DNA of 64,000 nucleotides from Marinirhabdus gelatinilytica (lineage in GTDB: Bacteria > Bacteroidota > Bacteroidia > Flavobacteriales > Flavobacteriaceae), in NCBI RefSeq assembly GCF_003353425.1, contig NZ_QRAO01000002.1:108454-172453 (forward strand). Reading direction: 5' to 3'. Shown piece by piece: positions 1 to 64,000 of this stretch. The position numbers and the translations under genes were made by a program. The notes beneath the pieces were generated by a model. That model saw only the letters and a list, made by a program, of their open reading frames with translations, ran no database searches and was not told the origin of the DNA. Numbering within the stretch: the stretch's first letter is position 1; every line of letters begins with the position of its first letter.

Positions 1-610
1 CCAATGCCTCGACCCCTAGAAAACTTTCCAACCAATAGCGGGCATCGTAGCGGTTACTGTCTACCGAAAGTATTTTGTATCCCTCTTCCTTACTCTTGTT
101 GAAAATGATAGCTCCTTTGTCCAGCTTGTTCAAGTTTACACCCTGTTGCAACACGGCATCCAACTGGTTCTCGCTTTCTGAAAATTGAAGAAAATCCTGT
201 TTCAGTTCAGATTTAAAGATTCCTATAGCATCCACTTTTTCATTATCCAGCTGAAGATTTTCCATATATGCGATATATACTTCACCACTTTTAATATGTG
301 GGTGCATGGACTGGTCAAAAAGGTATCTCGCTACTTTCTTGCTCTGCTCGTGGATGGTGTCCGGATTGGCAAATCCTTCTGAGACTATATTGAACAAATC
401 GTGGAACTCGAGATCTGCCTCGTGCTGAAAGTTGAAGTAGTTCTCTTCCTTGTCCCGAAACGGTTTCAGGAAAAACTCCTTGAGCAAAGGTGTTATCTCG
501 TCGTCCATCTCGTAGGGCGAAGCTGATAGGAAAATACCTTCGTTGCGACTTTTGTTGCCTACACGGTGAATGGAAAGGGAGGCTATATGGGTGTTATATA
601 GGTTTATCAT
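1..610 (-). CDS. Nucleoid-associated protein, NA37/YejK (NdpA) family, 3' part missing
   Basis: The reverse strand is open from an ATG at 610 to the window edge (203 codons, no stop), so the C-terminal part lies outside. The N-terminus reads MINLYNTHIASLSIHRVGNK and continues with a conserved-looking block around EITPLLKEFFLKPF, the pattern of Bacteroidota members of the 37-kDa nucleoid-associated protein family (PF04245). The family binds the nucleoid in E. coli (YejK) but its precise function is unclear. It lies 57 bp downstream of the PRiA4-ORF3-like gene on the same strand and may be cotranscribed with it. Family assignment is from remembered sequence patterns, not a search. Confidence 0.8.
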   Translation of the reverse strand, partial: MINLYNTHIASLSIHRVGNKSRNEGIFLSASPYEMDDEITPLLKEFFLKPFRDKEENYFNFQHEADLEFHDLFNIVSEGFANPDTIHEQSKKVARYLFDQSMHPHIKSGEVYIAYMENLQLDNEKVDAIGIFKSELKQDFLQFSESENQLDAVLQQGVNLNKLDKGAIIFNKSKEEGYKILSVDSNRYDARYWLESFLGVEAL

Positions 611-667
611 GGAAAGGTTAAAGGCTTACAGCCTAGGGTTTAATTTAATACTACGGGTTGTCTTGAC

Positions 668-1189
668 TCAATTCCAGTTTTCATCAAAATCCAGATTGTC
701 GTAATCATCGGCGTCCAGGCCGTATTCGTCGTCTTCGTCAAAATCGTCCTCGCCGTCTATCTTTTCAGCAATAAATTCCTTTTCGGGAGCTTGAGCAGGA
801 ATCTCACCGTGGGAATACATCAAGTTGGGGTAGGGCATCCCGGGTTCGGGTTCGGTGATTTCAGCAAGCTCAACCATAAAGGTCCACATATTCAAGAAAT
901 CGTACACATACAAAAGCCTGGGTTGTTTTTCCCACACGGTATCCTCTAAAATGGTCTCGCTCATGGTGCGTACGGTATCGCCACCCTCGCTCATATCGAA
1001 AAGGGCAATCTCCTCACCCTGTTCCCATAGTTCGTTGCTCACGTAAAACGATGCCATTTCCTGCCCGTCAAACCCGAAAGCTTGGGTAATGGCGTTGTGG
1101 AAATCTTCCATGGTGCTAGAGGCTTCTATTTCAATATCCCTGAACACATCTTCTTGCGTATCCAGAATAGCTCTAAATCTATAAATCAT
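668..1189 (-). CDS. PRiA4 ORF3-like (IS1096 passenger TnpR-type) domain protein
   Basis: 173 aa. The order of a beta-rich N-terminus (MIYRFRAILDTQEDVFRDIE), a Phe/Gly-containing middle and a central VYDFLNMWTFMVELAEI block matches the plasmid pRiA4b ORF-3 family (PF07929). The C-terminal 35 residues are almost all Asp/Glu/Gly and look disordered. Despite the family's name no transposon ends are visible, and this is a normal chromosomal gene in Flavobacteriaceae. The function is unknown. A good -7 box lies 20 bp upstream of the ATG. The nucleoid-associated gene follows on the same strand. Confidence 0.8.
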   Translation of the reverse strand: MIYRFRAILDTQEDVFRDIEIEASSTMEDFHNAITQAFGFDGQEMASFYVSNELWEQGEEIALFDMSEGGDTVRTMSETILEDTVWEKQPRLLYVYDFLNMWTFMVELAEITEPEPGMPYPNLMYSHGEIPAQAPEKEFIAEKIDGEDDFDEDDEYGLDADDYDNLDFDENWN

Positions 1190-1208
1190 CTCCTAGAATT
1201 TTGGAGTG

Positions 1209-1216
1209 CAAAGATA
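1209..1216 (-). promoter_or_regulatory. -7 promoter box TATCTTTG
   Basis: On the minus strand this is a perfect match to the Bacteroidota -7 consensus TAnnTTTG, 20 bp before the start codon at 1189. No clear -33 TTG is seen at the usual spacing. Confidence 0.6.
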
Positions 1217-1278
1217 AGGGATTGCCACTAAACCAAAGAGAGAAGAAACAGCCGATTTAAAATAAAAACACCACCCAA

Positions 1279-2484
1279 TTATAGCTCCGCCACAACTTGG
1301 TTGGCTAGCAAATCCTCGAAGATTTCCCTTTTACGTATCAGGTGTGCCTTTCCTTTGTACCATAACACTTCGGCAGGACGGTAGCGGCTATTGTAATTGC
1401 TCGCCATGGAGAAACAATAAGCTCCTGCGTTGCTAAAGGCAAGGATGTCGCCTTCGGTAATCTCGGCGATACGACGGTTGTTCGCAAAGGTATCGGTTTC
1501 ACAAATATATCCCACTACACTATAAAAGCGGTCCCTGCCATGTGGATTGCTTATGTTCTCAATCTCATGCTGGGCGTTGTAGAGCATTGGGCGTATTAAA
1601 TGGTTAAAGCCGCTATCTACTTGGGCAAATACAGTAGATGTGGTTTGTTTTACCACGTTTACCGCTACCAAAAATTTTCCGGACTCACTTACCAAAAACT
1701 TACCGGGCTCAAAGGCAAGGGTAAGTTCTTTTCCATAATCGGCGCAAAATTCGTTGAAGCGCTTGGTGAGCTTTTCACCCATTTCTTCCACATTGGTTTC
1801 AATGTCGCCTTGCTTGTAGGGTACCTTGAAACCACTACCAAAGTCTATAAACTCTAGGTTGTCGAAATGTTTGGCCGTTTCAAATAAGATTTCCGAGGCA
1901 TACAAGAACACGTCAATATCTAAAATGTCGCTCCCCGTATGCATATGTACACCGTTAATGTGCATCCCAGTATTTTTTACGATACGCTGTATGTGCGGGA
2001 GTTGGTGTATGGAAATACCAAACTTGCTATCTATATGCCCCACCGAAATATTGGTGTTGCCACCCGCCATCACATGCGGGTTTATCCTTATGCATACAGG
2101 TGTTTTAGGGTATAGCGTTCCAAATTGTTCGAGGATAGAGAGATTGTCAATATTTATTTGCACTCCCAGCTCTCTAGCTTTTTCAAGCTCCTTCAACGAA
2201 ACACCGTTTGGGGTGTAAATAATGTCCTGTGCCGCTACACCAGCTTCCAGGGCCAGCCGTACTTCTTGGATGGAAACAGTGTCCATTCCGCAGCCAAAGC
2301 TGTTCAGTAATTTCAATACCGAAATGTTAGAGAGGGCCTTCACGGCATAATTAAACTTCACCTGTTTCACACCCTTAAAAGCCTTTTGCAAGCGTTTGTA
2401 TTGTGCTTCCATGGTTGAAGCGTTGTACACATACACAGGGCTACCAAACTCCTGCGCTACTGCTAAAAGGTCTTGGTGTGTCAT
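1279..2484 (-). CDS. lysA: Diaminopimelate decarboxylase
   Basis: 401 aa, the normal length for LysA, which decarboxylates meso-diaminopimelate to L-lysine as the last step of lysine synthesis. It belongs to the fold-III PLP decarboxylases (alanine racemase-like barrel plus beta domain). The Schiff-base lysine is in NYAVKALSN (K49). HMHTGSDI in the barrel and EPGKFLV (phosphate/PLP pocket) are present. The usual CESGD active-site motif of the second subunit reads CETDT (Cys about 328), which keeps the Cys and Glu. The gene stands alone on this strand, with a 216-bp gap to the divergent isomerase gene. Confidence 0.95.
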   Translation of the reverse strand: MTHQDLLAVAQEFGSPVYVYNASTMEAQYKRLQKAFKGVKQVKFNYAVKALSNISVLKLLNSFGCGMDTVSIQEVRLALEAGVAAQDIIYTPNGVSLKELEKARELGVQINIDNLSILEQFGTLYPKTPVCIRINPHVMAGGNTNISVGHIDSKFGISIHQLPHIQRIVKNTGMHINGVHMHTGSDILDIDVFLYASEILFETAKHFDNLEFIDFGSGFKVPYKQGDIETNVEEMGEKLTKRFNEFCADYGKELTLAFEPGKFLVSESGKFLVAVNVVKQTTSTVFAQVDSGFNHLIRPMLYNAQHEIENISNPHGRDRFYSVVGYICETDTFANNRRIAEITEGDILAFSNAGAYCFSMASNYNSRYRPAEVLWYKGKAHLIRKREIFEDLLANQVVAEL

Positions 2485-2636
2485 TTTTTCTGAAATTTAA
2501 GTTGTTTTAAAATTTAAGTTGGTAAAAATAGAACCTGTTGCATAGCTGATTCTTAAAGTTTTTATAAAGTTTGGAATATTGGGTGTTTTCTTACATCCAA
2601 ACCAAGGTCTTTAAGCACTTTTGCTTTAGGATTTTG

Positions 2637-2644
2637 TACCTTTG
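2637..2644 (+). promoter_or_regulatory. -7 promoter box TACCTTTG
   Basis: Perfect TAnnTTTG match 57 bp upstream of the isomerase start at 2701. It lies in the 216-bp gap shared with the divergent lysA. No convincing -33 element was seen. Confidence 0.6.
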
Positions 2645-2700
2645 CACCTTTATTTACCGAAGCAGAACGCTCACTAACATATAATTTTAAAACCGAAGAA

Positions 2701-3636
2701 ATGCAAGAAGGAATCTACGCAAAGATTACAACCGAAAAAGGAGAAATACTAGGAGAATTGTATCACAAAAGAACCCCGGGAACAGTGGGTAACTTTGTGG
2801 CACTGGCCGAAGGAAACCTGGAAAATGAAGCAAAGCCACAAGGCACACCGTACTACGACGGATTGAAATTTCACCGTGTAATCCCAGATTTTATGATTCA
2901 GGGAGGTGACCCACAGGGTACAGGAGCTGGAGGACCGGGATATAGGTTTGACGATGAGTTCCACCCGGAATTGCGCCACGATGGGCCAGGGATGTTCTCT
3001 ATGGCAAATGCAGGACCGAGTACCAACGGGAGCCAATTTTTTATCACTCACGTAGAGACTCCTTGGTTGGACAACAAGCACACCGTGTTTGGGAAGGTGG
3101 TTGAGGGACAGGACGTGGTAGATAGCGTTGCGCAAGGCGATACCATGCAAAAGGTTGAGATTATAAGAGTAGGCGAAGAAGCACAAGCTTGGAACGCTGT
3201 CGAGAATTTCAGAAAATTCAATGGAGCCAAAGAAGAGCGCGAGGCAGCTGCCAAGAAAGCCCAAGAAGAGCTGTTAACCAGTATTTCTGAAGGCTTTGAA
3301 GAAACCGAGAGCGGTCTTCGCTACCAGATCATCCAAAAAGGGGATGGAGCCAAAGCCGAAAAAGGAAACACAGTGGCCGTACATTACAAAGGTATGTTTG
3401 CAGATGGGGGCGTGTTCGATTCGTCCTATAAAAGAGGTAACCCAATTGAGTTCCCAGTGGGAATGGGCAATGTAATTGCAGGTTGGGACGAAGGTATCCA
3501 GCTTTTGCAAGTGGGCGACAAGGCTCGTTTTGTAATCCCAAGCCACTTAGGTTATGGTGCACAAGGAGCCGGTGGAGTAATTCCTCCCAACGCTACCTTG
3601 GTCTTTGATGTAGAATTGGTGGACGTGAAGAAATAG
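2701..3636 (+). CDS. Dual-family immunophilin: cyclophilin-FKBP fusion peptidylprolyl isomerase
   Basis: 311 aa with two unrelated prolyl isomerase domains. Residues about 1-155 are a cyclophilin: [19 protein letters not shown] carries the catalytic Arg, followed by [18 protein letters not shown] and the W-containing [10 protein letters not shown] block. About 160-205 is a charged helical linker rich in Lys, Glu and Ala. About 205-311 is an FKBP domain with [24 protein letters not shown] and [20 protein letters not shown]. No signal peptide is seen, so it is probably cytoplasmic. Such CYP-FKBP proteins have been described in Flavobacterium and a few other lineages. A hairpin terminator follows. 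Confidence 0.93.
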
Positions 3637-3666
3637 TGCACAACTTGTTAAGAACAATTTAAACAG

Positions 3667-3696
3667 AACGCTCTGGGAAACTGGAGCGTTTTTTAG
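3667..3696 (+). terminator. Rho-independent terminator after the immunophilin gene
   Basis: AACGCTC at 3667-3673 pairs with GAGCGTT at 3684-3690 around a 10-nt loop and is followed by a T-run. The T-run merges with the -7 box of the next gene. Confidence 0.75.
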
Positions 3697-3701
3697 TTTT
3701 G
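3694..3701 (+). promoter_or_regulatory. -7 promoter box TAGTTTTG overlapping the terminator tail
   Basis: Perfect TAnnTTTG match starting inside the T-tract of the preceding terminator and only 4 bp before the ATG at 3706. A transcript from here would be leaderless or start inside the gene. Partial read-through of the terminator is an alternative source of expression. Confidence 0.4.
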
Positions 3702-3705
3702 TTGT

Positions 3706-4236
3706 ATGAACATAGAAGCACTACAATATCCCATCGGAACATTTAAAAAACCTGAAAACATTTCAGAAAAAGATATTCAGGAAGCCATCACCATTCTTGA
3801 GATCTTTCCAGAGCAGTTACGTTTGCTCACGGCACATCTGCCCGAAGATACGTTAAAACAACCCTACAGACCCGAAGGCTGGACCATAAGACAACTTATC
3901 CACCACATAGCCGATAGTCACCACCACAGCTATACGCGCCTAAAATGGACACTTACCGAAGATACCCCAGCTATTAAGGGCTACAATGAAAAAGATTGGG
4001 CGGCATTGGGAGATAGCACAACCATGCCTATTGCGTGGTCGCTTACACACGTAGAGGCATTGCACTATAAAATGACATACTTACTGAAATCGTTGACAAC
4101 CGAACAGTGGGAGCGTACCTACCAACATCCTGACAAGGAAGAACCCACAACGTTGAAGGAGCATACCTTGATCTATGCTTGGCATAGTATGCACCATTTT
4201 GCACATATCAAAAATGCATTGGACCGCATGGACTAA
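3706..4236 (+). CDS. YfiT/DinB-like metal-dependent hydrolase or thiol S-transferase
   Basis: 176 aa, four-helix DinB/YfiT superfamily. The family's metal-binding histidines are visible in GWTIRQLIHHIADSHHH (about residues 59-73) and in the C-terminal WHSMHHFAHI. The N-terminal YPIGTF and the FPEQLRLLTAHLPEDTL helix also fit YfiT. B. subtilis relatives conjugate bacillithiol to electrophiles, and some Bacteroidota also make bacillithiol, but the substrate here is not shown by sequence. The 3' end overlaps the convergent lipoprotein gene by 4 bp. Confidence 0.8.
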   Translation: MNIEALQYPIGTFKKPENISEKDIQEAITILEIFPEQLRLLTAHLPEDTLKQPYRPEGWTIRQLIHHIADSHHHSYTRLKWTLTEDTPAIKGYNEKDWAALGDSTTMPIAWSLTHVEALHYKMTYLLKSLTTEQWERTYQHPDKEEPTTLKEHTLIYAWHSMHHFAHIKNALDRMD

Positions 4237-5120
4237 TCTATTACCAGATATGTATTGATGTAAGTTGATATCTTGTCCTGTAAATCTTGGTTATCTGCCT
4301 CACTCCAGTCGTTACCGTGGCCTCCTTCATAGACAGAAAAAATATGCTCTATATTGTTTTGGGTGAGCGCTGTATCCAAGCTTTCACCATTGGACAAGGG
4401 GACTAATGGGTCAACAGTTCCGTAGAAAAGGAGTGCAGGGCTGCTGCTGGCTGAAACCTGTTTTGCGGGACTTATGGCCTCGGCTAGATTGGTACCGTTT
4501 GGATACTGGGATGCATCTACCAAGAAATTCAATGCTAGTTGAAACTGCGGGTCATTTACATAAAAAGGATCCGTAAAATCTGATGGGCCTACAATATCTG
4601 CTACAAACTTTACCTGGTCTGTACTGTCGTATACAAAATCGTACATCAAAGAGAGGTGGGCTCCGGCACTCACGCCTATCATCCCAAATTCTGGTTTAAT
4701 CTGTAACGTTTCCCGCTCATTGGTAAGTTTATCGATCGCGGCTTTAAGATCCAAAAACTGATTGGGAAAAGCTGGCGTGTTGGGCAGTGCTGCCAATACA
4801 TAATTAATATTTACAATGGCGTGGTTGGGGTGCGTGCCCTCCAAAAGAGTTACTGTAGCGGTCATATCAGCTTTGTCGCCAGAGGTCCAACCACCCCCGT
4901 GTACCAAAAGGAGAACCTTTGTTTTTTCGGCAGTGCGGCCTTCGGGTAAATAGATATCGTACGCTTGTTGTGGACTGCTTCCGTAGGAAACATTTAGCAT
5001 AGTTTCGGCTGCTAGCGGAGTTTCATTTTGTGGCTCCGTTGTGTTTTCATCTGAAGAGCATCCCGAAACAGCTAGTATCAATATGCTGAAAAAATATAGT
5101 GGATGTATAATCATTTTCAT
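4233..5120 (-). CDS. Alpha/beta hydrolase lipoprotein (esterase/lipase family)
   Basis: 295 aa. The signal peptide ends in LAVSGC, a lipobox, so the enzyme should be a lipid-anchored envelope protein. Oxyanion-hole motif HGGGW, nucleophile elbow GVSAG, an acidic residue in YGTVDPLVPL and a His in YEGGHGNDW give a complete catalytic triad of the HSL/BD-FAE type. Such enzymes hydrolyse esters, and a specific substrate cannot be read from sequence. It ends inside the last codons of the convergent YfiT-like gene. Confidence 0.88.
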   Translation of the reverse strand: MKMIIHPLYFFSILILAVSGCSSDENTTEPQNETPLAAETMLNVSYGSSPQQAYDIYLPEGRTAEKTKVLLLVHGGGWTSGDKADMTATVTLLEGTHPNHAIVNINYVLAALPNTPAFPNQFLDLKAAIDKLTNERETLQIKPEFGMIGVSAGAHLSLMYDFVYDSTDQVKFVADIVGPSDFTDPFYVNDPQFQLALNFLVDASQYPNGTNLAEAISPAKQVSASSSPALLFYGTVDPLVPLSNGESLDTALTQNNIEHIFSVYEGGHGNDWSEADNQDLQDKISTYINTYLVID

Positions 5121-5222
5121 CTTGAACGGTTTAGTAGGGTAACGTAAAATACTGGATTTTATGTTAACAAATTGTTATTCGGCGGCGTTTTTGTTTCATT
5201 TCAGTTTATATTAAAACAAAAA

Positions 5223-5435
5223 ATGATACAGAAAGGAACCAAGGTACAATGGAAGTGGGGCAATGGCACCGCAACCGGAAAAGTGATTGAAACCTATACC
5301 AAAGAAACAACCAAGACCATAAAAGGTAATAAGGTTACCCGAAAGGGGGAAGAAGGGAACAAAGCACTCTATATTGAACAGGAAGGTGGTGATAAGGTCC
5401 TAAAATCCGAAAGTGAAGTCACTAGGACGGATTGA
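5223..5435 (+). CDS. Small Tudor-like protein (DUF2945, hypervirulence-associated)
   Basis: 70 aa from the ATG at 5223. The frame is open further upstream, but the family starts at IQKGTKVQWKWGNGTATGKV, which fixes this start. The fold is an SH3-like Tudor barrel (PF11160) with the typical basic segment (KETTKTIKGNKVTRKG) and conserved ALYIEQEGGDKVLK. The function is unknown and the protein is probably cytoplasmic. It is a single gene between two intergenic stretches. Confidence 0.8.
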   Translation: MIQKGTKVQWKWGNGTATGKVIETYTKETTKTIKGNKVTRKGEEGNKALYIEQEGGDKVLKSESEVTRTD

Positions 5436-5573
5436 ACCGTGGCTAGTTCTTTTAGGATATTCCAATCTAAATAAAACACACCAAAACGCTACAAAGATAT
5501 TTGTGATTTGGGTTTTGTTTTATTGGGATTTCTAAGTCGCTTGGCGTATCTTTAGTCTACTAATATAACAACT

Positions 5574-6191
5574 ATGGCACAATTCATAAAAATTTACGAA
5601 GACAACCCCAACCCGAAGGACATAAAAAAAGTGGTGGATGTACTTAAAGATGGCGGTTTGGTAATTTACCCGAGCGATACCGTTTATGCCTTGGGGTGCG
5701 ACATTACGAATAACAGGGCATTGGAGCGGGTAGCACATCTTAAGGGTGTGAAGCTGGAAAAGGCCAATTTTTCCTTTGTGTGCGAGGACCTTAGTAATTT
5801 AAGTGATTATGTGAAACAAATAGATTCGGCTACCTTTAAATTGTTGAAACGTGCACTTCCGGGGCCTTACACCTTTATCCTACCTGGCAACAACAATTTA
5901 CCTACTGTTTTCAAAAAGAAGAAAGAAGTGGGTATACGCGTGCCGGACAATTCCATAGCTAGGGCCATTGTGAGCCAATTGGGAAATCCTATAATTTCTA
6001 CTTCCATAAAAGATGAGGACGAAGTGATAGAGTACACCACAGACCCTGAGCTAATCTTGGAAAAGTGGGGGAAGTTGGTTGATGTAGTGATAGACGGTGG
6101 TTATGGAGGTAATGTAGCTTCAACGGTTATCGATCTTACTGGGAGCGAACCCGAACTGATACGGGAGGGAAAAGGGAGCCTTGAGATTTAA
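5574..6191 (+). CDS. Sua5/YciO/YrdC family L-threonylcarbamoyladenylate synthase
   Basis: 205 aa, one YrdC domain. The N-terminal strand-turn ending in GGLVIYPSDTVYALGCD, the KRALPGPYTFIL block and the VGIRVPDNSIARAI block are the standard ATP/threonine-binding segments. It lacks the extra C-terminal Sua5 domain, so it is a TsaC/YciO-length protein. TsaC-type members make threonylcarbamoyl-AMP for the t6A modification of tRNA. YciO paralogues have weaker or uncertain activity, and the sequence alone does not decide. A near-consensus -7 box (TATCTTTA) lies at 5547-5554. Confidence 0.88.
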   Translation: MAQFIKIYEDNPNPKDIKKVVDVLKDGGLVIYPSDTVYALGCDITNNRALERVAHLKGVKLEKANFSFVCEDLSNLSDYVKQIDSATFKLLKRALPGPYTFILPGNNNLPTVFKKKKEVGIRVPDNSIARAIVSQLGNPIISTSIKDEDEVIEYTTDPELILEKWGKLVDVVIDGGYGGNVASTVIDLTGSEPELIREGKGSLEI

Positions 6192-6295
6192 ATCGCTCTT
6201 AACACTTTCAGTTAAAATAGATATAATCTCCCTCATATGTTTCATTCTGAATGTTTTGTGAAGTATCTTCATGTCCATAATCAATAAAAAAAGCT

Positions 6296-7132
6296 ATGAA
6301 CTATTTTGCAACAACTTCACAAGAAAAAACAAAGTCCATCAATTTGTACTACGAGGATTTCGGCGAAGGCCTACCCGTACTATTGATACACGGTTGGCCA
6401 TTGAGCGGACAAATGTTCGAATACCAAAAACAGGCCATTATAGATGCAGGTTTTAGATGTATTACGTACGACAGGAGAGGCTTCGGGAGAAGCGACAAAC
6501 CTTATGCTGGCTATGATTACGATACCATGGCGCAGGACTTACGTGATTTGATAGACCATTTGCGTTTAAACAATGTTACCCTTATTGGATTCTCTATGGG
6601 AGGCGGTAAAGTAGCACGTTATGTAGGAAAGTACGGTACCGATAAACTTTCAAAAGTGGTTTTTCTTAGCTCCATTGCACCGTTTATGTTAAAAACCGAT
6701 GATAACCCAGATGGGGTGCCCGCCGAAACTTTTGAAGAATTCAAGGACGCTATAAAGAGCGACCGCCTAGGTTTCTTGGGAGACTTCGGTAAAAATTTCG
6801 TGAATTACGACGATAACAAGGATAAAATAAGCGATAAGCAAGTCCATTTTAATTGGAACATTGCATCACACGCTTCACCCAAAGCAACATTGGATTGTAT
6901 CGATGCCTTCGGAAAAACAGATCTACGGGAAGATGTAAAGAAAATTGATATTCCTTGCTTGTTCGTCCACGGAGATGCAGATCGAGTTGTACCTATAGAT
7001 CCCACCGCAAAACAAGGGCATTCGTTAGTTAATGATAGTAAACTAGAGGTGATTAAAGATGCTCCACATGGTTGTGTTTTCACACATACCGAAAAGGTGA
7101 ACGATATATTGGTTAGCTTCTTAAAAAGTTAA
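6296..7132 (+). CDS. Alpha/beta hydrolase, non-haem chloroperoxidase-like
   Basis: 278 aa, cytoplasmic (no signal). The motif order is oxyanion HGWPLSGQMF, RGFGRSDKP, nucleophile GFSMGGG, acid in FVHGDADRVVP and a C-terminal His in APHGCVFTH. This is the cofactor-free haloperoxidase/esterase branch of the alpha/beta hydrolases, whose usual reaction is ester or perhydrolysis chemistry with unknown physiological substrate. The start at 6296 gives the expected N-terminus. A strong bidirectional terminator follows. Confidence 0.88.
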   Translation: MNYFATTSQEKTKSINLYYEDFGEGLPVLLIHGWPLSGQMFEYQKQAIIDAGFRCITYDRRGFGRSDKPYAGYDYDTMAQDLRDLIDHLRLNNVTLIGFSMGGGKVARYVGKYGTDKLSKVVFLSSIAPFMLKTDDNPDGVPAETFEEFKDAIKSDRLGFLGDFGKNFVNYDDNKDKISDKQVHFNWNIASHASPKATLDCIDAFGKTDLREDVKKIDIPCLFVHGDADRVVPIDPTAKQGHSLVNDSKLEVIKDAPHGCVFTHTEKVNDILVSFLKS

Positions 7133-7150
7133 CCCTTTTAAATTTCCGCA

Positions 7151-7187
7151 AAAAAAATCCCGACAATTTTTGTCGGGATTTTTTAGT
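7151..7187. terminator. Bidirectional terminator between the chloroperoxidase-like gene and the OmpA gene
   Basis: ATCCCGACAA pairs with TTGTCGGGAT across a short T-rich loop, with an A-run on the left and a T-run on the right. It can end both converging genes (7132 on + and 7204 on -). Confidence 0.85.
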
Positions 7188-7203
7188 TTTTAATGGTGTC
7201 CTT

Positions 7204-8067
7204 TTATTGACCACCTTCTTGGCTCAACTCTTCCATAGAGTTTTCAACCATTTCGTAGAACTGGTCTATCTTAGGCAGTACATAAATTTTTGTTCTTCGG
7301 TTTATAGAGCGGTTCTCGGCAGTGTCGTTAGATACCTTTGGTATAAACTCTCCACGGCCCGCAGCAATAAGTTGCGAAGGATTGACTCCAAGATTAACAA
7401 GCTCTCGTACAATTGCTGTAGAACGCTTCACACTCAAGTCCCAGTTGTCCAATAAGGGTCCGCTTTTGTAAGGTACATTATCTGTATGTCCTTCAACCAA
7501 AGCTTCAAAATCTGGTTTGTCGTTTATTACCGTGGCCACTTTTCCTAGTATTTCAGAGGCACGGTTTGTAATTTGGTAGCTACCGCTCTTAAAGAGTACT
7601 TTATCGCTCAAGGAGATAAAGACCACACCTTTCTCTACATTAATCTCAATATCTTCATCGTCTAGACCAACTTCTTTTTTCAAGCTGGTTACCAAGGCAA
7701 GTGTTACACTATCCTTACGGGTAAGGGCATCCTGTAGTCTACGTATGGTAAGGTCCTTTTCTTGAAGGCTCTCTAGGGATTTCTCAAGATTTTCAGCACC
7801 TTTTTTGGTCAAATCGGTAAAGTCGCCCACCTGTCTTATCAGGTCGCTATTGGTAGCGTTGAGGGAAGCAACTTGGCTTTTTAGGCTTTCATTCTGCGCT
7901 CTCAAACCCGACCGCTCTTCCAAACAATCGTTCAGTTTCACAGTTGCGGTATTCAAAAGATCCTGAGTCTTTTGCTGTTTGTCTTCCAACTCTGCATATT
8001 TCTTTTTAGAAACACAAGAAGTAAAAAACAAACCAGAACAAAGGGCCAACACAATTAGTTTTTTCAT
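7204..8067 (-). CDS. OmpA-family lipoprotein with coiled coil
   Basis: 287 aa. The signal peptide ends at FFTSC (lipobox). It is followed by a long heptad-rich coiled coil (about residues 25-115: SKKKYAELEDKQQK onward) and a C-terminal OmpA/MotB peptidoglycan-binding domain (about 150-265) with VEGHTDNVPYKSG, WDLSVKRST and AAGRGEFIP followed by the conserved NRRTKIYVLP. It should tether the outer membrane to peptidoglycan. It stands alone, with its terminator shared with the convergent gene. Confidence 0.92.
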   Translation of the reverse strand: MKKLIVLALCSGLFFTSCVSKKKYAELEDKQQKTQDLLNTATVKLNDCLEERSGLRAQNESLKSQVASLNATNSDLIRQVGDFTDLTKKGAENLEKSLESLQEKDLTIRRLQDALTRKDSVTLALVTSLKKEVGLDDEDIEINVEKGVVFISLSDKVLFKSGSYQITNRASEILGKVATVINDKPDFEALVEGHTDNVPYKSGPLLDNWDLSVKRSTAIVRELVNLGVNPSQLIAAGRGEFIPKVSNDTAENRSINRRTKIYVLPKIDQFYEMVENSMEELSQEGGQ

Positions 8068-8181
8068 TGTTTTATTTTTTAAGTTGAATTATTGTAAATG
8101 TTTTAACATTAAATCGATTACCAAAATTAAAAAATGAAACACGACCATTACTAGGATTAACAATACTTTAAGTAAAAACAA

Positions 8182-9174
8182 CTAAAGGTTTGGGTATTTC
8201 TTTTTACTTAAGAAGAAATACTGCCAAACTATCGAGGAAACCTGATAATACCGAAGGTTTGAAGCCCATTTTTTACGTTTTTGAAGAAACTTTGGCAACA
8301 ATCCATAAAAGCTGAAATGCGCCCTTAGGATCGCAAAAAAATGCGAAAATTTGCCCTGTATTATAAACTGAAATCCTGCGATGCCATCCCAAAGCATTCG
8401 CTTAAAGATACACCACCACACCTTACTGCCCTTTACGTTTTTAACCAGTGCCAGGAGCGTGTTTCTAAAATTGTAAAATGTTTTTTGGGGATTTGCAGCT
8501 CCCAGAGTGGCTCCCCCCACGTGATATACCGAAGCACTCCCTACATATTTAATAACGCCTCCCAGACTTCGCATACGCCAGCAAAGATCAATTTCTTCCT
8601 GGTGCGCAAAAAAATCCTCGTCAAATCCTCCCACTTGTTTAAAGGCGTGATTGGTTACAAAAAGACACGCTCCCGTTGCCCAGAAAATTTCAGTAATATC
8701 GTTGTATTGATTTGTGTCTTTCTCAATGGTACTGAAAATTCTGCCACGACAGTAGGGGTAGCCCAGCTTGTCTATAAACCCACCGGCCGCACCGGCATAC
8801 TCAAACTTAGACTTATCTTTAAAGTCGAGAATCTTGGGCTGCGCCGCAACCAATCTATCATCGCTTTTAAATGCTGAAAGTACTGGTTGCAACCAGTTTT
8901 TGGTGACTTCAACATCGCTATTGAGTAGTACAAATATATCTTCGGAAAGATTTGCTAAGGCGTCGTTATAACCCTTAGCGTATCCGCCATTTTCAGTATT
9001 TCGAATTACCTGAACCGTAGGGAAATTAGCAGAAACATACACAACAGAATCGTCTGTAGATGCATTGTCGGCTACATATACCGTTGCTTCCTGGGAAAAC
9101 TGCACCACGGATGGGAGAAACTGCTCCAAGAGTGCTTTTCCGTTCCAGTTTAAAATGATTACTGCTGTTGTCAA
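8182..9174 (-). CDS. Family 2 glycosyltransferase (rhamnosyltransferase-like)
   Basis: 330 aa. GT-A fold: VIILNWNGKALLEQFLPS at the N-terminus, VADNASTDDS (nucleotide-binding Asp), NTENGGYAKGYNDAL, LLNSDVEV as the DxD-type metal site, and GGFDEDFFAHQEEIDLCWR as the acceptor/base motif. The C-terminal 80 residues are aromatic and basic (FYNFRNTLLALVKN, GLLPKFLQKRKKW), as in family members that work at the membrane face on lipid-linked glycans. The sugar and acceptor are unknown. No other glycan genes flank it. Confidence 0.9.
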   Translation of the reverse strand: MTTAVIILNWNGKALLEQFLPSVVQFSQEATVYVADNASTDDSVVYVSANFPTVQVIRNTENGGYAKGYNDALANLSEDIFVLLNSDVEVTKNWLQPVLSAFKSDDRLVAAQPKILDFKDKSKFEYAGAAGGFIDKLGYPYCRGRIFSTIEKDTNQYNDITEIFWATGACLFVTNHAFKQVGGFDEDFFAHQEEIDLCWRMRSLGGVIKYVGSASVYHVGGATLGAANPQKTFYNFRNTLLALVKNVKGSKVWWCIFKRMLWDGIAGFQFIIQGKFSHFFAILRAHFSFYGLLPKFLQKRKKWASNLRYYQVSSIVWQYFFLSKKKYPNL

Positions 9175-9420
9175 TTGATATTTTTATAGTTGATTGTTTT
9201 GAGTCCCTGACTGCCGGTAGGTTAGCGGTAGTTTCAGTTTTTTTAATGTTTCACTAAAGTTCCAATGCTCAAACCTTAGAGGTTGCCAGTACATCTGCTT
9301 AAGAAACCTGTGAGGTTACTCCAGCACTAAAACCCACAAGGAGGTCTCGTGCCTCGACAACACCTTTTGGGTTTTTGCTGCGAGCGAAGTATCCTACCAA
9401 CCACCCGCTACCAACCCCAT
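9175..9420. repeat. Gap with two short palindromes AACCT-N3-AGGTT
   Basis: The 246-bp gap between the glycosyltransferase and the M14 peptidase has no gene. It holds two copies of an AACCT-N3-AGGTT inverted repeat (9272-9284 and 9305-9317), the kind of small intergenic palindrome frequent in flavobacteria. No promoter box for the glycosyltransferase was clear. Confidence 0.45.
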
Positions 9421-11937
9421 TTACATTTCATCCCCAAAGAAAATTGCATTCATCAACAATTTGTTGGTTCCGTACCAGAAGGCCCTAAAATTCGTGTTAT
9501 CGGTAAAATAGACCACTCGCCCACGGCCCAGTCTTTCGGTTTTAAAGGGAACGGTGTTTTTAAGTTCCTCTAAATTGGGTTTTGAGATATAGCCTGCCAG
9601 CAATGGGCTTTCTGTATATTGAATTGGGTTGTTGTAACTGTTATCGTCCGCTTCTACAAATAACGTGGTGTTTCTGAACATAGGTAATGTAGTATTGCTA
9701 TATCCAAAGGCAATGGGGTGGGAGCGGTCCAACTTTGCTTCAAAAATAGCACCTCCAATTACTTGTGCTCCAAAATAGTCCCTTCGTTGTTCAAAAGAGA
9801 TAGCTTTTGCCGTGTCCTGCTTTTTCTTGAAACTCAATTTTAGGAATTCGTTTTTTTCAAGAAAACGGCCTGCGTTGCGATAACCAATAAGAGTACCGCC
9901 GGCTTTCACCCAATCTTTCAACGTTTCGGTATCGTCTTTATCCAAAGCACTGCCCCAGGTTGCGGGCAGGATAATATCGGTATAACGGTTCAGGTCCATC
10001 CGGCCAAAATTCTTGGTGTCCAGCTTGGTAATCATCATATCGTATCGGGTGTCAAAAAGATGCCATATTTCCCCTGCGTCGTATGGATTGACTCCTTCAC
10101 CTACCAAAATGGCAACCTTAGGTTCTTCAATCGCCCTAAATTGCCCGCTTCCTAAGTCTATGCCCTTGGTGAGACCTGTTTGTACGCCAGTGATTGTCAC
10201 ACCTGTTTGTTTGCTTACATCTGCCAGAAATTGATTGAGTTCACTCCCTTGTAATTTTTGGTTTTGTACCGGAATAAGAACGGTTCCGTAGTCGTATTCT
10301 TTATTCTCTAAGCTGAAAGGACTCATTCCTACTTTGGCCCTAAGCCCTTCTTGTAGTATTATGTTGAGGGCTTTTGGGCTGTAATACTCATGCCACTCCA
10401 TTAAATACCCGTAATTAGAATTATTGGGAGCGTTAGGGGTTTTCAATTTTAAGTCGGTCACTTGGGAACCAGCTTGGCTCAAGGCTACATCTTCGGAATA
10501 ATCTAGATTGAACGCCAATGGGAACGTCCAAGCCGAAATATCGTAGAATAGACTGTCCTGAAACGTAGTACGCTTTTCGAACATTGCATTTACCAATCGA
10601 GATTGGCGTTGATTTTTCGGGATGATATAGCTGAATCCTTTTTTATAGGTTTTACCATCTTTTGTGAAATTGTTTTTCACTTCGTGGAATTTCACTTTGT
10701 GCCGTTGTAGGATCTCAGCAAGGGCGTTCACCTTTCCAGCATCTTTTTCATCGCCAAAAACAATGGCGCCAGTACTTGCTTCATTCCTGGCATCGTTAAA
10801 AAATTGACGTTGATAGTCTAAAATTTCGGCACGCATTCCCACGGCAGCTTCAAGCGTAGATAATGCAGCAGTGAATTGGTTACGGATGGTAAACGGAAAG
10901 GTCAATATGCCATTATCGCTCTCTTGTGCGTGCCCGCGAGAAGAGGCCTGCTCGAAAAGAATGCCTATCCCTCCGTTTATGTCCGGGAAGGTACTTCCTT
11001 TTCCGTAATAGAAATCGTCAAAATTTTCTTCGGTATAGTAAAAGCTGCCTATTTTGTCCAGTGCCTTGGCGTGGTAGTTCCCAATCTTGCCTGTGAGTTC
11101 TTGATTCAATTTTGGCGTTAAGGGGTGTGTCCTTGAAGGAATCCCTGGCTGGAAGAAGAAACTGGAATTGGTGCCCATCTCGTGATGGTCGGTCAATATA
11201 TTGGGGTACCATTCGTGAAAGGTCTCTATGCGTGCACGACTTTCAGGAAGTTGCACGGGAAGCCAATCGCGGTTCATATCGAACCAATAGTGGTTGGTAC
11301 GACCGCCAGGCCAAACTTCGTCATATTCACGGTCGTACGGGTCTGGATTTATATTTTGGCTCTTGTGCATATTTGCCCAATAGGAAAATCGTTGCAAACC
11401 ATCTGGATTGAGCGAGGGATCGAATAGAATAACCGTATGGTCTAACAGTTCGTCAATCTTTGGTCCTTGTGCGGCCGCAAGGTAATAGGCTACGGCCAAA
11501 GCTGCGTTAGAGCCACTGGGTTCGTTTCCGTGGATTGAAAACCCTTGATATACCACAATGGGCATAGTCGAGGTGTTTAAAGAGTTACTGCCGCTCTCAG
11601 TCAGGGCCACATGGTTTTGCCTAATGTTATCTATATTGTTATGGTTTGCTGGCGAGGTAATGATGAGCAATTGCAGTGGGCGCCCCTCAAAGGTGGTGCC
11701 CCTGTCCTCCAGGGTAATACGGTCGCTGGCATCGGCAAGCGCTTTCATATAATAAGAGAGCTTGTCGTGTGTGATGTGCCAATCGCCAACTTCGTGGCCT
11801 ATGGCACTTTTAGGGGTGGGGACGGCTGGATTATATGTTACATCCTCTGGGAGGTAGTAGTCCAAATCTACAGTATAATCTTGTGCGACTGTTGTTAGGG
11901 TAAGTGTAAAAAGAAATAGTTGCAATAGTTTTTTCAT
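9421..11937 (-). CDS. Secreted M14-family zinc carboxypeptidase
   Basis: 838 aa with an N-terminal signal peptide (MKKLLQLFLFTLTLTTVAQD). The M14 domain spans about residues 60-380: zinc motif FSIHGNEPSGSNAAL (His and Glu), PSLNPDGLQRF, a third ligand His in LTDHHEMGTNSSFF, and a late Glu in GIGILFEQASS. The remaining 450 residues include a Rossmann-like segment (KVAILVGEGVNPYDAGE, ILPATWGSALD) that resembles a glutamine amidotransferase-type fold without visible catalysis. Large M14 proteins of this build are common in marine Bacteroidota and should trim peptides in the periplasm or outside the cell. It is single, with no obvious operon. Confidence 0.9.
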   Translation of the reverse strand: MKKLLQLFLFTLTLTTVAQDYTVDLDYYLPEDVTYNPAVPTPKSAIGHEVGDWHITHDKLSYYMKALADASDRITLEDRGTTFEGRPLQLLIITSPANHNNIDNIRQNHVALTESGSNSLNTSTMPIVVYQGFSIHGNEPSGSNAALAVAYYLAAAQGPKIDELLDHTVILFDPSLNPDGLQRFSYWANMHKSQNINPDPYDREYDEVWPGGRTNHYWFDMNRDWLPVQLPESRARIETFHEWYPNILTDHHEMGTNSSFFFQPGIPSRTHPLTPKLNQELTGKIGNYHAKALDKIGSFYYTEENFDDFYYGKGSTFPDINGGIGILFEQASSRGHAQESDNGILTFPFTIRNQFTAALSTLEAAVGMRAEILDYQRQFFNDARNEASTGAIVFGDEKDAGKVNALAEILQRHKVKFHEVKNNFTKDGKTYKKGFSYIIPKNQRQSRLVNAMFEKRTTFQDSLFYDISAWTFPLAFNLDYSEDVALSQAGSQVTDLKLKTPNAPNNSNYGYLMEWHEYYSPKALNIILQEGLRAKVGMSPFSLENKEYDYGTVLIPVQNQKLQGSELNQFLADVSKQTGVTITGVQTGLTKGIDLGSGQFRAIEEPKVAILVGEGVNPYDAGEIWHLFDTRYDMMITKLDTKNFGRMDLNRYTDIILPATWGSALDKDDTETLKDWVKAGGTLIGYRNAGRFLEKNEFLKLSFKKKQDTAKAISFEQRRDYFGAQVIGGAIFEAKLDRSHPIAFGYSNTTLPMFRNTTLFVEADDNSYNNPIQYTESPLLAGYISKPNLEELKNTVPFKTERLGRGRVVYFTDNTNFRAFWYGTNKLLMNAIFFGDEM

Positions 11938-12095
11938 GGTGAAATTTAAAATGTTAGTCCTTGCGTAAGTGATTTAAGCAATATCTTTTTTATATAATTT
12001 GTTGATTAAAAAGACACTTCAACTGCGCTCCGTGTAACAAAATACGACAAACAAAAAGGTATAGCCGAAAGTCTACCCGCCGGCAGGCAGGCCCG

Positions 12096-12125
12096 ACCCT
12101 CTGGAGCTTTTCTGCGAAAGAGGGT
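12096..12125. repeat. Intergenic stem-loop ACCCTCT/AGAGGGT with GC-rich flank
   Basis: ACCCTCT at 12096-12102 pairs with AGAGGGT at 12119-12125. Just left of it lies a GC-rich half-palindrome (CCGCCGGCAGGCAGGC). Both look like dispersed intergenic repeats in an otherwise AT-rich 262-bp gap. Confidence 0.5.
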
Positions 12126-12142
12126 TACGCCACTTTCGTAAA

Positions 12143-12175
12143 AATAAAAAAACCGTCTCGAATTAGGAGACGGTT
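12143..12175 (-). terminator. Terminator of the PUR-alpha-like gene
   Basis: AACCGTCTC at 12151-12159 pairs with GAGACGGTT at 12167-12175 around a 7-nt loop. On the minus strand the hairpin is followed by a U-run (complement of the A-run at 12141-12152), 25 bp after the stop codon at 12200. Confidence 0.8.
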
Positions 12176-12199
12176 TTAGGTAAAATAATAGGGTTGCGA

Positions 12200-12601
12200 T
12201 TAAATATCGTCAAAATCAATATCGGTAAAGTTGGAGGGTGCTGGCTCGTCTGCAACGGTTCCTGCTTCTGGAGCACTTTGCGGTCCGCCAACGTTCTCTT
12301 CTTTTTTATAATCACTTTGGTGGCGTTCGCTAATCACTTCTTCTCCTTTTTCCTTGATAATATAATCTATCATCTCGCCAACGTGCTCTCTAAACTCTGC
12401 AAAATCTTCTTTGTAAAGGTAGATTTTGTGTTTCTTGTAATGGTAAGAACCGTCGTCGTTGGTAAATTTTTTACTTTCGGTAATGGTTAGGTAGTAGTCG
12501 CCTGCCTTGGTAGATCGTACATCAAAAAAATAGGTGCGGCGTCCTGCGCGCATTACTTTGCTGTAGATTTCTTCTTTCTCCATCGAATATGAATCGCTCA
12601 T
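12200..12601 (-). CDS. PUR-alpha-like nucleic acid-binding protein (DUF3276)
   Basis: 133 aa from the ATG at 12601. An upstream in-frame extension is Lys/Cys/Phe-rich and not family-like, so it was discarded. MEKEEIYSKVMRAGRRTYFF, DVRSTKAGDYYLTITESKK and KHKIYLYKEDFAEF form the single PUR repeat (PF11680), known from Borrelia and Bacteroidota proteins that bind DNA and RNA. The C-terminal 40 residues are acidic and disordered. It should be a small cytoplasmic nucleic-acid-binding factor. The ABC transporter gene lies 64 bp upstream on the same strand. Confidence 0.88.
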   Translation of the reverse strand: MSDSYSMEKEEIYSKVMRAGRRTYFFDVRSTKAGDYYLTITESKKFTNDDGSYHYKKHKIYLYKEDFAEFREHVGEMIDYIIKEKGEEVISERHQSDYKKEENVGGPQSAPEAGTVADEPAPSNFTDIDFDDI

Positions 12602-12665
12602 GATTGTTTTTGTTTTATACGTGTGCCAAAAATCAAAAAAAAAACCAAATAAGCCAAATGAACAG

Positions 12666-14420
12666 CTACATTTCTTTTTCGGAAAGTTGTTTATTGTAGA
12701 GTTCTTTGTAATAACCCTCTTGATTTGTAAGCTCAAGATGAGTGCCTTGCTGAATGATCTTGCCTTCTTCGAGGACGATTATTTTATCGGCATTTTTTGC
12801 TGAAGAAACCCTGTGGCTCACGATAATTGTGGTTTTATTGGCCGAAATATCATGCAGGTTTTGAAGTATTTCCTCTTCGGTTTCAGTATCCACTGCAGAG
12901 AGGCAATCGTCAAACAAAAGTATCTTGGGATCTTTTATGATGGCACGCGCAATGGAGACCCGTTGTTTTTGTCCACCGCTCAAGGAGATACCACGTTCGC
13001 CCAATACGGTGTCGTAACCGTTTGAGAAGCCTACTATGTTTTTATGTACAGCAGCATTCTTTGCTGCTTCCATCACTTCCTTATCGGTGGCTTCCTCTTT
13101 CCCGAACTTTATATTGTTCTTAATGCTATCACTAAAAAGAAAGGCATCCTGCGGAACATATCCAATGGCCTCACGTATGTTTTCCAAGTTCCGTTTTGCT
13201 ATGGGCGTACCGTCTATGGTAAGGGTGCCACGCTGCACATCGTAGAGTCTACCTATAAGTTCCAAGATGGTAGATTTGCCACTTCCCGTATTGCCAACAA
13301 TTGCTAGGGTCTCTCCAGCTTTTACTGAAAAGGTTACATTTCTTAAAGCCGTGATGTTGGTGTCAGGATAGGTAAAGGTAATGTTGTTGAAAGCGATAGT
13401 TCCTTCTACGGTTTCAACCTTGGTCGTTGTGTTTTGTATTGCGGGCACCTCGTTCAGAAATTCGTTGATACGTTTTTGGGAGGCTTCGGCCTGTTGCACC
13501 ATAGAGCTTACCCAGCCTACAATGGCAACGGGCCACGTAAGCATATTCACGTAGATTAGAAACTCTACAATCGTCCCAAAATCAATTTCGCCATTTATGT
13601 ATTGGTTTCCGCCAATGTAGATAACCAGTAAATTACTGGCACCAATGAGCAAGATCATAAGCGGGAAGAAAAGTGCCTGCACCCGTGCTAGATCTATATT
13701 TTTGTCACGGCTTGTTTCTGCCAGTGTTACAAAACCGTTGTTTATACGGGGTTCTATTCCATAAGCTTTTATTACTGAAATCCCACTAAAACTCTCTTGC
13801 GCAAAAGTGGTGAGCCTGGACAAGGTTTGTTGTACTATGGTACTGCGCTTATGTATGGCCTTGCTCAACTTATAAATACAAATAGAAAGCACTGGGAGTG
13901 GCGCAATTACATACAGTGTGAGCATTGGGGCTTTATAGAACATATAAGACAACACCACGATAAAAAGGGTAATTGTAGTAGTGCTGTACATAACTGCGGG
14001 GCCAGCATACATGCGTACTTTTCCCACATCTTCACTAATACGGTTCATAAGATCGCCCGTTCTGTTCTGTTTGTAAAAATTAAGCGAAAGTCTTTCGTAT
14101 TGCTTGAAGACCACGTTCTTTAAATCGAATTCAATATATCGGGATACCACGATAATGGTTTGTCGCATAATGAAGGTAAAAAATGCTGCGAGTAGGGTAG
14201 TGCCCAGGATGAGAAGGATGTTTTTTATGAGCTCGGATTTTACGTACTCCAGGTCGGTTACATTCCCGCGGATATATTCGTCAACAATATTCACCGTATC
14301 GCCAATAATGATGGGCACGAATAATTTAAAGACAGCCGCTACAATGGTAACCAACAGCCCCAATAGCAACCTTCCCTTATATTTTAAGAAAAACCGGTTA
14401 ATATATTGTAGTTCTTTCAT
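12666..14420 (-). CDS. ABC exporter half-transporter, MdlA/BmrC-like
   Basis: 584 aa: a type-IV exporter membrane domain with six TM helices (about 1-310) fused to an ATPase domain (about 340-575). Walker A GNTGSGKST, Q-loop GYVPQDAFLFSD, signature LSGGQKQRVSIARA, Walker B ILLFDD and H-loop IVSHR are present. The residue after the Walker B Asp, normally the catalytic Glu, is Asp (FDDCLSAVD). The same change occurs in MdlA and BmrC, which work as heterodimers with a partner that keeps the Glu. No partner gene lies nearby. Substrate unknown (multidrug or lipid export are the usual roles). Confidence 0.9.
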   Translation of the reverse strand: MKELQYINRFFLKYKGRLLLGLLVTIVAAVFKLFVPIIIGDTVNIVDEYIRGNVTDLEYVKSELIKNILLILGTTLLAAFFTFIMRQTIIVVSRYIEFDLKNVVFKQYERLSLNFYKQNRTGDLMNRISEDVGKVRMYAGPAVMYSTTTITLFIVVLSYMFYKAPMLTLYVIAPLPVLSICIYKLSKAIHKRSTIVQQTLSRLTTFAQESFSGISVIKAYGIEPRINNGFVTLAETSRDKNIDLARVQALFFPLMILLIGASNLLVIYIGGNQYINGEIDFGTIVEFLIYVNMLTWPVAIVGWVSSMVQQAEASQKRINEFLNEVPAIQNTTTKVETVEGTIAFNNITFTYPDTNITALRNVTFSVKAGETLAIVGNTGSGKSTILELIGRLYDVQRGTLTIDGTPIAKRNLENIREAIGYVPQDAFLFSDSIKNNIKFGKEEATDKEVMEAAKNAAVHKNIVGFSNGYDTVLGERGISLSGGQKQRVSIARAIIKDPKILLFDDCLSAVDTETEEEILQNLHDISANKTTIIVSHRVSSAKNADKIIVLEEGKIIQQGTHLELTNQEGYYKELYNKQLSEKEM

Positions 14421-14493
14421 ATAAGTTAAAATTTCTGTCTTATGGATTAGTTATTTAACAACTATTTTTTTTGCGGTTATGTTAATTTAAGAG

Positions 14494-14501
14494 TACTTTT
14501 G
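14494..14501 (+). promoter_or_regulatory. -7 promoter box TACTTTTG
   Basis: Perfect TAnnTTTG match 39 bp upstream of the dehydrogenase ATG at 14541. A possible in-frame TTG at 14499 falls inside this box, which argues for the downstream start. Confidence 0.65.
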
Positions 14502-14540
14502 CACGTCCTTTTTAAGGATGTCATAAAAAATGAAAATTCT

Positions 14541-15638
14541 ATGGTAACTGACGTAGTAAACACAAAAGATCTAAATAAAATAGCCCCGGTCTTTGGCCAA
14601 CTTTCTTTCGATAATCATGAACAAGTTGTTTTTTGCAACGACAAAGATACAGGTTTAAAAGCAATAATTGGTATCCACAATACCGTCTTGGGCCCAGCTT
14701 TGGGAGGTACAAGAATGTGGCAATATAACAGTGAGTGGGATGCATTGAACGATGTGTTGCGTCTCTCTAGGGGAATGACCTTTAAGAGTGCAATTACGGG
14801 TCTTAACCTTGGTGGAGGAAAAGCCGTGATCATTGGTGATGCCAAAACCCAAAAAACACCAGAGCTCATGAAGCGTTTTGGTGAATTTGTACACTCTTTG
14901 AGTGGAAGGTACATCACTGCCGAGGACGTAGGGATGGCCACTGCCGATATGGACTTGGTTCGTACCGTTACCCCTTATGTTACAGGTATTTCTGAAGAGA
15001 TGGGAGGGGCAGGAAACCCATCGCCCATTACGGCCTATGGTGTGTTTATGGGGATGAAAGCTGCAGCTAAGCACGCCTATGGGACCGATGTGCTGGAAGA
15101 TAAAGTTGTGTACGTAGAGGGTATTGGTAATGTAGGTGAGGCCTTGGTAGAAAATCTTTCCAACGAAGGCGCCAAAGTTTACATTGCAGACATTAACCAA
15201 GAACGCTTGGAAGAAGTTCGCGACAAATATAATGTGGATATCTATGGAGGTAGAAATATTTATGCTGAAGAAATGGATATTTACGCACCCTGCGCTTTGG
15301 GAGCTACCATAAACGACAATACAATCCATCAATTAAAGGCAAAAGTTGTTGCGGGAGCAGCCAATAACCAACTAGCAGAAGAGTTGAAGCATGGAAAAAT
15401 GCTACGGGAAAGAGGCATTCTCTATGCCCCAGATTTCTTGATAAATGCCGGAGGAATTATAAACGTATATGCCGAACTGGAGAATTATGGCAAGCAGGAA
15501 ATCATGCGCAAGACCGAAAACATTTATAATACTACCCTAGAAATTTTGAAAACTGCCGAAGTTAAGGACATCACCACACACCAAGCAGCTTTTGAGATTG
15601 CACAGTCCAGGATAGATGCCAGAAAGAACGAAAAATAA
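14541..15638 (+). CDS. Glu/Leu/Phe/Val dehydrogenase (leucine dehydrogenase type)
   Basis: 365 aa from the ATG at 14541, chosen because the promoter box overlaps any earlier start. The ALGGTRMW segment, LSRGMTFKSAITGLNLGGGK with the catalytic Lys, the AEDVGMATADMDLV loop and the Rossmann motif VEGIGNVGEALVENL identify the NAD-dependent branched-chain/leucine dehydrogenase group. It oxidatively deaminates amino acids to 2-oxo acids and feeds branched-chain catabolism. It is a monocistronic cytoplasmic enzyme, and substrate choice among Leu, Val and Phe cannot be fixed by eye. Confidence 0.92.
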   Translation: MVTDVVNTKDLNKIAPVFGQLSFDNHEQVVFCNDKDTGLKAIIGIHNTVLGPALGGTRMWQYNSEWDALNDVLRLSRGMTFKSAITGLNLGGGKAVIIGDAKTQKTPELMKRFGEFVHSLSGRYITAEDVGMATADMDLVRTVTPYVTGISEEMGGAGNPSPITAYGVFMGMKAAAKHAYGTDVLEDKVVYVEGIGNVGEALVENLSNEGAKVYIADINQERLEEVRDKYNVDIYGGRNIYAEEMDIYAPCALGATINDNTIHQLKAKVVAGAANNQLAEELKHGKMLRERGILYAPDFLINAGGIINVYAELENYGKQEIMRKTENIYNTTLEILKTAEVKDITTHQAAFEIAQSRIDARKNEK

Positions 15639-15660
15639 TTTTTTCGGCTCGATATTATAG

Positions 15661-15668
15661 TATCTTTG
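15661..15668 (+). promoter_or_regulatory. -7 promoter box TATCTTTG of the nusB operon
   Basis: Perfect TAnnTTTG match 62 bp before nusB. It abuts a 13-bp stem-loop. Confidence 0.65.
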
Positions 15669-15698
15669 CAGCGCACGAATATAAAATTTGTGCGCTGT
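15668..15698 (+). promoter_or_regulatory. Stem-loop in the nusB leader region
   Basis: A 13-bp arm beginning GCAGCGCACG (15668-15680) pairs with an arm ending GTGCGCTGT (15686-15698) across a 5-nt loop, with two G-U or mismatched positions. No T-run follows, so a plain terminator of the upstream dehydrogenase gene is less likely. It could be a leader structure or a protein-binding palindrome. Confidence 0.5.
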
Positions 15699-15730
15699 AT
15701 CATTTTCACACCAAAAGTTCTTTATAAATT

Positions 15731-16672
15731 ATGCTAACAAGAAGACATATTAGGGTTAAAGTTTTACAATCTATATATGCTTTCAACCAGACCCAACATG
15801 CCGATCTGGACAAGCAGGAAAAATTTCTTTGGTACAGCATAGAGCAAATGCATGACCTTTACGTGCTATTGTTGCAGAGTATGGTTGCCCTTACGGAACA
15901 TGCGGAGGACTACTTGCTCAAATCCCAAAAAAAACACCTTGCAACAGCTTCTGAAAAAAATCCCAGTAGACGTTTTGTAGATAACAAGGCCGTAGCGCTT
16001 TTGGCAAATAACTCCTATCTTCAGGAAATACTGAAAAAGAAAAAGTTGAACTACTGGAAAGAAGACGATGAGTACATAGCCATCCTTTTTAAAAGTCTCA
16101 TTGAAAAAGACTGGTATACCGACTATCTTTCTAAAAAACAAACCTCCTTTAAAGAGGACAGGGCTTTTTTGATACAATTGTACAAAGAGGTGATCGCTCC
16201 CAATGACAAACTATACGAATATATCGAGGACAAACGTCTTACCTGGGTTGACGATTTCCCCATCGTGAACACGGCCATCGTGAAAATGTTGGGTAAAATC
16301 TCTGAAAGTAACACCGCAGCCGTAATACCATCCCTCTATAAAAACGACGACGATAAGGAATTTGCCCTACAGTTGTTGAGAAAAGTTATTTTAAACGAAG
16401 AAAAGCTGGCCTCGCACATAGATGGAAAAACACCAAACTGGGACAAGGACCGTATTGCCGAAATAGACTTTACCATCTTGAAAATGGGCATTGCAGAGTT
16501 TTTGCACTTCCCTTCCATTCCCGTACGGGTCTCCATTAACGAGTATCTGGAAATCTCGAAAGAATACAGCACCCCCAAGAGCAGTATCTTCATAAATGGC
16601 ATACTGGATAAACTGGTAAAGGAATTTTCAGAAAAGAAGACCTTAAATAAAATAGGGCGCGGCTTGCAGTAA
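15731..16672 (+). CDS. nusB: Transcription antitermination factor NusB (long Bacteroidota form)
   Basis: 313 aa, about twice the length of E. coli NusB. The N-terminus LTRRHIRVKVLQSIYAFNQT is the RNA-binding/first-helix block. The C-terminal half (about 165-305) carries the NusB fold with FALQLLRKVILNEEKLASHI, DRIAEIDFTILKMGIAEFLH and SINEYLEISKEYSTPKSSIFINGILDKL. The middle (about 70-160) is a lineage-specific insertion. NusB with S10/NusE promotes antitermination on rRNA operons. It is followed by DUF1573 and yajC on the same strand. Confidence 0.93.
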   Translation: MLTRRHIRVKVLQSIYAFNQTQHADLDKQEKFLWYSIEQMHDLYVLLLQSMVALTEHAEDYLLKSQKKHLATASEKNPSRRFVDNKAVALLANNSYLQEILKKKKLNYWKEDDEYIAILFKSLIEKDWYTDYLSKKQTSFKEDRAFLIQLYKEVIAPNDKLYEYIEDKRLTWVDDFPIVNTAIVKMLGKISESNTAAVIPSLYKNDDDKEFALQLLRKVILNEEKLASHIDGKTPNWDKDRIAEIDFTILKMGIAEFLHFPSIPVRVSINEYLEISKEYSTPKSSIFINGILDKLVKEFSEKKTLNKIGRGLQ

Positions 16673-16734
16673 GTGCAAAAAAATGGTTATTTTTAGCCCT
16701 TGAAATTTTCAAATAAATTTAAATTAAGAATACT

Positions 16735-17214
16735 ATGAAAAAATCATTTTTAATCGTTGCTGTACTTTCGGCTTTCATTTTTACTTCTTGTAAGAACGAT
16801 GCTTCGGAAAAAGTTAAAGAAGAAAACGTTGCAGCAGCAGCAGACAGAGACGAAAACGCAGGAAAGTTTCCAGTGATGCAGTTTGAGAAAACCGTACACG
16901 ATTTTGGTACTATCGAGCAGGGAACAAACGTAGAGCACATATTCAAGTTTACAAACACTGGGGAAGCACCTTTGGTGATTGTAGATGCTAAGAGTAGCTG
17001 TGGATGTACAGTTCCTTCTTACCCAAAAGAGCCAGTAGCTTCTGGAGAGACAGGAGAATTGCTAGTAAAGTTTAACGGTAGTGGAAAAAACCAAGTAAGT
17101 AAGACCGTTACCATAACTGCAAATACCAAGGCCGGTAAGGAAACCCTACAGATTAAAGCGTTTGTAAACCCTAAGGATGGAGCTGCAACAGGAACTCCAC
17201 TTAGCGGAAACTAA
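16735..17214 (+). CDS. DUF1573 lipoprotein
   Basis: 159 aa. The signal peptide ends at FIFTSC (lipobox). After a short Ala/Glu linker, residues about 45-150 form one DUF1573 immunoglobulin-like domain with MQFEKTVHDFGTIEQG, FKFTNTGEAPLVI, SCGCTVPSYPKEPV and GETGELLVKFN. The role is unknown; the family resembles HYDIN/ASPM Ig domains used for protein contacts. The fixed order nusB-DUF1573-yajC suggests an operon, with 20 bp to yajC. Confidence 0.9.
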   Translation: MKKSFLIVAVLSAFIFTSCKNDASEKVKEENVAAAADRDENAGKFPVMQFEKTVHDFGTIEQGTNVEHIFKFTNTGEAPLVIVDAKSSCGCTVPSYPKEPVASGETGELLVKFNGSGKNQVSKTVTITANTKAGKETLQIKAFVNPKDGAATGTPLSGN

Positions 17215-17234
17215 AAAACGTATAATCCCTTTTT

Positions 17235-17534
17235 ATGGAATCATTACAGAGTTTTGCCCCACTTATTTTAATGTTCTTGGTTGTGTATCTTTTTATGATA
17301 CGCCCACAAATGAAACGCTCTAAGAACGAGAAAAAATTTGCTCAGGACCTTAAAAGAGGAGACAGGGTGGTGACCAAAAGTGGAATGCACGGGAAAATCC
17401 TCGATCTTTATGACGATGGAACCTGCATTATCGAAACCGGTGCCGGTAAAGTAAAGTTTGAACGTTCTGCCATTTCCATGGAACTGAGCCAAAAACTGAA
17501 CGAAGCCAAAAACTCAACGATCCAAAAAAAGTAA
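17235..17534 (+). CDS. yajC: Preprotein translocase subunit YajC
   Basis: 99 aa with one N-terminal TM helix (FAPLILMFLVVYLFMIRPQM) followed by the conserved KRSKNEKKFAQDLKRGDRVV, TKSGMHGKIL and a short basic tail. YajC binds SecDF-YidC at the inner membrane and supports protein export. It ends the nusB operon and is followed by a strong hairpin. Confidence 0.95.
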   Translation: MESLQSFAPLILMFLVVYLFMIRPQMKRSKNEKKFAQDLKRGDRVVTKSGMHGKILDLYDDGTCIIETGAGKVKFERSAISMELSQKLNEAKNSTIQKK

Positions 17535-17551
17535 ATAGCTTTATAAAACCG

Positions 17552-17585
17552 AAAAACCTCGCAATGAATGTTGCGAGGTTTTTTT
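17552..17585. terminator. Bidirectional terminator between yajC and pepT
   Basis: AACCTCGCAA pairs with TTGCGAGGTT around a 6-nt loop, with A-run and T-run flanks. It serves the convergent yajC (ends 17534) and pepT (ends 17612). Confidence 0.85.
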
Positions 17586-17611
17586 ATGCTGAAAATTTTA
17601 AACCATTACTT

Positions 17612-18847
17612 CTACTTCTCGGGAACTAGTTTTGCAATGTTCACGATCACTTCAATGGCCTTTAGCATACTCTCCACAGGAACATACTCATAGCGCCCGT
17701 GAAAGTTATGTCCTCCTGCAAAGATGTTGGGGCAGGGAAGGCCCATAAAGCTCAATTGTGAGCCATCTGTACCCCCACGAATAGGTTTTATAATAGGTTT
17801 AATGCCTGCTTGCTGCATGGCCTCTTCGGCAATGTCAACAATGTGCATCACGGGTTCAATCTTTTCCCGCATATTGAAGTATTGGTCCTTGATTTCAATG
17901 GTGACCACTTCTTTTTCGAACTGCGAATTTAACTCGTCTGCCAATTTTAGCATCATTTCCTTTCTGGCTTCAAAATGCTCCTTGTCATGGTCACGGATAA
18001 TATACTGTAGCTTGGTGCTGTCCACCTCTCCCTCGATGCTGTACAGATGGAAAAATCCTTGTCTGTCCTCTGTGTGCTCCGGTGTTTCCAGTCTTGGTAG
18101 TGAATTTATATAGTCTGTAGCAATGTACATGCTGTTTACCATCTTCCCTTTAGCATAGCCCGGATGCACTATTTTTCCCTTTACGGTAACAACAGCACCT
18201 GCAGCGTTAAAATTTTCGTATTCCAACTCGCCAATTTGGCTTCCATCCATGGTATATGCCCAGTCTGCACCAAATTTTTCTACATCAAATTTGTGGGCGC
18301 CACGACCTATTTCTTCATCGGGCGTAAAACCTACCCGTATTTTTCCGTGTTTTATTTCAGGATGCTGGATGAGGTATTCCATAGCCGAAATAATTTCAGC
18401 AATGCCCGCTTTGTCATCGGCTCCCAAAAGGGTGGTGCCGTCTGTAGTGATAAGGGTTTGGCCTTTGTACAATAGTAGGTCGTCAAAATCTTTTGGGGAG
18501 AGCACAATGTTTTCGGCTTTGTTCAACACAATATCCCCACCATTGTAATTTTCGATTATTTGTGGTTTTACGTTGGCGCCGGTAAAATCTGGTGTCGTAT
18601 CAAAATGCGATACAAAACCAATAGTGGGTACTTGTTTTTCAATATTTGATGGAAGCGTGGCCATGATGTACGCGTTTTCGTCTATCGTTACATCTTGCAT
18701 GCCTATTTCCTTGAGTTCCTCCACGAGCGCATTGGCAAGATCCCACTGCTTTGCGGTACTGGGCGTGGTGTCACTTTCAGGGTTGCTTTCGGTATCTACG
18801 GTTACGTAACTTATAAATCGGTTAATGAGGTGTTGTTTTGCTATCAT
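17612..18847 (-). CDS. pepT: Peptidase T (tripeptide aminopeptidase)
   Basis: 411 aa, M20B family. [14 protein letters not shown] holds the first zinc His and catalytic Asp. [19 protein letters not shown] holds the bridging Asp. [13 protein letters not shown] holds the catalytic Glu pair. The lid domain follows (about 205-320), then [19 protein letters not shown] and [14 protein letters not shown] with the last His. It releases N-terminal residues from tripeptides in the cytoplasm. It is monocistronic and convergent with yajC. Confidence 0.95.
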
Positions 18848-18909
18848 CTTATCTGAAATTTCAGTACAAATTAACGGAATAACCCAAACATGTTTAGCGG
18901 TTTTAATAC

Positions 18910-18917
18910 TATTTTTG
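18910..18917 (+). promoter_or_regulatory. -7 promoter box TATTTTTG
   Basis: Perfect TAnnTTTG match 17 bp before the pyrD ATG, leaving a leader of only about 10 nt. Confidence 0.6.
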
Positions 18918-18934
18918 CATCATAACTTGCCATT

Positions 18935-19969
18935 ATGTACAAATCTATACTACGTCCCCTGTTATTCAAAAAAGATCCTGAAGAGGTACATCATTTCACC
19001 TTCAATATGGTAAAGGGACTTCACGGGCTGGGTTTTGGGGGGATTTTCAGGAGTATATACAAAAAAACCGATGCTCGACTGGAACGCAATCTGTTCGGAC
19101 TAACCTTTCCCAACCCTGTGGGTCTGGCAGCCGGTTTCGATAAGGATGCTAAGCTGTACAAAGAGTTGGCTAATTTTGGGTTTGGGTTTGTTGAAATTGG
19201 CACTGTCACCCCAAAGCCTCAGGAAGGGAACCCCAAGAAACGTCTATTTAGGTTGAAAGAAGACCAAGCCATAATCAATCGGATGGGCTTTAACAATGGC
19301 GGTGTTGCCGAAGCTGTAGAGCGCTTAAAGAAAAACCCGAAACCAGGTGAAAAAGGACACGTGTTGATAGGTGGGAACATTGGTAAGAACAAGGTAACCC
19401 CCAATGAGGAGGCTGTTAGCGATTATAGTATTTGCTTTGAAGCGCTCTTCGACTATGTAGATTATTTTGTGGTAAACGTAAGTTCCCCAAATACTCCAAA
19501 TCTGCGAGCCTTGCAGGACAAAGAACCCCTGACAAAACTCTTGCAAACACTTCAGGATAAAAACAGTGAAAAACCACGGCGAAAACCCATCTTATTGAAG
19601 ATTGCCCCAGATTTGACCAACGAGCAATTATTGGATATTATCGATATCGTTTCAGACACAAAAATTGACGGGGTAATCGCCACCAACACTACCATTTCAC
19701 GAGAGGGGTTACAATCTGAAAACAAAACCGAAACAGGCGGACTGAGTGGAAAACCCTTGACACAACGGTCCACCGAAGTAATACGTTTCCTGTCGGAAAA
19801 AAATAATGGGGCATTTCCCATTATAGGAGTGGGGGGTATCCACTCTGCAAAAGATGCGTTGGAAAAACTAGATGCTGGAGCCAGCCTCGTGCAGCTTTAC
19901 ACAGGATTTATTTACGAGGGACCCTCACTTATCAAGCGTATTAATAATACGTTGCTTTCAAGGTCTTAG
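18935..19969 (+). CDS. pyrD: Dihydroorotate dehydrogenase (quinone), class 2
   Basis: 344 aa. Class-2 features: an N-terminal amphipathic extension (residues 1-40, with [17 protein letters not shown]) for membrane and quinone contact, [48 protein letters not shown], the FMN-site [14 protein letters not shown] with the catalytic Ser, [11 protein letters not shown] and [12 protein letters not shown]. It oxidises dihydroorotate to orotate in pyrimidine synthesis, passing electrons to menaquinone. The LysE gene starts 3 bp after its stop. Confidence 0.96.
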
Positions 19970-19972
19970 TGT

Positions 19973-20587
19973 ATGGTAGAAATGCTTTTGTCTTTTTGCC
20001 TCGCAACTTTTGTATTGGCCATTTCGCCAGGGCCGGACAATATTTATGTGCTCACACAATCGTTGGCGCACGGCAGTAAAAGCGGTATTGCTACCACTGC
20101 TGGGTTGATTAGTGGGTGCATAGTGCACACGGTCCTGTTGGCATTCGGAATTTCGGCATTGATCACGGCCTCGCCCAATTTATTTTTTATCATCAAATGT
20201 GTGGGAGCTGGGTATTTACTGTATTTAGCGTATAAGGCATATCGAGCCGATGCTGGTATTTCGATTACCGAAAGCGATACCCCAAAAAAACCTGCTTGGC
20301 AGTATTTCAAGATTGGGGTGTTCATGAACTTGGTAAACCCAAAAGTGATGCTCTTTTATATTGCTTTTTTTCCAGCTTTTCTATGGAATCCTTCGGGAGA
20401 TACCGTGCTTCAGTTTTTTATCCTTGGAAGTGTTTTCATGGTGGTTTCTTTCGTAGTGTTCAGTAGTATCGCGCTTTTGGCTGGAACCATATCAACCTAT
20501 CTGCGAAGCCAAAAAGGGGTAGGGTTTTTTCTGAAATGGTTGCAGATACTGGTTTTTATAGGAATAGCTATTTTTATTTTTATTTGA
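19973..20587 (+). CDS. LysE/RhtB-family amino-acid exporter
   Basis: 204 aa, about six TM helices. AISPGPDNIYVLTQSLAHG is the family signature, followed by AGLISGCIVHTVLLAFG, GAGYLLYLAYKAYR and FKIGVFMNLVNPKVMLFYIAFFP. It should export an amino acid or related metabolite across the inner membrane. It is translated 3 bp after pyrD and so is probably cotranscribed with it. Confidence 0.92.
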   Translation: MVEMLLSFCLATFVLAISPGPDNIYVLTQSLAHGSKSGIATTAGLISGCIVHTVLLAFGISALITASPNLFFIIKCVGAGYLLYLAYKAYRADAGISITESDTPKKPAWQYFKIGVFMNLVNPKVMLFYIAFFPAFLWNPSGDTVLQFFILGSVFMVVSFVVFSSIALLAGTISTYLRSQKGVGFFLKWLQILVFIGIAIFIFI

Positions 20588-20627
20588 AAATTCACAACTC
20601 GGTCTTTATAAATCGTGCTTCAAATAG

Positions 20628-20635
20628 TATCTTTG
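20628..20635 (+). promoter_or_regulatory. -7 promoter box TATCTTTG directly before the HMG-CoA lyase start
   Basis: Perfect TAnnTTTG match with 6 bp to the ATG at 20642. Transcription normally starts 5-7 bp after this box, so the mRNA may begin at the start codon. Confidence 0.5.
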
Positions 20636-20641
20636 GAAGTG

Positions 20642-21505
20642 ATGCAATATGTAAAGATAATAGAATGTCCCCGCGATGCCATGCAGGGCATAAAAGATTG
20701 GATTCCCACCCAAAAAAAGGTGCAGTACATACAATCGCTGTTACGCTGTGGTTTTGATACCATAGATTTTGGGAGTTTTGTCTCTCCCAAGGCCATTCCA
20801 CAAATGAAGGACACCGCCGAGGTGCTTTCACAGTTGGATTTATCAAAAACCGAAAGCAAGTTACTCGCTATCGTTGCCAATGTTCGGGGTGCCAAAGCTG
20901 CCTTGATGCATCCAGAAATTCAATATTTGGGCTACCCGTTTTCAATATCGGAAAATTTCCAGATGCGCAATACCCACAAGACCATTGCACAATCTATCGA
21001 GGTTTTGAAAGAGATTTTAGAGCTCGCCGCCATTCAGGATAAAGAGGTCGTTACCTATCTTTCTATGGGTTTTGGCAATCCCTATGGCGATCCTTGGAAT
21101 GTCGAGATAGTAGGAGAATGGGCCGAGAAGCTGGCCGAGATGGGTGTTACCATTTTATCGTTAAGTGATACGGTGGGTACTTCAACACCAGAAATCATTG
21201 AGTACCTTTTTTCAAACCTGATACCTGCCTATCCCAATATTGAATTTGGCGCACACCTGCATACCACACCCACTGCTTGGCACGAAAAGGTGAAATCTGC
21301 TTACGACGCAGGCTGTCGCAGGTTCGATGGGGCTATACAGGGCTTTGGCGGATGTCCCATGGCAAAGGATGATCTCACGGGAAATATGCCCACCGAAAAA
21401 ATGCTCAGTTTTTTTACTGCTGAAAAAGTAGATACAAACATCAATCCCATGAGTTTTGAAAGTGCCCATAATGAAGCTACTAAAATCTTCACCAAATACC
21501 ACTGA
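20642..21505 (+). CDS. Hydroxymethylglutaryl-CoA lyase
   Basis: 287 aa from the ATG at 20642. An earlier GTG at 20615 lies upstream of the promoter box and adds residues not seen in the family. VKIIECPRDAMQGIKDWIPT is the N-terminal strand with the catalytic Arg-Asp pair, FGSFVSPKAIPQM follows, then SLSDTVGTSTPEIIEYLF, FGAHLHTTPTAWHEKV (metal His pair) and GAIQGFGGCPMAKDDLTGNMPTE with the catalytic Cys. It splits HMG-CoA to acetoacetate and acetyl-CoA in leucine breakdown. Its TGA overlaps the ATG of the nucleotidase. Confidence 0.93.
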   Translation: MQYVKIIECPRDAMQGIKDWIPTQKKVQYIQSLLRCGFDTIDFGSFVSPKAIPQMKDTAEVLSQLDLSKTESKLLAIVANVRGAKAALMHPEIQYLGYPFSISENFQMRNTHKTIAQSIEVLKEILELAAIQDKEVVTYLSMGFGNPYGDPWNVEIVGEWAEKLAEMGVTILSLSDTVGTSTPEIIEYLFSNLIPAYPNIEFGAHLHTTPTAWHEKVKSAYDAGCRRFDGAIQGFGGCPMAKDDLTGNMPTEKMLSFFTAEKVDTNINPMSFESAHNEATKIFTKYH

Positions 21506-23115
21506 TGAATATGAAACTGAAATCGAAGTCTAACGGTACCCTGGAGAGGGGCAAGAGGGGTGTTTTATCTAACATCTTTTCTCTCTACATTCTTTTCTCA
21601 ATTCTCTCTCTTCTTACTTTCAGCTGCAAACCCCCTTCCTCAACTACAAAGGCAAAAGACACCAAGATCACCTTTAAGATTGTGCAGATGAACGATGTAT
21701 ACGAGATAGCCCCCCTTGGAGGTGGGAAATACGGCGGTCTCGCACGGGTGGCGCACGTGGTAGATTCCATAAAGATTAAAACCCCAAATACATTTCTTGT
21801 AATGGCGGGCGATTTCTTGAACCCGTCACTGCTGGGAACCGTAAAGGTAGATGGTGAGAGGCTTCAGGGAAAACATATGATCGATGTGATGAACGCTATG
21901 GGAGTGGATCTTGCAACGTTTGGAAACCACGAATTCGATATTGATGAAACAGACTTTCAAAAAAGGTTGAACGAATCTAAATTCGATTGGACATCGGCCA
22001 ATGTGTTTCAACAAACCGAAGCAGGACCAACAAGTTTCCATGTTATCAAGAATGGGGATTCCCTGCGAATTCCGGACACGTTTACATTTCAGATAAAGAA
22101 AGCAGATACCACAGCGTTGGAGGTGGGCATCTTTAGCGTTTCCATAGATTCCAACCCGAAAGACTATGTGTATTACAGTGACTATCTCTTGGAGGCGCAA
22201 ACGGCATTTACGACCCTTAAGGTTAAGAAAAGTGATGTAATCCTTGGGCTCACACACCTAAGTCTATCCCAAGATATTGAAGTGGCAAAAACACTGGAGG
22301 AGGTGCCATTACTCATGGGTGGCCACGAACATAATAATATGTTGGTACCCGTAGAAAACACAACCATTGCCAAGGCCGATGCCAATGCCAAAACTGTGTT
22401 TGTCCATACCTTTGTGTACGATCTAAAAACCAAAAAACTAACCATATCACCAGAATTGTTTCCTATAACCGATGCTGTAGCATCAGCCCCGAAGGTACAA
22501 GCGGTAGTTGACAAATGGAACGCCATACTGGATGAAAAAATAAAGGAAGTAATCGCTAACCCCAATGAGGTGATTTATGATGCAACCCCGCCCTTGGATG
22601 GTACCGATGCCGCTAACCGCAGCAAACAAACCAACTTGGGGCATATCATTACCAGAGGAATGGCCTATGCTTATGAGGATGAAGTGGATTTGGTTTTTGT
22701 AAATGGAGGCTCCTTTAGGCTGGACGACATGTTACAGGGTAATATCACCAGTCTCGATATGTTCAGGGTATTACCCTTTGGGGGGAGTGTGTTAAAAGTT
22801 AAGCTGAAAGGTAGTTTGCTTACAAAAGTGTTGGACTATGGTGAAACACAAGCAGGTACGGGAGCCTACTTGCATCGCTATCTGGTTGATAGGGGCCCCA
22901 CGAGCACCCCTTGGTTGGTAAATGGCAAGCCCATCGAGGATAAAAAAATATACACCGTTGCCACAAGCGATTTTCTGCTGAAAGGTTTTGATATCCCTTT
23001 CTTGACTCCTGAAAATGAAGGCGTGGTCGAAGTGTATGAACCCTCAGAGACCCAATTGGCCGGGGACATTCGTAAGGCAGTGATAGTGTCTCTAAAGGAA
23101 AGCAATAAATTCTAG
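21505..23115 (+). CDS. 5'-nucleotidase / UshA-type metallophosphatase, lipoprotein
   Basis: 536 aa. The long signal segment ends at LLTFSC (lipobox). The N-terminal metallophosphatase domain (about 55-310) has VQMNDVYEI, MAGDFLNPSLLG, TFGNHEFDID, LTHLSLSQD and MGGHEHNNM. The C-terminal nucleotidase domain (about 340-530) has LGHIITRGMAYAYEDEVDLVFVNGG and ITSLDMFRVLPFGG. The first metal motif reads NDVY rather than the usual NDxH, a variant known in a branch of the family. It dephosphorylates nucleotides in the periplasm. The start codon overlaps the lyase stop (TGATG), so translation is coupled. Confidence 0.9.
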   Translation: MNMKLKSKSNGTLERGKRGVLSNIFSLYILFSILSLLTFSCKPPSSTTKAKDTKITFKIVQMNDVYEIAPLGGGKYGGLARVAHVVDSIKIKTPNTFLVMAGDFLNPSLLGTVKVDGERLQGKHMIDVMNAMGVDLATFGNHEFDIDETDFQKRLNESKFDWTSANVFQQTEAGPTSFHVIKNGDSLRIPDTFTFQIKKADTTALEVGIFSVSIDSNPKDYVYYSDYLLEAQTAFTTLKVKKSDVILGLTHLSLSQDIEVAKTLEEVPLLMGGHEHNNMLVPVENTTIAKADANAKTVFVHTFVYDLKTKKLTISPELFPITDAVASAPKVQAVVDKWNAILDEKIKEVIANPNEVIYDATPPLDGTDAANRSKQTNLGHIITRGMAYAYEDEVDLVFVNGGSFRLDDMLQGNITSLDMFRVLPFGGSVLKVKLKGSLLTKVLDYGETQAGTGAYLHRYLVDRGPTSTPWLVNGKPIEDKKIYTVATSDFLLKGFDIPFLTPENEGVVEVYEPSETQLAGDIRKAVIVSLKESNKF

Positions 23116-23120
23116 ACCTT

Positions 23121-23143
23121 TTAATTAGAATTGTTCTAAATAA
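23121..23143. promoter_or_regulatory. ICE/Fur-like operator 1
   Basis: A 23-bp pseudo-palindrome whose core is TTAGAA-TTG-TTCTAA, extended on the right by ATAA. It sits just upstream of the -7 box of the haem-binding gene, where a bound regulator would block RNA polymerase. The core matches TTTAGAANNNTTCTAAA, the iron control element of the Fur-family regulator Irr; which regulator acts here is not known. Confidence 0.6.
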
Positions 23144-23147
23144 TATT

Positions 23148-23155
23148 TAGCTTTG
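23148..23155 (+). promoter_or_regulatory. -7 promoter box TAGCTTTG
   Basis: Perfect TAnnTTTG match 20 bp before the ATG at 23176, starting 4 bp after operator 1. Confidence 0.65.
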
Positions 23156-23175
23156 CACTTTAAAACCCTAACAAC

Positions 23176-23655
23176 ATGAACAAATTTCTAAAATATTTCT
23201 TATTGCTGGCCCTCACAGCATTTGTAGTCATCCAGTTTATACGTCCCGAAAAGAACAACGGAGGCTATGAAAGCGTTATGGCCTTTGAGAAAGAAACCAA
23301 CCCCAGTGCCGAAGTAGCCGATATCTTAAAAACCAATTGTTACGATTGCCATAGCAACCAAACGCAATACCCTTGGTATGCAGAGATTGCCCCTATTTCC
23401 TTCTGGCTGGACGAACATATCGAGCACGGAAAGGGACATTTTAATGTTTCGGAATGGGATAGTTACTCCACAAAAAAGAAAGACCATAAACTCGAAGAAC
23501 TTATAGAATTTGTAGAAGAAGGTGAAATGCCACTGGATTCCTACACGTGGTTACACGGCGATCTCTCTGAGGATGAAACCAAGCTCCTCCTGCAATGGGC
23601 TGGGCTTACGAGACTTAAGTATAAAGAAAAACTTGAAGTTTCCCTGAACCCATAA
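23176..23655 (+). CDS. Haem-binding domain protein (Haem_bd, cytochrome c-like)
   Basis: 159 aa with a single N-terminal TM/signal segment (LKYFLLLALTAFVVIQFI). The haem attachment motif CYDCH lies at about residues 55-59, in the block NCYDCHSNQTQYPWYAEIAP. WLDEHIEHGKGHFNVSEWDSY and EMPLDSYTWLHGDLSEDE follow, as expected for PF14376. It should be a membrane-anchored periplasmic c-type haem protein passing electrons or sensing haem. It has its own promoter, operator and terminator, and shares the operator type with the next operon. Confidence 0.9.
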   Translation: MNKFLKYFLLLALTAFVVIQFIRPEKNNGGYESVMAFEKETNPSAEVADILKTNCYDCHSNQTQYPWYAEIAPISFWLDEHIEHGKGHFNVSEWDSYSTKKKDHKLEELIEFVEEGEMPLDSYTWLHGDLSEDETKLLLQWAGLTRLKYKEKLEVSLNP

Positions 23656-23667
23656 CAGTCCTTATTT

Positions 23668-23690
23668 TTATTTAAATTTATTCTAAATAA
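23668..23690. promoter_or_regulatory. ICE/Fur-like operator 2
   Basis: A 23-bp pseudo-palindrome with left half TTATTTAAATT and right half ATTCTAAATAA. It lies upstream of the -33 region of the DUF4856 promoter and overlaps the first base pairs of the terminator of the previous gene. Confidence 0.55.
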
Positions 23691-23722
23691 GCTTGTGTGT
23701 TTTACACAGGCTTTTTATTTTT
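23689..23722 (+). terminator. Terminator of the haem-binding gene, fused to the next promoter
   Basis: AAGCTTGTGT at 23689-23698 pairs with ACACAGGCTT at 23704-23713 (one G-U) around GTTTT, followed by TTTATTTTT. The T-tract contains the -7 box of the next operon. Confidence 0.75.
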
Positions 23723-23723
23723 G
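23716..23723 (+). promoter_or_regulatory. -7 promoter box TATTTTTG with -33 TTG
   Basis: Perfect TAnnTTTG match. A TTG at 23693-23695 lies 20 bp upstream, the spacing reported for Flavobacterium promoters. The box is inside the T-tail of the preceding terminator and is flanked by operators 2 and 3. Confidence 0.65.
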
Positions 23724-23738
23724 CGCTGAAATAATCAA

Positions 23739-23761
23739 TTATCTATATTCAGTCTAAATAA
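23739..23761. promoter_or_regulatory. ICE/Fur-like operator 3
   Basis: A 23-bp pseudo-palindrome with left half TTATCTATATT and right half AGTCTAAATAA, in the short leader before the DUF4856 ATG at 23769. It would act as a roadblock or as the second of two sites flanking the promoter. Confidence 0.55.
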
Positions 23762-23768
23762 ATTTAAA

Positions 23769-24992
23769 ATGAAAAGAATTTTTTTCTCTACCCTAATTAT
23801 AGCAGCAATCTTTACCTCCTGTTCCTCAGACGACGATGCGGGAACCCCTATTTCTGAAAACGTAGAAGCCCCAGCAACCTATACTTTTGAGCGTGACGGA
23901 CAATCTACCGTTTCCTTCAGTGGACAGACCACAAGAATCCTAATGGCTGGAGAACTTGTTTCGGCTTTCAACGATTTCGATAATGCTACCCAAGAATCCC
24001 TTCAGAATATGTTTGCCCACGTTGAGGGTGCTGAAGATTTCAGTGATCCAGATTTAAATGCTTCTGATAAGAGTGTACGTAGCAAAACAGCTGCTTCTAA
24101 AGACTTTTTTGGAGCAAATGCTACCGAGTCTTCACAAATTAAAGCAACTTTCGACGGGTACATCGCTACACAGATCAACGAAGTGTTCCCAAATCAAAAT
24201 GTAGCTGCGACTCCTGGCGTTGCAGGACAGATTGCAGATGGCTCTTCTGCTAGGTACGTTACAGGAAATGGGTTGGAAATGAACCAAACCTTCGCCAAGG
24301 GGTTGATTGGTGCCCTAATGGCAGACCAAATGCTGAACAACTATTTGGGAACGGCCGTGCTGGACGAAGCCGATAACCGTGAAAATAATAACAATGATGT
24401 AACGGCCGAAGATAAACCATACACCACCATGGAGCATAAATGGGACGAGGCGTATGGATACCTTTTTGGTGCCAGTACCAATGCAGCAAATCCACTTCAA
24501 ACGCTAGGTGAGGATGATGCTTTTCTCAATAAATATCTTGGAAGGGTAGAGGGAGATAGCGATTTTGCAGGAATAGCCCAAGATGTTTACGATGCCTTTA
24601 AGCTGGGACGTGCGGCAATTGTTGCAAAGAACTACGAGGTGCGTGATGCACAGGCTGAAATTATCCGTGAAAAGATTTCAGAAGTGATCGCTATTCGCGC
24701 TGTACATTACCTACAAAGCGGAAAGACAGCTATAGAGAACCAAGATTTTGGGGCAGCATTCCACGATCTTTCTGAAGGATACGGTTTTGTGTACAGCCTT
24801 CGATTTACCAGAAACAATCAAGATGATATGTCTTATTTCAGCAGAAGCGAAGTAGATGGGTTTATAGAAGATATAATGACGGAAGGTCCCAACGGGCTTT
24901 GGGATGTAACACCCGCCACTCTGGATGCAGTATCAACGGCCATAGCTGCCAAGTTTGACTTTACGGTAGCACAAGCCGCAACAACAGATTGA
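23769..24992 (+). CDS. DUF4856 lipoprotein
   Basis: 407 aa. The signal peptide ends at IFTSC (lipobox), followed by an acidic SSDDD surface-export-like stretch. About 35-400 is the DUF4856 domain: ATYTFERDGQSTVSFSGQT, GEDDAFLNKYLGRVEGD and a mainly helical C-terminal half (AVHYLQSGKTAIENQDFGAAFHDLSEGYGFV). The function is unknown. It is the first gene of the run DUF4856-imelysin-HTTM-TonB receptor behind iron-type operators, so a role in metal or haem capture at the outer membrane is inferred. A hairpin separates it from the imelysin gene. Confidence 0.85.
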   Translation: MKRIFFSTLIIAAIFTSCSSDDDAGTPISENVEAPATYTFERDGQSTVSFSGQTTRILMAGELVSAFNDFDNATQESLQNMFAHVEGAEDFSDPDLNASDKSVRSKTAASKDFFGANATESSQIKATFDGYIATQINEVFPNQNVAATPGVAGQIADGSSARYVTGNGLEMNQTFAKGLIGALMADQMLNNYLGTAVLDEADNRENNNNDVTAEDKPYTTMEHKWDEAYGYLFGASTNAANPLQTLGEDDAFLNKYLGRVEGDSDFAGIAQDVYDAFKLGRAAIVAKNYEVRDAQAEIIREKISEVIAIRAVHYLQSGKTAIENQDFGAAFHDLSEGYGFVYSLRFTRNNQDDMSYFSRSEVDGFIEDIMTEGPNGLWDVTPATLDAVSTAIAAKFDFTVAQAATTD

Positions 24993-25008
24993 ATTTGAAG
25001 TAGCCAAA

Positions 25009-25040
25009 GCAACCTATTTCTATGTAAAGAAATAGGTTGC
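25009..25040 (+). terminator. Perfect 12-bp hairpin after the DUF4856 gene
   Basis: GCAACCTATTTC at 25009-25020 pairs perfectly with its complement at 25029-25040 around an 8-nt loop and is followed by TATTTTGTATTTTTG. It could attenuate rather than end transcription, since the following T-rich tract contains the -7 box of the imelysin gene. Confidence 0.75.
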
Positions 25041-25047
25041 TATTTTG

Positions 25048-25055
25048 TATTTTTG
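25048..25055 (+). promoter_or_regulatory. -7 promoter box TATTTTTG before the imelysin gene
   Basis: Perfect TAnnTTTG match 20 bp before the ATG at 25076, located in the T-rich tail of the hairpin above. Confidence 0.55.
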
Positions 25056-25075
25056 CACCCCCTAAAAAAGATCCG

Positions 25076-26191
25076 ATGACAAGAAAAATTTTGATACTTT
25101 TTGCCTTTATAGCAGTAGCTTACGCGTGTTCCGAAAGTGACGATACGGGTTCTCCAGGCACCAATGACTCGTTTGACCGCTCCTTAATGCTCGTACATTG
25201 GGCAGACAACATTATTATTCCTTCTTACCAAGATTTTGTACCCGCAACGGTTAATTTAAGAACAAGTACAACTATTTTTGTGGATGAGCCTACGAGTACA
25301 AGCTTGAACGATCTGCGCCAAAAGTGGGAAACAGCGTACCTTTCTTTTCAAAATGTCTCAATGTTCGAGATTGGCCCGGCCGAAATGGTTCGATTTCGCG
25401 ATAGGATGAATACCTATCCAACAAATATTTCTGAAATCTCACAACTCATCGCAAATGGCACCTACGATTTCAGCCTACCTTCAACCAACGATGCCCAGGG
25501 GTTCCCAGCAATGGATTACTTGCTCAATGGACTTGGTGACGATAGCGAAACATTGGCGTTTTACACTACCGATACAAATGCCGAAGCCAACCGAAATTTC
25601 TTGGCAGATCTTGCCAACGCTATACATACACTCTCTGAAAATGTACTGGCTGATTGGTCCAGCAGTTTTCGTGACGATTTTGTGAACAACGACGGATCGT
25701 CTGCCTCTGCTTCGGTAGATAAGTTGACCAACGATTATATCTTTTATTATGAAAAAGCCCTTCGTGCGGGAAAAATAGGGATTCCTGCAGGTGTTTTCTC
25801 TAACGACCCACAACCCCAAACGGTGGAAGCTATGTATGCTGAAGATTTTTCAAAAGCATTGGCAATGGAATCTCTGCAAGCCACCGAGCGCTTCTTTAAG
25901 GGACAATCCTTTAATGGAAACCAAGTAGGACCAAGCTATGAAGCCTACCTTGATTTTTTAAATACCATTAAGAACGGTGAAGATTTAGGTAGTTTGATAA
26001 ACAGCCAGTTTACCAAAGCAAAAACCGAGCTGAACGAACTGGACGACAATTTTGTGAACCAAATCGAAACGGACAATTCAAAAATGCTTGAAGCATACGA
26101 CGAGCTGCAACGTAATGTAATCTTGCTGAAAGTGGACATGCTACAAGCTTTGAGCATAGATGTAGATTACGTGGATAGCGATGGTGACTAA
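25076..26191 (+). CDS. Imelysin-family lipoprotein (M75/IrpA-like)
   Basis: 371 aa from the ATG at 25076, which gives a clean signal peptide ending at AVAYAC (lipobox). An earlier in-frame start lies at or before the promoter box. It is all-helical with two repeats: a first block LRQKWETAYLSFQNVSMFEIGP and a second one with MEALQ-like helices near the C-terminus. The GxHxxE signature of imelysins reads GFPAMDYLLNG, so His is replaced by Pro and Glu by Asp. Imelysin-like proteins act in periplasmic iron uptake (EfeO-M75, IrpA). Its stop overlaps the HTTM start codon. Confidence 0.87.
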   Translation: MTRKILILFAFIAVAYACSESDDTGSPGTNDSFDRSLMLVHWADNIIIPSYQDFVPATVNLRTSTTIFVDEPTSTSLNDLRQKWETAYLSFQNVSMFEIGPAEMVRFRDRMNTYPTNISEISQLIANGTYDFSLPSTNDAQGFPAMDYLLNGLGDDSETLAFYTTDTNAEANRNFLADLANAIHTLSENVLADWSSSFRDDFVNNDGSSASASVDKLTNDYIFYYEKALRAGKIGIPAGVFSNDPQPQTVEAMYAEDFSKALAMESLQATERFFKGQSFNGNQVGPSYEAYLDFLNTIKNGEDLGSLINSQFTKAKTELNELDDNFVNQIETDNSKMLEAYDELQRNVILLKVDMLQALSIDVDYVDSDGD

Positions 26192-27555
26192 TGAAACCAC
26201 TACTTGAAAAATATATGGAAAAGAGTACGGAGGCCGCCCCACTGGCGGTCTTTCGTATTTTTTTTGGTGTAATGATGTTTTTCAGTATCGTTCGCTTTTG
26301 GGCCAATGGGTGGATTTCAACATTATACATCGAGCCTGAATTCCATTTTTCTTATTACGGTTTCGAATGGGTAAAACCAATGGGAGCTTTTACGTATGTT
26401 TTGTTTGCTGTTTGTGGTCTTTCAGCCATAGCGGTTTCAGTGGGGTATAAGTACCGTATAGCCATTGTTGCCTTCTTCTTGAGTTTTACGTACATCGAGT
26501 TGATGGACAAGACCACCTATCTAAACCATTACTACTTTATAAGCTGTTTGGCCTTCCTCATGATTTTTCTGCCTGCTGAAAGATATTTTTCCGTGGATGC
26601 AAAACATAATCCTGAAAAAGCCAGTTTTTATGTACCACAATGGACCATCGATACCATTAAGATCTTGTTGAGCATGGTTTACCTTTACGCCGGTCTCGCA
26701 AAATTGAACAGCGACTGGCTCCTAAAGGCAATGCCACTAAAAATCTGGTTACCTTCAAAATACGATATCCCGTTTCTTGGAGATTTGTTACAGCAAGAGT
26801 GGGTGCACTATGCTTTTAGTTGGGGCGGTGCTGTTTACGATCTTGCTATCCCATTCTTGCTATGGAACAAAAGAACACGCTGGTTTGGTTTTGCTTTAGT
26901 GGTTGTTTTCCACGTATTGACCCGCGTATTGTTTCCCATAGGGATGTTCCCATTCATTATGATAGTGAGTGCGCTCATCTTCTTTAATGCCGGGTTTCAC
27001 CACAAGGTGCTATCTTTCGTTTCAAGGATGTTCAGGATTTCAAAAGATATTTGGGATGCGGAAATCAATACAGTAAAAGTTACTTCATCCAGAAGCTTTC
27101 AGTTTTATATAATTGCTGGATTTTTGGTGTTTCAGCTCTTGTTTCCGTGGCGCTATATACTGTACCCGGGCGAACTCTTCTGGACCGAGGAAGGCTACCG
27201 TTTTTCGTGGCGTGTCATGTTAATGGAAAAAGCTGGCTACGCCCAATTTAAAATAAGGGACGGAGAGACTGGAAAACAATTTTTGGTCAATAACAGCGAC
27301 TTTCTGAATCCTTTTCAGGAAAAACAAATGAGTTTCCAACCAGATTTTATCGTAGAATATGCACACTTTTTGGGAGAACATTTCAGCAGTCAGGGACACG
27401 AGAATTTGGAAGTATATGTAGAGAGTTACGTCGCACTCAATGGAAGATTGAGTAGGCCATACATTAACCCCGAAGTAAATTTATTGGAAGTAGAAGATAC
27501 TTTTGCACCAAAGGATTGGATACTTCCGTTCAACGATACTATAAAAGGACTTTGA
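26191..27555 (+). CDS. HTTM-domain membrane protein (vitamin K gamma-carboxylase-like)
   Basis: 454 aa. About 1-310 is a multi-pass HTTM domain: APLAVFRIFFGVMMFFSIVRF, YIELMDKTTYLNHYYFISCLAF, VYLYAGLAKLNSDWLLKAMP, ALVVVFHVLTRVLFPIGMFP. The C-terminal 130 residues form a soluble beta-rich part (FSWRVMLMEKAGYAQFKI) as in vitamin K-dependent gamma-glutamyl carboxylase relatives. The bacterial substrate is unknown. It overlaps the imelysin gene by 1 bp and precedes the TonB receptor, so it belongs to the same transport unit, probably modifying or assisting one of these envelope proteins. Confidence 0.87.
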   Translation: MKPLLEKYMEKSTEAAPLAVFRIFFGVMMFFSIVRFWANGWISTLYIEPEFHFSYYGFEWVKPMGAFTYVLFAVCGLSAIAVSVGYKYRIAIVAFFLSFTYIELMDKTTYLNHYYFISCLAFLMIFLPAERYFSVDAKHNPEKASFYVPQWTIDTIKILLSMVYLYAGLAKLNSDWLLKAMPLKIWLPSKYDIPFLGDLLQQEWVHYAFSWGGAVYDLAIPFLLWNKRTRWFGFALVVVFHVLTRVLFPIGMFPFIMIVSALIFFNAGFHHKVLSFVSRMFRISKDIWDAEINTVKVTSSRSFQFYIIAGFLVFQLLFPWRYILYPGELFWTEEGYRFSWRVMLMEKAGYAQFKIRDGETGKQFLVNNSDFLNPFQEKQMSFQPDFIVEYAHFLGEHFSSQGHENLEVYVESYVALNGRLSRPYINPEVNLLEVEDTFAPKDWILPFNDTIKGL

Positions 27556-27563
27556 TTAAAAGA

Positions 27564-27590
27564 CCTTTCAGGTTTTTAAAACCTTGAAGG
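27564..27590. repeat. Imperfect intergenic palindrome before the TonB receptor
   Basis: CCTTTCAGGTTTT at 27564-27576 faces AAAACCTTGAAGG at 27578-27590. It fills most of the 57-bp gap between the HTTM and receptor genes and could act as a processing or attenuation hairpin within the operon. Confidence 0.5.
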
Positions 27591-27612
27591 GACTGGGAAA
27601 AAGAATATATAA

Positions 27613-30042
27613 ATGAAATTGAAACTAAGTATCCTACTTATCCTCATTGCCGCTACGGTTTCAGCACAAATAACCCTTCGCGGAACTATTAATGCTGAAG
27701 CTACCGGAGCCCCCATTGCCAATGCTGAGGTATATATAACCAACCTTTCAAGAAGCACCACGACAGATGCCGAGGGAAATTATGTTTTTGAAGATCTTCC
27801 ACAGGGAAGCCATACCATAGTGGTCTTTAGTTTTGAATATGAGATTGGAGAAAAAACGGTACAGCTTTCCGGAACGACACAGCTTAATTTTAGATTACCA
27901 CTTTTGGGCGAAACACTTACCGAAGTACTCATCACCAAACGTAAAGAACGCATTTTTGCATTAAAGCAACTCCGTGATGTAGAGGGTACGGCAATCTATG
28001 CAGGAAAAAAGAACGAGGTAGTTGTAATGGATAATCTCACGGCTAATATTGCCACGGGTAATGCCCGCCAGATCTATGCCCAAGTAGTTGGGCTTAATAT
28101 CTACGAAAACAATGATGCAGGGTTGCAATTGAACATAGGTGGAAGGGGGTTGAATCCCAACCGTACCTCCAATTTCAACACACGCCAAAACGGTTACGAT
28201 ATTTCTGCCGATGTCTTGGGCTATCCCGAAAGCTATTATACCCCTCCTGCCGAAGCCATAGACCAAATAGAGGTTGTGCGTGGTGCAGCCTCATTACAGT
28301 ACGGAACCCAGTTTGGGGGCCTCATAAATTTTAAGCTGAAGAAACCCAACCCCAATAAAGAAATTGAATGGATTTCACGCCAGTTTTTGGGCAGTTACAA
28401 TCTGTTTACCAGTTTCAATAGCTTGAGTGGCACCGTAGGTAAGGTGGGGTATTATACCTACTTTAATTACAAAACTGGAAACGATTTCAGGCCCAACTCA
28501 CAATTTGACAGCTACAACGCCTTTGCAAAGGTGGCTTACGAAATTTCAGAAAAGACAAAGCTAACCGGCGAGTTCAGTTTTTTGGATTATCTGGCACAAC
28601 AGCCCGGAGGTCTTACCGATAGCCAATTTGAAGAAGACCCAACCTTCAGCAACCGTACCCGCAACTGGTTTAAGGTAAACTGGAAGTTGTATTCGCTATT
28701 GTTGGAGCATCAATTTTCAAAGAAAACTGAGATGAGCCTAAACCTCTTTGCCTTGGACGCCTCCCGAAAAACAGTAGGATTTCGTGAAAATCGTGTGTCA
28801 CAGGTGGACAATCTTGACGCCCCACGAGAGTTGATCGTGGGACAGTTCAGAAACTGGGGTGCTGAGGGTCGTATCATTACCCGTTATAATCTGCTCGAAA
28901 ACGAGAACACAATTCTATTGGGCGCTAAATATTACCAGAGCAACAACCAAGAACGCCAAGGGCCAGGAACCAATGGTAGTGATGCCAACTTCAGTTTTGC
29001 AGATGCCGAATTTCCCAACTATGCAAGACAGAGTGATTTTACGTTCCCAAATGTGAACGTTGCATTATTTGCTGAAAATATCTTTCAGTTCTCCGAAAAA
29101 TTTTCAGTGACACCCGGGCTCCGTTTTGAATACATAAAAACCGAAAGTGAAGGAACCTACAAACAGATAAATTTTGACAATGCTGGGAACCCTATCTTAA
29201 ACGAGACCATCCCCGACAACCGAACGTTTGATCGCTCGTTTGTCCTCGTGGGAGTAGGATTGAGCTATAAAGTGAGCAAAAATTTAGAGGCCTACGGAAA
29301 TTTTAGCCAGAATTACCGCTCGGTTACCTTTAACGATATCAGGATTACCAATCCGTCGCTCACCGTGGACCCAAATATCACAGATGAAAAAGGGTTCACT
29401 GCAGATCTGGGAGTGCGTGGCACTTTTAAAAACGTAGTACGGTACGATGTGGGCACATTCTTTTTGAGCTATGAAGATAGGCTAGGGGTGATCTTGCGAG
29501 CTGTGAGCGATATACAGCAGGAGCGCTTCCGTGGAAATATTGGTGATGCCGTGACGTATGGTGTGGAAAGTTTTATAGATTGGAATATCTGGAAAACATT
29601 TTCAGCTAACGAAAATTTCAGGCTCAATGTGTTCTCAAATGTAGCGTTGACCGATAGTGAATACACTTCCTCCCAAGAAAACAATGTAGTGGGCAATAAG
29701 GTAGAGTTCATCCCCAATGTCAACTTAAAAACTGGGATTGGGTTTGGTTATAAAAATTTTTTGGGAAGCTTGCAGTACACCTACCTAAGCAAGCAATTTA
29801 CCGATGCCACGAACAGTGAACGCGATTTTACAAGCCAGAGCGGTATTGTAGGGGAGATTCCTGCGTACGACATTTTGGACCTATCGATACGTTATACTTA
29901 CAAAATGTTCCGTCTGGAAACAGGGATAAATAACTTACTGGACAATCGTTATTTTGTACGAAGGGCAACGGGCTACCCAGGGCCGGGGATTATTCCCAGC
30001 CAACCCAGAACGTGGTATGCTGGGTTGCAGTTTAAAATTTAG
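27613..30042 (+). CDS. TonB-dependent outer membrane receptor
   Basis: 809 aa with a signal peptide (ILLILIAATVSAQ). About 20-105 is a carboxypeptidase-regulatory-like Ig fold (ITLRGTINAEATGAPIANAE). About 110-230 is the plug, with VVMDNLTANIATGNARQIYA and EAIDQIEVVRGAASLQYGTQFGG. The rest is a 22-strand barrel ending in the aromatic strand RTWYAGLQFKI. Overall it resembles FecA/iron-citrate or siderophore receptors more than the SusC sugar type. It should import an iron chelate or haem. It is the last gene of the operator-controlled unit and overlaps the convergent Cys-rich gene by 4 bp. Confidence 0.93.
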   Translation: MKLKLSILLILIAATVSAQITLRGTINAEATGAPIANAEVYITNLSRSTTTDAEGNYVFEDLPQGSHTIVVFSFEYEIGEKTVQLSGTTQLNFRLPLLGETLTEVLITKRKERIFALKQLRDVEGTAIYAGKKNEVVVMDNLTANIATGNARQIYAQVVGLNIYENNDAGLQLNIGGRGLNPNRTSNFNTRQNGYDISADVLGYPESYYTPPAEAIDQIEVVRGAASLQYGTQFGGLINFKLKKPNPNKEIEWISRQFLGSYNLFTSFNSLSGTVGKVGYYTYFNYKTGNDFRPNSQFDSYNAFAKVAYEISEKTKLTGEFSFLDYLAQQPGGLTDSQFEEDPTFSNRTRNWFKVNWKLYSLLLEHQFSKKTEMSLNLFALDASRKTVGFRENRVSQVDNLDAPRELIVGQFRNWGAEGRIITRYNLLENENTILLGAKYYQSNNQERQGPGTNGSDANFSFADAEFPNYARQSDFTFPNVNVALFAENIFQFSEKFSVTPGLRFEYIKTESEGTYKQINFDNAGNPILNETIPDNRTFDRSFVLVGVGLSYKVSKNLEAYGNFSQNYRSVTFNDIRITNPSLTVDPNITDEKGFTADLGVRGTFKNVVRYDVGTFFLSYEDRLGVILRAVSDIQQERFRGNIGDAVTYGVESFIDWNIWKTFSANENFRLNVFSNVALTDSEYTSSQENNVVGNKVEFIPNVNLKTGIGFGYKNFLGSLQYTYLSKQFTDATNSERDFTSQSGIVGEIPAYDILDLSIRYTYKMFRLETGINNLLDNRYFVRRATGYPGPGIIPSQPRTWYAGLQFKI

Positions 30043-30287
30043 GCATTTGCCTGCTGTGGTGCCCAAGCAGCGCATAGCATTCCTGGAGCAGCTTTGTCCG
30101 GGTTGGCACAATCACTCTCTTCGTAGCGGGCGCAGGTCACGCAATTACGGTCGTCCTTGAGTTGAGTTTTCATTTCAAAACTGTCACAGGTATAGTGGTT
30201 GTTCACCATTACCTTATGAACGGAGCAAACGTCCCCCTCCATTAAATTATCACAGTTTATACAGTTGTGTGCGAGTCTAATAGCCAT
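30039..30287 (-). CDS. Cys-rich small protein with two CxxC-type metal sites
   Basis: 82 aa from the ATG at 30287 (an in-frame TTG at 30308 was not chosen). Eight cysteines occur as NCINCDNL, DVCSVHK, YTCDSFEM, NCVTCARY, DCANPD and MLCAAW, that is two similar C-x2-C...C...C units of about 35 residues each. This is the spacing expected for a small zinc or iron site. I do not recognise a named family. It faces the TonB receptor tail to tail with a 4-bp overlap, so expression of the two could interfere. Confidence 0.75.
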   Translation of the reverse strand: MAIRLAHNCINCDNLMEGDVCSVHKVMVNNHYTCDSFEMKTQLKDDRNCVTCARYEESDCANPDKAAPGMLCAAWAPQQANA

Positions 30288-30337
30288 AACAATTTTTTTC
30301 AAATTCAATTTAAATTTATGGTACTTAGCATTAAGAA

Positions 30338-30345
30338 CAAATATA
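30338..30345 (-). promoter_or_regulatory. -7 promoter box TATATTTG
   Basis: Perfect TAnnTTTG match on the minus strand, 50 bp before the ATG of the Cys-rich gene. Confidence 0.55.
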
Positions 30346-30502
30346 AATAGCTGTTTTAAAGGAATTTGTATTTAGATTGATTTAAGATAGAAGGGATTAA
30401 GTTCAATTTTTGATTGTAATGGTTTTGGAAAAAAACTAAATCTTCGATTTTGAAAAATTGATATAGATTTAAATTTTAGTAAATTGACTGAAATTTTAAT
30501 TC

Positions 30503-30940
30503 ATGAAGAAAATATTATTGTTACTTATAGTGCTATTGTGTTTAGCATGTGGCGCTAAGAAACCTACTATTTTGAGCAGTTCGTCAAACCCCATGGCAAC
30601 TTCACTGGATTATGAACCATTTATTGATGTGTCTGAATATTCCACAGACAAAGAATATGGTTTGGTAGAGGATAAACCTATTAAAGTGGGTGAAAAAAGC
30701 GCTATAAACCAGAGGCGCTATATTGCCTCGTTAGCTGGTCCAGAAGGTCAGGTACTGTCATTTTACCGAGTGGGGAGTTGCTGTCCCTATGCTAGTGAAA
30801 ATGGACTGAGTGGTACTGCGCTTGTAGATGTTTACTCTGTCACTTACAAAGGCTTAAAAAAGCCTATTATGCTTTACATCAGTTTTTATGATTTTGAGAC
30901 CTTAATGATACCAGAGGGTTTCACAAAGCGTGAGATATAG
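30503..30940 (+). CDS. Lipoprotein of unknown function with SCCPY motif
   Basis: 145 aa. The signal peptide ends at LCLACG (lipobox). The mature part has RRYIASLAGPEGQVLSFYR, then VGSCCPYASENGLSGTALVDVY with an unusual vicinal Cys pair at about residues 93-94, then KKPIMLYISFYDFE. The block looks strongly conserved in flavobacteria as I remember it, but no function is established. The adjacent cysteines could form a disulfide or bind metal. It is a single gene with a near-consensus TAGATTTA box upstream. Confidence 0.75.
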   Translation: MKKILLLLIVLLCLACGAKKPTILSSSSNPMATSLDYEPFIDVSEYSTDKEYGLVEDKPIKVGEKSAINQRRYIASLAGPEGQVLSFYRVGSCCPYASENGLSGTALVDVYSVTYKGLKKPIMLYISFYDFETLMIPEGFTKREI

Positions 30941-31016
30941 CGTTGAGGTATTGTGAAATTACGGGCAAAGTTTCTTTATTCTATTGACAGAATGACCATT
31001 TCCTAATTTATTTAAG

Positions 31017-31024
31017 TATATTTG
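31017..31024 (+). promoter_or_regulatory. -7 promoter box TATATTTG of guaB
   Basis: Perfect TAnnTTTG match 54 bp before guaB. Confidence 0.6.
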
Positions 31025-31078
31025 CACGCAATTAATAGGTAACCACTTTCCATACTTCAGGAAGAAAATTTAATTGCG

Positions 31079-32551
31079 ATGACTGCACACAACAACAAAA
31101 TTCTAGGCGAAGGTTTAACGTATGACGATGTACTGCTGGTACCCGCCTTTTCCGAAGTATTGCCCAGAGAAGTTTCTATACAAACAAAATTTTCCCGTAA
31201 CATAACCTTGAACGTCCCCATAGTATCCGCTGCAATGGATACGGTTACCGAAAGCGCCATGGCCATAGCTATAGCCCGTGAAGGTGGAATAGGGGTGCTG
31301 CACAAAAACATGACCATTAAGCAGCAGGCGGCAGAGGTTCGTAAGGTGAAACGGGCCGAGAGCGGGATGATACAAGACCCTGTTACGCTTAAAAAGAACA
31401 ATACGGTTGGCGATGCCCAAAATACTATGCGCGAATACAGCATTGGCGGAATACCAATTGTTGACGATGCAGGAAAGCTTATAGGTATAGTAACCAATCG
31501 CGACCTGCGATTTGAGAAAGACTACGAGCGCAAGTTGGAGGATATCATGACTTCTGAAAATTTGGTTACCGTAAGCCAGGGAACATCTTTAAAAGATGCT
31601 GAAATAATCCTCCAAGAAAACAAGATCGAAAAACTGCCAGTCGTTGAAGAGGACGGAACCTTGTTGGGGCTCATCACATTTCGTGACATTACCAAACTTA
31701 CCCAAAAACCAATCGCAAATAAAGATAACTACGGAAGGTTACGCGTAGCAGCGGCATTAGGGGTTACCGCAGATGCCGTACAACGTGCCGAAGCCTTGGT
31801 AAACGCACAAGTGGACGCCGTGATCATTGATACGGCACACGGGCATACAAAGGGCGTTGTACAAGTATTGAAAGAGGTAAAAAAGAATTTTCCGGAACTT
31901 GATGTAGTGGTAGGGAACATCGCAACTCCCGAAGCTGCCCAATATCTAGTGGATGCTGGGGCAGATGCCGTTAAAGTGGGGATTGGCCCTGGGTCTATTT
32001 GTACGACACGCGTGGTCGCAGGGGTTGGGTTTCCTCAGTTTTCAGCAGTGCTTGAGGTTGCTGAAGCCATTAAAGGTACCGGTGTGCCAGTGATTGCCGA
32101 TGGAGGTATCCGGTATACAGGAGATATCCCAAAGGCCATTGCAGCTGGGGCAGATTGTGTAATGCTGGGTTCTTTATTGGCAGGAACAAAGGAATCTCCA
32201 GGCGAAACAATTATCTACGAAGGGAGAAAGTTTAAGAGCTACCGCGGAATGGGATCGGTAGAAGCTATGAAAAAAGGCTCTAAAGATCGTTACTTCCAAG
32301 ACGTGGAGGATGATATTAAAAAATTGGTGCCAGAAGGCATTGTGGGGCGCGTGCCCTATAAAGGCGAACTCGTAGAGAGCATGACACAGTTTATTGGCGG
32401 ACTTCGTGCCGGGATGGGATACTGTGGCGCTAAGGACGTTGAGACCTTAAAGAAAACAGGTAAGTTCGTAAAAATTACTTCCTCAGGAATCCACGAGAGC
32501 CACCCGCATGATGTGACTATTACCAAGGAGGCGCCTAATTATTCTCGTTAG
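31079..32551 (+). CDS. guaB: Inosine-5'-monophosphate dehydrogenase
   Basis: 490 aa, standard length. The TIM barrel opens with [19 protein letters not shown]. Two CBS domains (about 95-205; [29 protein letters not shown]) are inserted. The active loop [17 protein letters not shown] carries the catalytic Cys, followed by [21 protein letters not shown] and the mobile flap [16 protein letters not shown]. It converts IMP to XMP with NAD in GMP synthesis and is regulated by nucleotides through the CBS module. The 3' end overlaps a convergent small gene by 17 bp. Confidence 0.97.
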
Positions 32552-32789
32552 AAGTCCCGCGGTACAATTGACCTCTATTCGGTTTCAGGCGAATACGGAG
32601 TTCATCCATCATATTTTTTGCAACCACTAGATAGGCGATATAATGCAGGTCGTTCACCTTTTCAGTATCGCAAATGGTATCTTGTAGACCTTCAGTTTCA
32701 GCAAACTCCTGTAAATGTTTGGCGTGATGTGTTGCAATGGGTTCGGCATTGGGACCTCTAAAATCCCAGATGAGTTTTATGCGCTCCAT
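32535..32789 (-). CDS. Small conserved-looking protein of unknown function
   Basis: 84 aa, no signal. It contains [20 protein letters not shown] and [20 protein letters not shown], a mostly helical pattern with several His residues. I do not recognise a family. Its ATG overlaps the stop of the upstream SRPBCC gene by 1 bp (translational coupling), so the two products probably act together. Its last codons overlap the end of guaB. Confidence 0.7.
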
Positions 32790-33247
32790 TAGTTCTCTTC
32801 GGCTACAGAAGTCCCGTTTTCAACAAAACTCTTAAAATCCTCCATATATTTTTTCGATTGTTTCTTAAAGGCACCGGGCATCAAGAAGCCCATCAGTTTC
32901 ATGCCAAAACCTTTAAACTGAAATTCGCTTTCGCTTATCCACTTGGTAGTGTTGCTGTCTACCTCGTGAAAATAATTGTTCTGTATGTTGTGCACACCTT
33001 TGGCGCTATAAGTGGCGTGAAACGCTGTCGGGAAATCGTTTTTAATAATCGTTTCGGTTAGCGCCATATCCCTTTTGCCCATTTTGTAATGTAATTGCAT
33101 CTGGGCACCTTCTTTGCCTGGGGCACCTCTAAGTTGTTCGTAGCTTATGAGCCCGCGCTGCCAATGCTTCATGTTTTCGGGATTGTCCATTTTTTCGACT
33201 ACTTCGGTTCTTGGCCTGTTTATTGTTATCTCTGTTGTGTATTTCAT
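32789..33247 (-). CDS. SRPBCC-family (START-like) protein
   Basis: 152 aa from the ATG at 33247. MKYTTEITINRPRTEVVEKM followed by ENMKHWQRGLISYEQL is the N-terminal strand-helix of the Bet v 1/START fold, and the long C-terminal helix is GFLMPGAFKKQSKKYMEDFKSF. It should have a hydrophobic cavity for a lipid or small ligand, but no catalytic residues are evident. It is coupled to the 84-aa gene downstream. Confidence 0.85.
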   Translation of the reverse strand: MKYTTEITINRPRTEVVEKMDNPENMKHWQRGLISYEQLRGAPGKEGAQMQLHYKMGKRDMALTETIIKNDFPTAFHATYSAKGVHNIQNNYFHEVDSNTTKWISESEFQFKGFGMKLMGFLMPGAFKKQSKKYMEDFKSFVENGTSVAEEN

Positions 33248-33362
33248 GGTATATGTATTACTGCATACAAGATACAAATTTTTAAGATCTATAAATTTTC
33301 GACGTACTATTTACAACTTAAAAACGTTTCACGAAATAGCACAACAAAGCGCTATAATTTGT

Positions 33363-33370
33363 TATTTTTG
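33363..33370 (+). promoter_or_regulatory. -7 promoter box TATTTTTG of the SurA-like operon
   Basis: Perfect TAnnTTTG match 29 bp before the first isomerase gene at 33400. Confidence 0.65.
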
Positions 33371-33399
33371 CACACTTTAAATAAAACATCTTATTCCAT

Positions 33400-35361
33400 A
33401 TGAAAAGAAATCTTGGCTTATGTATCGGTTTTTTATTTGTGACAACTATTTTTTTGGGTCAACAGAAAAAGGATGTGTTGTTGACCATAGATGGAGATCC
33501 CGTTTATGCTTCTGAATTTACCAGGGTTTACCAAAAAAACCTTGACCTTGTTCAGGATGAGAGTCAAAAATCTGTTGAAGGGTATCTAGACCTGTTTATA
33601 GACTATAAGTTAAAGGTTAAAGAGGCCTACGAACAAGATTTGGACGAGAAAAAAGAGTACCAAAAAGAGTTCAAAAAATACCAGGAACAGCTATCGAGAT
33701 ATTATATCTATGAAGATAATGTGACCAAAGATTTAGCAAAAGAAGCCTACGAACGTGGGCTCGAGGAGATTGAGGCATCACATATTTTAGTTACATCTTC
33801 GTATGCAGATGTACCAGAGGACACCTTAAAGGCCTATACTAAAATCAAAAACATTAGGGACAGAGCCTTGGCAGGTGAGGATTTTGAAAAACTGGCCAAA
33901 GAAACCTCAGAAGAACCCAATGCAGATAAAACTGGAGGGAACCTTGGGTATTTTTCAGTTTTCTCGCTAGTGTATCCTTTTGAGACCGAAGCTTATAATA
34001 CAAAGGTTGGAGAGGTGTCCAATATCGTTAGGACACGTTTCGGCTATCATATAATTAAAGTTCACGATAGGAGGGAAAGGTCCACTCAACGAACCGTATC
34101 CCACATAATGATTTCCGATAGGGAAGACGATACCCGCACCTTCGATCCGGAAGAGCGTATCAATGATATTTACAAGTTGTTACAGCAGGGACAGACCTTT
34201 GAGGACTTAGCGAAGCAATATTCCGAAGATAAAGGTTCTGCCGGTAATGGCGGTAGGCTGAGACCCTTTCGAAAAGGAGAGATAAAAGCAAAGGTCTTTG
34301 AGGACAAGGTGTTTGCCATAAAAACCCCGGGGACCTATACCGAACCTTTCAAAAGTGTAGTGGGATGGCATATCGCACGCCTAGACTCTATTCACGGAAA
34401 GTCAAGTTTCGAAGATGAAAAAGCCGAATATGAGCGTCGTGTCAAGGACGGTTCTAGATCGAAAATAGTAGTGGCAGCTGTTGCCAATACCATAAAAGAT
34501 AAATATGGTTTTGAAGAAGGAGCTCCGTATCTGGATTATTTTGAAGACTTCATAGGAGAAGACCTTGTAAAGAAAAGATGGGAGTATACGCCCGTACCCG
34601 AAGAAGACGATAAAGTGATCTTTACCATTGGCGACCGCAAGCACTATTTTTCAGATTATGCTGAATATATTAGAGAATTTCAACGTGTAATGCGAAACTT
34701 TGGCAGTGTGCGCGACGCTCTATTGTATTTTTATGATATGTTCGAGGCCGAAAGTGCCAAACAATACTACAAGGACAAGTTGGAGGAAGAAGACCCAGAA
34801 TATGCCGGTGTTATCACAGAATACAGGGATGGTCTTCTTATTTTCGATTTAATGCAAACAAACATCTGGAACAAGGCAAAAAAAGATACCGTTGCCGCAA
34901 AAGCATATTATGAGGCTAACAAGGAGCAGTACCAGTGGAAGAAACGAGTGGGTGCCGTAGTGGTAAACAGTACCAATGCTGTTTCGGCACAAAAGGCAAA
35001 ACAGATGCTAGAAAATGGGGAAACTGTTGAAGCCATCAAAAAACAATTGAACACCCCTGAAACCGTAAACGTAATTATTAGCGAGGGTAAGTTTGAAGAA
35101 GGTGCCAAGGAATTACCAGCTGGTTTTAGGATGGAACAAGGAATTTTTGAAACAAAGGATCAAGATGGTCGTTATACTATTGTAAAGGTCAACCAAGTAT
35201 TGCCGCCCACCACAAAAGAGTATGAAGATGTTAGGGGACGGGTCATGACAGCACTACAGCAACAACTTGAAGAAGATTTCATGGACAACCTCCGTAACAA
35301 ATACAATGTAGAAGTGCGTAAAAAAACCTTAAAAAAGCTGAAGAGAAAACTAGATAAGTAA
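33400..35361 (+). CDS. Periplasmic peptidylprolyl isomerase with two parvulin domains
   Basis: 653 aa with signal peptide (LGLCIGFLFVTTIFLGQ). The N-terminal chaperone-like helices (about 25-120) precede parvulin 1 (about 120-225: EEIEASHILVTSSYADVPED, TGGNLGYFSVFSLVYPFE, RTRFGYHIIKVHD) and parvulin 2 (about 232-335: VSHIMISDRED, GNGGRLRPFRKGEI, VGWHIARLD). About 300 further residues are helical with a weak third parvulin-like fold. It should assist outer membrane protein folding. It overlaps the next gene by 1 bp. Confidence 0.9.
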   Translation: MKRNLGLCIGFLFVTTIFLGQQKKDVLLTIDGDPVYASEFTRVYQKNLDLVQDESQKSVEGYLDLFIDYKLKVKEAYEQDLDEKKEYQKEFKKYQEQLSRYYIYEDNVTKDLAKEAYERGLEEIEASHILVTSSYADVPEDTLKAYTKIKNIRDRALAGEDFEKLAKETSEEPNADKTGGNLGYFSVFSLVYPFETEAYNTKVGEVSNIVRTRFGYHIIKVHDRRERSTQRTVSHIMISDREDDTRTFDPEERINDIYKLLQQGQTFEDLAKQYSEDKGSAGNGGRLRPFRKGEIKAKVFEDKVFAIKTPGTYTEPFKSVVGWHIARLDSIHGKSSFEDEKAEYERRVKDGSRSKIVVAAVANTIKDKYGFEEGAPYLDYFEDFIGEDLVKKRWEYTPVPEEDDKVIFTIGDRKHYFSDYAEYIREFQRVMRNFGSVRDALLYFYDMFEAESAKQYYKDKLEEEDPEYAGVITEYRDGLLIFDLMQTNIWNKAKKDTVAAKAYYEANKEQYQWKKRVGAVVVNSTNAVSAQKAKQMLENGETVEAIKKQLNTPETVNVIISEGKFEEGAKELPAGFRMEQGIFETKDQDGRYTIVKVNQVLPPTTKEYEDVRGRVMTALQQQLEEDFMDNLRNKYNVEVRKKTLKKLKRKLDK

Positions 35362-36215
35362 TGAAGGTATACTTTATCCTGTTTATAGTGTCTCTAGGCT
35401 TTGTAAGTTGCGATTACTTTAAGTCTAACGAGACCCTCGTGCCTATAGCTAGGGTAAACAACAGTTACCTCTACAAAGAGGATATAGCAAAACTAATTAC
35501 CGAGAACACTTCAAAAGAAGATAGCACACTTATTGTAAATAGCTACATAAACCGTTGGGCTACGCAGCAGCTGTTTATGGACCAGGCCATCATCAATATT
35601 TCCGAAAACAAACAGGAGGTCTACAATAAGTTGATTGAAGACTACAAACGGGACCTCTACACCGAAGCCTATAAAAACAAAATAGTGGGCAAGCAATTGG
35701 ACAGTACCGTCTCTCAGCAGGAACTATTGGTTTTTTATGAAGAGAACAAAGATAACTTTAAGTTGAACGAGGAGTTGTTCAAAGTACGCTATATACACGT
35801 GGCCGAAGGTTATAACAATCTGGATAGGACTGCGAAAAGGCTCGAGACCTTCGCCGAAGAGGACCTAAAGATGCTAAATAGCGAAAGTATAAAGTACAAG
35901 GCTTTTAACCTTAACGATTCCATTTGGGTGAAACGCAGCGCTTTACTCGAGGCCCTGCCAGTGCTTAATACAGTTGATGACCAAAAACTAAAAAAGTCTA
36001 ATTTTTTCCGTGTACAAGACTCATTAGGAGTATATTTGGTGAAAATTGAAGATAAACTAAATCCTTCAGACACTGCACCATTACCATACATAGAACCTAC
36101 CATAAAACAGGTGATTCTCAACAAAAGAAAATTGGAACTCATAAAAAAAATTGAAAAAGACATTACAACAGATGCTATTAAAAACAATAATTTCGAGATA
36201 TATGAAGATGAATAG
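35361..36215 (+). CDS. SurA-like lipoprotein lacking a clear isomerase domain
   Basis: 284 aa. The signal peptide ends at LGFVSC (lipobox). LVPIARVNNSYLYKEDIAKL resembles the N-terminal SurA/PrsA module, followed by long helices (NSYINRWATQQLFMDQA, KLIEDYKRDLYTEAYKNKIV). The region where parvulin would lie (about 145-235) keeps FKVRYIHVAEG and YLVKIEDKLN but not the glycine-rich active loop, so isomerase activity is doubtful. It is probably a chaperone partner, since it sits between two parvulin proteins and overlaps both (1 bp and 14 bp). Confidence 0.8.
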   Translation: MKVYFILFIVSLGFVSCDYFKSNETLVPIARVNNSYLYKEDIAKLITENTSKEDSTLIVNSYINRWATQQLFMDQAIINISENKQEVYNKLIEDYKRDLYTEAYKNKIVGKQLDSTVSQQELLVFYEENKDNFKLNEELFKVRYIHVAEGYNNLDRTAKRLETFAEEDLKMLNSESIKYKAFNLNDSIWVKRSALLEALPVLNTVDDQKLKKSNFFRVQDSLGVYLVKIEDKLNPSDTAPLPYIEPTIKQVILNKRKLELIKKIEKDITTDAIKNNNFEIYEDE

Positions 36216-37620
36216 AACACTGTTCCTTATCACCTTACTTTCTACTTTTGCAATGCAAGGGCAGGATAGTTTGGTAAGCAACATACAAGAAGTTACGCAG
36301 GTTGCAGATACAGTAAAAAAGGTTCCACAACGTTACAAGGTAGAAGGAGTAGCAGCAGTGGTTGGAGACTATGTTGTGCTGGATAGCGATATAGATAAGG
36401 GATACCTTGAGTTCCAGCAGCAAGGTGTTTCAACCGAAGATATTACACGGTGCCAACTTTTGGGAAAGTTAATGGAGGATAAGCTCTATCTCCACCAAGC
36501 GGTACAGGATAGTATTGTGGTGGGCGATGCCGAAATTAACCCAGAAGTAGACCAACTTATGCAATACCTTACCGCTGAAATTGGTAGCGAGGAAAAACTA
36601 CTGGCTTTTTATAGAAAGAACACCCTTCCCGAATTGAGGAGCGAATTGTTCGAGGCCAGAAAAAGCTTGAAACTAGCTGGAAGAATGCAGGCCAAGGTAG
36701 TAGAGAATGTAGAGATTACCCCAGAGGAAGTACGAGAATTTTTCTTTGCGATCCCAGAGGACGAACGCCCTGTATTTAGTGCAGAAGTAGCCGTGGCACA
36801 AATAGTTGTAGAGCCAGAGATCACTAAGGAGGCCAAACAAACCGCAATAGACAGGCTAAACGAAATGCGACAGGACATTCTTGAGAATGGAGTGAGTTTT
36901 GCTACAAAGGCGGGATTATATTCAGAGGATGGCTCTAAGACCCGTGGAGGACTCATTGAAGGTGTGAAGCGCAACTCACAATATGTAAAAGAATTTAAAG
37001 ATCAGGCATTCTCTTTGTTGGAAGGCGAAATAAGCGAGCCTTTTGAAACACAGTTTGGATTTCATATACTTAAAGTAGATAAAATTAGAGGACAGGAAGT
37101 AGACGTTCGCCACATTCTTGTATACCCTGAAGTACCTCAGTCCAGTATAGATGCTGCAAGAGAGAAGATTGAAACCGTTCGTAAAGCAATTGTGGACAGT
37201 ACCATAACCTTCAAAAACGCAGCTATTCAATATTCCGAAGAAGAAGACACCCGTAACAATGGTGGCCAACTCGTAAACCCAGTTACGTACGATACTTGGT
37301 TCGACCTAACTAAAATGGACCCTGAGCTAAGTGCCAAGGTGTACAACCTAAAACCGGGCGAGGTATCCAAGATCTTTGTGGAGCGCGACCGTACCGGAAA
37401 GGCAAGTTTCAAGATTTATACGGTAACCGATAGAAAAGAAGAACACCCAGCCGAATACGTCACAGATTATGAGCGTATAAAGGAACTGGCGTTAAAGGAA
37501 AAACAAATCAGGGCAATTGAAGACTGGCAAAATAAACAGATAAAAGAAACTTACGTAAACGTTAACGAAGACTATCAAGAATGTGAGTTTTCTAGCGATT
37601 GGGTGAAAACAAGTAATTAA
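36202..37620 (+). CDS. SurA-type periplasmic chaperone/peptidylprolyl isomerase
   Basis: 472 aa from the ATG at 36202 (a second ATG lies at 36208); an earlier in-frame ATG adds residues that destroy the signal peptide NRTLFLITLLSTFAMQGQ. VEGVAAVVGDYVVLDSDIDK begins the SurA N domain. Parvulin 1 (about 190-290) has VAVAQIVVEPEITKE, TRGGLIEGVKRN and TQFGFHILKVD. Parvulin 2 (about 295-400) has VDVRHILVYPEVPQ and NNGGQLVNPVTYD. It is the classical member of the three-gene set and should escort outer membrane proteins. MoxR follows after 8 bp. Confidence 0.9.
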   Translation: MKMNRTLFLITLLSTFAMQGQDSLVSNIQEVTQVADTVKKVPQRYKVEGVAAVVGDYVVLDSDIDKGYLEFQQQGVSTEDITRCQLLGKLMEDKLYLHQAVQDSIVVGDAEINPEVDQLMQYLTAEIGSEEKLLAFYRKNTLPELRSELFEARKSLKLAGRMQAKVVENVEITPEEVREFFFAIPEDERPVFSAEVAVAQIVVEPEITKEAKQTAIDRLNEMRQDILENGVSFATKAGLYSEDGSKTRGGLIEGVKRNSQYVKEFKDQAFSLLEGEISEPFETQFGFHILKVDKIRGQEVDVRHILVYPEVPQSSIDAAREKIETVRKAIVDSTITFKNAAIQYSEEEDTRNNGGQLVNPVTYDTWFDLTKMDPELSAKVYNLKPGEVSKIFVERDRTGKASFKIYTVTDRKEEHPAEYVTDYERIKELALKEKQIRAIEDWQNKQIKETYVNVNEDYQECEFSSDWVKTSN

Positions 37621-37628
37621 AATATATT

Positions 37629-38582
37629 ATGGGAGACGTAGCGGCAGTAGAGCAACTCGTAAAAAAATATAACGCACTTAGGCAAGAGATAAAAAAAGTA
37701 ATTGTAGGACAGGACGAAGTAGTAGAGCAGGTCTTGCTGTCTATCTTCTCGGGAGGTCACGCATTGCTCATTGGTGTGCCGGGACTGGCCAAAACATTGC
37801 TCGTAAATACTGTTGCCCAAGCATTGGGGCTTAACTTTAAGCGAATCCAGTTTACGCCAGATCTTATGCCCAGCGATATCTTGGGTTCTGAAATCTTAGA
37901 CGAAAACAGAACTTTCAAATTTATTAAAGGTCCCATTTTTGCCAACATCATCTTGGCCGACGAGATTAACCGAACCCCTCCCAAAACACAGGCAGCACTT
38001 CTGGAAGCAATGCAGGAAAGAGCCGTAACGGTGGCAGGGCACCATTACAAGTTGGACCTGCCATATTTCGTGCTGGCTACCCAAAATCCAATTGAACAAG
38101 AAGGAACATACCCATTGCCAGAAGCACAGTTGGACCGTTTTATGGTAGCAATTAATCTGGACTACCCAACTTTCGCTGAAGAAGTAGAAGTAGTAAAAAC
38201 TACTACAGGAGGTACTACCCAACAGGTAGATGCTCTTTTTTCTGCTCAGGAAATAATAGACTATCAGGAACTCATAAGAAAAATTCCTGTGGCGGATAAT
38301 GTTGTTGAGTACGCAGTAACCTTGGTGGGCAAAACAAGACCAAAAAGTCAAGCAGCGCCGGAAATTGTAAAAAATTACATAGATTGGGGAGCAGGGCCAA
38401 GAGCTTCACAAAACCTTATCTTGGGAGCAAAGGCCAATGCAGCACTACACGGAAAGTTCTCACCAGATATCGAGGATGTGCAAAAAGTGGCCATTGGTAT
38501 CTTGCGCCACCGTCTCATCAAAAACTACAAAGCAGAGGCGGAGGGGCTTACCATCGAAGAGATCATCACAAGTTTGTACTAG
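37629..38582 (+). CDS. MoxR-family AAA+ ATPase
   Basis: 317 aa. Walker A LLIGVPGLAKTLLV, Walker B/DEIN motif NIILADEINRTPPKTQAALLEAMQE, sensor 1 FVLATQNPIEQEGTYPLPEAQLDRF and a C-terminal helical lid (GAGPRASQNLILGAKANAALHG) are all present. MoxR ATPases act as chaperones in maturation of enzyme complexes, often next to DUF58 and VWA genes. Here those partners are absent and the gene ends an operon of three envelope folding factors, so a link to envelope stress is inferred. Confidence 0.93.
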   Translation: MGDVAAVEQLVKKYNALRQEIKKVIVGQDEVVEQVLLSIFSGGHALLIGVPGLAKTLLVNTVAQALGLNFKRIQFTPDLMPSDILGSEILDENRTFKFIKGPIFANIILADEINRTPPKTQAALLEAMQERAVTVAGHHYKLDLPYFVLATQNPIEQEGTYPLPEAQLDRFMVAINLDYPTFAEEVEVVKTTTGGTTQQVDALFSAQEIIDYQELIRKIPVADNVVEYAVTLVGKTRPKSQAAPEIVKNYIDWGAGPRASQNLILGAKANAALHGKFSPDIEDVQKVAIGILRHRLIKNYKAEAEGLTIEEIITSLY

Positions 38583-38933
38583 ACACAGCCATACATAAAG
38601 AACAAACTTCTTCTTTTACTTTATTTTGAATTTTTGTTAAGAGCCTACTTATTTAGTAGTAGTTAGAGTTGCTATTGGGATTTTTAAGTTTCTTTTAAGA
38701 GAAATGGGTGCCTATTTTCATACTTTATCATTACCAATTTAATAAAATTAATTCAACAAAATTGATGATTTATTAATTTTAATGAATAAAAAGTGTCGTT
38801 TTTTAAAAAATATTCAGCAAATTCACTAAAGTGTTGGTGTATTTTTAAAAGATAACCAATTTCATTACTTTTGCATGAGTTTCAAAACAGCAAAGACTGT
38901 TTAGAAAATACATCAAACCAAAAAATAAAATAT
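38583..38933. other. AT-rich intergenic region before aconitase
   Basis: 351 bp without a gene. It holds an inverted pair AAAATTAAT/ATTAATTTT around 38750-38782 and the aconitase promoter at its right end. No terminator hairpin with a T-run was found for MoxR. Confidence 0.6.
38866..38873 (+). promoter_or_regulatory. -7 promoter box TACTTTTG of aconitase
   Basis: Perfect TAnnTTTG match 60 bp before the aconitase ATG at 38934. An in-frame earlier start at 38871 would fall inside the box and was rejected. Confidence 0.65.
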
Positions 38934-41204
38934 ATGGCTTTCGATATAGATATGATCAAAGAGGTATATGCCCAAATGGCCGAGCGTGTGGACAAAGCAC
39001 GTGAGATTGTGGGTAAACCTTTAACCCTTTCAGAAAAAATACTTTATAACCACCTTTGGGACGGGATGCCCACTAAGGCATTTACCAGAGGTAAGGATTA
39101 TGTGAATTTTGCACCAGACCGTATCGCTTGTCAGGACGCAACTGCCCAAATGGCCTTGTTGCAGTTTATGCAAGCAGGAAAGGACAAAGTTGCAGTGCCC
39201 ACGACCGTACACTGTGATCACTTGATACAGGCCAAACAGGGTGCCAAGGAAGATTTAAAGAGAGCCAACGAAACCAGTAACGAAGTTTTCGATTTTCTAG
39301 AGTCGGTTTCCAATAAATATGGGATTGGTTTCTGGGCACCGGGCGCAGGGATTATTCACCAAGTGGTTTTAGAAAATTACGCCTTTCCCGGCGGGATGAT
39401 GATAGGGACCGATAGCCATACCGTTAACGCAGGTGGTTTGGGAATGGTTGCTATAGGAGTAGGTGGGGCAGATGCCGTGGATGTAATGGCAGGAATGGCT
39501 TGGGAACTTAAATTTCCCAAACTCATAGGGGTTAGGCTAACTGGAAAATTGAGTGGTTGGACAGCCCCAAAGGACGTAATCCTTAAAGTTGCTGAAATCT
39601 TGACCGCTAAAGGAGGAACCGGAGCTATTGTCGAATATTTTGGCCCTGGCGCAAAAGCTATGTCCTGTACAGGAAAAGGGACCATTTGTAATATGGGTGC
39701 CGAAATTGGCGCGACTACTTCTACTTTTGGTTATGACGACTCTATGGAGCGCTACCTAAAAGCCACGGAAAGAGCCGATGTTGCCGAAGCAGCCAATAAG
39801 GTACGCGAATACTTAACGGCCGATCCTGAAGTATATGAAAGCCCAGAAGAGTATTTCGATCAAGTGATCGAGATTAACCTATCAGAGCTTGGTCCTTTGC
39901 TCAACGGTCCTTTTACACCAGACCTTTCTACCAACGTAGGAAAAGAAATGACCGAAAAGGCCACTAAGAACGATTGGCCAATACAGGTAGAGTGGGGATT
40001 GATAGGTTCTTGTACCAATTCAAGTTACGAGGATCTTTCCAGAGCATCCTCCATAGCACAACAAGGGATTGACAAAGGATTAAAAATTAAATCGGAATTA
40101 GGGATCAATCCAGGTTCAGAGCAAGTACGCTACACTGCCGAACGTGATGGTATCTTGGGAATCTTTGAGGATTTGGGAGCTAAGATATTTACAAATGCCT
40201 GTGGCCCCTGTATTGGCCAGTGGGCAAGGTACGAGGATCCTAAAAATGCACCAAAGAACAGTATTGTGCACTCCTTTAACCGAAACTTTGCAAAAAGAGC
40301 AGACGGAAACCCTAATACACACGCTTTTGTGGCATCGCCAGAATTAACGGCGGCAATTTCCTTTGCAGGACGTTTGGATTTTAACCCAATGACCGATACG
40401 CTCATAAACGAGAACGGTGAAGAAGTAAAATTTGAAGAACCTACAGGCTGGGAGTTGCCACCAAAAGGATTTGCTGTAGAAGAAAATGGATACGTAGCAC
40501 CTAGGGAAGACGGTAGTAGTGTTGAGGTAAAAGTTGCTGAAGATAGCGAGAGACTCGAGCTATTAACGCCTTTTGAGCCTATTAAGGATGAAGACTTGAG
40601 CAATGTAAAGTTATTGATAAAGGCCTTCGGAAAATGTACTACAGACCATATCTCAATGGCAGGACCTTGGTTACGCTATAGAGGACACTTAGATAACATT
40701 TCCAACAACTGTTTGATCGGTGCCGTGAATGCATTCAACAAAAAGACAAATTTTGTAAAGAACCAATTGGACGGTGAATACGGTGGTGTACCTGATACAC
40801 AGCGTGAATACAAAAAGAAAGGTATATACACCATAGTAGTGGGAGACCACAACTACGGCGAAGGTTCCTCAAGGGAGCACGCGGCAATGGAGCCTCGTCA
40901 CTTGGGAGTAGCGGCAGTACTGGTAAAGAGTTTTGCCCGTATCCACGAAACAAATCTTAAAAAGCAGGGTATGTTAGCGCTTACGTTCGAAAATGAAGCA
41001 GACTACGATAAGATCCAAGAGGACGATACCTTCAATTTTGTTGATATTGCTGAATTTGCTCCAGACAAACCACTAATCTTAGAGGTGACCCACGCAGATG
41101 GTTCCAAGGACACGATCAAGACAAACCACACCTATAACGATGCACAAATTGGTTGGTATAGAGAAGGTTCGGCCCTTAATATGATAAAGAAGCAAAATGC
41201 CTAA
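38934..41204 (+). CDS. Aconitate hydratase (mitochondrial type)
   Basis: 756 aa, the length of the eukaryotic mitochondrial aconitase rather than AcnA (about 890) or AcnB. Cluster ligands are in [14 protein letters not shown] and the ACGPCIGQW pair. Substrate residues are in [25 protein letters not shown] and, in the swivel domain, [17 protein letters not shown]. It interconverts citrate and isocitrate using a 4Fe-4S cluster in the TCA cycle. It is monocistronic with its own promoter and a strong terminator. Confidence 0.96.
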
Positions 41205-41241
41205 CAAAAAAAAGCCCATTTTTAAAAATGGGCTTTTTTTT
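41205..41241. terminator. Bidirectional terminator after aconitase
   Basis: AAAAGCCCATTTTT pairs with AAAAATGGGCTTTT with A and T runs on either side. It reaches the stop codon of the convergent gene (41240-41242). Confidence 0.9.
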
Positions 41242-41905
41242 ATCTTATTTGGTGTATATAGAAATAGGAAGTAGATGTATCTCCTTGGATATCTATAGAG
41301 CCCAAGGCAATGTCTCCTACAATTGAAAAAGTTATTTCATCTCCTGGAGCTAATTGAAGTAACGTCCCTATTGTTCTTACAGGTGGGGTTACGTTTGTGG
41401 ATAATAACGTAATGTTGGCAAAACTATTTTCCTGTACCACCATTCCATTTTTATTTATTTGCACGCCAATACTGGATGCGGCACTTATGGTTGATGAAAG
41501 TGCAACTTGTGCTTTTACCTCATAGATCCCTGCTTCGGTAGCTACAAATTTATACTCTGAAGTATTAAATTCATTATTGATATCAAACTCCATTTCATCG
41601 AAAGGAATAACGGCGGAACCGCTTAAAAGCGAAAGGTTGAGTAGTCCGGAGGTGCTAAATGACCCTTTAATTGCAGAAGGTAGCCCTTTGGCAATTACAT
41701 CTTTAGCAGTCATGCTGGTTATTACCCCGTTATCGCTTGCAAGGATATAATCTTTGCTAGATTGTAGATTACTGCTAGGGGGTACTTCTCTGATTCTTAC
41801 GGTTCCATCAACATCAAGTGTTTCGGTAGGTGCTGTAGTTCCAATTCCAATTTGGGAAAATGCATTAATACTTACTAATAGTAGAACATAACTTACTTTT
41901 TTCAT
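41240..41905 (-). CDS. Secreted protein with C1q/TNF-like jelly-roll domain
   Basis: 221 aa with signal peptide (MKKVSYVLLLVSINAFSQ). IGIGTTAPTETLDVDGTVRI is the stalk opening seen on many flavobacterial surface and tail-fibre-like proteins. About 90-221 is a C1q/TNF-type jelly roll: a strand block FVATEAGIYEVKAQVALSS, then IGVQINKNGMVVQENS and a final SYFYIHQIR. Such proteins are probably trimeric and exposed or secreted. The ligand is unknown. It has a consensus promoter and its own terminator. Confidence 0.8.
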   Translation of the reverse strand: MKKVSYVLLLVSINAFSQIGIGTTAPTETLDVDGTVRIREVPPSSNLQSSKDYILASDNGVITSMTAKDVIAKGLPSAIKGSFSTSGLLNLSLLSGSAVIPFDEMEFDINNEFNTSEYKFVATEAGIYEVKAQVALSSTISAASSIGVQINKNGMVVQENSFANITLLSTNVTPPVRTIGTLLQLAPGDEITFSIVGDIALGSIDIQGDTSTSYFYIHQIR

Positions 41906-41940
41906 TTTAAAAAAATTTATACTGGGGAGTATAGCTTTAA

Positions 41941-41948
41941 CAAATATA
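41941..41948 (-). promoter_or_regulatory. -7 promoter box TATATTTG
   Basis: Perfect TAnnTTTG match on the minus strand, 35 bp before the ATG at 41905. Confidence 0.55.
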
Positions 41949-42132
41949 ATGCATTTAATCGATTAAAAAAGCATTTCAACGAACATTGTTAGTGTTTAAA
42001 CGAAAGCAGTAAGAATTTTCTTTATAAAATACATAGGTAAAATTGTACTATCTATTGTTTTATAATCTTAAGATATATTCGATAATAGTGTTTTTTTTAT
42101 GGCTTTGCGCCAAAAAGAATCATATTTGCATA

Positions 42133-42696
42133 ATGATGAAGTTTTTAAATAAACATTGGAAAACTATATTGCTGTTATTAATCGTGGTATTACTCTTTAT
42201 ACCACAAACGGGAACCCCCATAAAAGTGTTTTTCAACAGGATACTTGCTTTTAGCCCTTCTGAAATTGCTTCTGAAGAGCAAGAGTCCCTCTCAAATTAT
42301 TATTGGGAACTAAATGATTTGAATAATGGGACCATAAATTTTTCTACTGCTGAAGGAAACGTAACACTTGTAAACGTTTGGGCCACCTGGTGCCCACCCT
42401 GCATCGCCGAAATGCCCTCGATGCAAAAACTCTACGATTCCTATAAAAATAAAATGGCTTTCTATTTTGTCTCTCTTGAAGATACCAAAACGCTGAGGCA
42501 ATTTGCTGAAAAGAAAAACTACACCTTCCCCATATACACCACACAGCAAAAGTTTCCGAAAGAAATACAGACCAATAGCTTTCCAACTACTTACCTACTC
42601 TCCAAAAGCGGAAAGATAGTGATGGTACAAAAAGGTGCTGCAGATTGGAACAGCGAAACAGTGCACAACACCATCGATGCATTGTTGGCAGAGTAG
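42133..42696 (+). CDS. TlpA/ResA-like thioredoxin, membrane anchored
   Basis: 187 aa from ATG 42133 (or the adjacent 42136); upstream sequence in frame is non-conserved. One N-terminal TM helix (WKTILLLLIVVLLFIPQ) puts the domain in the periplasm. The active site is VNVWATWCPPCIAEMPSMQ (CPPC), and cis-Pro is in TNSFPTTYLLSKSG. It should reduce disulfides, for example in apocytochrome c or envelope proteins. A near-consensus box (CATATTTG, one mismatch) lies only 4 bp before the ATG. It ends 1 bp before the convergent YdeI-like gene. Confidence 0.9.
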   Translation: MMKFLNKHWKTILLLLIVVLLFIPQTGTPIKVFFNRILAFSPSEIASEEQESLSNYYWELNDLNNGTINFSTAEGNVTLVNVWATWCPPCIAEMPSMQKLYDSYKNKMAFYFVSLEDTKTLRQFAEKKNYTFPIYTTQQKFPKEIQTNSFPTTYLLSKSGKIVMVQKGAADWNSETVHNTIDALLAE

Positions 42697-42697
42697 C

Positions 42698-43270
42698 CTA
42701 TTGCCTGGATTTTTCATTATTTTCACAAAGGCCTATAATCGCTACTATTCGCTTATCCCGGGTAGTTTGTCTCTTGGCACTGTGCAACCAACTTAGATAT
42801 GCTTTTCGATAACTTGGGCTGAAGTTTTTATAATTCTCGAATGCTTTTGGATTTTTGTTAAACTGTTCTTGAAGATCTGTGGGGACAACCAAATTTTCAA
42901 CATCGTCCATAGCACTCCACGTACCTGTTTTTTTTGCTAAGGCAATTGTCTTATAGCCGCTCTCGTGTATGAGACCTTCTTGTTCAAGTTGTTTAACGTA
43001 GCTTTTGTTCAGTTTGCTCCAAGTACTTTTGGGGTTCCGTGGGCAAAAGTACTGTCGTCGCCTTCCATTGCCTAAAGATTTTACAGTGCTGTCTATCCAG
43101 CCATAACAAATAGCCACTTTTACTGCTTCTTCCCATCGCATAGTGGGGATATTGGTCTCTAGCTTATAAAAAATTAAATAGACACCTTGGGGATACTGGT
43201 CATAGTGTTTTTGTAACCATTCACGCCACTCAGCATCTCTTTCAAAATAAAGCTCTGGTTTCTCTTCCAC
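42698..43270 (-). CDS. YdeI/OmpD-associated family protein
   Basis: 190 aa, no signal. The motif order is ELYFERDAEWREWLQKHY, GVYLIFYKLETNIPTMRWEEAV, CYGWIDSTVKSL, RRRQYFCPRNPKSTWSKLNK and a C-terminal SYRKAYLSWLHSAKRQTTRDKRI. This is the full two-part YdeI family, linked in E. coli to envelope stress and peptide tolerance, but with no known biochemical activity. It follows the M1 peptidase gene by 2 bp on the same strand and is likely cotranscribed. Confidence 0.88.
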   Translation of the reverse strand: MEEKPELYFERDAEWREWLQKHYDQYPQGVYLIFYKLETNIPTMRWEEAVKVAICYGWIDSTVKSLGNGRRRQYFCPRNPKSTWSKLNKSYVKQLEQEGLIHESGYKTIALAKKTGTWSAMDDVENLVVPTDLQEQFNKNPKAFENYKNFSPSYRKAYLSWLHSAKRQTTRDKRIVAIIGLCENNEKSRQ

Positions 43271-43272
43271 AT

Positions 43273-44895
43273 TTAATCTATCTGTTGAAAATCCACATAA
43301 AAATCACGTTTTACCTTTGCATTTTCTATTTTAAACTCATAAGAAAGGGTCTTCCATCCATTCTCTGGGAAAATCCATTTTTCTTTATCATTGAGAACGA
43401 TAATTATTGGCATATCAAAACCTTCCACGATGTTGGTATATCGAAAGCTAAGATTTTTCCCGTCTATTTTGTACTCCACTTTCGGTATATTGGTAGTACG
43501 CAGGTACTGTTCCCAAAATTCGGTGAGATCAATTCCAGAAAGTTCGCTTATATAAGTTTCCACCTGTTTACTGCTCACGGTTTGGTGGTAAAATTCTTTG
43601 TTGAGGCCACGCAGGATATCGCGCCACTTTTCGTCGTCCTCAATTAATTGCCGTAGCGTGTGCAAGATGTTGGCGCCCTTATAGTACATATCGCTACTGC
43701 CTTCTTGATGCACGTTATAGGTGCCAATGAGCGGACGGTCGTTCCGGATGCTTCTGCGGGTGCCGATAGTATATTGGGCGGCGGCCTCTTTTCCAAAGTG
43801 GTAGTCTAGATACAGCCCTTCGCTATAGGCCGTAAATCCTTCGTGTATCCACATATCGGCTACATCTATGTGCGTAATGTTGTTCGCAAACCATTCGTGT
43901 CCTGCTTCATGTATGATAATAAAATCGAATTTCAATCCCCAGCCCGTTCCGCTCAGGTCACGACCCAAGTAACCGTTTTTATATCTGTTCCCGTAGGTAA
44001 CACTGCTCTGGTGCTCCATACCTAAATAGGGAACTTCCACCAGTTTAAAACTATCCTCATAAAAAGGGTAGGGACCAAACCAATGCTCGAAAGCCTTCAT
44101 CATTTTTGGCGCTTGTTCAAATTGTTCTTTGGCCTTTTCAAGATTGTCGCGAAGTACCCAATAATCCATATCCAAATATCCCTTGAGCCCCTCGTATTTT
44201 TCCTTGAAATTTACATAATCGCCAATATTGATGTTGATGCCGTAATTGTTAATGGGATTGGACACTTTCCACTCGTAAGAGGTAGTTTCGGCATCCTCGA
44301 TAATTTTTGTCAATCGGCCGTTGGCAACACTGGTAAGACTTTTGGGAGCGGTAATTCTTATACGTGCGCCGTTATCGGGTTCATCATAGGCGTGGTCTTT
44401 ATTGGGCCACCAAATACTCGAACCTATGCCTTGGTTGCTCGTTGCAATAAAATGGTTATCGTTGTTATCTCTTTTCCAAGACCATCCACCGTCCCAAGGT
44501 GCATTTTTAGCTTCTTGCGGCTTTCCCGAAAAGTAGAGCTCTAGTTGTTGCTGGCTCCCTTTTTTCTGTTTTTGCTTAAGGCTAATAAAATGTGCGGCAC
44601 CTTCTGAAGTGAACGACAATGCAACACCATCCTGTACAATACTGTCCAGCTGCATCGGGGCCTGCAAGTCTATTTGCATGACGTCTTCTTTCCGAAGGAC
44701 CTTGTAGGTAATTATATTGGTTCCTTTTATAAATTTTTCTTCTGGAAAAACTTCTACATCCAGATCGTAATACAATACATCCCACCAAGCCCTTTCTGGA
44801 GTTATACTACCCCGAAGGGTATCTGCACGTGTAAATTCCTGTGCTTGAAGCATCGTAAAACTGAAAAGAAAAGCGACTAAAAGAAAATGTTTCAT
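43273..44895 (-). CDS. M1-family zinc aminopeptidase, secreted
   Basis: 540 aa with signal peptide (HFLLVAFLFSFTMLQAQ). The N-terminal beta saddle (about 25-230) precedes a thermolysin-like domain: MEHQSSVTYGNRY in place of the usual GAMEN block, zinc motif IIHEAGHEWFANNITHIDVADMWIHEGFTAYSEGL (HExxH plus downstream Glu), and the TYNVHQEGSSDMYYKGA segment with the catalytic Tyr. A short C-terminal helical part and a beta sandwich follow. It should trim peptides in the periplasm or outside. It heads a two-gene unit with the YdeI-like gene. Confidence 0.92.
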   Translation of the reverse strand: MKHFLLVAFLFSFTMLQAQEFTRADTLRGSITPERAWWDVLYYDLDVEVFPEEKFIKGTNIITYKVLRKEDVMQIDLQAPMQLDSIVQDGVALSFTSEGAAHFISLKQKQKKGSQQQLELYFSGKPQEAKNAPWDGGWSWKRDNNDNHFIATSNQGIGSSIWWPNKDHAYDEPDNGARIRITAPKSLTSVANGRLTKIIEDAETTSYEWKVSNPINNYGININIGDYVNFKEKYEGLKGYLDMDYWVLRDNLEKAKEQFEQAPKMMKAFEHWFGPYPFYEDSFKLVEVPYLGMEHQSSVTYGNRYKNGYLGRDLSGTGWGLKFDFIIIHEAGHEWFANNITHIDVADMWIHEGFTAYSEGLYLDYHFGKEAAAQYTIGTRRSIRNDRPLIGTYNVHQEGSSDMYYKGANILHTLRQLIEDDEKWRDILRGLNKEFYHQTVSSKQVETYISELSGIDLTEFWEQYLRTTNIPKVEYKIDGKNLSFRYTNIVEGFDMPIIIVLNDKEKWIFPENGWKTLSYEFKIENAKVKRDFYVDFQQID

Positions 44896-45048
44896 GTATA
44901 TAAAAATTGTATTGAAAGATACCTACATTTTGGTAATTGCCAAAGTTGTACCATTTTTTAGTGATGTGAGGTTTTATATTGAAATATTTGAAATTTTTTC
45001 AGTAATGCCACCTTGTAAATTGCCGTTTTGTTTCCGTACTTTGTAACA

Positions 45049-45690
45049 ATGAAGGACACCCCGAAACATCAAGGATTGCGTAAAAAGTTGGTGCAGACCC
45101 TCGAAAGAAAAGGAATTGCAAACCCAGAGGTATTAAAGGCAATAGGTTACATTCCCAGACATTTATTTATGGATTCGGGGTTTTTGGACCATGCCTATGT
45201 GGACAAGGCATTTCCCATCGCTGCAGACCAGACTATTTCACAACCTTACACCGTAGCAAGACAAACAGAATTATTAGACCTTAAAAGAGGCGATACTGTA
45301 CTGGAAATAGGGACAGGGAGCGGCTACCAGACCGCCGTATTGTTGGAAATGGGGATGCAGGTGTACTCCATAGAGCGGCAACACGAACTCTTTAAGATAA
45401 CGAAACGTTTTCTACCAAAGTTGGGGTACCGTGCCAAAAAACTTGTCTTTGGTGATGGATATAAAGGGCTCCCGGAAACAGCACCGTACGATGGAATAAT
45501 TGTAACCGCAGGAGCTCCCTACGTACCCAAGCCCTTGTTGGCCCAGTTAAAAGTAGGAGGGAAGTTGGTGATACCCGTTGGGGAACACTCACAAATCATG
45601 ACCGTATTTAACAGAGCATCTCCAACTAATTTCGAAAAAGAGGAATTTGGGGAGTTTAGGTTTGTACCATTATTGGAGGATAAGAATTGA
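45049..45690 (+). CDS. pcm: Protein-L-isoaspartate O-methyltransferase
   Basis: 213 aa from the ATG at 45049 (an in-frame TTG at 45028 adds seven residues not typical of the family). RKKLVQTLERKGIANPEVL, IPRHLFMDSG, ADQTISQPYTVARQTELLDL and the SAM motif VLEIGTGSGYQTAVL are classic PCMT. APYDGIIVTAGAPYVPKPLL and GGKLVIPVG follow. It methylates damaged isoaspartyl residues for repair. It is a monocistronic cytoplasmic enzyme. Confidence 0.95.
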   Translation: MKDTPKHQGLRKKLVQTLERKGIANPEVLKAIGYIPRHLFMDSGFLDHAYVDKAFPIAADQTISQPYTVARQTELLDLKRGDTVLEIGTGSGYQTAVLLEMGMQVYSIERQHELFKITKRFLPKLGYRAKKLVFGDGYKGLPETAPYDGIIVTAGAPYVPKPLLAQLKVGGKLVIPVGEHSQIMTVFNRASPTNFEKEEFGEFRFVPLLEDKN

Positions 45691-45779
45691 AGTACACTCC
45701 TTGAGGAGTGGTAGGGGAAGTTTTCAGAAAAGTAGATCTATTTTTTTAATTAAACATTCTGAAAATTAGGATACGGTTC

Positions 45780-48257
45780 TTAATCGATTAAATTCAAAAA
45801 CTTCAATCCAAAGATAAAGGCTCCATCGCTGCCTCCGTTGTAATACGATTTCACATAATCCAACCGAAGGAAACGAAATTTTCCCCAGCCCAAGTTGTCA
45901 ATCCCAATGGAGTATTCCTGGTAGGGTTTGCTGCCCTCAACACTCAGCAAATGGGCGCCTGCTACTAAATTGAAATTTAGTTGGTTAATGCCTGGTATCT
46001 TCCCAAGGATCCACCCACGGAAGTCGTGCTCAAAATGTCCCTCAAAATAGCTTTTATTGGTACTAAGATCGTAATAGGGCAACAAGTTGAATACATTGGT
46101 GTAGCTACCCGAAGTCCCCACACGTGTCTGGTTTCCATTAAAGTGTTGGTAATCTACAAAACTTATGTCCACTCCGTTAAAAAACGTTCCTCCTTTTAAA
46201 TTATAGAAAAACTCACCTTTATTGCCCGCGTTCACCTGTTGATACAGACGTGCGCTCAACTGGCTAAAATCGTAACCGTCTATGGAACTGCCCAGACCAT
46301 TTTCAAAAGTGATGGAGAGCGAAGGATATTTTTCGCTACCTAGATTGAACTTCCCGTCAGGAAACGAAATGTACTTTTGCCCAAAGGTTATAGCTGCCGT
46401 AATCGTACTTTTGAATATACTGTGTTCCTGTACACCGGGGATCTCAAAACCCAAAGGACTTGTAGGATTGTTGGAAGTATAATCAACATCGTCATTGGGG
46501 ATGGTCACATAATCTGTATTGTTGAACAATGGTTTTCGTTCCTGATAGCTAAAATTTGTGAACAACCGTAGCCCATTAAAAAGTTCCTGGCTATAACTAC
46601 CGCCCACATACGTGAGATCGTACACCTTCATATAGTTACGTTCAAAAAACAGGGTTGAAAAAGTATTTATCAAAGGACTAATGGGCTCGCTGGAATTGAA
46701 CTGTTGCACACGACTACCACCAAACACGCCCAACCGCAGCCGGTTGAACCAATTAAAATTTTTGGTAACGCTTCCCGTAAACCGAACCCTATCCTCTGCT
46801 ATACCGTATGTGGCATCCACATTTGCCCTGAACCAATTGGTGCGGCTATCGTCCTCCCAACTATAATAGGAGAACCCTGCGCCTTCGTTCCATCCCTGCA
46901 CGGTGTTAAAATTGATATTGGGAAAAGGTCCCTCGTAGCTAACCTCCCACTGGTCGTAACTATTTTTATAGGTATAACCGGTGATGGGAGACAACACCTT
47001 AAATTTGTTGCTTACCCTGTCTATGGAGTCTAAATACGTTTCAGATTTCCGGAGGATTTGTATGCTGTCTTTTTTAATGTAGTCTGTTAACTCTTCATTG
47101 GTAAGCGGGACAGGGCGTGTGCCTTTCCAGAAGAGACTATCCTTTTTATTGGCTTCGGGCTCAAAGGAAAGCACTTCGTTAGTGAAAGATTTTTTACTGA
47201 AATTTGGCTCAAAATCATAATTACTGTACACGGCAATAAACCTTCCGTCTCCCTTAAAGCCAATAAAACTAAACCCAAAATCGATGGTCTGGGAGAGTTT
47301 AACCCAAAAATCCTTTTCGGGATCGTATTTAAAATTCTGCTTAAAAAACAATTTTGTTACCATGGGTACTTGTATGGCTTCCCCAGTGGTGCTCAACTCT
47401 ACACCGTACAGTTGCCAATCGTCTTCAACGATATAAATATATCCTTCCCAAACCCGATCTTTAGGACGCTTGGGCGTTACCTTTATTTTGTTGATGAGTT
47501 TGGAGCCTTCATAAAAAACACCATCCAGTTTGTATCTATAATAGGAAAGCGCACTGGCAGCGATGGGTGATACCACCGAGGCGTTTAGATCGGTTGTATT
47601 TTCATAGAACGAAAAATTAGCTTCTTGCGCACTGTTAAAACTGAAACCGTTGTCGTTTCCGCTCACCTTGCTGGCAATTATCTTTTCCTTGAAATCGTCC
47701 GGTTGTTGGTAGGCAATTTCGCTTATAGTTTCTGAAAGATATATAATGCCCGTCCGGGTGCTGTCCAATTGCCCGTCAAAATCGCCTACTTCCTGCCCTA
47801 GGATTTTTTCGGGCAGATCTTCCACACGCCAGAGGCCGCGGGAGTAGAAATCGGCTTTGTATTCTGAAATTTTATCGAGGTTTATCTTACGCCTTGCAAT
47901 GGTCTCGCGAATGATTCGGTAAGCGGGATCCTCTGAGGCATCTACCACTACTTCATCAAGGCTTACAGATTCTTCGGCCAAACTAACGGAAAGGATATAC
48001 GGAAAAGAATTTATGGTAACCTGTTTGGTAACCGTTTTAAAACCCAGGAATTGATAGATAATTGTGTATGCTCCGGGTTGTGAGACATTGAGCTCATAAT
48101 TGCCATCGTCATTGGAGGTGGTACCCACGTAGCTACTTTCTAGGTATATGTTTACAAAAGCGAGGGGCTCTCCTTGGGTATCGGTCACTTTGCCGACTAT
48201 TTGGGCTTGGGAGACACAGCTTATGAATAGCACTACAACAACAATGAATTTTTTCAT
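45780..48257 (-). CDS. DUF5686/carboxypeptidase-like regulatory domain outer membrane protein
   Basis: 825 aa with signal peptide (IVVVVLFISCVSQAQ). About 20-100 is the CarboxypepD_reg-like domain (IVGKVTDTQGEPLAFVNIYL, GTTSNDDGNYELNVSQPGAY). The DUF5686 part follows (VVDASEDPAYRIIRETIARR, YKADFYSRGLW, IIYLSETISEIAYQQPDDFK), then a C-terminal beta-barrel region rich in alternating aromatic strands. It is a common Bacteroidota envelope protein of unknown function. smpB lies 25 bp upstream on the same strand, so the two may be cotranscribed. Confidence 0.9.
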   Translation of the reverse strand: MKKFIVVVVLFISCVSQAQIVGKVTDTQGEPLAFVNIYLESSYVGTTSNDDGNYELNVSQPGAYTIIYQFLGFKTVTKQVTINSFPYILSVSLAEESVSLDEVVVDASEDPAYRIIRETIARRKINLDKISEYKADFYSRGLWRVEDLPEKILGQEVGDFDGQLDSTRTGIIYLSETISEIAYQQPDDFKEKIIASKVSGNDNGFSFNSAQEANFSFYENTTDLNASVVSPIAASALSYYRYKLDGVFYEGSKLINKIKVTPKRPKDRVWEGYIYIVEDDWQLYGVELSTTGEAIQVPMVTKLFFKQNFKYDPEKDFWVKLSQTIDFGFSFIGFKGDGRFIAVYSNYDFEPNFSKKSFTNEVLSFEPEANKKDSLFWKGTRPVPLTNEELTDYIKKDSIQILRKSETYLDSIDRVSNKFKVLSPITGYTYKNSYDQWEVSYEGPFPNINFNTVQGWNEGAGFSYYSWEDDSRTNWFRANVDATYGIAEDRVRFTGSVTKNFNWFNRLRLGVFGGSRVQQFNSSEPISPLINTFSTLFFERNYMKVYDLTYVGGSYSQELFNGLRLFTNFSYQERKPLFNNTDYVTIPNDDVDYTSNNPTSPLGFEIPGVQEHSIFKSTITAAITFGQKYISFPDGKFNLGSEKYPSLSITFENGLGSSIDGYDFSQLSARLYQQVNAGNKGEFFYNLKGGTFFNGVDISFVDYQHFNGNQTRVGTSGSYTNVFNLLPYYDLSTNKSYFEGHFEHDFRGWILGKIPGINQLNFNLVAGAHLLSVEGSKPYQEYSIGIDNLGWGKFRFLRLDYVKSYYNGGSDGAFIFGLKFLNLID

Positions 48258-48282
48258 GAACAGTTTTTGCTTTTGTGACTGC

Positions 48283-48750
48283 CTAATTATTAAACGCCTT
48301 CTTAATCCTACTCAAGTTTCGTTTGCTGTCGCGATCCTTAATGGCTTCACGCTTATCGTACTGTTTTTTACCTTTTGCGAGGGCAATCTTTAGTTTTGCG
48401 AGGCCACGATCGTTAGTGTACAACAATAGCGGGATAATGGTAAGCCCCGTATTGCGCACTTCCTTGTGTAGCTTTTTAAGCTCGTGTTTGTTCAGCAATA
48501 ATTTTCGCTCACTCTTGGGATTGTGGTTAAAGTGGGTGGCATGCGAGTATTCCTGCACGGTCATATTTACCACGAACAGTTCTCCATGGTCGTTGAACTC
48601 GCAAAAGCTTTCGGCAATACTGGCTTTTCCCTCTCGGATGGCCTTTATCTCTGTACCCGCAAGCACGATTCCGGCCGTGTAGGTATCCAGCAGCTCGTAT
48701 TCAAACTTTGCTTTTTTGTTCTTTATCTTAATGTTTTTCTGAAGACTCAT
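48283..48750 (-). CDS. smpB: SsrA-binding protein SmpB
   Basis: 155 aa. KNKKAKFEYELLDTYTAGIVL, GTEIKAIREGKASI, ESFCEFNDHGELFVVNMTV, HKEVRNTGLTIIPLLLYTND and the basic C-terminal tail after ALAKGKKQYDKRE are all present. It binds tmRNA for ribosome rescue. A perfect -7 box lies 7 bp before the ATG, so the mRNA may be leaderless. The tmRNA gene itself is not in this window. Confidence 0.96.
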   Translation of the reverse strand: MSLQKNIKIKNKKAKFEYELLDTYTAGIVLAGTEIKAIREGKASIAESFCEFNDHGELFVVNMTVQEYSHATHFNHNPKSERKLLLNKHELKKLHKEVRNTGLTIIPLLLYTNDRGLAKLKIALAKGKKQYDKREAIKDRDSKRNLSRIKKAFNN

Positions 48751-48757
48751 AAGTAAA

Positions 48758-48765
48758 CAAAGGTA
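48758..48765 (-). promoter_or_regulatory. -7 promoter box TACCTTTG of smpB
   Basis: Perfect TAnnTTTG match on the minus strand ending 7 bp from the smpB start codon. Confidence 0.55.
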
Positions 48766-48809
48766 GTAGAAATTTTATTGAAAAATTAGGTGGAGCATCA
48801 CGCTTTATG

Positions 48810-48873
48810 TGTCACCCTGAGCTTGTCGAAGGGCAATAGCAATCAATAATACTTCGACGGGCTCAGCATGACA
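48810..48873. repeat. Dispersed REP-like palindromic element
   Basis: An imperfect inverted repeat with arms beginning TGTCACCCTGAGCTTGTCGA (48810 on) and ending GGGCTCAGCATGACA (to 48873), separated by about 20 bp. Elements with this TGTC-CTGAGC-TTCGA pattern are dispersed in many marine flavobacterial genomes. It sits between the ends of smpB's promoter region and the M23 gene. A role as terminator or RNA stabiliser is possible. Confidence 0.75.
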
Positions 48874-48889
48874 GTTCTTTTACAATTGG

Positions 48890-49855
48890 TTATTTCTCTG
48901 GCATGGCGATCCTATCCAACCGTACGGGGCTGTAGTCCTTTTTCAATTCGCCATTCACAACCACTTCTTCAAAAAAACAGCGTACTCCTACAGCGGTCAT
49001 CAAGTTGGGACCGTCCTGTATGTGCAGGTGGAGGTGCGCTTCGCTGGAATTGCCTGAGTTTCCCACATTACCCAAATACTGCCCCTTTTTTACCGTGTCG
49101 CCAACTTTTACAGCTATGGTGCCTTTTTCCAAATGGGCATAGACTATGTATTCGTCATTATCGGTTTTAAGTATGACGCTGTTGCCCAGAACTTGTGCAG
49201 CATTCATGATGCCTGGGCGGTTATCTTCCACACCTGTAATTACCTCATGCACCTTGGCATCGCAAACGGCATATAACGGTTGGCCAAAAGCGTAATAGTC
49301 TTCATTGCGGGTACCACTGCGCTGGTAGGATCTATTGTTCTTTCCCAGTTTCAGAAAATCGAATGCACCTTGCTGCACCTTGGTGCTCACGTGATAGTTC
49401 TGTGCTTTCTCCGTACCACCCCAAAACGTCAACCATTCACCATCAAAGGGAAGGCGCAGTTTTGTGATGTTTCGCTCAAATTTTGGAGGTCTATTTGTTT
49501 CAACTGGTTTGAATAACAGACCAGCAATTTCATTAGCGTCGTTCACATAAATCCCGATATTTTGTTGTCCGTTCTCAAAAGTTCCTAAAAAAGAGTCGCG
49601 GCCTCCGTCGCTTTCCACAAATGTGAAACTGGTAAAATTTCCAAAGTTTTTCTGAAACGTACCCAACAACTGCCGTATAGCCATAGGGCTCACTTTTTGT
49701 TTGAACGACTCACTCAACATGGCATGTATGGTGTCGTATTGTTTGGCATTGTAATTATCTTGAACTTTTGTGAGTGCCAGGACGTTTTTTTCAGATTGGG
49801 AAAGAAATGGAGTGGCTATTAAACCCAACGCCAATAAAAATATATACTTTTTCAT
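48890..49855 (-). CDS. M23-family peptidoglycan endopeptidase-like protein
   Basis: 321 aa with signal peptide (IFLLALGLIATPFLSQ). About 25-130 is a DUF3887-like fold (YDTIHAMLSESFKQKVSP). About 150-310 is the LytM/M23 domain with EDYYAFGQPLYAVCDAKV, YIVYAHLEKGTIAVKVGDTV, KGQYLGNVGNSGNSSEAHL and HLHLHIQDG. The canonical HxxxD ligand pair is replaced by a longer spacing, NYHV...GAFDFL, a variant I remember from DUF3887-M23 proteins. It should cleave peptide crosslinks or other peptides in the envelope. It diverges from the DUF6503 lipoprotein gene. Confidence 0.88.
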   Translation of the reverse strand: MKKYIFLLALGLIATPFLSQSEKNVLALTKVQDNYNAKQYDTIHAMLSESFKQKVSPMAIRQLLGTFQKNFGNFTSFTFVESDGGRDSFLGTFENGQQNIGIYVNDANEIAGLLFKPVETNRPPKFERNITKLRLPFDGEWLTFWGGTEKAQNYHVSTKVQQGAFDFLKLGKNNRSYQRSGTRNEDYYAFGQPLYAVCDAKVHEVITGVEDNRPGIMNAAQVLGNSVILKTDNDEYIVYAHLEKGTIAVKVGDTVKKGQYLGNVGNSGNSSEAHLHLHIQDGPNLMTAVGVRCFFEEVVVNGELKKDYSPVRLDRIAMPEK

Positions 49856-49902
49856 CTCGAACTATTTTTGAAAGGATTGCCTATTATACGTGACCAATTG
49901 GC

Positions 49903-49910
49903 TACTTTTG
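49903..49910 (+). promoter_or_regulatory. -7 promoter box TACTTTTG of the DUF6503 lipoprotein
   Basis: Perfect TAnnTTTG match 15 bp before the ATG at 49926. It is 3 bp from an opposing -7 box. Confidence 0.6.
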
Positions 49911-49913
49911 TTA

Positions 49914-49921
49914 CAAAGATA
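49914..49921 (-). promoter_or_regulatory. -7 promoter box TATCTTTG of the M23 gene
   Basis: Perfect TAnnTTTG match on the minus strand, 58 bp before the M23 start codon. Its -33 region would lie inside the divergent lipoprotein coding sequence. Confidence 0.6.
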
Positions 49922-49925
49922 ACGT

Positions 49926-50672
49926 ATGAGACCCTTTTTCATTTTATTGCTTTTATTGATCTTCTTAAGTTGCCAAGAAGAAGACAAGCTCACTGCCAAT
50001 GCCATTGTGGATAAAACAATAGAGAATGCTTGTAACGGCAATTGCGAGCAAGCCGAAATTGAATTTATCTTCAGAAAAGTAAAGTACAAAAGTACTAGGC
50101 AGGACGGCAGTTACATTTTGGAACGAAATTTTATCGATTCCATTGGCGCCGTTAGAGATGTGCTAACAAACAAAGGCTTTAAAAGATTTGTAAACGATTC
50201 CGTACAGAAACTAGCCGATACTACCGCCCAAAAATATGCTGAATATGTAAACTCTGTCCATTACTTTGCACAATTACCATTTGGGTTAAATGCTCCTGCT
50301 GCCCGAAAAGAACGGGTTGGGGAAGCCAAGATAAATGGGGCCGAATATTATGAAATACAAATCACCTTTAATGAAGAAGGTGGCGGTACCGATTTTGAAG
50401 ACGAATTTGTGTATTGGATCCACAAGGAGGATTTTACGGTAGATTATCTCGCTTATAGCTATCAAGTAAATGGGGGTGGCATTCGGTTTCGTGAGGCATA
50501 CAATCCACGGGTAGTTAAGGGGATTCGCTTTGTGAATTACAATAACTACAAGCCAAAAGGTAAGGACATTCCTTTAACCGAATTGGATACTTATTTTCAA
50601 AAGGACGAACTGGAATTGCTATCCAAAATAGAAAACGAAAATGTTTCGGTAACACTTCTGGACACCGAATAA
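49926..50672 (+). CDS. DUF6503-like lipoprotein
   Basis: 248 aa. The signal peptide ends at LIFLSC (lipobox). The mature protein is a beta-rich LolA-like shell: KYKSTRQDGSYILERNFIDS, YFAQLPFGLNAPAARKERVG, AEYYEIQITFNEEGGGTDFE and DFTVDYLAYSYQVNGGGIRF. The pattern fits the DUF6503 family of Bacteroidota lipoproteins, function unknown, with a fold that usually holds lipid. It is divergent from the M23 gene, with overlapping promoters. Confidence 0.8.
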   Translation: MRPFFILLLLLIFLSCQEEDKLTANAIVDKTIENACNGNCEQAEIEFIFRKVKYKSTRQDGSYILERNFIDSIGAVRDVLTNKGFKRFVNDSVQKLADTTAQKYAEYVNSVHYFAQLPFGLNAPAARKERVGEAKINGAEYYEIQITFNEEGGGTDFEDEFVYWIHKEDFTVDYLAYSYQVNGGGIRFREAYNPRVVKGIRFVNYNNYKPKGKDIPLTELDTYFQKDELELLSKIENENVSVTLLDTE

Positions 50673-50794
50673 TTTTCCACCGTGATATTTCTCAATCCCC
50701 AACGCAACTACTATCTTTGTTTGTATCTCTAAAAAGGACAATCCCTTATTTATTTGGGATTTATGAATTTGTTAATTTGGAATTTTAAAGATTT

Positions 50795-51988
50795 ATGCCC
50801 GGATTTGAAGTTTTTGGCGCCGAAGAGCGCAAGCAAGTAAACGATGTACTGGAAACTGGAGTGTTGATGCGCTACGGTTTTGACGGAATGCGTAACAACC
50901 ACTGGAAAGCAAAGGAGTTTGAAATTGCGTTTGCAAGGCGAATGCAAAGTGAGCACTGCCAGTTGGTTTCTAGCGGGACTTCTGCCTTAACAGTATCCTT
51001 GGCAGCAGCTGGAATTGGTGCTGGCGACGAAGTGATTATGCCTACCTTTACATTTGTAGCAAGTTTTGAAAGCATCATGATGCTGGGAGCCGTTCCCGTA
51101 CTTGTGGATATAGATGACACACTTACCCTGGATCCTGCAGCCGTCGAGGCGGCCATCACACCAAAAACGAAATGTGTCATGCCTGTACATATGTGCGGTT
51201 CTATGGCCGATCTGGCTGCGTTGAAGGCTATTTGCGACAAACACGATTTACTGTTATTAGAAGATGCCTGCCAAGCTATAGGCGGTTCCTACGACGGAAA
51301 ACCACTGGGGAGCTACGGCGATTTGGGTTGTTTTTCGTTCGATTATGTAAAAACGATTACTTGTGGTGAAGGTGGCGGAATAATCACCAACAACGAGCAA
51401 TACAAACTACACGCAGACCATTACCAAGATCACGGCCACGACCATGTAGGGAACGACCGTGGTGCCGAAACCCATCCGTTCTTGGGCTATAATTTCAGAA
51501 TTTCTGAACTGAACGCTGCCGTTGGATTGGCACAGTTGGATAAATTGGACGGAATCCTAAAAACCCAAAAGCATAACTACACCATTATGCGTGAGGCTCT
51601 TTCAGGTATTGAAGGTGTTACTTTTAGGCGAGTTCCCGAAGGCGGTGTAGAGAATTACAGCTTTGTAAACTTCTTTTTACCCACGCAAGAGTTGGCCGAG
51701 AAAGCCCATAAAGCATTGGGCAAAAACGGCGTGGACGCCTGTTTCTATTGGTTCAAGAACAATTGGCACTATATAAACGGTTGGGAACACCTCAAAGATT
51801 TGAAAAGCCTAGGAAATCTTTCTTCAGACATAAAAAACCAGATACAGGATTTGAATACTACCGATTTCAGTAAAAGTGATGCCTGGATGGGGCGTACCGT
51901 TTCTTCTCTGGTTAAAATAGGATGGACCGAAGCACAGGTAAAAGACCGTGCCGAAGCGATGAAGAAGGCTATTGAGAGTGTACTGTAA
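50795..51988 (+). CDS. DegT/DnrJ/EryC1/StrS-family PLP aminotransferase
   Basis: 397 aa. PGFEVFGAEERKQVNDVLETG, CQLVSSGTSALTVSLAAAGIGAGDEVI, MPVHMCGSMADLAAL, LEDACQAIGGSYDGKPLG and the lysine-bearing CFSFDYVKTITCGEGGGIIT identify the fold. In the C-terminal part, GYNFRISELNAAVGLAQLDKL is typical. Members aminate keto-sugars or related substrates for glycans and antibiotics. The long variable C-terminus (YWFKNNWHYINGWEHLKDL) and lack of sugar genes nearby leave the substrate open. Confidence 0.9.
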   Translation: MPGFEVFGAEERKQVNDVLETGVLMRYGFDGMRNNHWKAKEFEIAFARRMQSEHCQLVSSGTSALTVSLAAAGIGAGDEVIMPTFTFVASFESIMMLGAVPVLVDIDDTLTLDPAAVEAAITPKTKCVMPVHMCGSMADLAALKAICDKHDLLLLEDACQAIGGSYDGKPLGSYGDLGCFSFDYVKTITCGEGGGIITNNEQYKLHADHYQDHGHDHVGNDRGAETHPFLGYNFRISELNAAVGLAQLDKLDGILKTQKHNYTIMREALSGIEGVTFRRVPEGGVENYSFVNFFLPTQELAEKAHKALGKNGVDACFYWFKNNWHYINGWEHLKDLKSLGNLSSDIKNQIQDLNTTDFSKSDAWMGRTVSSLVKIGWTEAQVKDRAEAMKKAIESVL

Positions 51989-52027
51989 TTGATTGCTATT
52001 TGTTTAAATAAATATTCGGCTTTAGAT

Positions 52028-53527
52028 TTATTTAGTTGGTATTAATATAGTTACATTGGTGCCAGCGGGTTTGTCGTCTTTGTAAATATCTGTAAATTTT
52101 AGGCTGTAGTTTCCTTCATAATCATTGCTAAAATGTATTAAGCGCTCTTCAGAAAGTTTAATACCGAAGGAAGTTCTTTTGTGTAGTTTCTTCTCCTTTA
52201 GCTTTCTGGCCTTTACCCTTCCAATACCATTGTCTATAATTTCTATTCGTAACTGTAAATCGTTTTCTTTTGAAATATGGATGCTTAGTTTTTTGTCATC
52301 TTCTTTTAGGGAGAGTCCATGCCATATAGCATTTTCAATAAACGGTTGGGTTATTAATGACGGTATTTTTATGGTATTTAGATTTAAGGATGTGTCTACA
52401 TTCAGTTTAAGGTCTATGGCATTGTTAAAACGTATGTTTTCAATTTTTACATAGAGTTTCATTGTTTCCAATTCTTCCAATAGTGAAATTTCCCGAGAGG
52501 CTGTTGAGGCCAGAATTTTCCGGATTAATTTTGAAAATTTATTAAGGTAAAAAACCGCATTTTCTTTTTCGCTGTCTATAATGTACCTTTTAATGGAATT
52601 AAGGGAATTAAATATAAAATGAGGGTTCATTTGGCTTCGCAGGGAGGATAACTTTAATTCGGCCAATTCTTTTTCGTACTTGGTTTTCAGGTTTTTGATT
52701 TTTGCTTCTTCTGCCTTTTTGCTCAGTGTTTCTAGATCTGTTTCAAGCTGCAGTTGAATTTCATTACGCAATTCTTCATTTTGCTTTAACTGAACTATAA
52801 GTTCTTTGTCCGCTCTGTTCTTTTCTTGCAAAATAACGCGCTGTTTATGGCCAAGCCCCAACGAGAAAAGCATGTTCTCGAGTACGACACCTATATAGAA
52901 TATAAAAACAAACAACATGCTCTCGTTGCTAGAGAAGAAATGAAATCTGGATTCTATTAGTGCCAATATGGAAAAAAATAAAAAAGTAGCAGAACCTATA
53001 ACAATGTAGTATTTCAAAAATCCTTCTGCTTTTAGTAAAGGAATGTAACAAACCAAAGCAAATAGCGTAAGTACAAAAGACATAAAATAGTAGGTGGCAT
53101 CATACACCTGCTCGCTATTTCCAAATTGTGCAGTTATCTCTATGCCAATATTTAAACTGAATAGAACAATGACACCCCAAAATACAAAACGGCTCCATTT
53201 TTTTGAATACGACTTCAGGTTTACAAAGGAGAAAGCAAAAATAAAGTAGACGGTGTTGTATGCCCATTCAATATTAATGCTGAAATAACTTATGAAATTC
53301 ACGTAAGGCGTGAATAAAGAATAGTCGTGCAAAAAAGTGTTTTCGGGAATTACACTGTTCCTCAAAAATAGTAGAAAGGTATAACAGCTATAATACAGGT
53401 AGCTTTTGTCTTTATGTTGAAAAAAGAGCAAAAAATGATAAATGGATAAAACCAATAATCCACCAATGATAAAGGTGCCTATCCCGTTTTGTTGGTGATG
53501 CTCTAATATATGTAGTACAGTATCTAT
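52028..53527 (-). CDS. LytS-type 7TM sensor histidine kinase, non-canonical start likely
   Basis: Open frame of 475 aa from a TTG at 53455, but that start lies in the middle of the first membrane helix. The frame stays open upstream and 24 more codons read IDTVLHILEHHQQNGIGTFI and so on, completing a 21-residue TM helix. The only initiation-like codon there is ATA (53527-53525), 11 bp after the stop of the response regulator. About seven TM helices (7TMR-DISM type) are followed by a coiled coil (about 230-300), the H-box SQMNPHFIFNSLNSIKRYI of the PF06580 group, and the ATPase motif IDNGIGRVKARKLK. It should phosphorylate the adjacent LytTR regulator. Confidence 0.85.
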   Translation of the reverse strand: MDTVLHILEHHQQNGIGTFIIGGLLVLSIYHFLLFFQHKDKSYLYYSCYTFLLFLRNSVIPENTFLHDYSLFTPYVNFISYFSINIEWAYNTVYFIFAFSFVNLKSYSKKWSRFVFWGVIVLFSLNIGIEITAQFGNSEQVYDATYYFMSFVLTLFALVCYIPLLKAEGFLKYYIVIGSATFLFFSILALIESRFHFFSSNESMLFVFIFYIGVVLENMLFSLGLGHKQRVILQEKNRADKELIVQLKQNEELRNEIQLQLETDLETLSKKAEEAKIKNLKTKYEKELAELKLSSLRSQMNPHFIFNSLNSIKRYIIDSEKENAVFYLNKFSKLIRKILASTASREISLLEELETMKLYVKIENIRFNNAIDLKLNVDTSLNLNTIKIPSLITQPFIENAIWHGLSLKEDDKKLSIHISKENDLQLRIEIIDNGIGRVKARKLKEKKLHKRTSFGIKLSEERLIHFSNDYEGNYSLKFTDIYKDDKPAGTNVTILIPTK

Positions 53528-53538
53528 TACGGTAGTTT

Positions 53539-54285
53539 TTATATAGGATTGCCTAAAAACGCTAATAAAGAAGCTTTTTTAGATCGGGAAACCGGTATGT
53601 TTGTTCCATCTTTTAATAGTAAGTACGGACCATCTGTTTTTACAAATTCTTTAATATAGTGGACGTTTACCAAATACGAATTGTGTACCCTAAAAAAAGA
53701 CTGATTTACAACACTTTCCAGTTCTTTGAGCTTTTTTGATACCATTTCCTTTTTGGCTTCCTTGAAATAAATTTCGGAGTAGTTGCCATTTGCTTTACAA
53801 TATATAATGTCTTCCATGGCAACATAAATAGTCTTTCCAATGAGTGACAAGGCCAGTCTTCCCGGTTGTTTACTTGGGGCATAAGATGCTATCAAGGACT
53901 TAATCTCATCGCCAAGAGCATTACGGTTTTTATTATCACGAATACGTTGTACGGTCACTATTAAATCTTCAGAATCTATAGGTTTCAATAAATAGTCGAT
54001 GGCGTGTTCTTTAAATGCCTGGATGGCGTGATTTTCATAAGCCGTGGTAATAATCAAATCGAAATTTCTAAAGTTTAGGTTGTTCAATAACTGGAACCCA
54101 TCCATTTCCGGCATCTCAATATCCAGGAATACACAATCCGGTTGCAAGTAGTTTATAGCTGAAATGGCATCTACAGGATTTGTAAATGTATCGCAAACCG
54201 TAATGTCATTACAAAAATTCTCAATCTCCCATTTTAAATTCTTAATGGCATTTATCTCATCATCAACTATTATGGCCTTAATCAT
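53539..54285 (-). CDS. LytTR-family response regulator
   Basis: 248 aa. The receiver domain (1-120) has IIVDDE (D8, D9), phospho-acceptor D55 in FLDIEMPEMDG, ITTAYENHAI and a Lys in YLLKPI. The LytTR DNA-binding domain (about 145-245) has ALSLIGKTIYVAMEDIIYCK, FFRVHNSYLVNVHYIKEF and IPVSRSKKASLLAFLG. It lies upstream of its kinase on the same strand, the reverse of the usual order. LytTR proteins bind direct repeats of about 9 bp spaced by 12-13 bp, and such a repeat lies in the divergent intergenic region at 54762-54791. Confidence 0.94.
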   Translation of the reverse strand: MIKAIIVDDEINAIKNLKWEIENFCNDITVCDTFTNPVDAISAINYLQPDCVFLDIEMPEMDGFQLLNNLNFRNFDLIITTAYENHAIQAFKEHAIDYLLKPIDSEDLIVTVQRIRDNKNRNALGDEIKSLIASYAPSKQPGRLALSLIGKTIYVAMEDIIYCKANGNYSEIYFKEAKKEMVSKKLKELESVVNQSFFRVHNSYLVNVHYIKEFVKTDGPYLLLKDGTNIPVSRSKKASLLAFLGNPI

Positions 54286-54304
54286 CTTGTGTCTATTTCA
54301 TTAC

Positions 54305-54312
54305 CAAATATA
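54305..54312 (-). promoter_or_regulatory. -7 promoter box TATATTTG of the LytTR operon
   Basis: Perfect TAnnTTTG match on the minus strand, 19 bp before the regulator start. Confidence 0.6.
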
Positions 54313-54868
54313 AGTAGTTAATCCATAGCATGTGTTCAAATAACCTAGATGGTAGCATCTGCCAAATACATGGTATGAAATTACGTATGAATTGCAAAAA
54401 GAGCTTCATCCTCAAGAATATTCCATGCATACTACAATATAAACAACTTGTAAATCTCTTTCGGTTGGCTATATATCCAGCACTCTTAATACAGTATTGG
54501 GGTGTTATATTTCGATGCCGAAAAAAGGAATGAAATTGAAATTACTAAATGATGGGCTTCCCTGAAATAATTGGAGATCCAATTGGTATACAGGGTACAG
54601 GTATCGTGGTACTAACCAATAGGGATGCTCAAAACATCCGTTGTGACATTGCTAACACCATATGAGGGAATATGGATGGTAATTCAACTATTTCAATACG
54701 TATACAATGAAAATAAAAAACAATAGTACCAAAAGACCTGATACCATTGGTCTTGTAGCCTTGTTACATAGTTGCAATAAAATGTTACATATCTAATATC
54801 GATGATTGTAACCGTAACGTAATTTTAAACTGTTCATAAAAAAAAACGAATCATACGTAACTAAAAAG
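54313..54868. other. Long intergenic region between LytTR operon and DUF4412 gene
   Basis: About 556 bp with no convincing gene. Small frames at 54330-54533 and 54549-54665 show no family features and were rejected. It holds the direct repeat described separately and scattered GTAAC motifs near 54805-54865. Confidence 0.6.
54762..54791. promoter_or_regulatory. Direct repeat TGTTACATA, LytTR-like spacing
   Basis: TGTTACATA occurs at 54762-54770 and 54783-54791, a perfect 9-bp direct repeat with 12 bp between copies (21 bp start to start, two helical turns). This is the known architecture of LytTR binding sites. It lies 78 bp before the DUF4412 gene and in the region divergent from the LytTR operon. 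The bases are not an exact match to the published degenerate LytTR consensus. Confidence 0.4.
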
Positions 54869-55738
54869 ATGAATATGAAATTTTTAAAAACCTTATGTAC
54901 TATACTATTTATTAGTAGTGTTTCAGTAAATGCCAACGCACAATTCTTTAAAAAACTAAAGAAAAAAGCCGAAAACGCTGTAGAGCGTACCGTCCTCAAC
55001 AAAACAGACAGGGAAGTTTCCAAAGAAACCGACAAGACCATAGACGGTGTTATTAAAGGGGATAAGAAAAAAGAAAAGGAGGAGCCTACGGACGAAGAAA
55101 AAGAGGCAGCTGAAAAAAACGCCATGAATATTTTTGGAGGAAGTCTGGAAGGAATACCAGATTCGTACGAGTTTCAATACATCATGGACATGAAATTGAC
55201 CACGCATAAAGATAAAATGGACATGAGATATTTCATACAACCCGATGCCTCGTATTTCGGCAATGCCATTGTAGATAAAAGAGCCAATAGCATTATTGTA
55301 TACGATATGGAAAACCAAGCCATGATCACGTTTATGGACAATGGAAGCCAAAAAATGGCTATGAAAACCCGTATGCCCTTTGATGAGGCAGCCCAAAAAG
55401 AAATGGCCAAAAATGACACCAATCAAGAAGACGTAAATATTACGCCTTTACCCAGTAAAACAATATTGGGATACCACTGTAAGGGATACCAAATTGAACA
55501 GGAAGACGGAGTGAGTAAATTTTACATCACCAATGAGGCTCCCGTAAGTTTTGTGGGCGTTTTTTCCAGTATCCAGCAAATGCCCAAATCGGGTTATAAT
55601 GCTACCGTTCCTTTTGATGAAAACTCTATGGTCATGGAAATGGAATTCATTTCCAATAATAGAAAGCGTGATAATGTACATATAATCTGTACCAATCTGG
55701 CAGAAAAGAAATTCGCTATCAATAAAGCAGATTATTAA
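54869..55738 (+). CDS. DUF4412 secreted protein
   Basis: 289 aa with signal peptide (LKTLCTILFISSVSVNANAQ). A basic/acidic helical linker follows (FFKKLKKKAENAVERTVLNK up to about residue 90). About 95-285 is the DUF4412 domain: YEFQYIMDMKLTTHKDKMDM, IIVYDMENQAMITFMD and TILGYHCKGYQIEQEDGVSK. It is a periplasmic or surface protein of unknown function. It opens the lipoprotein-rich accessory cluster and is the nearest candidate target of the LytTR-like repeat. Confidence 0.85.
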   Translation: MNMKFLKTLCTILFISSVSVNANAQFFKKLKKKAENAVERTVLNKTDREVSKETDKTIDGVIKGDKKKEKEEPTDEEKEAAEKNAMNIFGGSLEGIPDSYEFQYIMDMKLTTHKDKMDMRYFIQPDASYFGNAIVDKRANSIIVYDMENQAMITFMDNGSQKMAMKTRMPFDEAAQKEMAKNDTNQEDVNITPLPSKTILGYHCKGYQIEQEDGVSKFYITNEAPVSFVGVFSSIQQMPKSGYNATVPFDENSMVMEMEFISNNRKRDNVHIICTNLAEKKFAINKADY

Positions 55739-55768
55739 TAGAGGGGGGCATTATCCATTAAATCTTGA

Positions 55769-56437
55769 ATGATGAAAACAATAGTTCTAATAGCCGCTTT
55801 TGTATGGTTTGCAGTGCCCCATATACTTTATTCCCAAATAGGAGGAAGCGTATTTGAAGTAACCAGAAAAGCACAGAAGAAAGCGAAGGGCGAAGCCGAT
55901 GACGAAGCAGAAGAAGCCCAAGAGGCGGAGGATATGAAGAATTTTGAAGAAGGATTGGAAAACTTTTCAAAAGAGCTGGGAGATTTGGGAGAGAGACCGG
56001 TGGAGGTAAACTGTATGGCACTTCTGTCTTTTCACGCGCATAGTTTAACCAAGCAACAAGAATTAATTGAGTCGCCAGTAGCCTCTTGCCACAAAAGCAA
56101 AGAATTGCTCGAAGCGCAAGCATTGATGTTATTATCTGCGGGTACTCAAATTTATTGTCCAGAGGAATTATATGCTGATAAATTATACTATGGACGAATG
56201 ATTTTAACAATATATTTCTCTGTTTTTATTGAGAAAGATGACCATTATGAACTTATTAAAAAAGCCTTCAAAAGATTAAAGGAGGCGTCTTTAAAATTTG
56301 GAAACCCCCATTCTGAAATTTTAAGGTTTTACGATTATATCCAAAAAGAAATACTTAGAAGAAAAGAGAACGGAGAAAATTTAGAGGATTTCGACGCTAT
56401 CTTAAAAGATGCGATGGGGGTTGAAGAAACAGCTTAA
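55769..56437 (+). CDS. Secreted helical protein of unknown function
   Basis: 222 aa with signal peptide (VLIAAFVWFAVPHILYSQ). An Ala/Glu/Lys-rich coiled coil follows (about 25-75: RKAQKKAKGEADDEAEEAQE), then a helical domain with two Cys (VEVNCMALLSFHAHSL, VASCHKSKELLEAQAL) and a third Cys in TQIYCPEELY. I recognise no family. Like the DUF4412 gene it starts with a short basic helix after the signal, which may reflect a shared export or anchoring feature. 30 bp separates the two genes, so cotranscription is likely. Confidence 0.7.
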   Translation: MMKTIVLIAAFVWFAVPHILYSQIGGSVFEVTRKAQKKAKGEADDEAEEAQEAEDMKNFEEGLENFSKELGDLGERPVEVNCMALLSFHAHSLTKQQELIESPVASCHKSKELLEAQALMLLSAGTQIYCPEELYADKLYYGRMILTIYFSVFIEKDDHYELIKKAFKRLKEASLKFGNPHSEILRFYDYIQKEILRRKENGENLEDFDAILKDAMGVEETA

Positions 56438-56641
56438 GATTGGGAGGTTCAAAAAGAATATGTCTATTTGGAATTGATTAACTATATCACATATTTTCAT
56501 TCGCCCGGATTTATAATAAAACGATCGGACCAAATAAGTTCTCTTCGCGAGAGCTTGCCCTGCAAATAATTTTAAAATTCAAATACTATATGATGACACC
56601 ATTTTTAAAAACAATTTATTAATTACTTAAATCTATTTGAT

Positions 56642-56791
56642 ATGAAAACTAAATTCTTATTTATCCTATTATTGCTTATCTCGATTGGTTTTACGAGTTG
56701 TGAGGAAGAAGATGCGAAAGAGAGTTGTGAAGATCTTGGATGTCAGTGGTACCAGCCACTTGATGAGGATGAATTTATCTGTAGTTGTTAA
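56642..56791 (+). CDS. 49-aa lipoprotein with Cys-rich mature part
   Basis: Translated by eye from ATG 56642 to TAA 56789-56791. The signal peptide MKTKFLFILLLLISIGFTSC has a clear lipobox, and the mature part is only 30 residues with four more Cys (ESCEDLGCQWYQ and a C-terminal ICSC). The pattern suggests a small disulfide-knotted lipid-anchored peptide. Function unknown. It is below the usual gene-calling size. Confidence 0.65.
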   Translation: MKTKFLFILLLLISIGFTSCEEEDAKESCEDLGCQWYQPLDEDEFICSC

Positions 56792-56844
56792 TTGAAACGT
56801 TAACTTTTAAACAGTGAAGAGCTAGCGCTATTGTATTTATGTAA

Positions 56845-57111
56845 CATGAGTACGTATATGATAAAGCATTAGGTGCAAGGCAAGACACTTGGCCTATGCT
56901 TTATCCATATAACACTATTAGAGATGTGGCTTGTACTTTTTATGTAGATATTAATATTGATGCTACAGGTGACTTTGATTTACAACGGTACTATAGGTAT
57001 AAAGGAACATATTAGTCGCTTCAAGACATAAGTAGTCTAATAAAGAATAGTAACCCCATATGGCAACCAAAAGTGATGGAAATAGACCAAAAACACAAAG
57101 AATTACCCTAA
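56845..57111 (+). pseudogene. Gene remnant with in-frame amber stop and no start
   Basis: One frame reads 56 codons of protein-like sequence (EYVYDKALGARQDTWPML, then YPYNTIRDVACTFYVDINID), hits TAG at 57013-57015, and continues in the same frame for 31 codons (SLQDISSLIKNSNPIWQPK, VMEIDQKHKELP) to TAA at 57109-57111. No start codon precedes it; a TAA lies at 56842-56844. The composition is that of a real secreted-protein C-terminus. I do not recognise the family. Confidence 0.6.
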
Positions 57112-57131
57112 AACAAATACCCTAAAACAAA
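57104..57131. repeat. 14-bp perfect tandem duplication TACCCTAAAACAAA
   Basis: Two adjacent copies (57104-57117 and 57118-57131) span the end of the gene remnant and reach 3 bp before the ATG of the next gene. It looks like a recent slippage event that changed the leader length of that gene. Confidence 0.85.
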
Positions 57132-57134
57132 TTT

Positions 57135-57743
57135 ATGAACTATTTAAAATACATACCAGCTATCCTCTTTTTAATAATGACGTTGTCCTCCTGCGGAAAC
57201 GAGTCCAATAAAGTAGCAACAGAAATTGAGAATGCTACCCAAACCATAAAGAACTCAAAAAAAGTAGCCGAGAGTGCTTCAGGTATGCAAGAGAATATTC
57301 AACTACTGCGTAAAATGGAACACCTTACCAAGGAACAATGGGAAGCCTGGTTGCCAGAAACTGTACTGGGTATGCCATCAACAACACCACAGTTTAATTT
57401 TTTACCAGGACTGGGTTCCTGTGCTGCAAATTATAAGGTAGGTAATAAAAGAATTCGGGTCATGGTCATTGACGGAGCAGGCGAAAAGGGAGCAGGTGGC
57501 GTAGGACCGTACCGTATGTCCAGTAAAATGGATTATGATACTGAAGATAAATGGGGGTATACTAAAAGCAGGATGATTAACGGGATAAAAGTAAAAGAGA
57601 GTTATAATAAAACAGGAGATTCATATAGCCTCTCTATGTTTTATAACGAACGCTTTGCTGTAGATGTTGAAACCCACGAGATAGAACAAAGTGAATTGGA
57701 TCAAATTGTTAAAGGTTTGAATTTAAACAAGTTGAGTAACTAA
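57135..57743 (+). CDS. Lipoprotein of unknown function
   Basis: 202 aa. The signal peptide ends at MTLSSC (lipobox). About 25-65 is a coiled coil (TEIENATQTIKNSKKVAESA), then a compact domain with LTKEQWEAWLPETVLGMPST, VGNKRIRVMVIDGAGEKGAG and NERFAVDVETHEIEQSELDQ. I recognise no family. The last eight codons overlap the frame of the small lipoprotein that follows. Confidence 0.75.
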   Translation: MNYLKYIPAILFLIMTLSSCGNESNKVATEIENATQTIKNSKKVAESASGMQENIQLLRKMEHLTKEQWEAWLPETVLGMPSTTPQFNFLPGLGSCAANYKVGNKRIRVMVIDGAGEKGAGGVGPYRMSSKMDYDTEDKWGYTKSRMINGIKVKESYNKTGDSYSLSMFYNERFAVDVETHEIEQSELDQIVKGLNLNKLSN

Positions 57744-57930
57744 AATAGTTGCTTTACTTATAGTTTTTATCCTTTCGGTATCCTGCGGTGTCGAAGAGGT
57801 TAAAAATCTTGGAAAGTCCGATTGTGCTGCAAATTTCACCAACTTTTTAGATCAAGCAGAAGATGATTACGAAGAACTTATGACCCATCCAGAAAACCTT
57901 GAAAAATTAGTGCAATGCGTTGATTTATAA
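57736..57930 (+). CDS. 64-residue lipoprotein frame without a canonical start
   Basis: Translated by eye. After a TGA at 57733-57735 the frame reads TKIVALLIVFILSVSC, a textbook lipoprotein signal, then GVEEVKNLGKSDCAANFTN and a helical acidic tail ending at TAA 57928-57930. The codon where the start is expected is GTA (57736), and the next possibilities are ATA (57745) only. It is either a gene silenced by loss of its ATG or one using a rare start. Function unknown. Confidence 0.45.
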   Translation, partial: VTKIVALLIVFILSVSCGVEEVKNLGKSDCAANFTNFLDQAEDDYEELMTHPENLEKLVQCVDL

Positions 57931-57960
57931 GATTTTATAGAACTAAAAAAGAAAGATACA

Positions 57961-58832
57961 ATGAAACATTTCACGATAGTACTTTTCACTTTCATATTTT
58001 TTATGAGTTGTAATGATCCAACATCCACACAAACGGAACCAAAAGTTGAAGTTACCAATACAAAAGCGATAGCTGCTGATGCTACAAAAGAAGCAACAGG
58101 AGAAAGCTCTAAAGAAAATAGAAATAACACCCAATATAATCAAGACGATTGGTACTGGAAAAACACTCAAATGAGTAGAGATAATAGGTTTGAAAATTGG
58201 GAACAAGGCGTTGTGGACTTGGTGATGACCTACCGATATAAGAATAACGCTACTAGTCCAGAAACCATAAAAGTAGGTAGTATTGAAAGTGATGGAACTA
58301 TAAAGGTACACTTGCCAGAAACTATTCAAACAGAAACAAAAGTTAGCAATATTTCAAATTTGGTATTCTATGATATTCAGGACATGACTACATTGCGTTC
58401 TCATAATCCCGAAACGGGGTATTTCGGTAAGACTACGATGCAGGTAGTGAAGAACGGAGCGGTTATCGGGAATTTAACGTTGGGAAATTCGGTACGCGTT
58501 ACGTATAATCTTACCAACCAAAGCACCTTGACCATGGGTGATGAAGGATACCTGGTTTCTTGGGTATACGTAGATGGAGCTGCCAGTACGAAAGGCACCG
58601 AGGAAACAAAAACACAGTTCGTAGAGAAGGTACGAACACCATCGAAGCTGAAAATAAAGTTGTATATAACCTAGATTATAAACCAGGATGGAACCTTGTT
58701 AAAACAGAAGTGATAGGCAAATACGAGCTAGAACACGAACGCGGACTCAATGCATCGTGGTTTAAAGAGCATAAACATACAGTGATTCCAGAACTCCCAA
58801 GGGATGCTAATTATTTCTTTCGGAAATTGTAA
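57961..58832 (+). pseudogene. Lipoprotein gene with a frameshift near 58630
   Basis: The first frame gives 237 aa from ATG 57961: signal peptide ending at FFMSC (lipobox), a Thr/Ala/Glu-rich linker, then a beta-rich domain (NISNLVFYDIQDMTTLRSHN, NLTLGNSVRVTYNLTNQSTL) and ends at 58674 with a low-complexity tail. From about 58625 the -1 frame reads TNTIEAENKVVYNLDYKPGW, then VIGKYELEHERGLNASWFKE up to 58832, a natural C-terminus. A 1-nt deletion near 58628-58632 best explains this. Repaired length is about 290 aa. Family not recognised. Confidence 0.7.
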
Positions 58833-59978
58833 TTAATACGAAACATATTCCATAATCTCAAGCCCATACCCAATCATGCCAACGCGCTTGGTCTGCTCAC
58901 TGTTGGATAGTAATTTAATCTTGTGAATGCCCAAATCATGGAGTATTTGTGCGCCTATCCCAAAATCCTTACTATCCATGGCAATGGCAGGGGCCTTCAC
59001 AACTTCACCTTCTTTTTGAGACTCTTTCAACACTTTTAAACGGCTTAATAAGTTAAAGGATTGGCTTTGTTGATTGATAAAAACAATAGCGCCTTTACCT
59101 TCCGTAGAAATGGCGCTGAACATATCGTCCAGTTTTTTATCGGCATTGCTCGTTAGGGTGCCTAAAATATCATTGTTCACCAATGTAGAGTTTACACGTA
59201 CCATAACAGGTTCATTTTCTTTCCAGCTACCCTTTGTAAGGGCGATATGTACCTGGTCGTTGGTAGTTTGCTTGTACGCCCGCAACCTGTAAGCCCCAAA
59301 CTTGGTGTTAATGTTGAAATCTTCTTTCTTTTCAATCAAAGAATCGTGTTCCATTCTATACGCCACTAAGTCTTCAATGGAGACCAGTTTAAGGTCGAAA
59401 CGCTTAGCAACTTCAACCAAATGGGGAAGGCGGGCCATGGTACCATCCTCGTTCATAATCTCCACGATCACTCCTGCAGGTTGTAATCCGGCAAGGCGTG
59501 CAAAGTCTATGGCCGCTTCGGTATGCCCCGTTCTTCTCAAGACGCCACCGTCTTTTGCCTTTAATGGGAAGATATGTCCCGGTTTGCTCAAGTCGTGGGG
59601 TTGTGTCTTTGGATCAATGAGAGCCTTAACGGTTTTTGCCCTGTCTGAGGCTGAGATCCCAGTGGTTACACCCTGTCCCTTTAAATCTACCGAAATGGTG
59701 AAAGCGGTTTCCATAGGATCGGTATTATTGCCCGTCATCATCTCCAGTTGCAACTCTTTGCAGTGTGTTTCGGTAATAGGGGCGCATATCAGTCCACGGC
59801 CGTGTTTGGCCATAAAGTTGATGGTCTCTGGGGTAACCAATTCTGCTGCAGCCACAAAATCGCCTTCGTTTTCACGGTTCTCATCATCTACCACAATAAT
59901 TACCTTTCCATTGCGAATGTCTTCAATGGCTTCTTGTATGGTGTTCAGTTTTATTTGTATGCCGTTCTCGGTAGTCAT
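58833..59978 (-). CDS. ribB: 3,4-dihydroxy-2-butanone 4-phosphate synthase with degenerate GTP cyclohydrolase II domain (RibBX type)
   Basis: 381 aa. The N-terminal RibB domain (about 1-210) is intact: VIIVVDDENRENEGDFVAAA (metal Glu), FMAKHGRGLICAPIT, TTGISASDRAKTV, and GVLRRTGHTEAAIDFARLAG. The C-terminal domain (about 220-381) aligns with GTP cyclohydrolase II, but the zinc region that should read HSECLTGDxxxSxRCDC instead reads NSTLVNNDILGTLTSNAD, with all three Cys gone, and the catalytic loop (usually QEGRGIGL) reads QQSQSFNLL. So only the RibB reaction, ribulose-5-P to the four-carbon riboflavin unit, is expected. A separate RibA must exist elsewhere. Confidence 0.93.
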   Translation of the reverse strand: MTTENGIQIKLNTIQEAIEDIRNGKVIIVVDDENRENEGDFVAAAELVTPETINFMAKHGRGLICAPITETHCKELQLEMMTGNNTDPMETAFTISVDLKGQGVTTGISASDRAKTVKALIDPKTQPHDLSKPGHIFPLKAKDGGVLRRTGHTEAAIDFARLAGLQPAGVIVEIMNEDGTMARLPHLVEVAKRFDLKLVSIEDLVAYRMEHDSLIEKKEDFNINTKFGAYRLRAYKQTTNDQVHIALTKGSWKENEPVMVRVNSTLVNNDILGTLTSNADKKLDDMFSAISTEGKGAIVFINQQSQSFNLLSRLKVLKESQKEGEVVKAPAIAMDSKDFGIGAQILHDLGIHKIKLLSNSEQTKRVGMIGYGLEIMEYVSY

Positions 59979-59998
59979 TATAGCAGCTTTTTAAAGTG

Positions 59999-60006
59999 CA
60001 AAGATA
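59999..60006 (-). promoter_or_regulatory. -7 promoter box TATCTTTG of ribB
   Basis: Perfect TAnnTTTG match on the minus strand, 20 bp before the ATG at 59978. No FMN riboswitch fold was seen in the very short leader. Confidence 0.65.
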
Positions 60007-60108
60007 CGGAATTGTGTTGCTTCGATATAATTTAGTTCGTGTCCATACAACCACTCATTAATCTTAAATAGGTTAAATAATTAGGCGGTGTTGTAGAATA
60101 ATGTGGGA

Positions 60109-60351
60109 TTAATTATTCCAATCTAAATTTGGACTTCCCTTTTTCATCTTTTCAATGATTTCAAGGACTTGATACATTTGTAACCATAACATTCCGTTAA
60201 GATGGGTTTTGGGATCAATAGGATTAGTTTGATTTTCTTCTTCAATTAATCTCTTTATATCTTTTGAAACACTCTCTAACACTTCAAGTTTATCTTTCTT
60301 TATCAACCCTATTTTTTTTAAAAAATTCCTAAATCTAATTCTCATATTCAT
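60109..60351 (-). CDS. Small basic helical protein of unknown function
   Basis: 80 aa from ATG 60351 (a second ATG lies at 60345). RFRNFLKKIGLIKKDKLEVL is a basic amphipathic start, followed by a helix KDIKRLIEEENQ and HLNGMLWLQMYQVLEIIEKM. No family recognised. A perfect palindrome overlaps its first codon. It lies at the left edge of the AT-rich island. Confidence 0.6.
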   Translation of the reverse strand: MNMRIRFRNFLKKIGLIKKDKLEVLESVSKDIKRLIEEENQTNPIDPKTHLNGMLWLQMYQVLEIIEKMKKGSPNLDWNN

Positions 60352-60366
60352 CTAATATATATTAGA
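60351..60366. promoter_or_regulatory. 16-bp perfect palindrome TCTAATATATATTAGA
   Basis: A perfect inverted repeat that shares its first base with the start codon of the 80-aa gene. Its position suits a translational or transcriptional operator; AT-rich chance is also possible. Confidence 0.4.
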
Positions 60367-60441
60367 AAAATACTTCTCCAAGATACTTTTTTTTCATTCC
60401 CGAGGCAACTTTTAATTTTCAATTCATATAAGGTATAGAAT

Positions 60442-60507
60442 TTTAGCGCAAATTTAGCGCTTTAAATTCCCGTATCACCAGTATTCTCTGGATCTTAGCT
60501 AAGATCC
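60442..60507. repeat. Repeats in front of the transposase
   Basis: A direct repeat TTTAGCGC at 60442-60449 and 60453-60460 (11-bp period) and a perfect 18-bp palindrome GGATCTTAGCTAAGATCC at 60490-60507, ending 14 bp before the transposase ATG. These may be the end of the element, transposase binding sites or an operator. A matching copy on the right side was not found. Confidence 0.6.
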
Positions 60508-60521
60508 AAAAATTAAAAAAT

Positions 60522-61556
60522 ATGAATTTTTCAGAATTTTCAAAGGACTTTAAAAACCTTCCATATCAGAAGCAACAGGAAATAATCCAATTATTATCCA
60601 AACAAATAATTGATTCACGTCCAATCTTAAATCATAAGGAGAAACCATCGAGTTGTCCTCATTGTAATCACACGACAATCCATAAACACGGAACTTATAA
60701 AATCAAAAATGGTGACGGTGTTAAAGTTACTGGTGGAACAAGGTATCAATGTCAAGGTTGTAAAAAGACCTTTAACGAACTTACAGGAACAACTATTCAC
60801 GGACTTAAAAAGACCGATGAGTTCCGAGAGTTTATTGAGTTAATGTTTGAAGGGGATAGTATTAGAAAGATTGCTAAAAGACTTTCTTTATCCACAAAGA
60901 CTGTTTTTGATTGGAGACATAAAACATTAGAGAGTTTCAGTGGAATATTCACAAAGAAGTTTAAGGGTATAGTTGAGACAGATGATGTGATTATGGGGTT
61001 CAACCAAAAAGGTCGGAAGAATAACTTTCTGAAAATTGGGAAGAGAAAAAGAGGTGTAAATAATGACCAAGATGTATCTGTAATGGTTTCATTAGATCGT
61101 TACAAGACTATTGATTTGAAACTTGTAACTTATGGAAAGGTAACTACTGAAAACCTTTATAGAGAAATGGATATGAATAAATACAATGAAGAGAACATCG
61201 TTATATCAGATAAGTCGAAAGCATTAGTAAAATTCTTTAAGACAATGGGATTTGAACACATCACATTTCTGGCGAAAGATCATGTTCATCCGAAGTATCC
61301 AATTTATCATGTCAATAATTTAAACAACCTCGTAGGTCGTTTGAGAAGGTGGATTAAGGAGTGTTTCTCTTCGGTATCTACTAAGTATTTACAGAATTAT
61401 TTAAACTATTTCTTAATGTTAGAAATACTGAAAAATGACGATACTGAAAACCAAAGAAATCAATGGTGGGATTTCATGTTGGATGATACTAATACTTTTA
61501 AAAGATCAAAGAGCGTCGAAGAAAAGTATCAAGAGTTTTTAAGTTTCAAGAGTTAA
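60522..61556 (+). CDS. IS1595-family transposase
   Basis: 344 aa. The zinc ribbon has CPHCNHTTIHKHGTY and CQGCKKTFNELTG (about 46-80), then the helix-turn-helix IRKIAKRLSLSTKTVFDWRH. The DDE core follows: VETDDVIMGFNQKGRK (first Asp), NIVISDKSKALVKFF (second Asp) and HVNNLNNLVGRLRRW before TKYLQNYLNYFL. The last block matches the ISSod11/ISNwi1-like branch, although the usual His or Glu after the Asn is not obvious, so activity is uncertain. No matching terminal repeat was seen after it, and the convergent gene overlaps by 11 bp. Confidence 0.85.
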   Translation: MNFSEFSKDFKNLPYQKQQEIIQLLSKQIIDSRPILNHKEKPSSCPHCNHTTIHKHGTYKIKNGDGVKVTGGTRYQCQGCKKTFNELTGTTIHGLKKTDEFREFIELMFEGDSIRKIAKRLSLSTKTVFDWRHKTLESFSGIFTKKFKGIVETDDVIMGFNQKGRKNNFLKIGKRKRGVNNDQDVSVMVSLDRYKTIDLKLVTYGKVTTENLYREMDMNKYNEENIVISDKSKALVKFFKTMGFEHITFLAKDHVHPKYPIYHVNNLNNLVGRLRRWIKECFSSVSTKYLQNYLNYFLMLEILKNDDTENQRNQWWDFMLDDTNTFKRSKSVEEKYQEFLSFKS

Positions 61557-61878
61557 TTTTTCTCAGAACTCCATCAACATCTGAAATTTTAATGAGTAGT
61601 TCAAACATTTTCTGTTGAAGCACTTTTTGGTTTTTAACTTTATAGTCCAGAATTCCTCCATCTTGATTTTTGACATCAACATCAATAATCCAAGTTGATG
61701 GCATCTCACTTTCTTTCATTATAAACCTCTTAAATTTATAGTCTATCAATACCATTGTCTCATCAGTTTCAACAATCATATCATCAGATAAATGAACTCC
61801 ATAAAGACTTTCTTTTATGCTCTTAAATGATGTTGGTCTTTTGGATAAGTCGTTAAGAAGTTTGTCTAGTTCTATCAT
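61546..61878 (-). CDS. Protein of unknown function coupled to the SH3 lipoprotein
   Basis: 110 aa, no signal. LSKRPTSFKSIKESLYGVHL, MIVETDETMVLIDYKFKRF and a C-terminal helix MFELLIKISDVDGVLRKI. No family recognised. Its ATG overlaps the stop codon of the upstream SH3-domain lipoprotein (ATGA), so translation is coupled. It runs into the end of the transposase gene from the opposite strand by 11 bp. Confidence 0.7.
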   Translation of the reverse strand: MIELDKLLNDLSKRPTSFKSIKESLYGVHLSDDMIVETDETMVLIDYKFKRFIMKESEMPSTWIIDVDVKNQDGGILDYKVKNQKVLQQKMFELLIKISDVDGVLRKINS

Positions 61879-63002
61879 AGTTTAACAACTCTTGAACTAT
61901 GTATATAACCTATTGTTCCGTCCGATAGTTTTACTTTTTTATATTCTCCATCAGAAGATAACACTTCAAATTTTTCATTCTTTAAAACCTTACGGATAAC
62001 CTCTCCCTTTGGTTTATCTCTAAGATTTGAGTAACCATCGGGATCATTTATTTTGAAGTATTTTGTTGTTGTAACAATGCTATTTTCTTCCTCAACCTCT
62101 TCGGTAACGTCTATCTTTTCTAATTCAAATCTTTTAGACGCACCAGAGTCACTAAAAAAATTGGCTTCTAACCCATTTTCAAACACGAAAAGAACACCAT
62201 AGGTTCTTCCCCTATCTTTCTTATAATCAATAGAAAAAGTATATCTGTTACCATCATAACCAGTTTCATATGCAGATGTAAATTCCTTTTCGACATCCTT
62301 TACCATTAGAACACCACTAACAACACCTTTTTTACCAAATTTAGATAGTTCTTTTTCATCTATTGATGTAATACTGACACTGACATCCTTTTCTTCATCA
62401 GAACTCTTATATCGTCCTAAAATGGTGTTTTCATCAATTCCGTAATCCTCTATAACTTCTTCCTTGTTATTTTCGATTTCTTCTTGTTTTATTCTTTCCT
62501 CTTTTTCAATTTTGTTTTCCCAATCTTTAAGTATTATGAAATCATCTTTAGTCTTAGTTCCTTTCAAGATATATGGAACACTAACTTCTTTGATTGACTT
62601 TCCGTTTTTCTTTGAACCGTCTATTAAATAATCCACGAAAACAAAGTTGGTGTTAAAATCAAACTGAACAGTCAAAGTATTTCCATTACTCGATACTTTG
62701 TAAGTACCTGTAATATCTTCTCGATCAATAATCTCACCCATAACATAAAGAGATGCCACAGAAAAACGAACGGTATTTCCATCAAAAACTAACGCTTCAA
62801 CTCCGAAGAAATCTCCACTATCACGAGTATATGGACTACTCTTTTGAAATAGTTCATTTATACCTTCTAAATCTAAATTATTCGAAACATTTTCTGTTTT
62901 AGAAATTGTTTCAGTAGTTAAAATATCCTTTTCTTTTTTGGATTGGTCTTTACAACTGAGTAGTAAAATTGCGACTATTAGGATGAAGATTGAATTTTTC
63001 AT
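61875..63002 (-). CDS. Lipoprotein with C-terminal bacterial SH3 domain
   Basis: 375 aa from ATG 63002, which gives the signal peptide KNSIFILIVAILLLSC (lipobox). About 60-160 is a beta-rich domain (VRFSVASLYVMGEIIDRE). A charged helix (about 175-200, KEERIKQEEIENNKEE) separates it from a second beta domain. The last 65 residues are an SH3_3 fold: DPDGYSNLRDKPKGEVIRKV, EKFEVLSSDGEYKKVKLSDG and YIHSSRVVKL. It should be an envelope protein contacting cell wall or a partner. It is divergent from the XRE gene. Confidence 0.8.
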   Translation of the reverse strand: MKNSIFILIVAILLLSCKDQSKKEKDILTTETISKTENVSNNLDLEGINELFQKSSPYTRDSGDFFGVEALVFDGNTVRFSVASLYVMGEIIDREDITGTYKVSSNGNTLTVQFDFNTNFVFVDYLIDGSKKNGKSIKEVSVPYILKGTKTKDDFIILKDWENKIEKEERIKQEEIENNKEEVIEDYGIDENTILGRYKSSDEEKDVSVSITSIDEKELSKFGKKGVVSGVLMVKDVEKEFTSAYETGYDGNRYTFSIDYKKDRGRTYGVLFVFENGLEANFFSDSGASKRFELEKIDVTEEVEEENSIVTTTKYFKINDPDGYSNLRDKPKGEVIRKVLKNEKFEVLSSDGEYKKVKLSDGTIGYIHSSRVVKL

Positions 63003-63054
63003 AGGACTATGGATTAAGAATTTACGGGGCAATTATAACTATAAATTTTAAAAT

Positions 63055-63070
63055 ACAACGTATCCGTTGT
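63055..63070. promoter_or_regulatory. Operator-like palindrome ACAACG-N4-CGTTGT
   Basis: A perfect 6-bp inverted repeat with a 4-bp spacer in the 107-bp gap between the SH3 lipoprotein and the XRE gene. It is the natural place for autoregulation by the XRE protein and control of the divergent pair. Confidence 0.5.
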
Positions 63071-63109
63071 GTAAATAATCCTGGAATATCACCCTCTTTG
63101 TTCTCTACA

Positions 63110-63325
63110 ATGGAGATAAACAAGGACATAGAACTGAAAAAACTTGGTGAAAAGATTAAAGCGGTTAGAAAGCGTTTATGTCTTACTCAATTTGATCTAG
63201 GTGTCCGTATTGATAAAGACCAACAAAGTATCTCACGACTTGAAGCTGGTGAGATAAATCCTTCTTATATCTACTTAATGGAAATTTGTAAAGGTCTTGA
63301 AGTTGAATTGAAAGATATTTTGTAA
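63110..63325 (+). CDS. XRE-family helix-turn-helix regulator
   Basis: 71 aa from ATG 63110 (an in-frame TTG at 63098 was not chosen). The protein is a single HTH_3 domain: LGEKIKAVRKRLCLTQFDLG, VRIDKDQQSISRLEAGEINP and YLMEICKGLEVELKDIL. Such stand-alone regulators control their own gene and a neighbour, often in defence or toxin loci. The flanking genes are the divergent SH3 lipoprotein, the structured element and the partial helical gene. Confidence 0.9.
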   Translation: MEINKDIELKKLGEKIKAVRKRLCLTQFDLGVRIDKDQQSISRLEAGEINPSYIYLMEICKGLEVELKDIL

Positions 63326-63331
63326 TTTTAT

Positions 63332-63462
63332 AAATGACTACCAATCTGTCAAATTGAGTCCAACATTGCAGTGTAATGCTCAACGCTTGGATTTTCTCTT
63401 TATTCCAGTCCCTGATCCTAAGTCCATCTTAGGTCATACTTACGTAGGGTTGGTAGTCATTT
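63332..63462 (+). ncRNA. Candidate structured RNA (or small mobile element), about 131 nt
   Basis: The ends AAATGACTACCAA (63332-63344) and TTGGTAGTCATTT (63450-63462) form a perfect 13-bp stem that can extend by three pairs with G-U. Inside are TTGAG/CTCAA (63354-63358 with 63379-63383) continuing to CATT/AATG, and the perfect hairpin CCTAAG-TCCAT-CTTAGG (63417-63433). The result is a three-way junction followed by a T-rich tail. No reading frame fills it. The strand is assigned with the flanking genes and is not proven. A short transposon with inverted ends is the main alternative. Confidence 0.5.
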
Positions 63463-63508
63463 TATTTACTTCTTATATTGTTCAATATCTAAAAGTTTAA
63501 ATTCACAA

Positions 63509-64000
63509 ATGAATCAGGGTTATTTCATTCAATATGGTTTGGAGTTATTGGGTGGAGATTTAAAATCAGAAATGAATCATTTTGAAAAGATTTCAGATAT
63601 TCTTCTAGCATTATATATTTCTCGAATTGACAACAAACAGACTAATTTTCACGGAGAACGATTACACTACATCAACTTAATTACGCAGAAATTTTTATTA
63701 CACATAAATTCAGTCAAGAAATTAACTGATGGTATTACACTTAAATCAAAATCAAAAGATTTTGAGACAATTGTAAAAGACCCATTTTCAATAAGTGTTT
63801 TAGTGAGAGGGTCGATAGAAAATTACTTAGTGTTGAACTATATATCTAATCGTTTCAAAGATGAAGATTTATTGTCAGGAAGGTTTGAGATTTGGTTAAG
63901 ATACGGGCTTACAAAAAGGGGTGTTCTTCCTGAGAATGATGAAGAAAGGAGAGTGAATCAGAGTGATAAAGATAGTATTGAACTTCTAACTGAAAGAATT
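63509..64000 (+). CDS. Helical protein of unknown function, cut by window end
   Basis: Translated by eye from ATG 63509; 164 codons are open to the window edge. The sequence is all-helical: SEMNHFEKISDILLALYISR, ERLHYINLITQKFLLHINSV and SISVLVRGSIENYLVLNYIS. The last segment recalls the DUF5677/HEPN-like helical families found in defence loci, but I cannot assign it with confidence. It follows the structured element by 46 bp. Confidence 0.6.
   Translation, partial: MNQGYFIQYGLELLGGDLKSEMNHFEKISDILLALYISRIDNKQTNFHGERLHYINLITQKFLLHINSVKKLTDGITLKSKSKDFETIVKDPFSISVLVRGSIENYLVLNYISNRFKDEDLLSGRFEIWLRYGLTKRGVLPENDEERRVNQSDKDSIELLTERI

Follow-up and report, generated by a model that had tools for sequence, protein, structure and literature searches.

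A conserved DUF4856-imelysin-HTTM-TonB receptor operon linked to iron uptake in Bacteroidota, with a putative modifying role for its vitamin K-dependent carboxylase homologue

The vitamin K-dependent carboxylase has relatives in bacteria, among them the HTTM protein studied here; to our knowledge, these have been placed in no pathway. The closest described operons around an imelysin are PA4370-PA4373 of Pseudomonas aeruginosa and the lruB operon of Leptospira, in which an imelysin of the IPPA type (PA4372) has an oxidative enzyme as partner and control is by Fur or iron (PMC3143127, PMC7567364). In the parts available of the main texts on the lruB operon, mention is made of imelysins and of a gene for a di-haem or thiol oxidoreductase, and the word "carboxylase" was not found. 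For Riemerella anatipestifer, one table lists the iron and Fur response of the run RAYM_09779-09794, comprising a TonB receptor, a vitamin K-dependent gamma-carboxylase, an imelysin and a hypothetical protein; the discussion in the available text is limited to the receptor (PMC5609570). Additionally, an imelysin-like gene and TonB receptors were lowered in an mliR mutant of Bizionia argentinensis (PMC9478572). This species carries the module described below (locus L223).

The window analyzed here is a stretch of 64,000 nucleotides from Marinirhabdus gelatinilytica. As originally predicted, it contains four consecutive genes on the plus strand in the order DUF4856 > imelysin > HTTM > TonB receptor, with a 1-bp overlap (TAATG) between imelysin and HTTM. 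The features of the locus are as follows:

23123..23141: third Fur-box-like site, 1 mismatch, before the Haem_bd gene (pattern match)
23670..23688, no strand assigned: Fur-box-like operator ATTTAAATTTATTCTAAAT, 1 mismatch to ATTTAGA-N5-TCTAAAT, ~100 bp 5' of DUF4856 (pattern match)
23689..23713, + strand: hairpin resembling a terminator, stem 11, 3' of the Haem_bd gene (consensus scan only)
23741..23759, no strand assigned: second Fur-box-like operator ATCTATATTCAGTCTAAAT, 2 mismatches, ~28 bp 5' of DUF4856 (pattern match)
23769..24992, + strand: DUF4856 lipoprotein (PF16148, E 1.4e-148)
25008..25041, + strand: strong hairpin, stem 14, in the gap separating DUF4856 from imelysin (consensus scan)
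25076..26191, + strand: imelysin lipoprotein, IPPA/PA4372 type (PF09375, E 1.5e-26)
26191..27555, + strand: HTTM, homologue of the vitamin K-dependent gamma-carboxylase, a membrane protein by family (PF05090, 1e-79, and PF22777 VKGC lumenal domain, 5e-60)
27613..30042, + strand: TonB-dependent receptor, FecA-like, with an N-terminal CarboxypepD_reg domain (Pfam, profile comparison)

For the imelysin, the ATG at 25076 is the likely start, in preference to the listed TTG at 25037. The hairpin consensus scan gave a count of sites in the region not above that of shuffles. In the gap between DUF4856 and imelysin, stems of at least 13 were found in 16 of 70 related gaps, compared to 3 of 700 mononucleotide shuffles. 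The hairpin at 25008-25041 is possibly a partial terminator or an RNA stabilizer, and DUF4856 may therefore exceed the rest of the unit in the amount made. Due to the hairpin at 23689-23713, the upstream Haem_bd gene looks like a separate unit.

The palindromes upstream of DUF4856, which had been described as ICE-like operators, turned out to be Fur-box-like (ATTTAGA-N5-TCTAAAT). With a threshold of at most 2 mismatches to this consensus, which is also that of PMC5609570 (available text), DUF4856 was preceded by a Fur box in 74 of 76 named loci (internal control 1/76), in 45 of 52 sampled HTTM loci (0/52) and in 7 of 10 loci lacking HTTM (0/10). Throughout the source genome (G000), the same pattern at up to 2 mismatches occurred 30 times versus 36 times for the reversed control, and was thus not enriched; the case therefore rests on the conserved position upstream of DUF4856. 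The Riemerella run appears to be the same module, its hypothetical gene corresponding to DUF4856 as judged from the gene order. The iron response of its four genes persists in a fur mutant (2.7-3.1), and loss of fur raises them by 1.4-1.9 only (PMC5609570, available text), so that Fur alone is insufficient as an explanation. Taken together, the conserved boxes and the published iron response give good support to an iron-linked operon under Fur-box control that serves iron uptake. The iron link of the original prediction was thus borne out, the signal being iron and not one unrelated to metals.

Far from rarely occurring together, the four genes form a conserved module: of 80 named loci, 74 had all of it, and DUF4856 preceded 52 of 55 imelysin-HTTM pairs in a sample drawn evenly. 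Across 247 genomes of the class, co-occurrence was tested with Fisher's exact test, in which relatedness is ignored; the p values were 4e-19 for HTTM/DUF4856, 1e-25 for HTTM/imelysin and 1e-30 for DUF4856/imelysin. HTTM was also found paired with just DUF4856 or just imelysin. Among the 80 named loci, two from Roseivirga (L199 and L210) contain DUF4856 > HTTM and neither imelysin nor receptor. As predicted, the unit is uncharacterized: in the literature found, insofar as its text was available, it is described nowhere except in the one table on Riemerella (PMC5609570).

With the operons of P. aeruginosa and Leptospira, the module shares the IPPA-type imelysin, an oxidative partner and regulation by Fur or iron. 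In contrast to these, DUF4856 replaces the GxHxxE imelysin and the di-haem protein, HTTM or a hydroxylase is added, and a TonB receptor is located inside the operon. One locus (L146) shows a hybrid arrangement with HTTM and the di-haem protein together. The predicted imelysin fold was closest to ICMP (Z 32.6), 4ecg (31.8) and IPPA (30.6), with a range of 30.6-32.6 to 3pf0, 4ecg and 7xrx. The same fold is shared with EfeUOB (Z ~21 to EfeO/EfeM), whereas the module is a unit without the EfeU permease and without EfeB.

The imelysin of the window carries GFPAMD in place of GxHxxE. At this position, the glycine was conserved in 65 of 65 proteins; the place of the histidine was taken by proline in 45 of 65, and no histidine was found among the six listed residues, which cover 64 of 65. 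The C-terminal coil ends in DGD in 64 of 65 proteins of one set and 76 of 77 of another, as well as in all seven second imelysins of loci with imelysin pairs; 3pf0 ends in STDGD. This ending is a feature of the IPPA/PA4372 type found in this study. In the model the tail has neither helix nor strand; the pLDDT averages 81 over residues 361-370 and falls to 61 at the final two.

In DUF4856, the lipid-modified Cys18 is followed by SSDDD. At least two acidic residues directly after the lipid cysteine were present in 74 of 75 DUF4856 proteins and in 60 of 76 imelysins; such residues are described as a surface export signal for lipoproteins (PMC5080379, available text), and a surface location of both proteins is probable. 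The DUF4856 model is all-helical (pLDDT 92.6). Foldseek gave nothing with E < 0.001, sequence searches of the PDB gave nothing of note, and no clear PDB fold match was obtained. The best VIA-align score (Z 8.2, to FliS) may reflect merely a common helical arrangement, and the match to imelysin 3n8u_B (Z 4.5 over 138 residues) stood amid unrelated helical matches. A weak likeness to an FEA1-related lipoprotein was seen for 10 of 35 members (best 1.4e-6; 25.6 bits for the window protein versus a cut-off of 250).

The receptor profile was nearest to FecA (E 1e-40, a measure of profile likeness), and plug and barrel aligned over 668 profile positions. However, the N-terminal signaling domain of the FecA type is absent, and Pfam assigns a CarboxypepD_reg domain in its place.

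The kinship of HTTM to the vitamin K-dependent carboxylase was confirmed: the protein matched human GGCX with E 2.9e-42 along its whole length (residues 9-447 on human 55-505). Lys218, His160 and Asn159 of GGCX correspond to K171, H113 and N112 of the window protein and were kept in each of the 29 linked proteins that were compared out of a sample of 55, and Tyr395 was kept in 25 of the 29. In GGCX, Lys218 is the catalytic base, and His160 and Asn159 belong to the Glu pocket (PMC12589487, available text). Unlike these residues, K217, N158 and R436 were replaced by A, L and Q/M, and the cysteines of the C99-C450 disulfide were missing (29/29 compared for both); M401 and N290 were also replaced. 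Furthermore, HTTM ends near human position 505 and thus lacks the propeptide-binding lobe 2 and the Arch domain. VKOR was absent from the source genome and present in only 4 of 71 HTTM genomes (absent from 67), and an association between the two was rejected.

Some related operons seem to swap HTTM for a membrane di-iron hydroxylase. Mapped onto the receptor tree, the presence of HTTM requires no fewer than five changes. Among module genomes, the hydroxylase was found in 11 of the 17 lacking a linked HTTM versus 2 of the 55 having one (p 2.6e-7); the repeated change and the anticorrelation are both new observations. In five independent tree contrasts, HTTM and hydroxylase never shifted in the same direction, and with only five contrasts the sign test cannot go below 0.0625. 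An order-level repeat with 10 genomes, two of them new, gave the receptor in 9, HTTM in 2, the hydroxylase in 6, both in none and neither in 2. The hydroxylase was found in none of 50 further HTTM genomes, a search containing no positive genome, with a query that matches elsewhere. It was missing from 6 of the 17 HTTM-less module genomes and located away from the module in 4 of the 11 having it. The putative copies in families f11 and g56 are not located near the module, and their lower scores overlap the range of the two HTTM genomes having the enzyme. Of 14 copies, 13 were tested, and a Fur box within 2 mismatches was found at none of these. By family (PF04116), the hydroxylase is an O2-using metalloenzyme; among named models, it comes closest to the lipid enzyme OlsE, though far below the cut-off. 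It may do the job of HTTM. Oxygen as the cause of HTTM loss was rejected, as COX1 was present in 238 of 247 genomes, HTTM-less module genomes included.

On balance, we consider it probable that the module is a Fur-box ferric-chelate uptake operon with an oxidative modification by HTTM that the hydroxylase can take over. At low iron, the operon genes would be made. DUF4856 and the IPPA-type imelysin, as lipoproteins probably on the cell surface, would capture or pass on a ferric ligand, which the FecA-like receptor would carry across the outer membrane. HTTM would be retained at the inner membrane, its active site of the GGCX type turned towards the periplasm, and, using menaquinol and O2, would oxidatively modify an outbound lipoprotein or the ligand. 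In several lineages, the hydroxylase would have taken over this step.

A more specific role of HTTM as a true glutamyl gamma-carboxylase, with Gla on imelysin, DUF4856 or receptor binding Fe(III) or Ca2+, appears unlikely. The strictly kept Lys218, His160 and Asn159 and the largely kept Tyr395 speak for it, and DUF4856 and imelysin must cross the periplasm, as judged from their lipid cysteines. Bacteroidota make menaquinone. Against it stand the missing propeptide-binding part and the lack of a VKOR link, and a Leptospira homologue is reportedly inactive as a protein carboxylase. Furthermore, Glu columns were compared between 55 modules with HTTM and 10 without, and in five chosen close pairs. 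Some columns were tilted towards HTTM loci, namely imelysin 356 (0.76 vs 0.30), imelysin 284 (0.38 vs 0) and receptor 217 (0.68 vs 0.20). In the close pairs, however, no imelysin or DUF4856 column lost Glu in at least three pairs, and two receptor columns did so in 3 of 5. No Glu column clearly follows HTTM, and the comparison was judged weak, as the modules lacking HTTM provide just 10 rows, which are related.

HTTM could instead be a redox partner that changes the iron valence with menaquinol and O2, as a counterpart of the di-haem protein or EfeB elsewhere; this reading is doubtful. IPPA-type imelysins accompany the di-haem protein in the classic operon, L146 has both HTTM and the di-haem protein, and the alternative partner likewise belongs to an O2-using metalloenzyme family. 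However, strict conservation of the Glu-pocket residues would be left unexplained, and no metal site is described for GGCX in the available text of PMC12589487. Rather improbable is a passenger role, with HTTM held by the operon structure for a membrane or lipid function apart from uptake and the hydroxylase association being a lineage effect. HTTM is dispensable, being missing from complete modules, and the OlsE likeness, the few tree contrasts and the Roseivirga loci fit such a role, but HTTM lies directly behind imelysin at 55 of 93 places spread over many families and keeps its active site inside a Fur-box operon.

The haem import of the original prediction, here considered with the upstream Haem_bd gene as part of the unit, is very unlikely: this gene (CxxCH) ends 113 bp before DUF4856 with a Fur-box-like site of its own, and iron control would suit haem too, but the terminator-like hairpin closes the gene, none of the other genomes fetched showed it next to the module, the FecA-like receptor matches the haem receptor PhuR far more weakly (3e-12), and the imelysins PIBO and IPPA are described as lacking specific haem binding (PMC3143127, available text). 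Highly improbable as a whole is the reading that HTTM and hydroxylase are interchangeable O2-dependent modifiers of acidic residues on the surface lipoproteins, the prime target being the invariant Asp-rich C-terminal coil of imelysin (D-x-D-G-D), and that carboxylation or hydroxylation creates an Fe(III) ligand accepted by the FecA-like receptor; the Roseivirga loci lower the odds both for imelysin as the target of HTTM and for a protein-borne chelator.

If interchangeable modifiers were nevertheless at work, the module would make a protein-borne iron chelator post-translationally, and the bacterial vitamin K-dependent carboxylase family would have a native role. The presence of an HTTM with kept catalytic residues in a conserved, iron-controlled operon offers concrete candidate substrates and a testable growth condition, and the apparent swap with the hydroxylase provides a second handle on the chemistry. 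DUF4856, with its confidently predicted fold and no clear match in the PDB, is now tied to iron uptake.

The four genes in the window, encoding DUF4856, imelysin, HTTM and a TonB receptor, are arranged as originally described.

23769-30042, + strand: module of DUF4856, imelysin, HTTM and TonB receptor genes, in this order
23123-23655: Haem_bd gene (CxxCH) including its own Fur-box-like site, preceding DUF4856

In an evenly drawn sample of 247 genomes of the class, PF22777 (the lumenal part of HTTM) matched in 71, DUF4856 in 66 and imelysin in 95. An imelysin gene lay on the same strand ≤4 kb upstream at 55 of 93 HTTM places, and all 55 loci, the window's own among them, were fetched. The expected co-occurrence of the four families was borne out: DUF4856 stood directly 5' of imelysin in 52 of the 55 (the Pfam search, with its limit of E 0.001, had overlooked ten of these genes) and the receptor directly 3' of HTTM in 53, the remaining two being contig ends. 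Flanking genes differ between loci. Loci L147 and L148 have no DUF4856 before imelysin, and their genomes carry it on another contig. At L146 (genome G225) its place is taken by a di-haem protein together with an imelysin of the GxHxxE kind, and the Pfam search for DUF4856 gave no match in that genome; this hybrid operon continues with a DGD-tailed imelysin, HTTM and a FecA-like receptor. Among the best 80 loci of a separate HTTM-profile scan (named loci), 74 showed the exact four-gene order, four lay at a contig end and two were Roseivirga with DUF4856 followed by HTTM. We take their titles to be mostly Flavobacteriia, plus Ekhidna, Roseivirga, Fulvivirga and a Balneola MAG.

At the Roseivirga loci L199 and L210, HTTM lies directly 3' of DUF4856 with no imelysin or receptor alongside; the L210 DUF4856 is 59% identical to the window's and is preceded by a Fur-box-like site. 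At L080, L091-L093 and L124, which are loci of family f11, a gene of ~300 aa occurs directly 5' of DUF4856, with HTTM present or not, and the one copy scanned (L093) bears a sorting tail for type IX secretion. A search of open-licence literature for imelysin with HTTM, for DUF4856 and for gamma-carboxylase with imelysin yielded only a Riemerella paper (PMC5609570).

Two Fur-box-like sites (consensus ATTTAGA-N5-TCTAAAT) were found upstream of the window's DUF4856. For the 76 named loci among the best 80 with DUF4856 in place, the best upstream match had ≤2 mismatches in 74 and ≤1 in 60; at ≤2, mononucleotide shuffles gave ~1.5/76 and the stretch before HTTM 1/76. In the evenly drawn sample, such sites preceded 45/52 HTTM loci and 7/10 HTTM-less loci (intra-operon controls, 0/52 and 0/10; shuffles, 7/1040 and 1/200). 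Other Fur-box-like sites with one mismatch each were seen on contig C1 of the source genome (L109, L111, L112): one is flanked by a hemA-like gene and an AraC-type regulator, and two precede a small cysteine-rich protein gene (genes identified by reading).

In PMC5609570, the identical consensus was derived for Riemerella Fur, and purified Fur bound four other promoters. Its table of Fur-regulated genes includes RAYM_09779 (TonB receptor), RAYM_09784 (vitamin K-dependent gamma-carboxylase), RAYM_09789 (imelysin) and RAYM_09794 (hypothetical), the last of which we infer from gene order to be DUF4856; all four are absent from the paper's Fur-box table. Iron restriction raised their expression by 2.1-3.1 in the wild type and 2.7-3.1 in the fur mutant, and fur loss with iron present gave a smaller rise (1.4-1.9). 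As the iron response persists in the mutant and fur loss acts more weakly, iron control of this gene run is plain and Fur accounts for part of it only. Together with the conserved Fur boxes, this agrees with a metal-related signal.

The Fur-box-like site of the Haem_bd gene, AATTAGAATTGTTCTAAAT, has one mismatch to the consensus, and a terminator-like hairpin follows the gene; none of the other genomes fetched was found to have Haem_bd adjoining the module. A strong hairpin also separates DUF4856 and imelysin in the window. Stems ≥13 recurred in 16/70 related DUF4856-imelysin gaps of ≥25 bp versus 3/700 shuffles, so DUF4856 may be produced in excess.

The plug of the receptor is strongly conserved throughout the module. 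Compared with solved structures, the receptor profile matched FecA best, at 1e-40 across both plug and barrel; the runner-up scored 8e-19 and PhuR 3e-12. This favours a ferric chelate over haem as the likely ligand. Of the iron/haem import proposed originally, the iron part is well supported and the haem part is not. At L089:3144-5381, a second TonB receptor gene belonging to the same cluster precedes an HTTM-less module by ~2 kb.

Among proteins fitting a lipid-cysteine pattern that itself demands one charged residue nearby, 74/75 DUF4856 and 60/76 imelysins carry at least two acidic residues within six after the cysteine, resembling the surface export signal described in PMC5080379. The DUF4856 model is confident and all-helical, with no clear relative found in the PDB; the protein is faintly like FEA1-related lipoproteins. 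The imelysin is modelled with the fold of its family, and the protein groups with IPPA/PA4372, its GxHxxE site being mostly G-x-P-x-x-D/E. Its C-terminal DGD, also present in 3pf0, is nearly invariant (64/65 sampled loci; 76/77 named loci among the best 80). This end is modelled without helix or strand (mean pLDDT 81 for residues 361-370, 61 for the last two), and the final six residues of 3pf0 were disordered (PMC3143127). At 12 further imelysin loci, DGD ended 7/7 second imelysins, six of them adjoining a di-haem gene, and 0/10 GxHxxE imelysins; the tail therefore marks the IPPA type, not HTTM. IPPA-type imelysins at L260-L264, L266 and L267 carry it regardless of enzyme partner.

HTTM is a GGCX homologue (E 3e-42). 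Lys218, His160, Asn159, Ala214, Trp223, Gly259, Phe286, Phe299 and Met402 (human numbering) are invariant in all 29 linked HTTMs compared; the human structure (PMC12589487) places them in the catalytic and vitamin K pockets or along their lining. In all 29, M401 is Val, N290 is Thr, other residues stand in place of K217, N158 and R436, and the cysteines of the disulfide are missing; G258 is variable. The protein ends at about human residue 505, with everything beyond gone. An association with VKOR, which is rare, was not found in the 247 genomes. On our reading of these residues, GGCX chemistry would be retained and the substrate altered. A second HTTM paralogue (L066:7646-8971 on contig C1 of the source genome, L107, and also in G165) follows a prs/rplY/pth/ribF-like run (genes named by reading) and retains N158, N290 and M401, lost in the iron-linked HTTMs.

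Ten fetched modules consist of DUF4856, imelysin and receptor without HTTM. To explain where HTTM occurs on a quick-search receptor tree of 63 rows, no fewer than five changes are needed on branches with good support. One gene family adjoins the module, before, behind or divergent from it, in 7/13 HTTM-less loci examined and 0/55 fetched HTTM loci. By family it is a membrane di-iron hydroxylase (PF04116), its nearest named model being OlsE (46-50 bits versus a cut-off of 475); what we take to be its three histidine boxes are invariant in 7/7. Searched at E 1e-40, it was present in 14/247 genomes: 11/17 module genomes without linked HTTM versus 2/55 with HTTM (Fisher 2.6e-7), and 1/175 others (G056, with DUF4856 and imelysin on separate contigs). 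Of the 17, those lacking it are G039 and G174, with HTTM on another contig; G155, with unlinked HTTMs; G089 and G239, with short contigs (genome completeness 85% and 76%); and G214, with neither enzyme. Over five independent tree pairs the hydroxylase never tracked HTTM, and on average 4.5 ran opposite; it was found in 0/50 further HTTM genomes (from the best 80 named, many close kin). There is good evidence that the hydroxylase replaces HTTM, short of proof because G054, G185, G212 and G241 carry it at a genomic site away from the module.

Neither neighbouring lipoprotein is obligatory for HTTM, since L146 combines HTTM and imelysin without DUF4856, and Roseivirga has DUF4856 without adjoining imelysin. 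The imelysin is a doubtful target of HTTM and DUF4856 an equally doubtful one; a ligand or lipid takes most of the remaining probability. Gla is an unlikely product. We regard the module as a novel form of imelysin-type iron-uptake operon, in which HTTM, probably acting as an enzyme, would use O2 and menaquinol to modify one of the module's components or the ligand.
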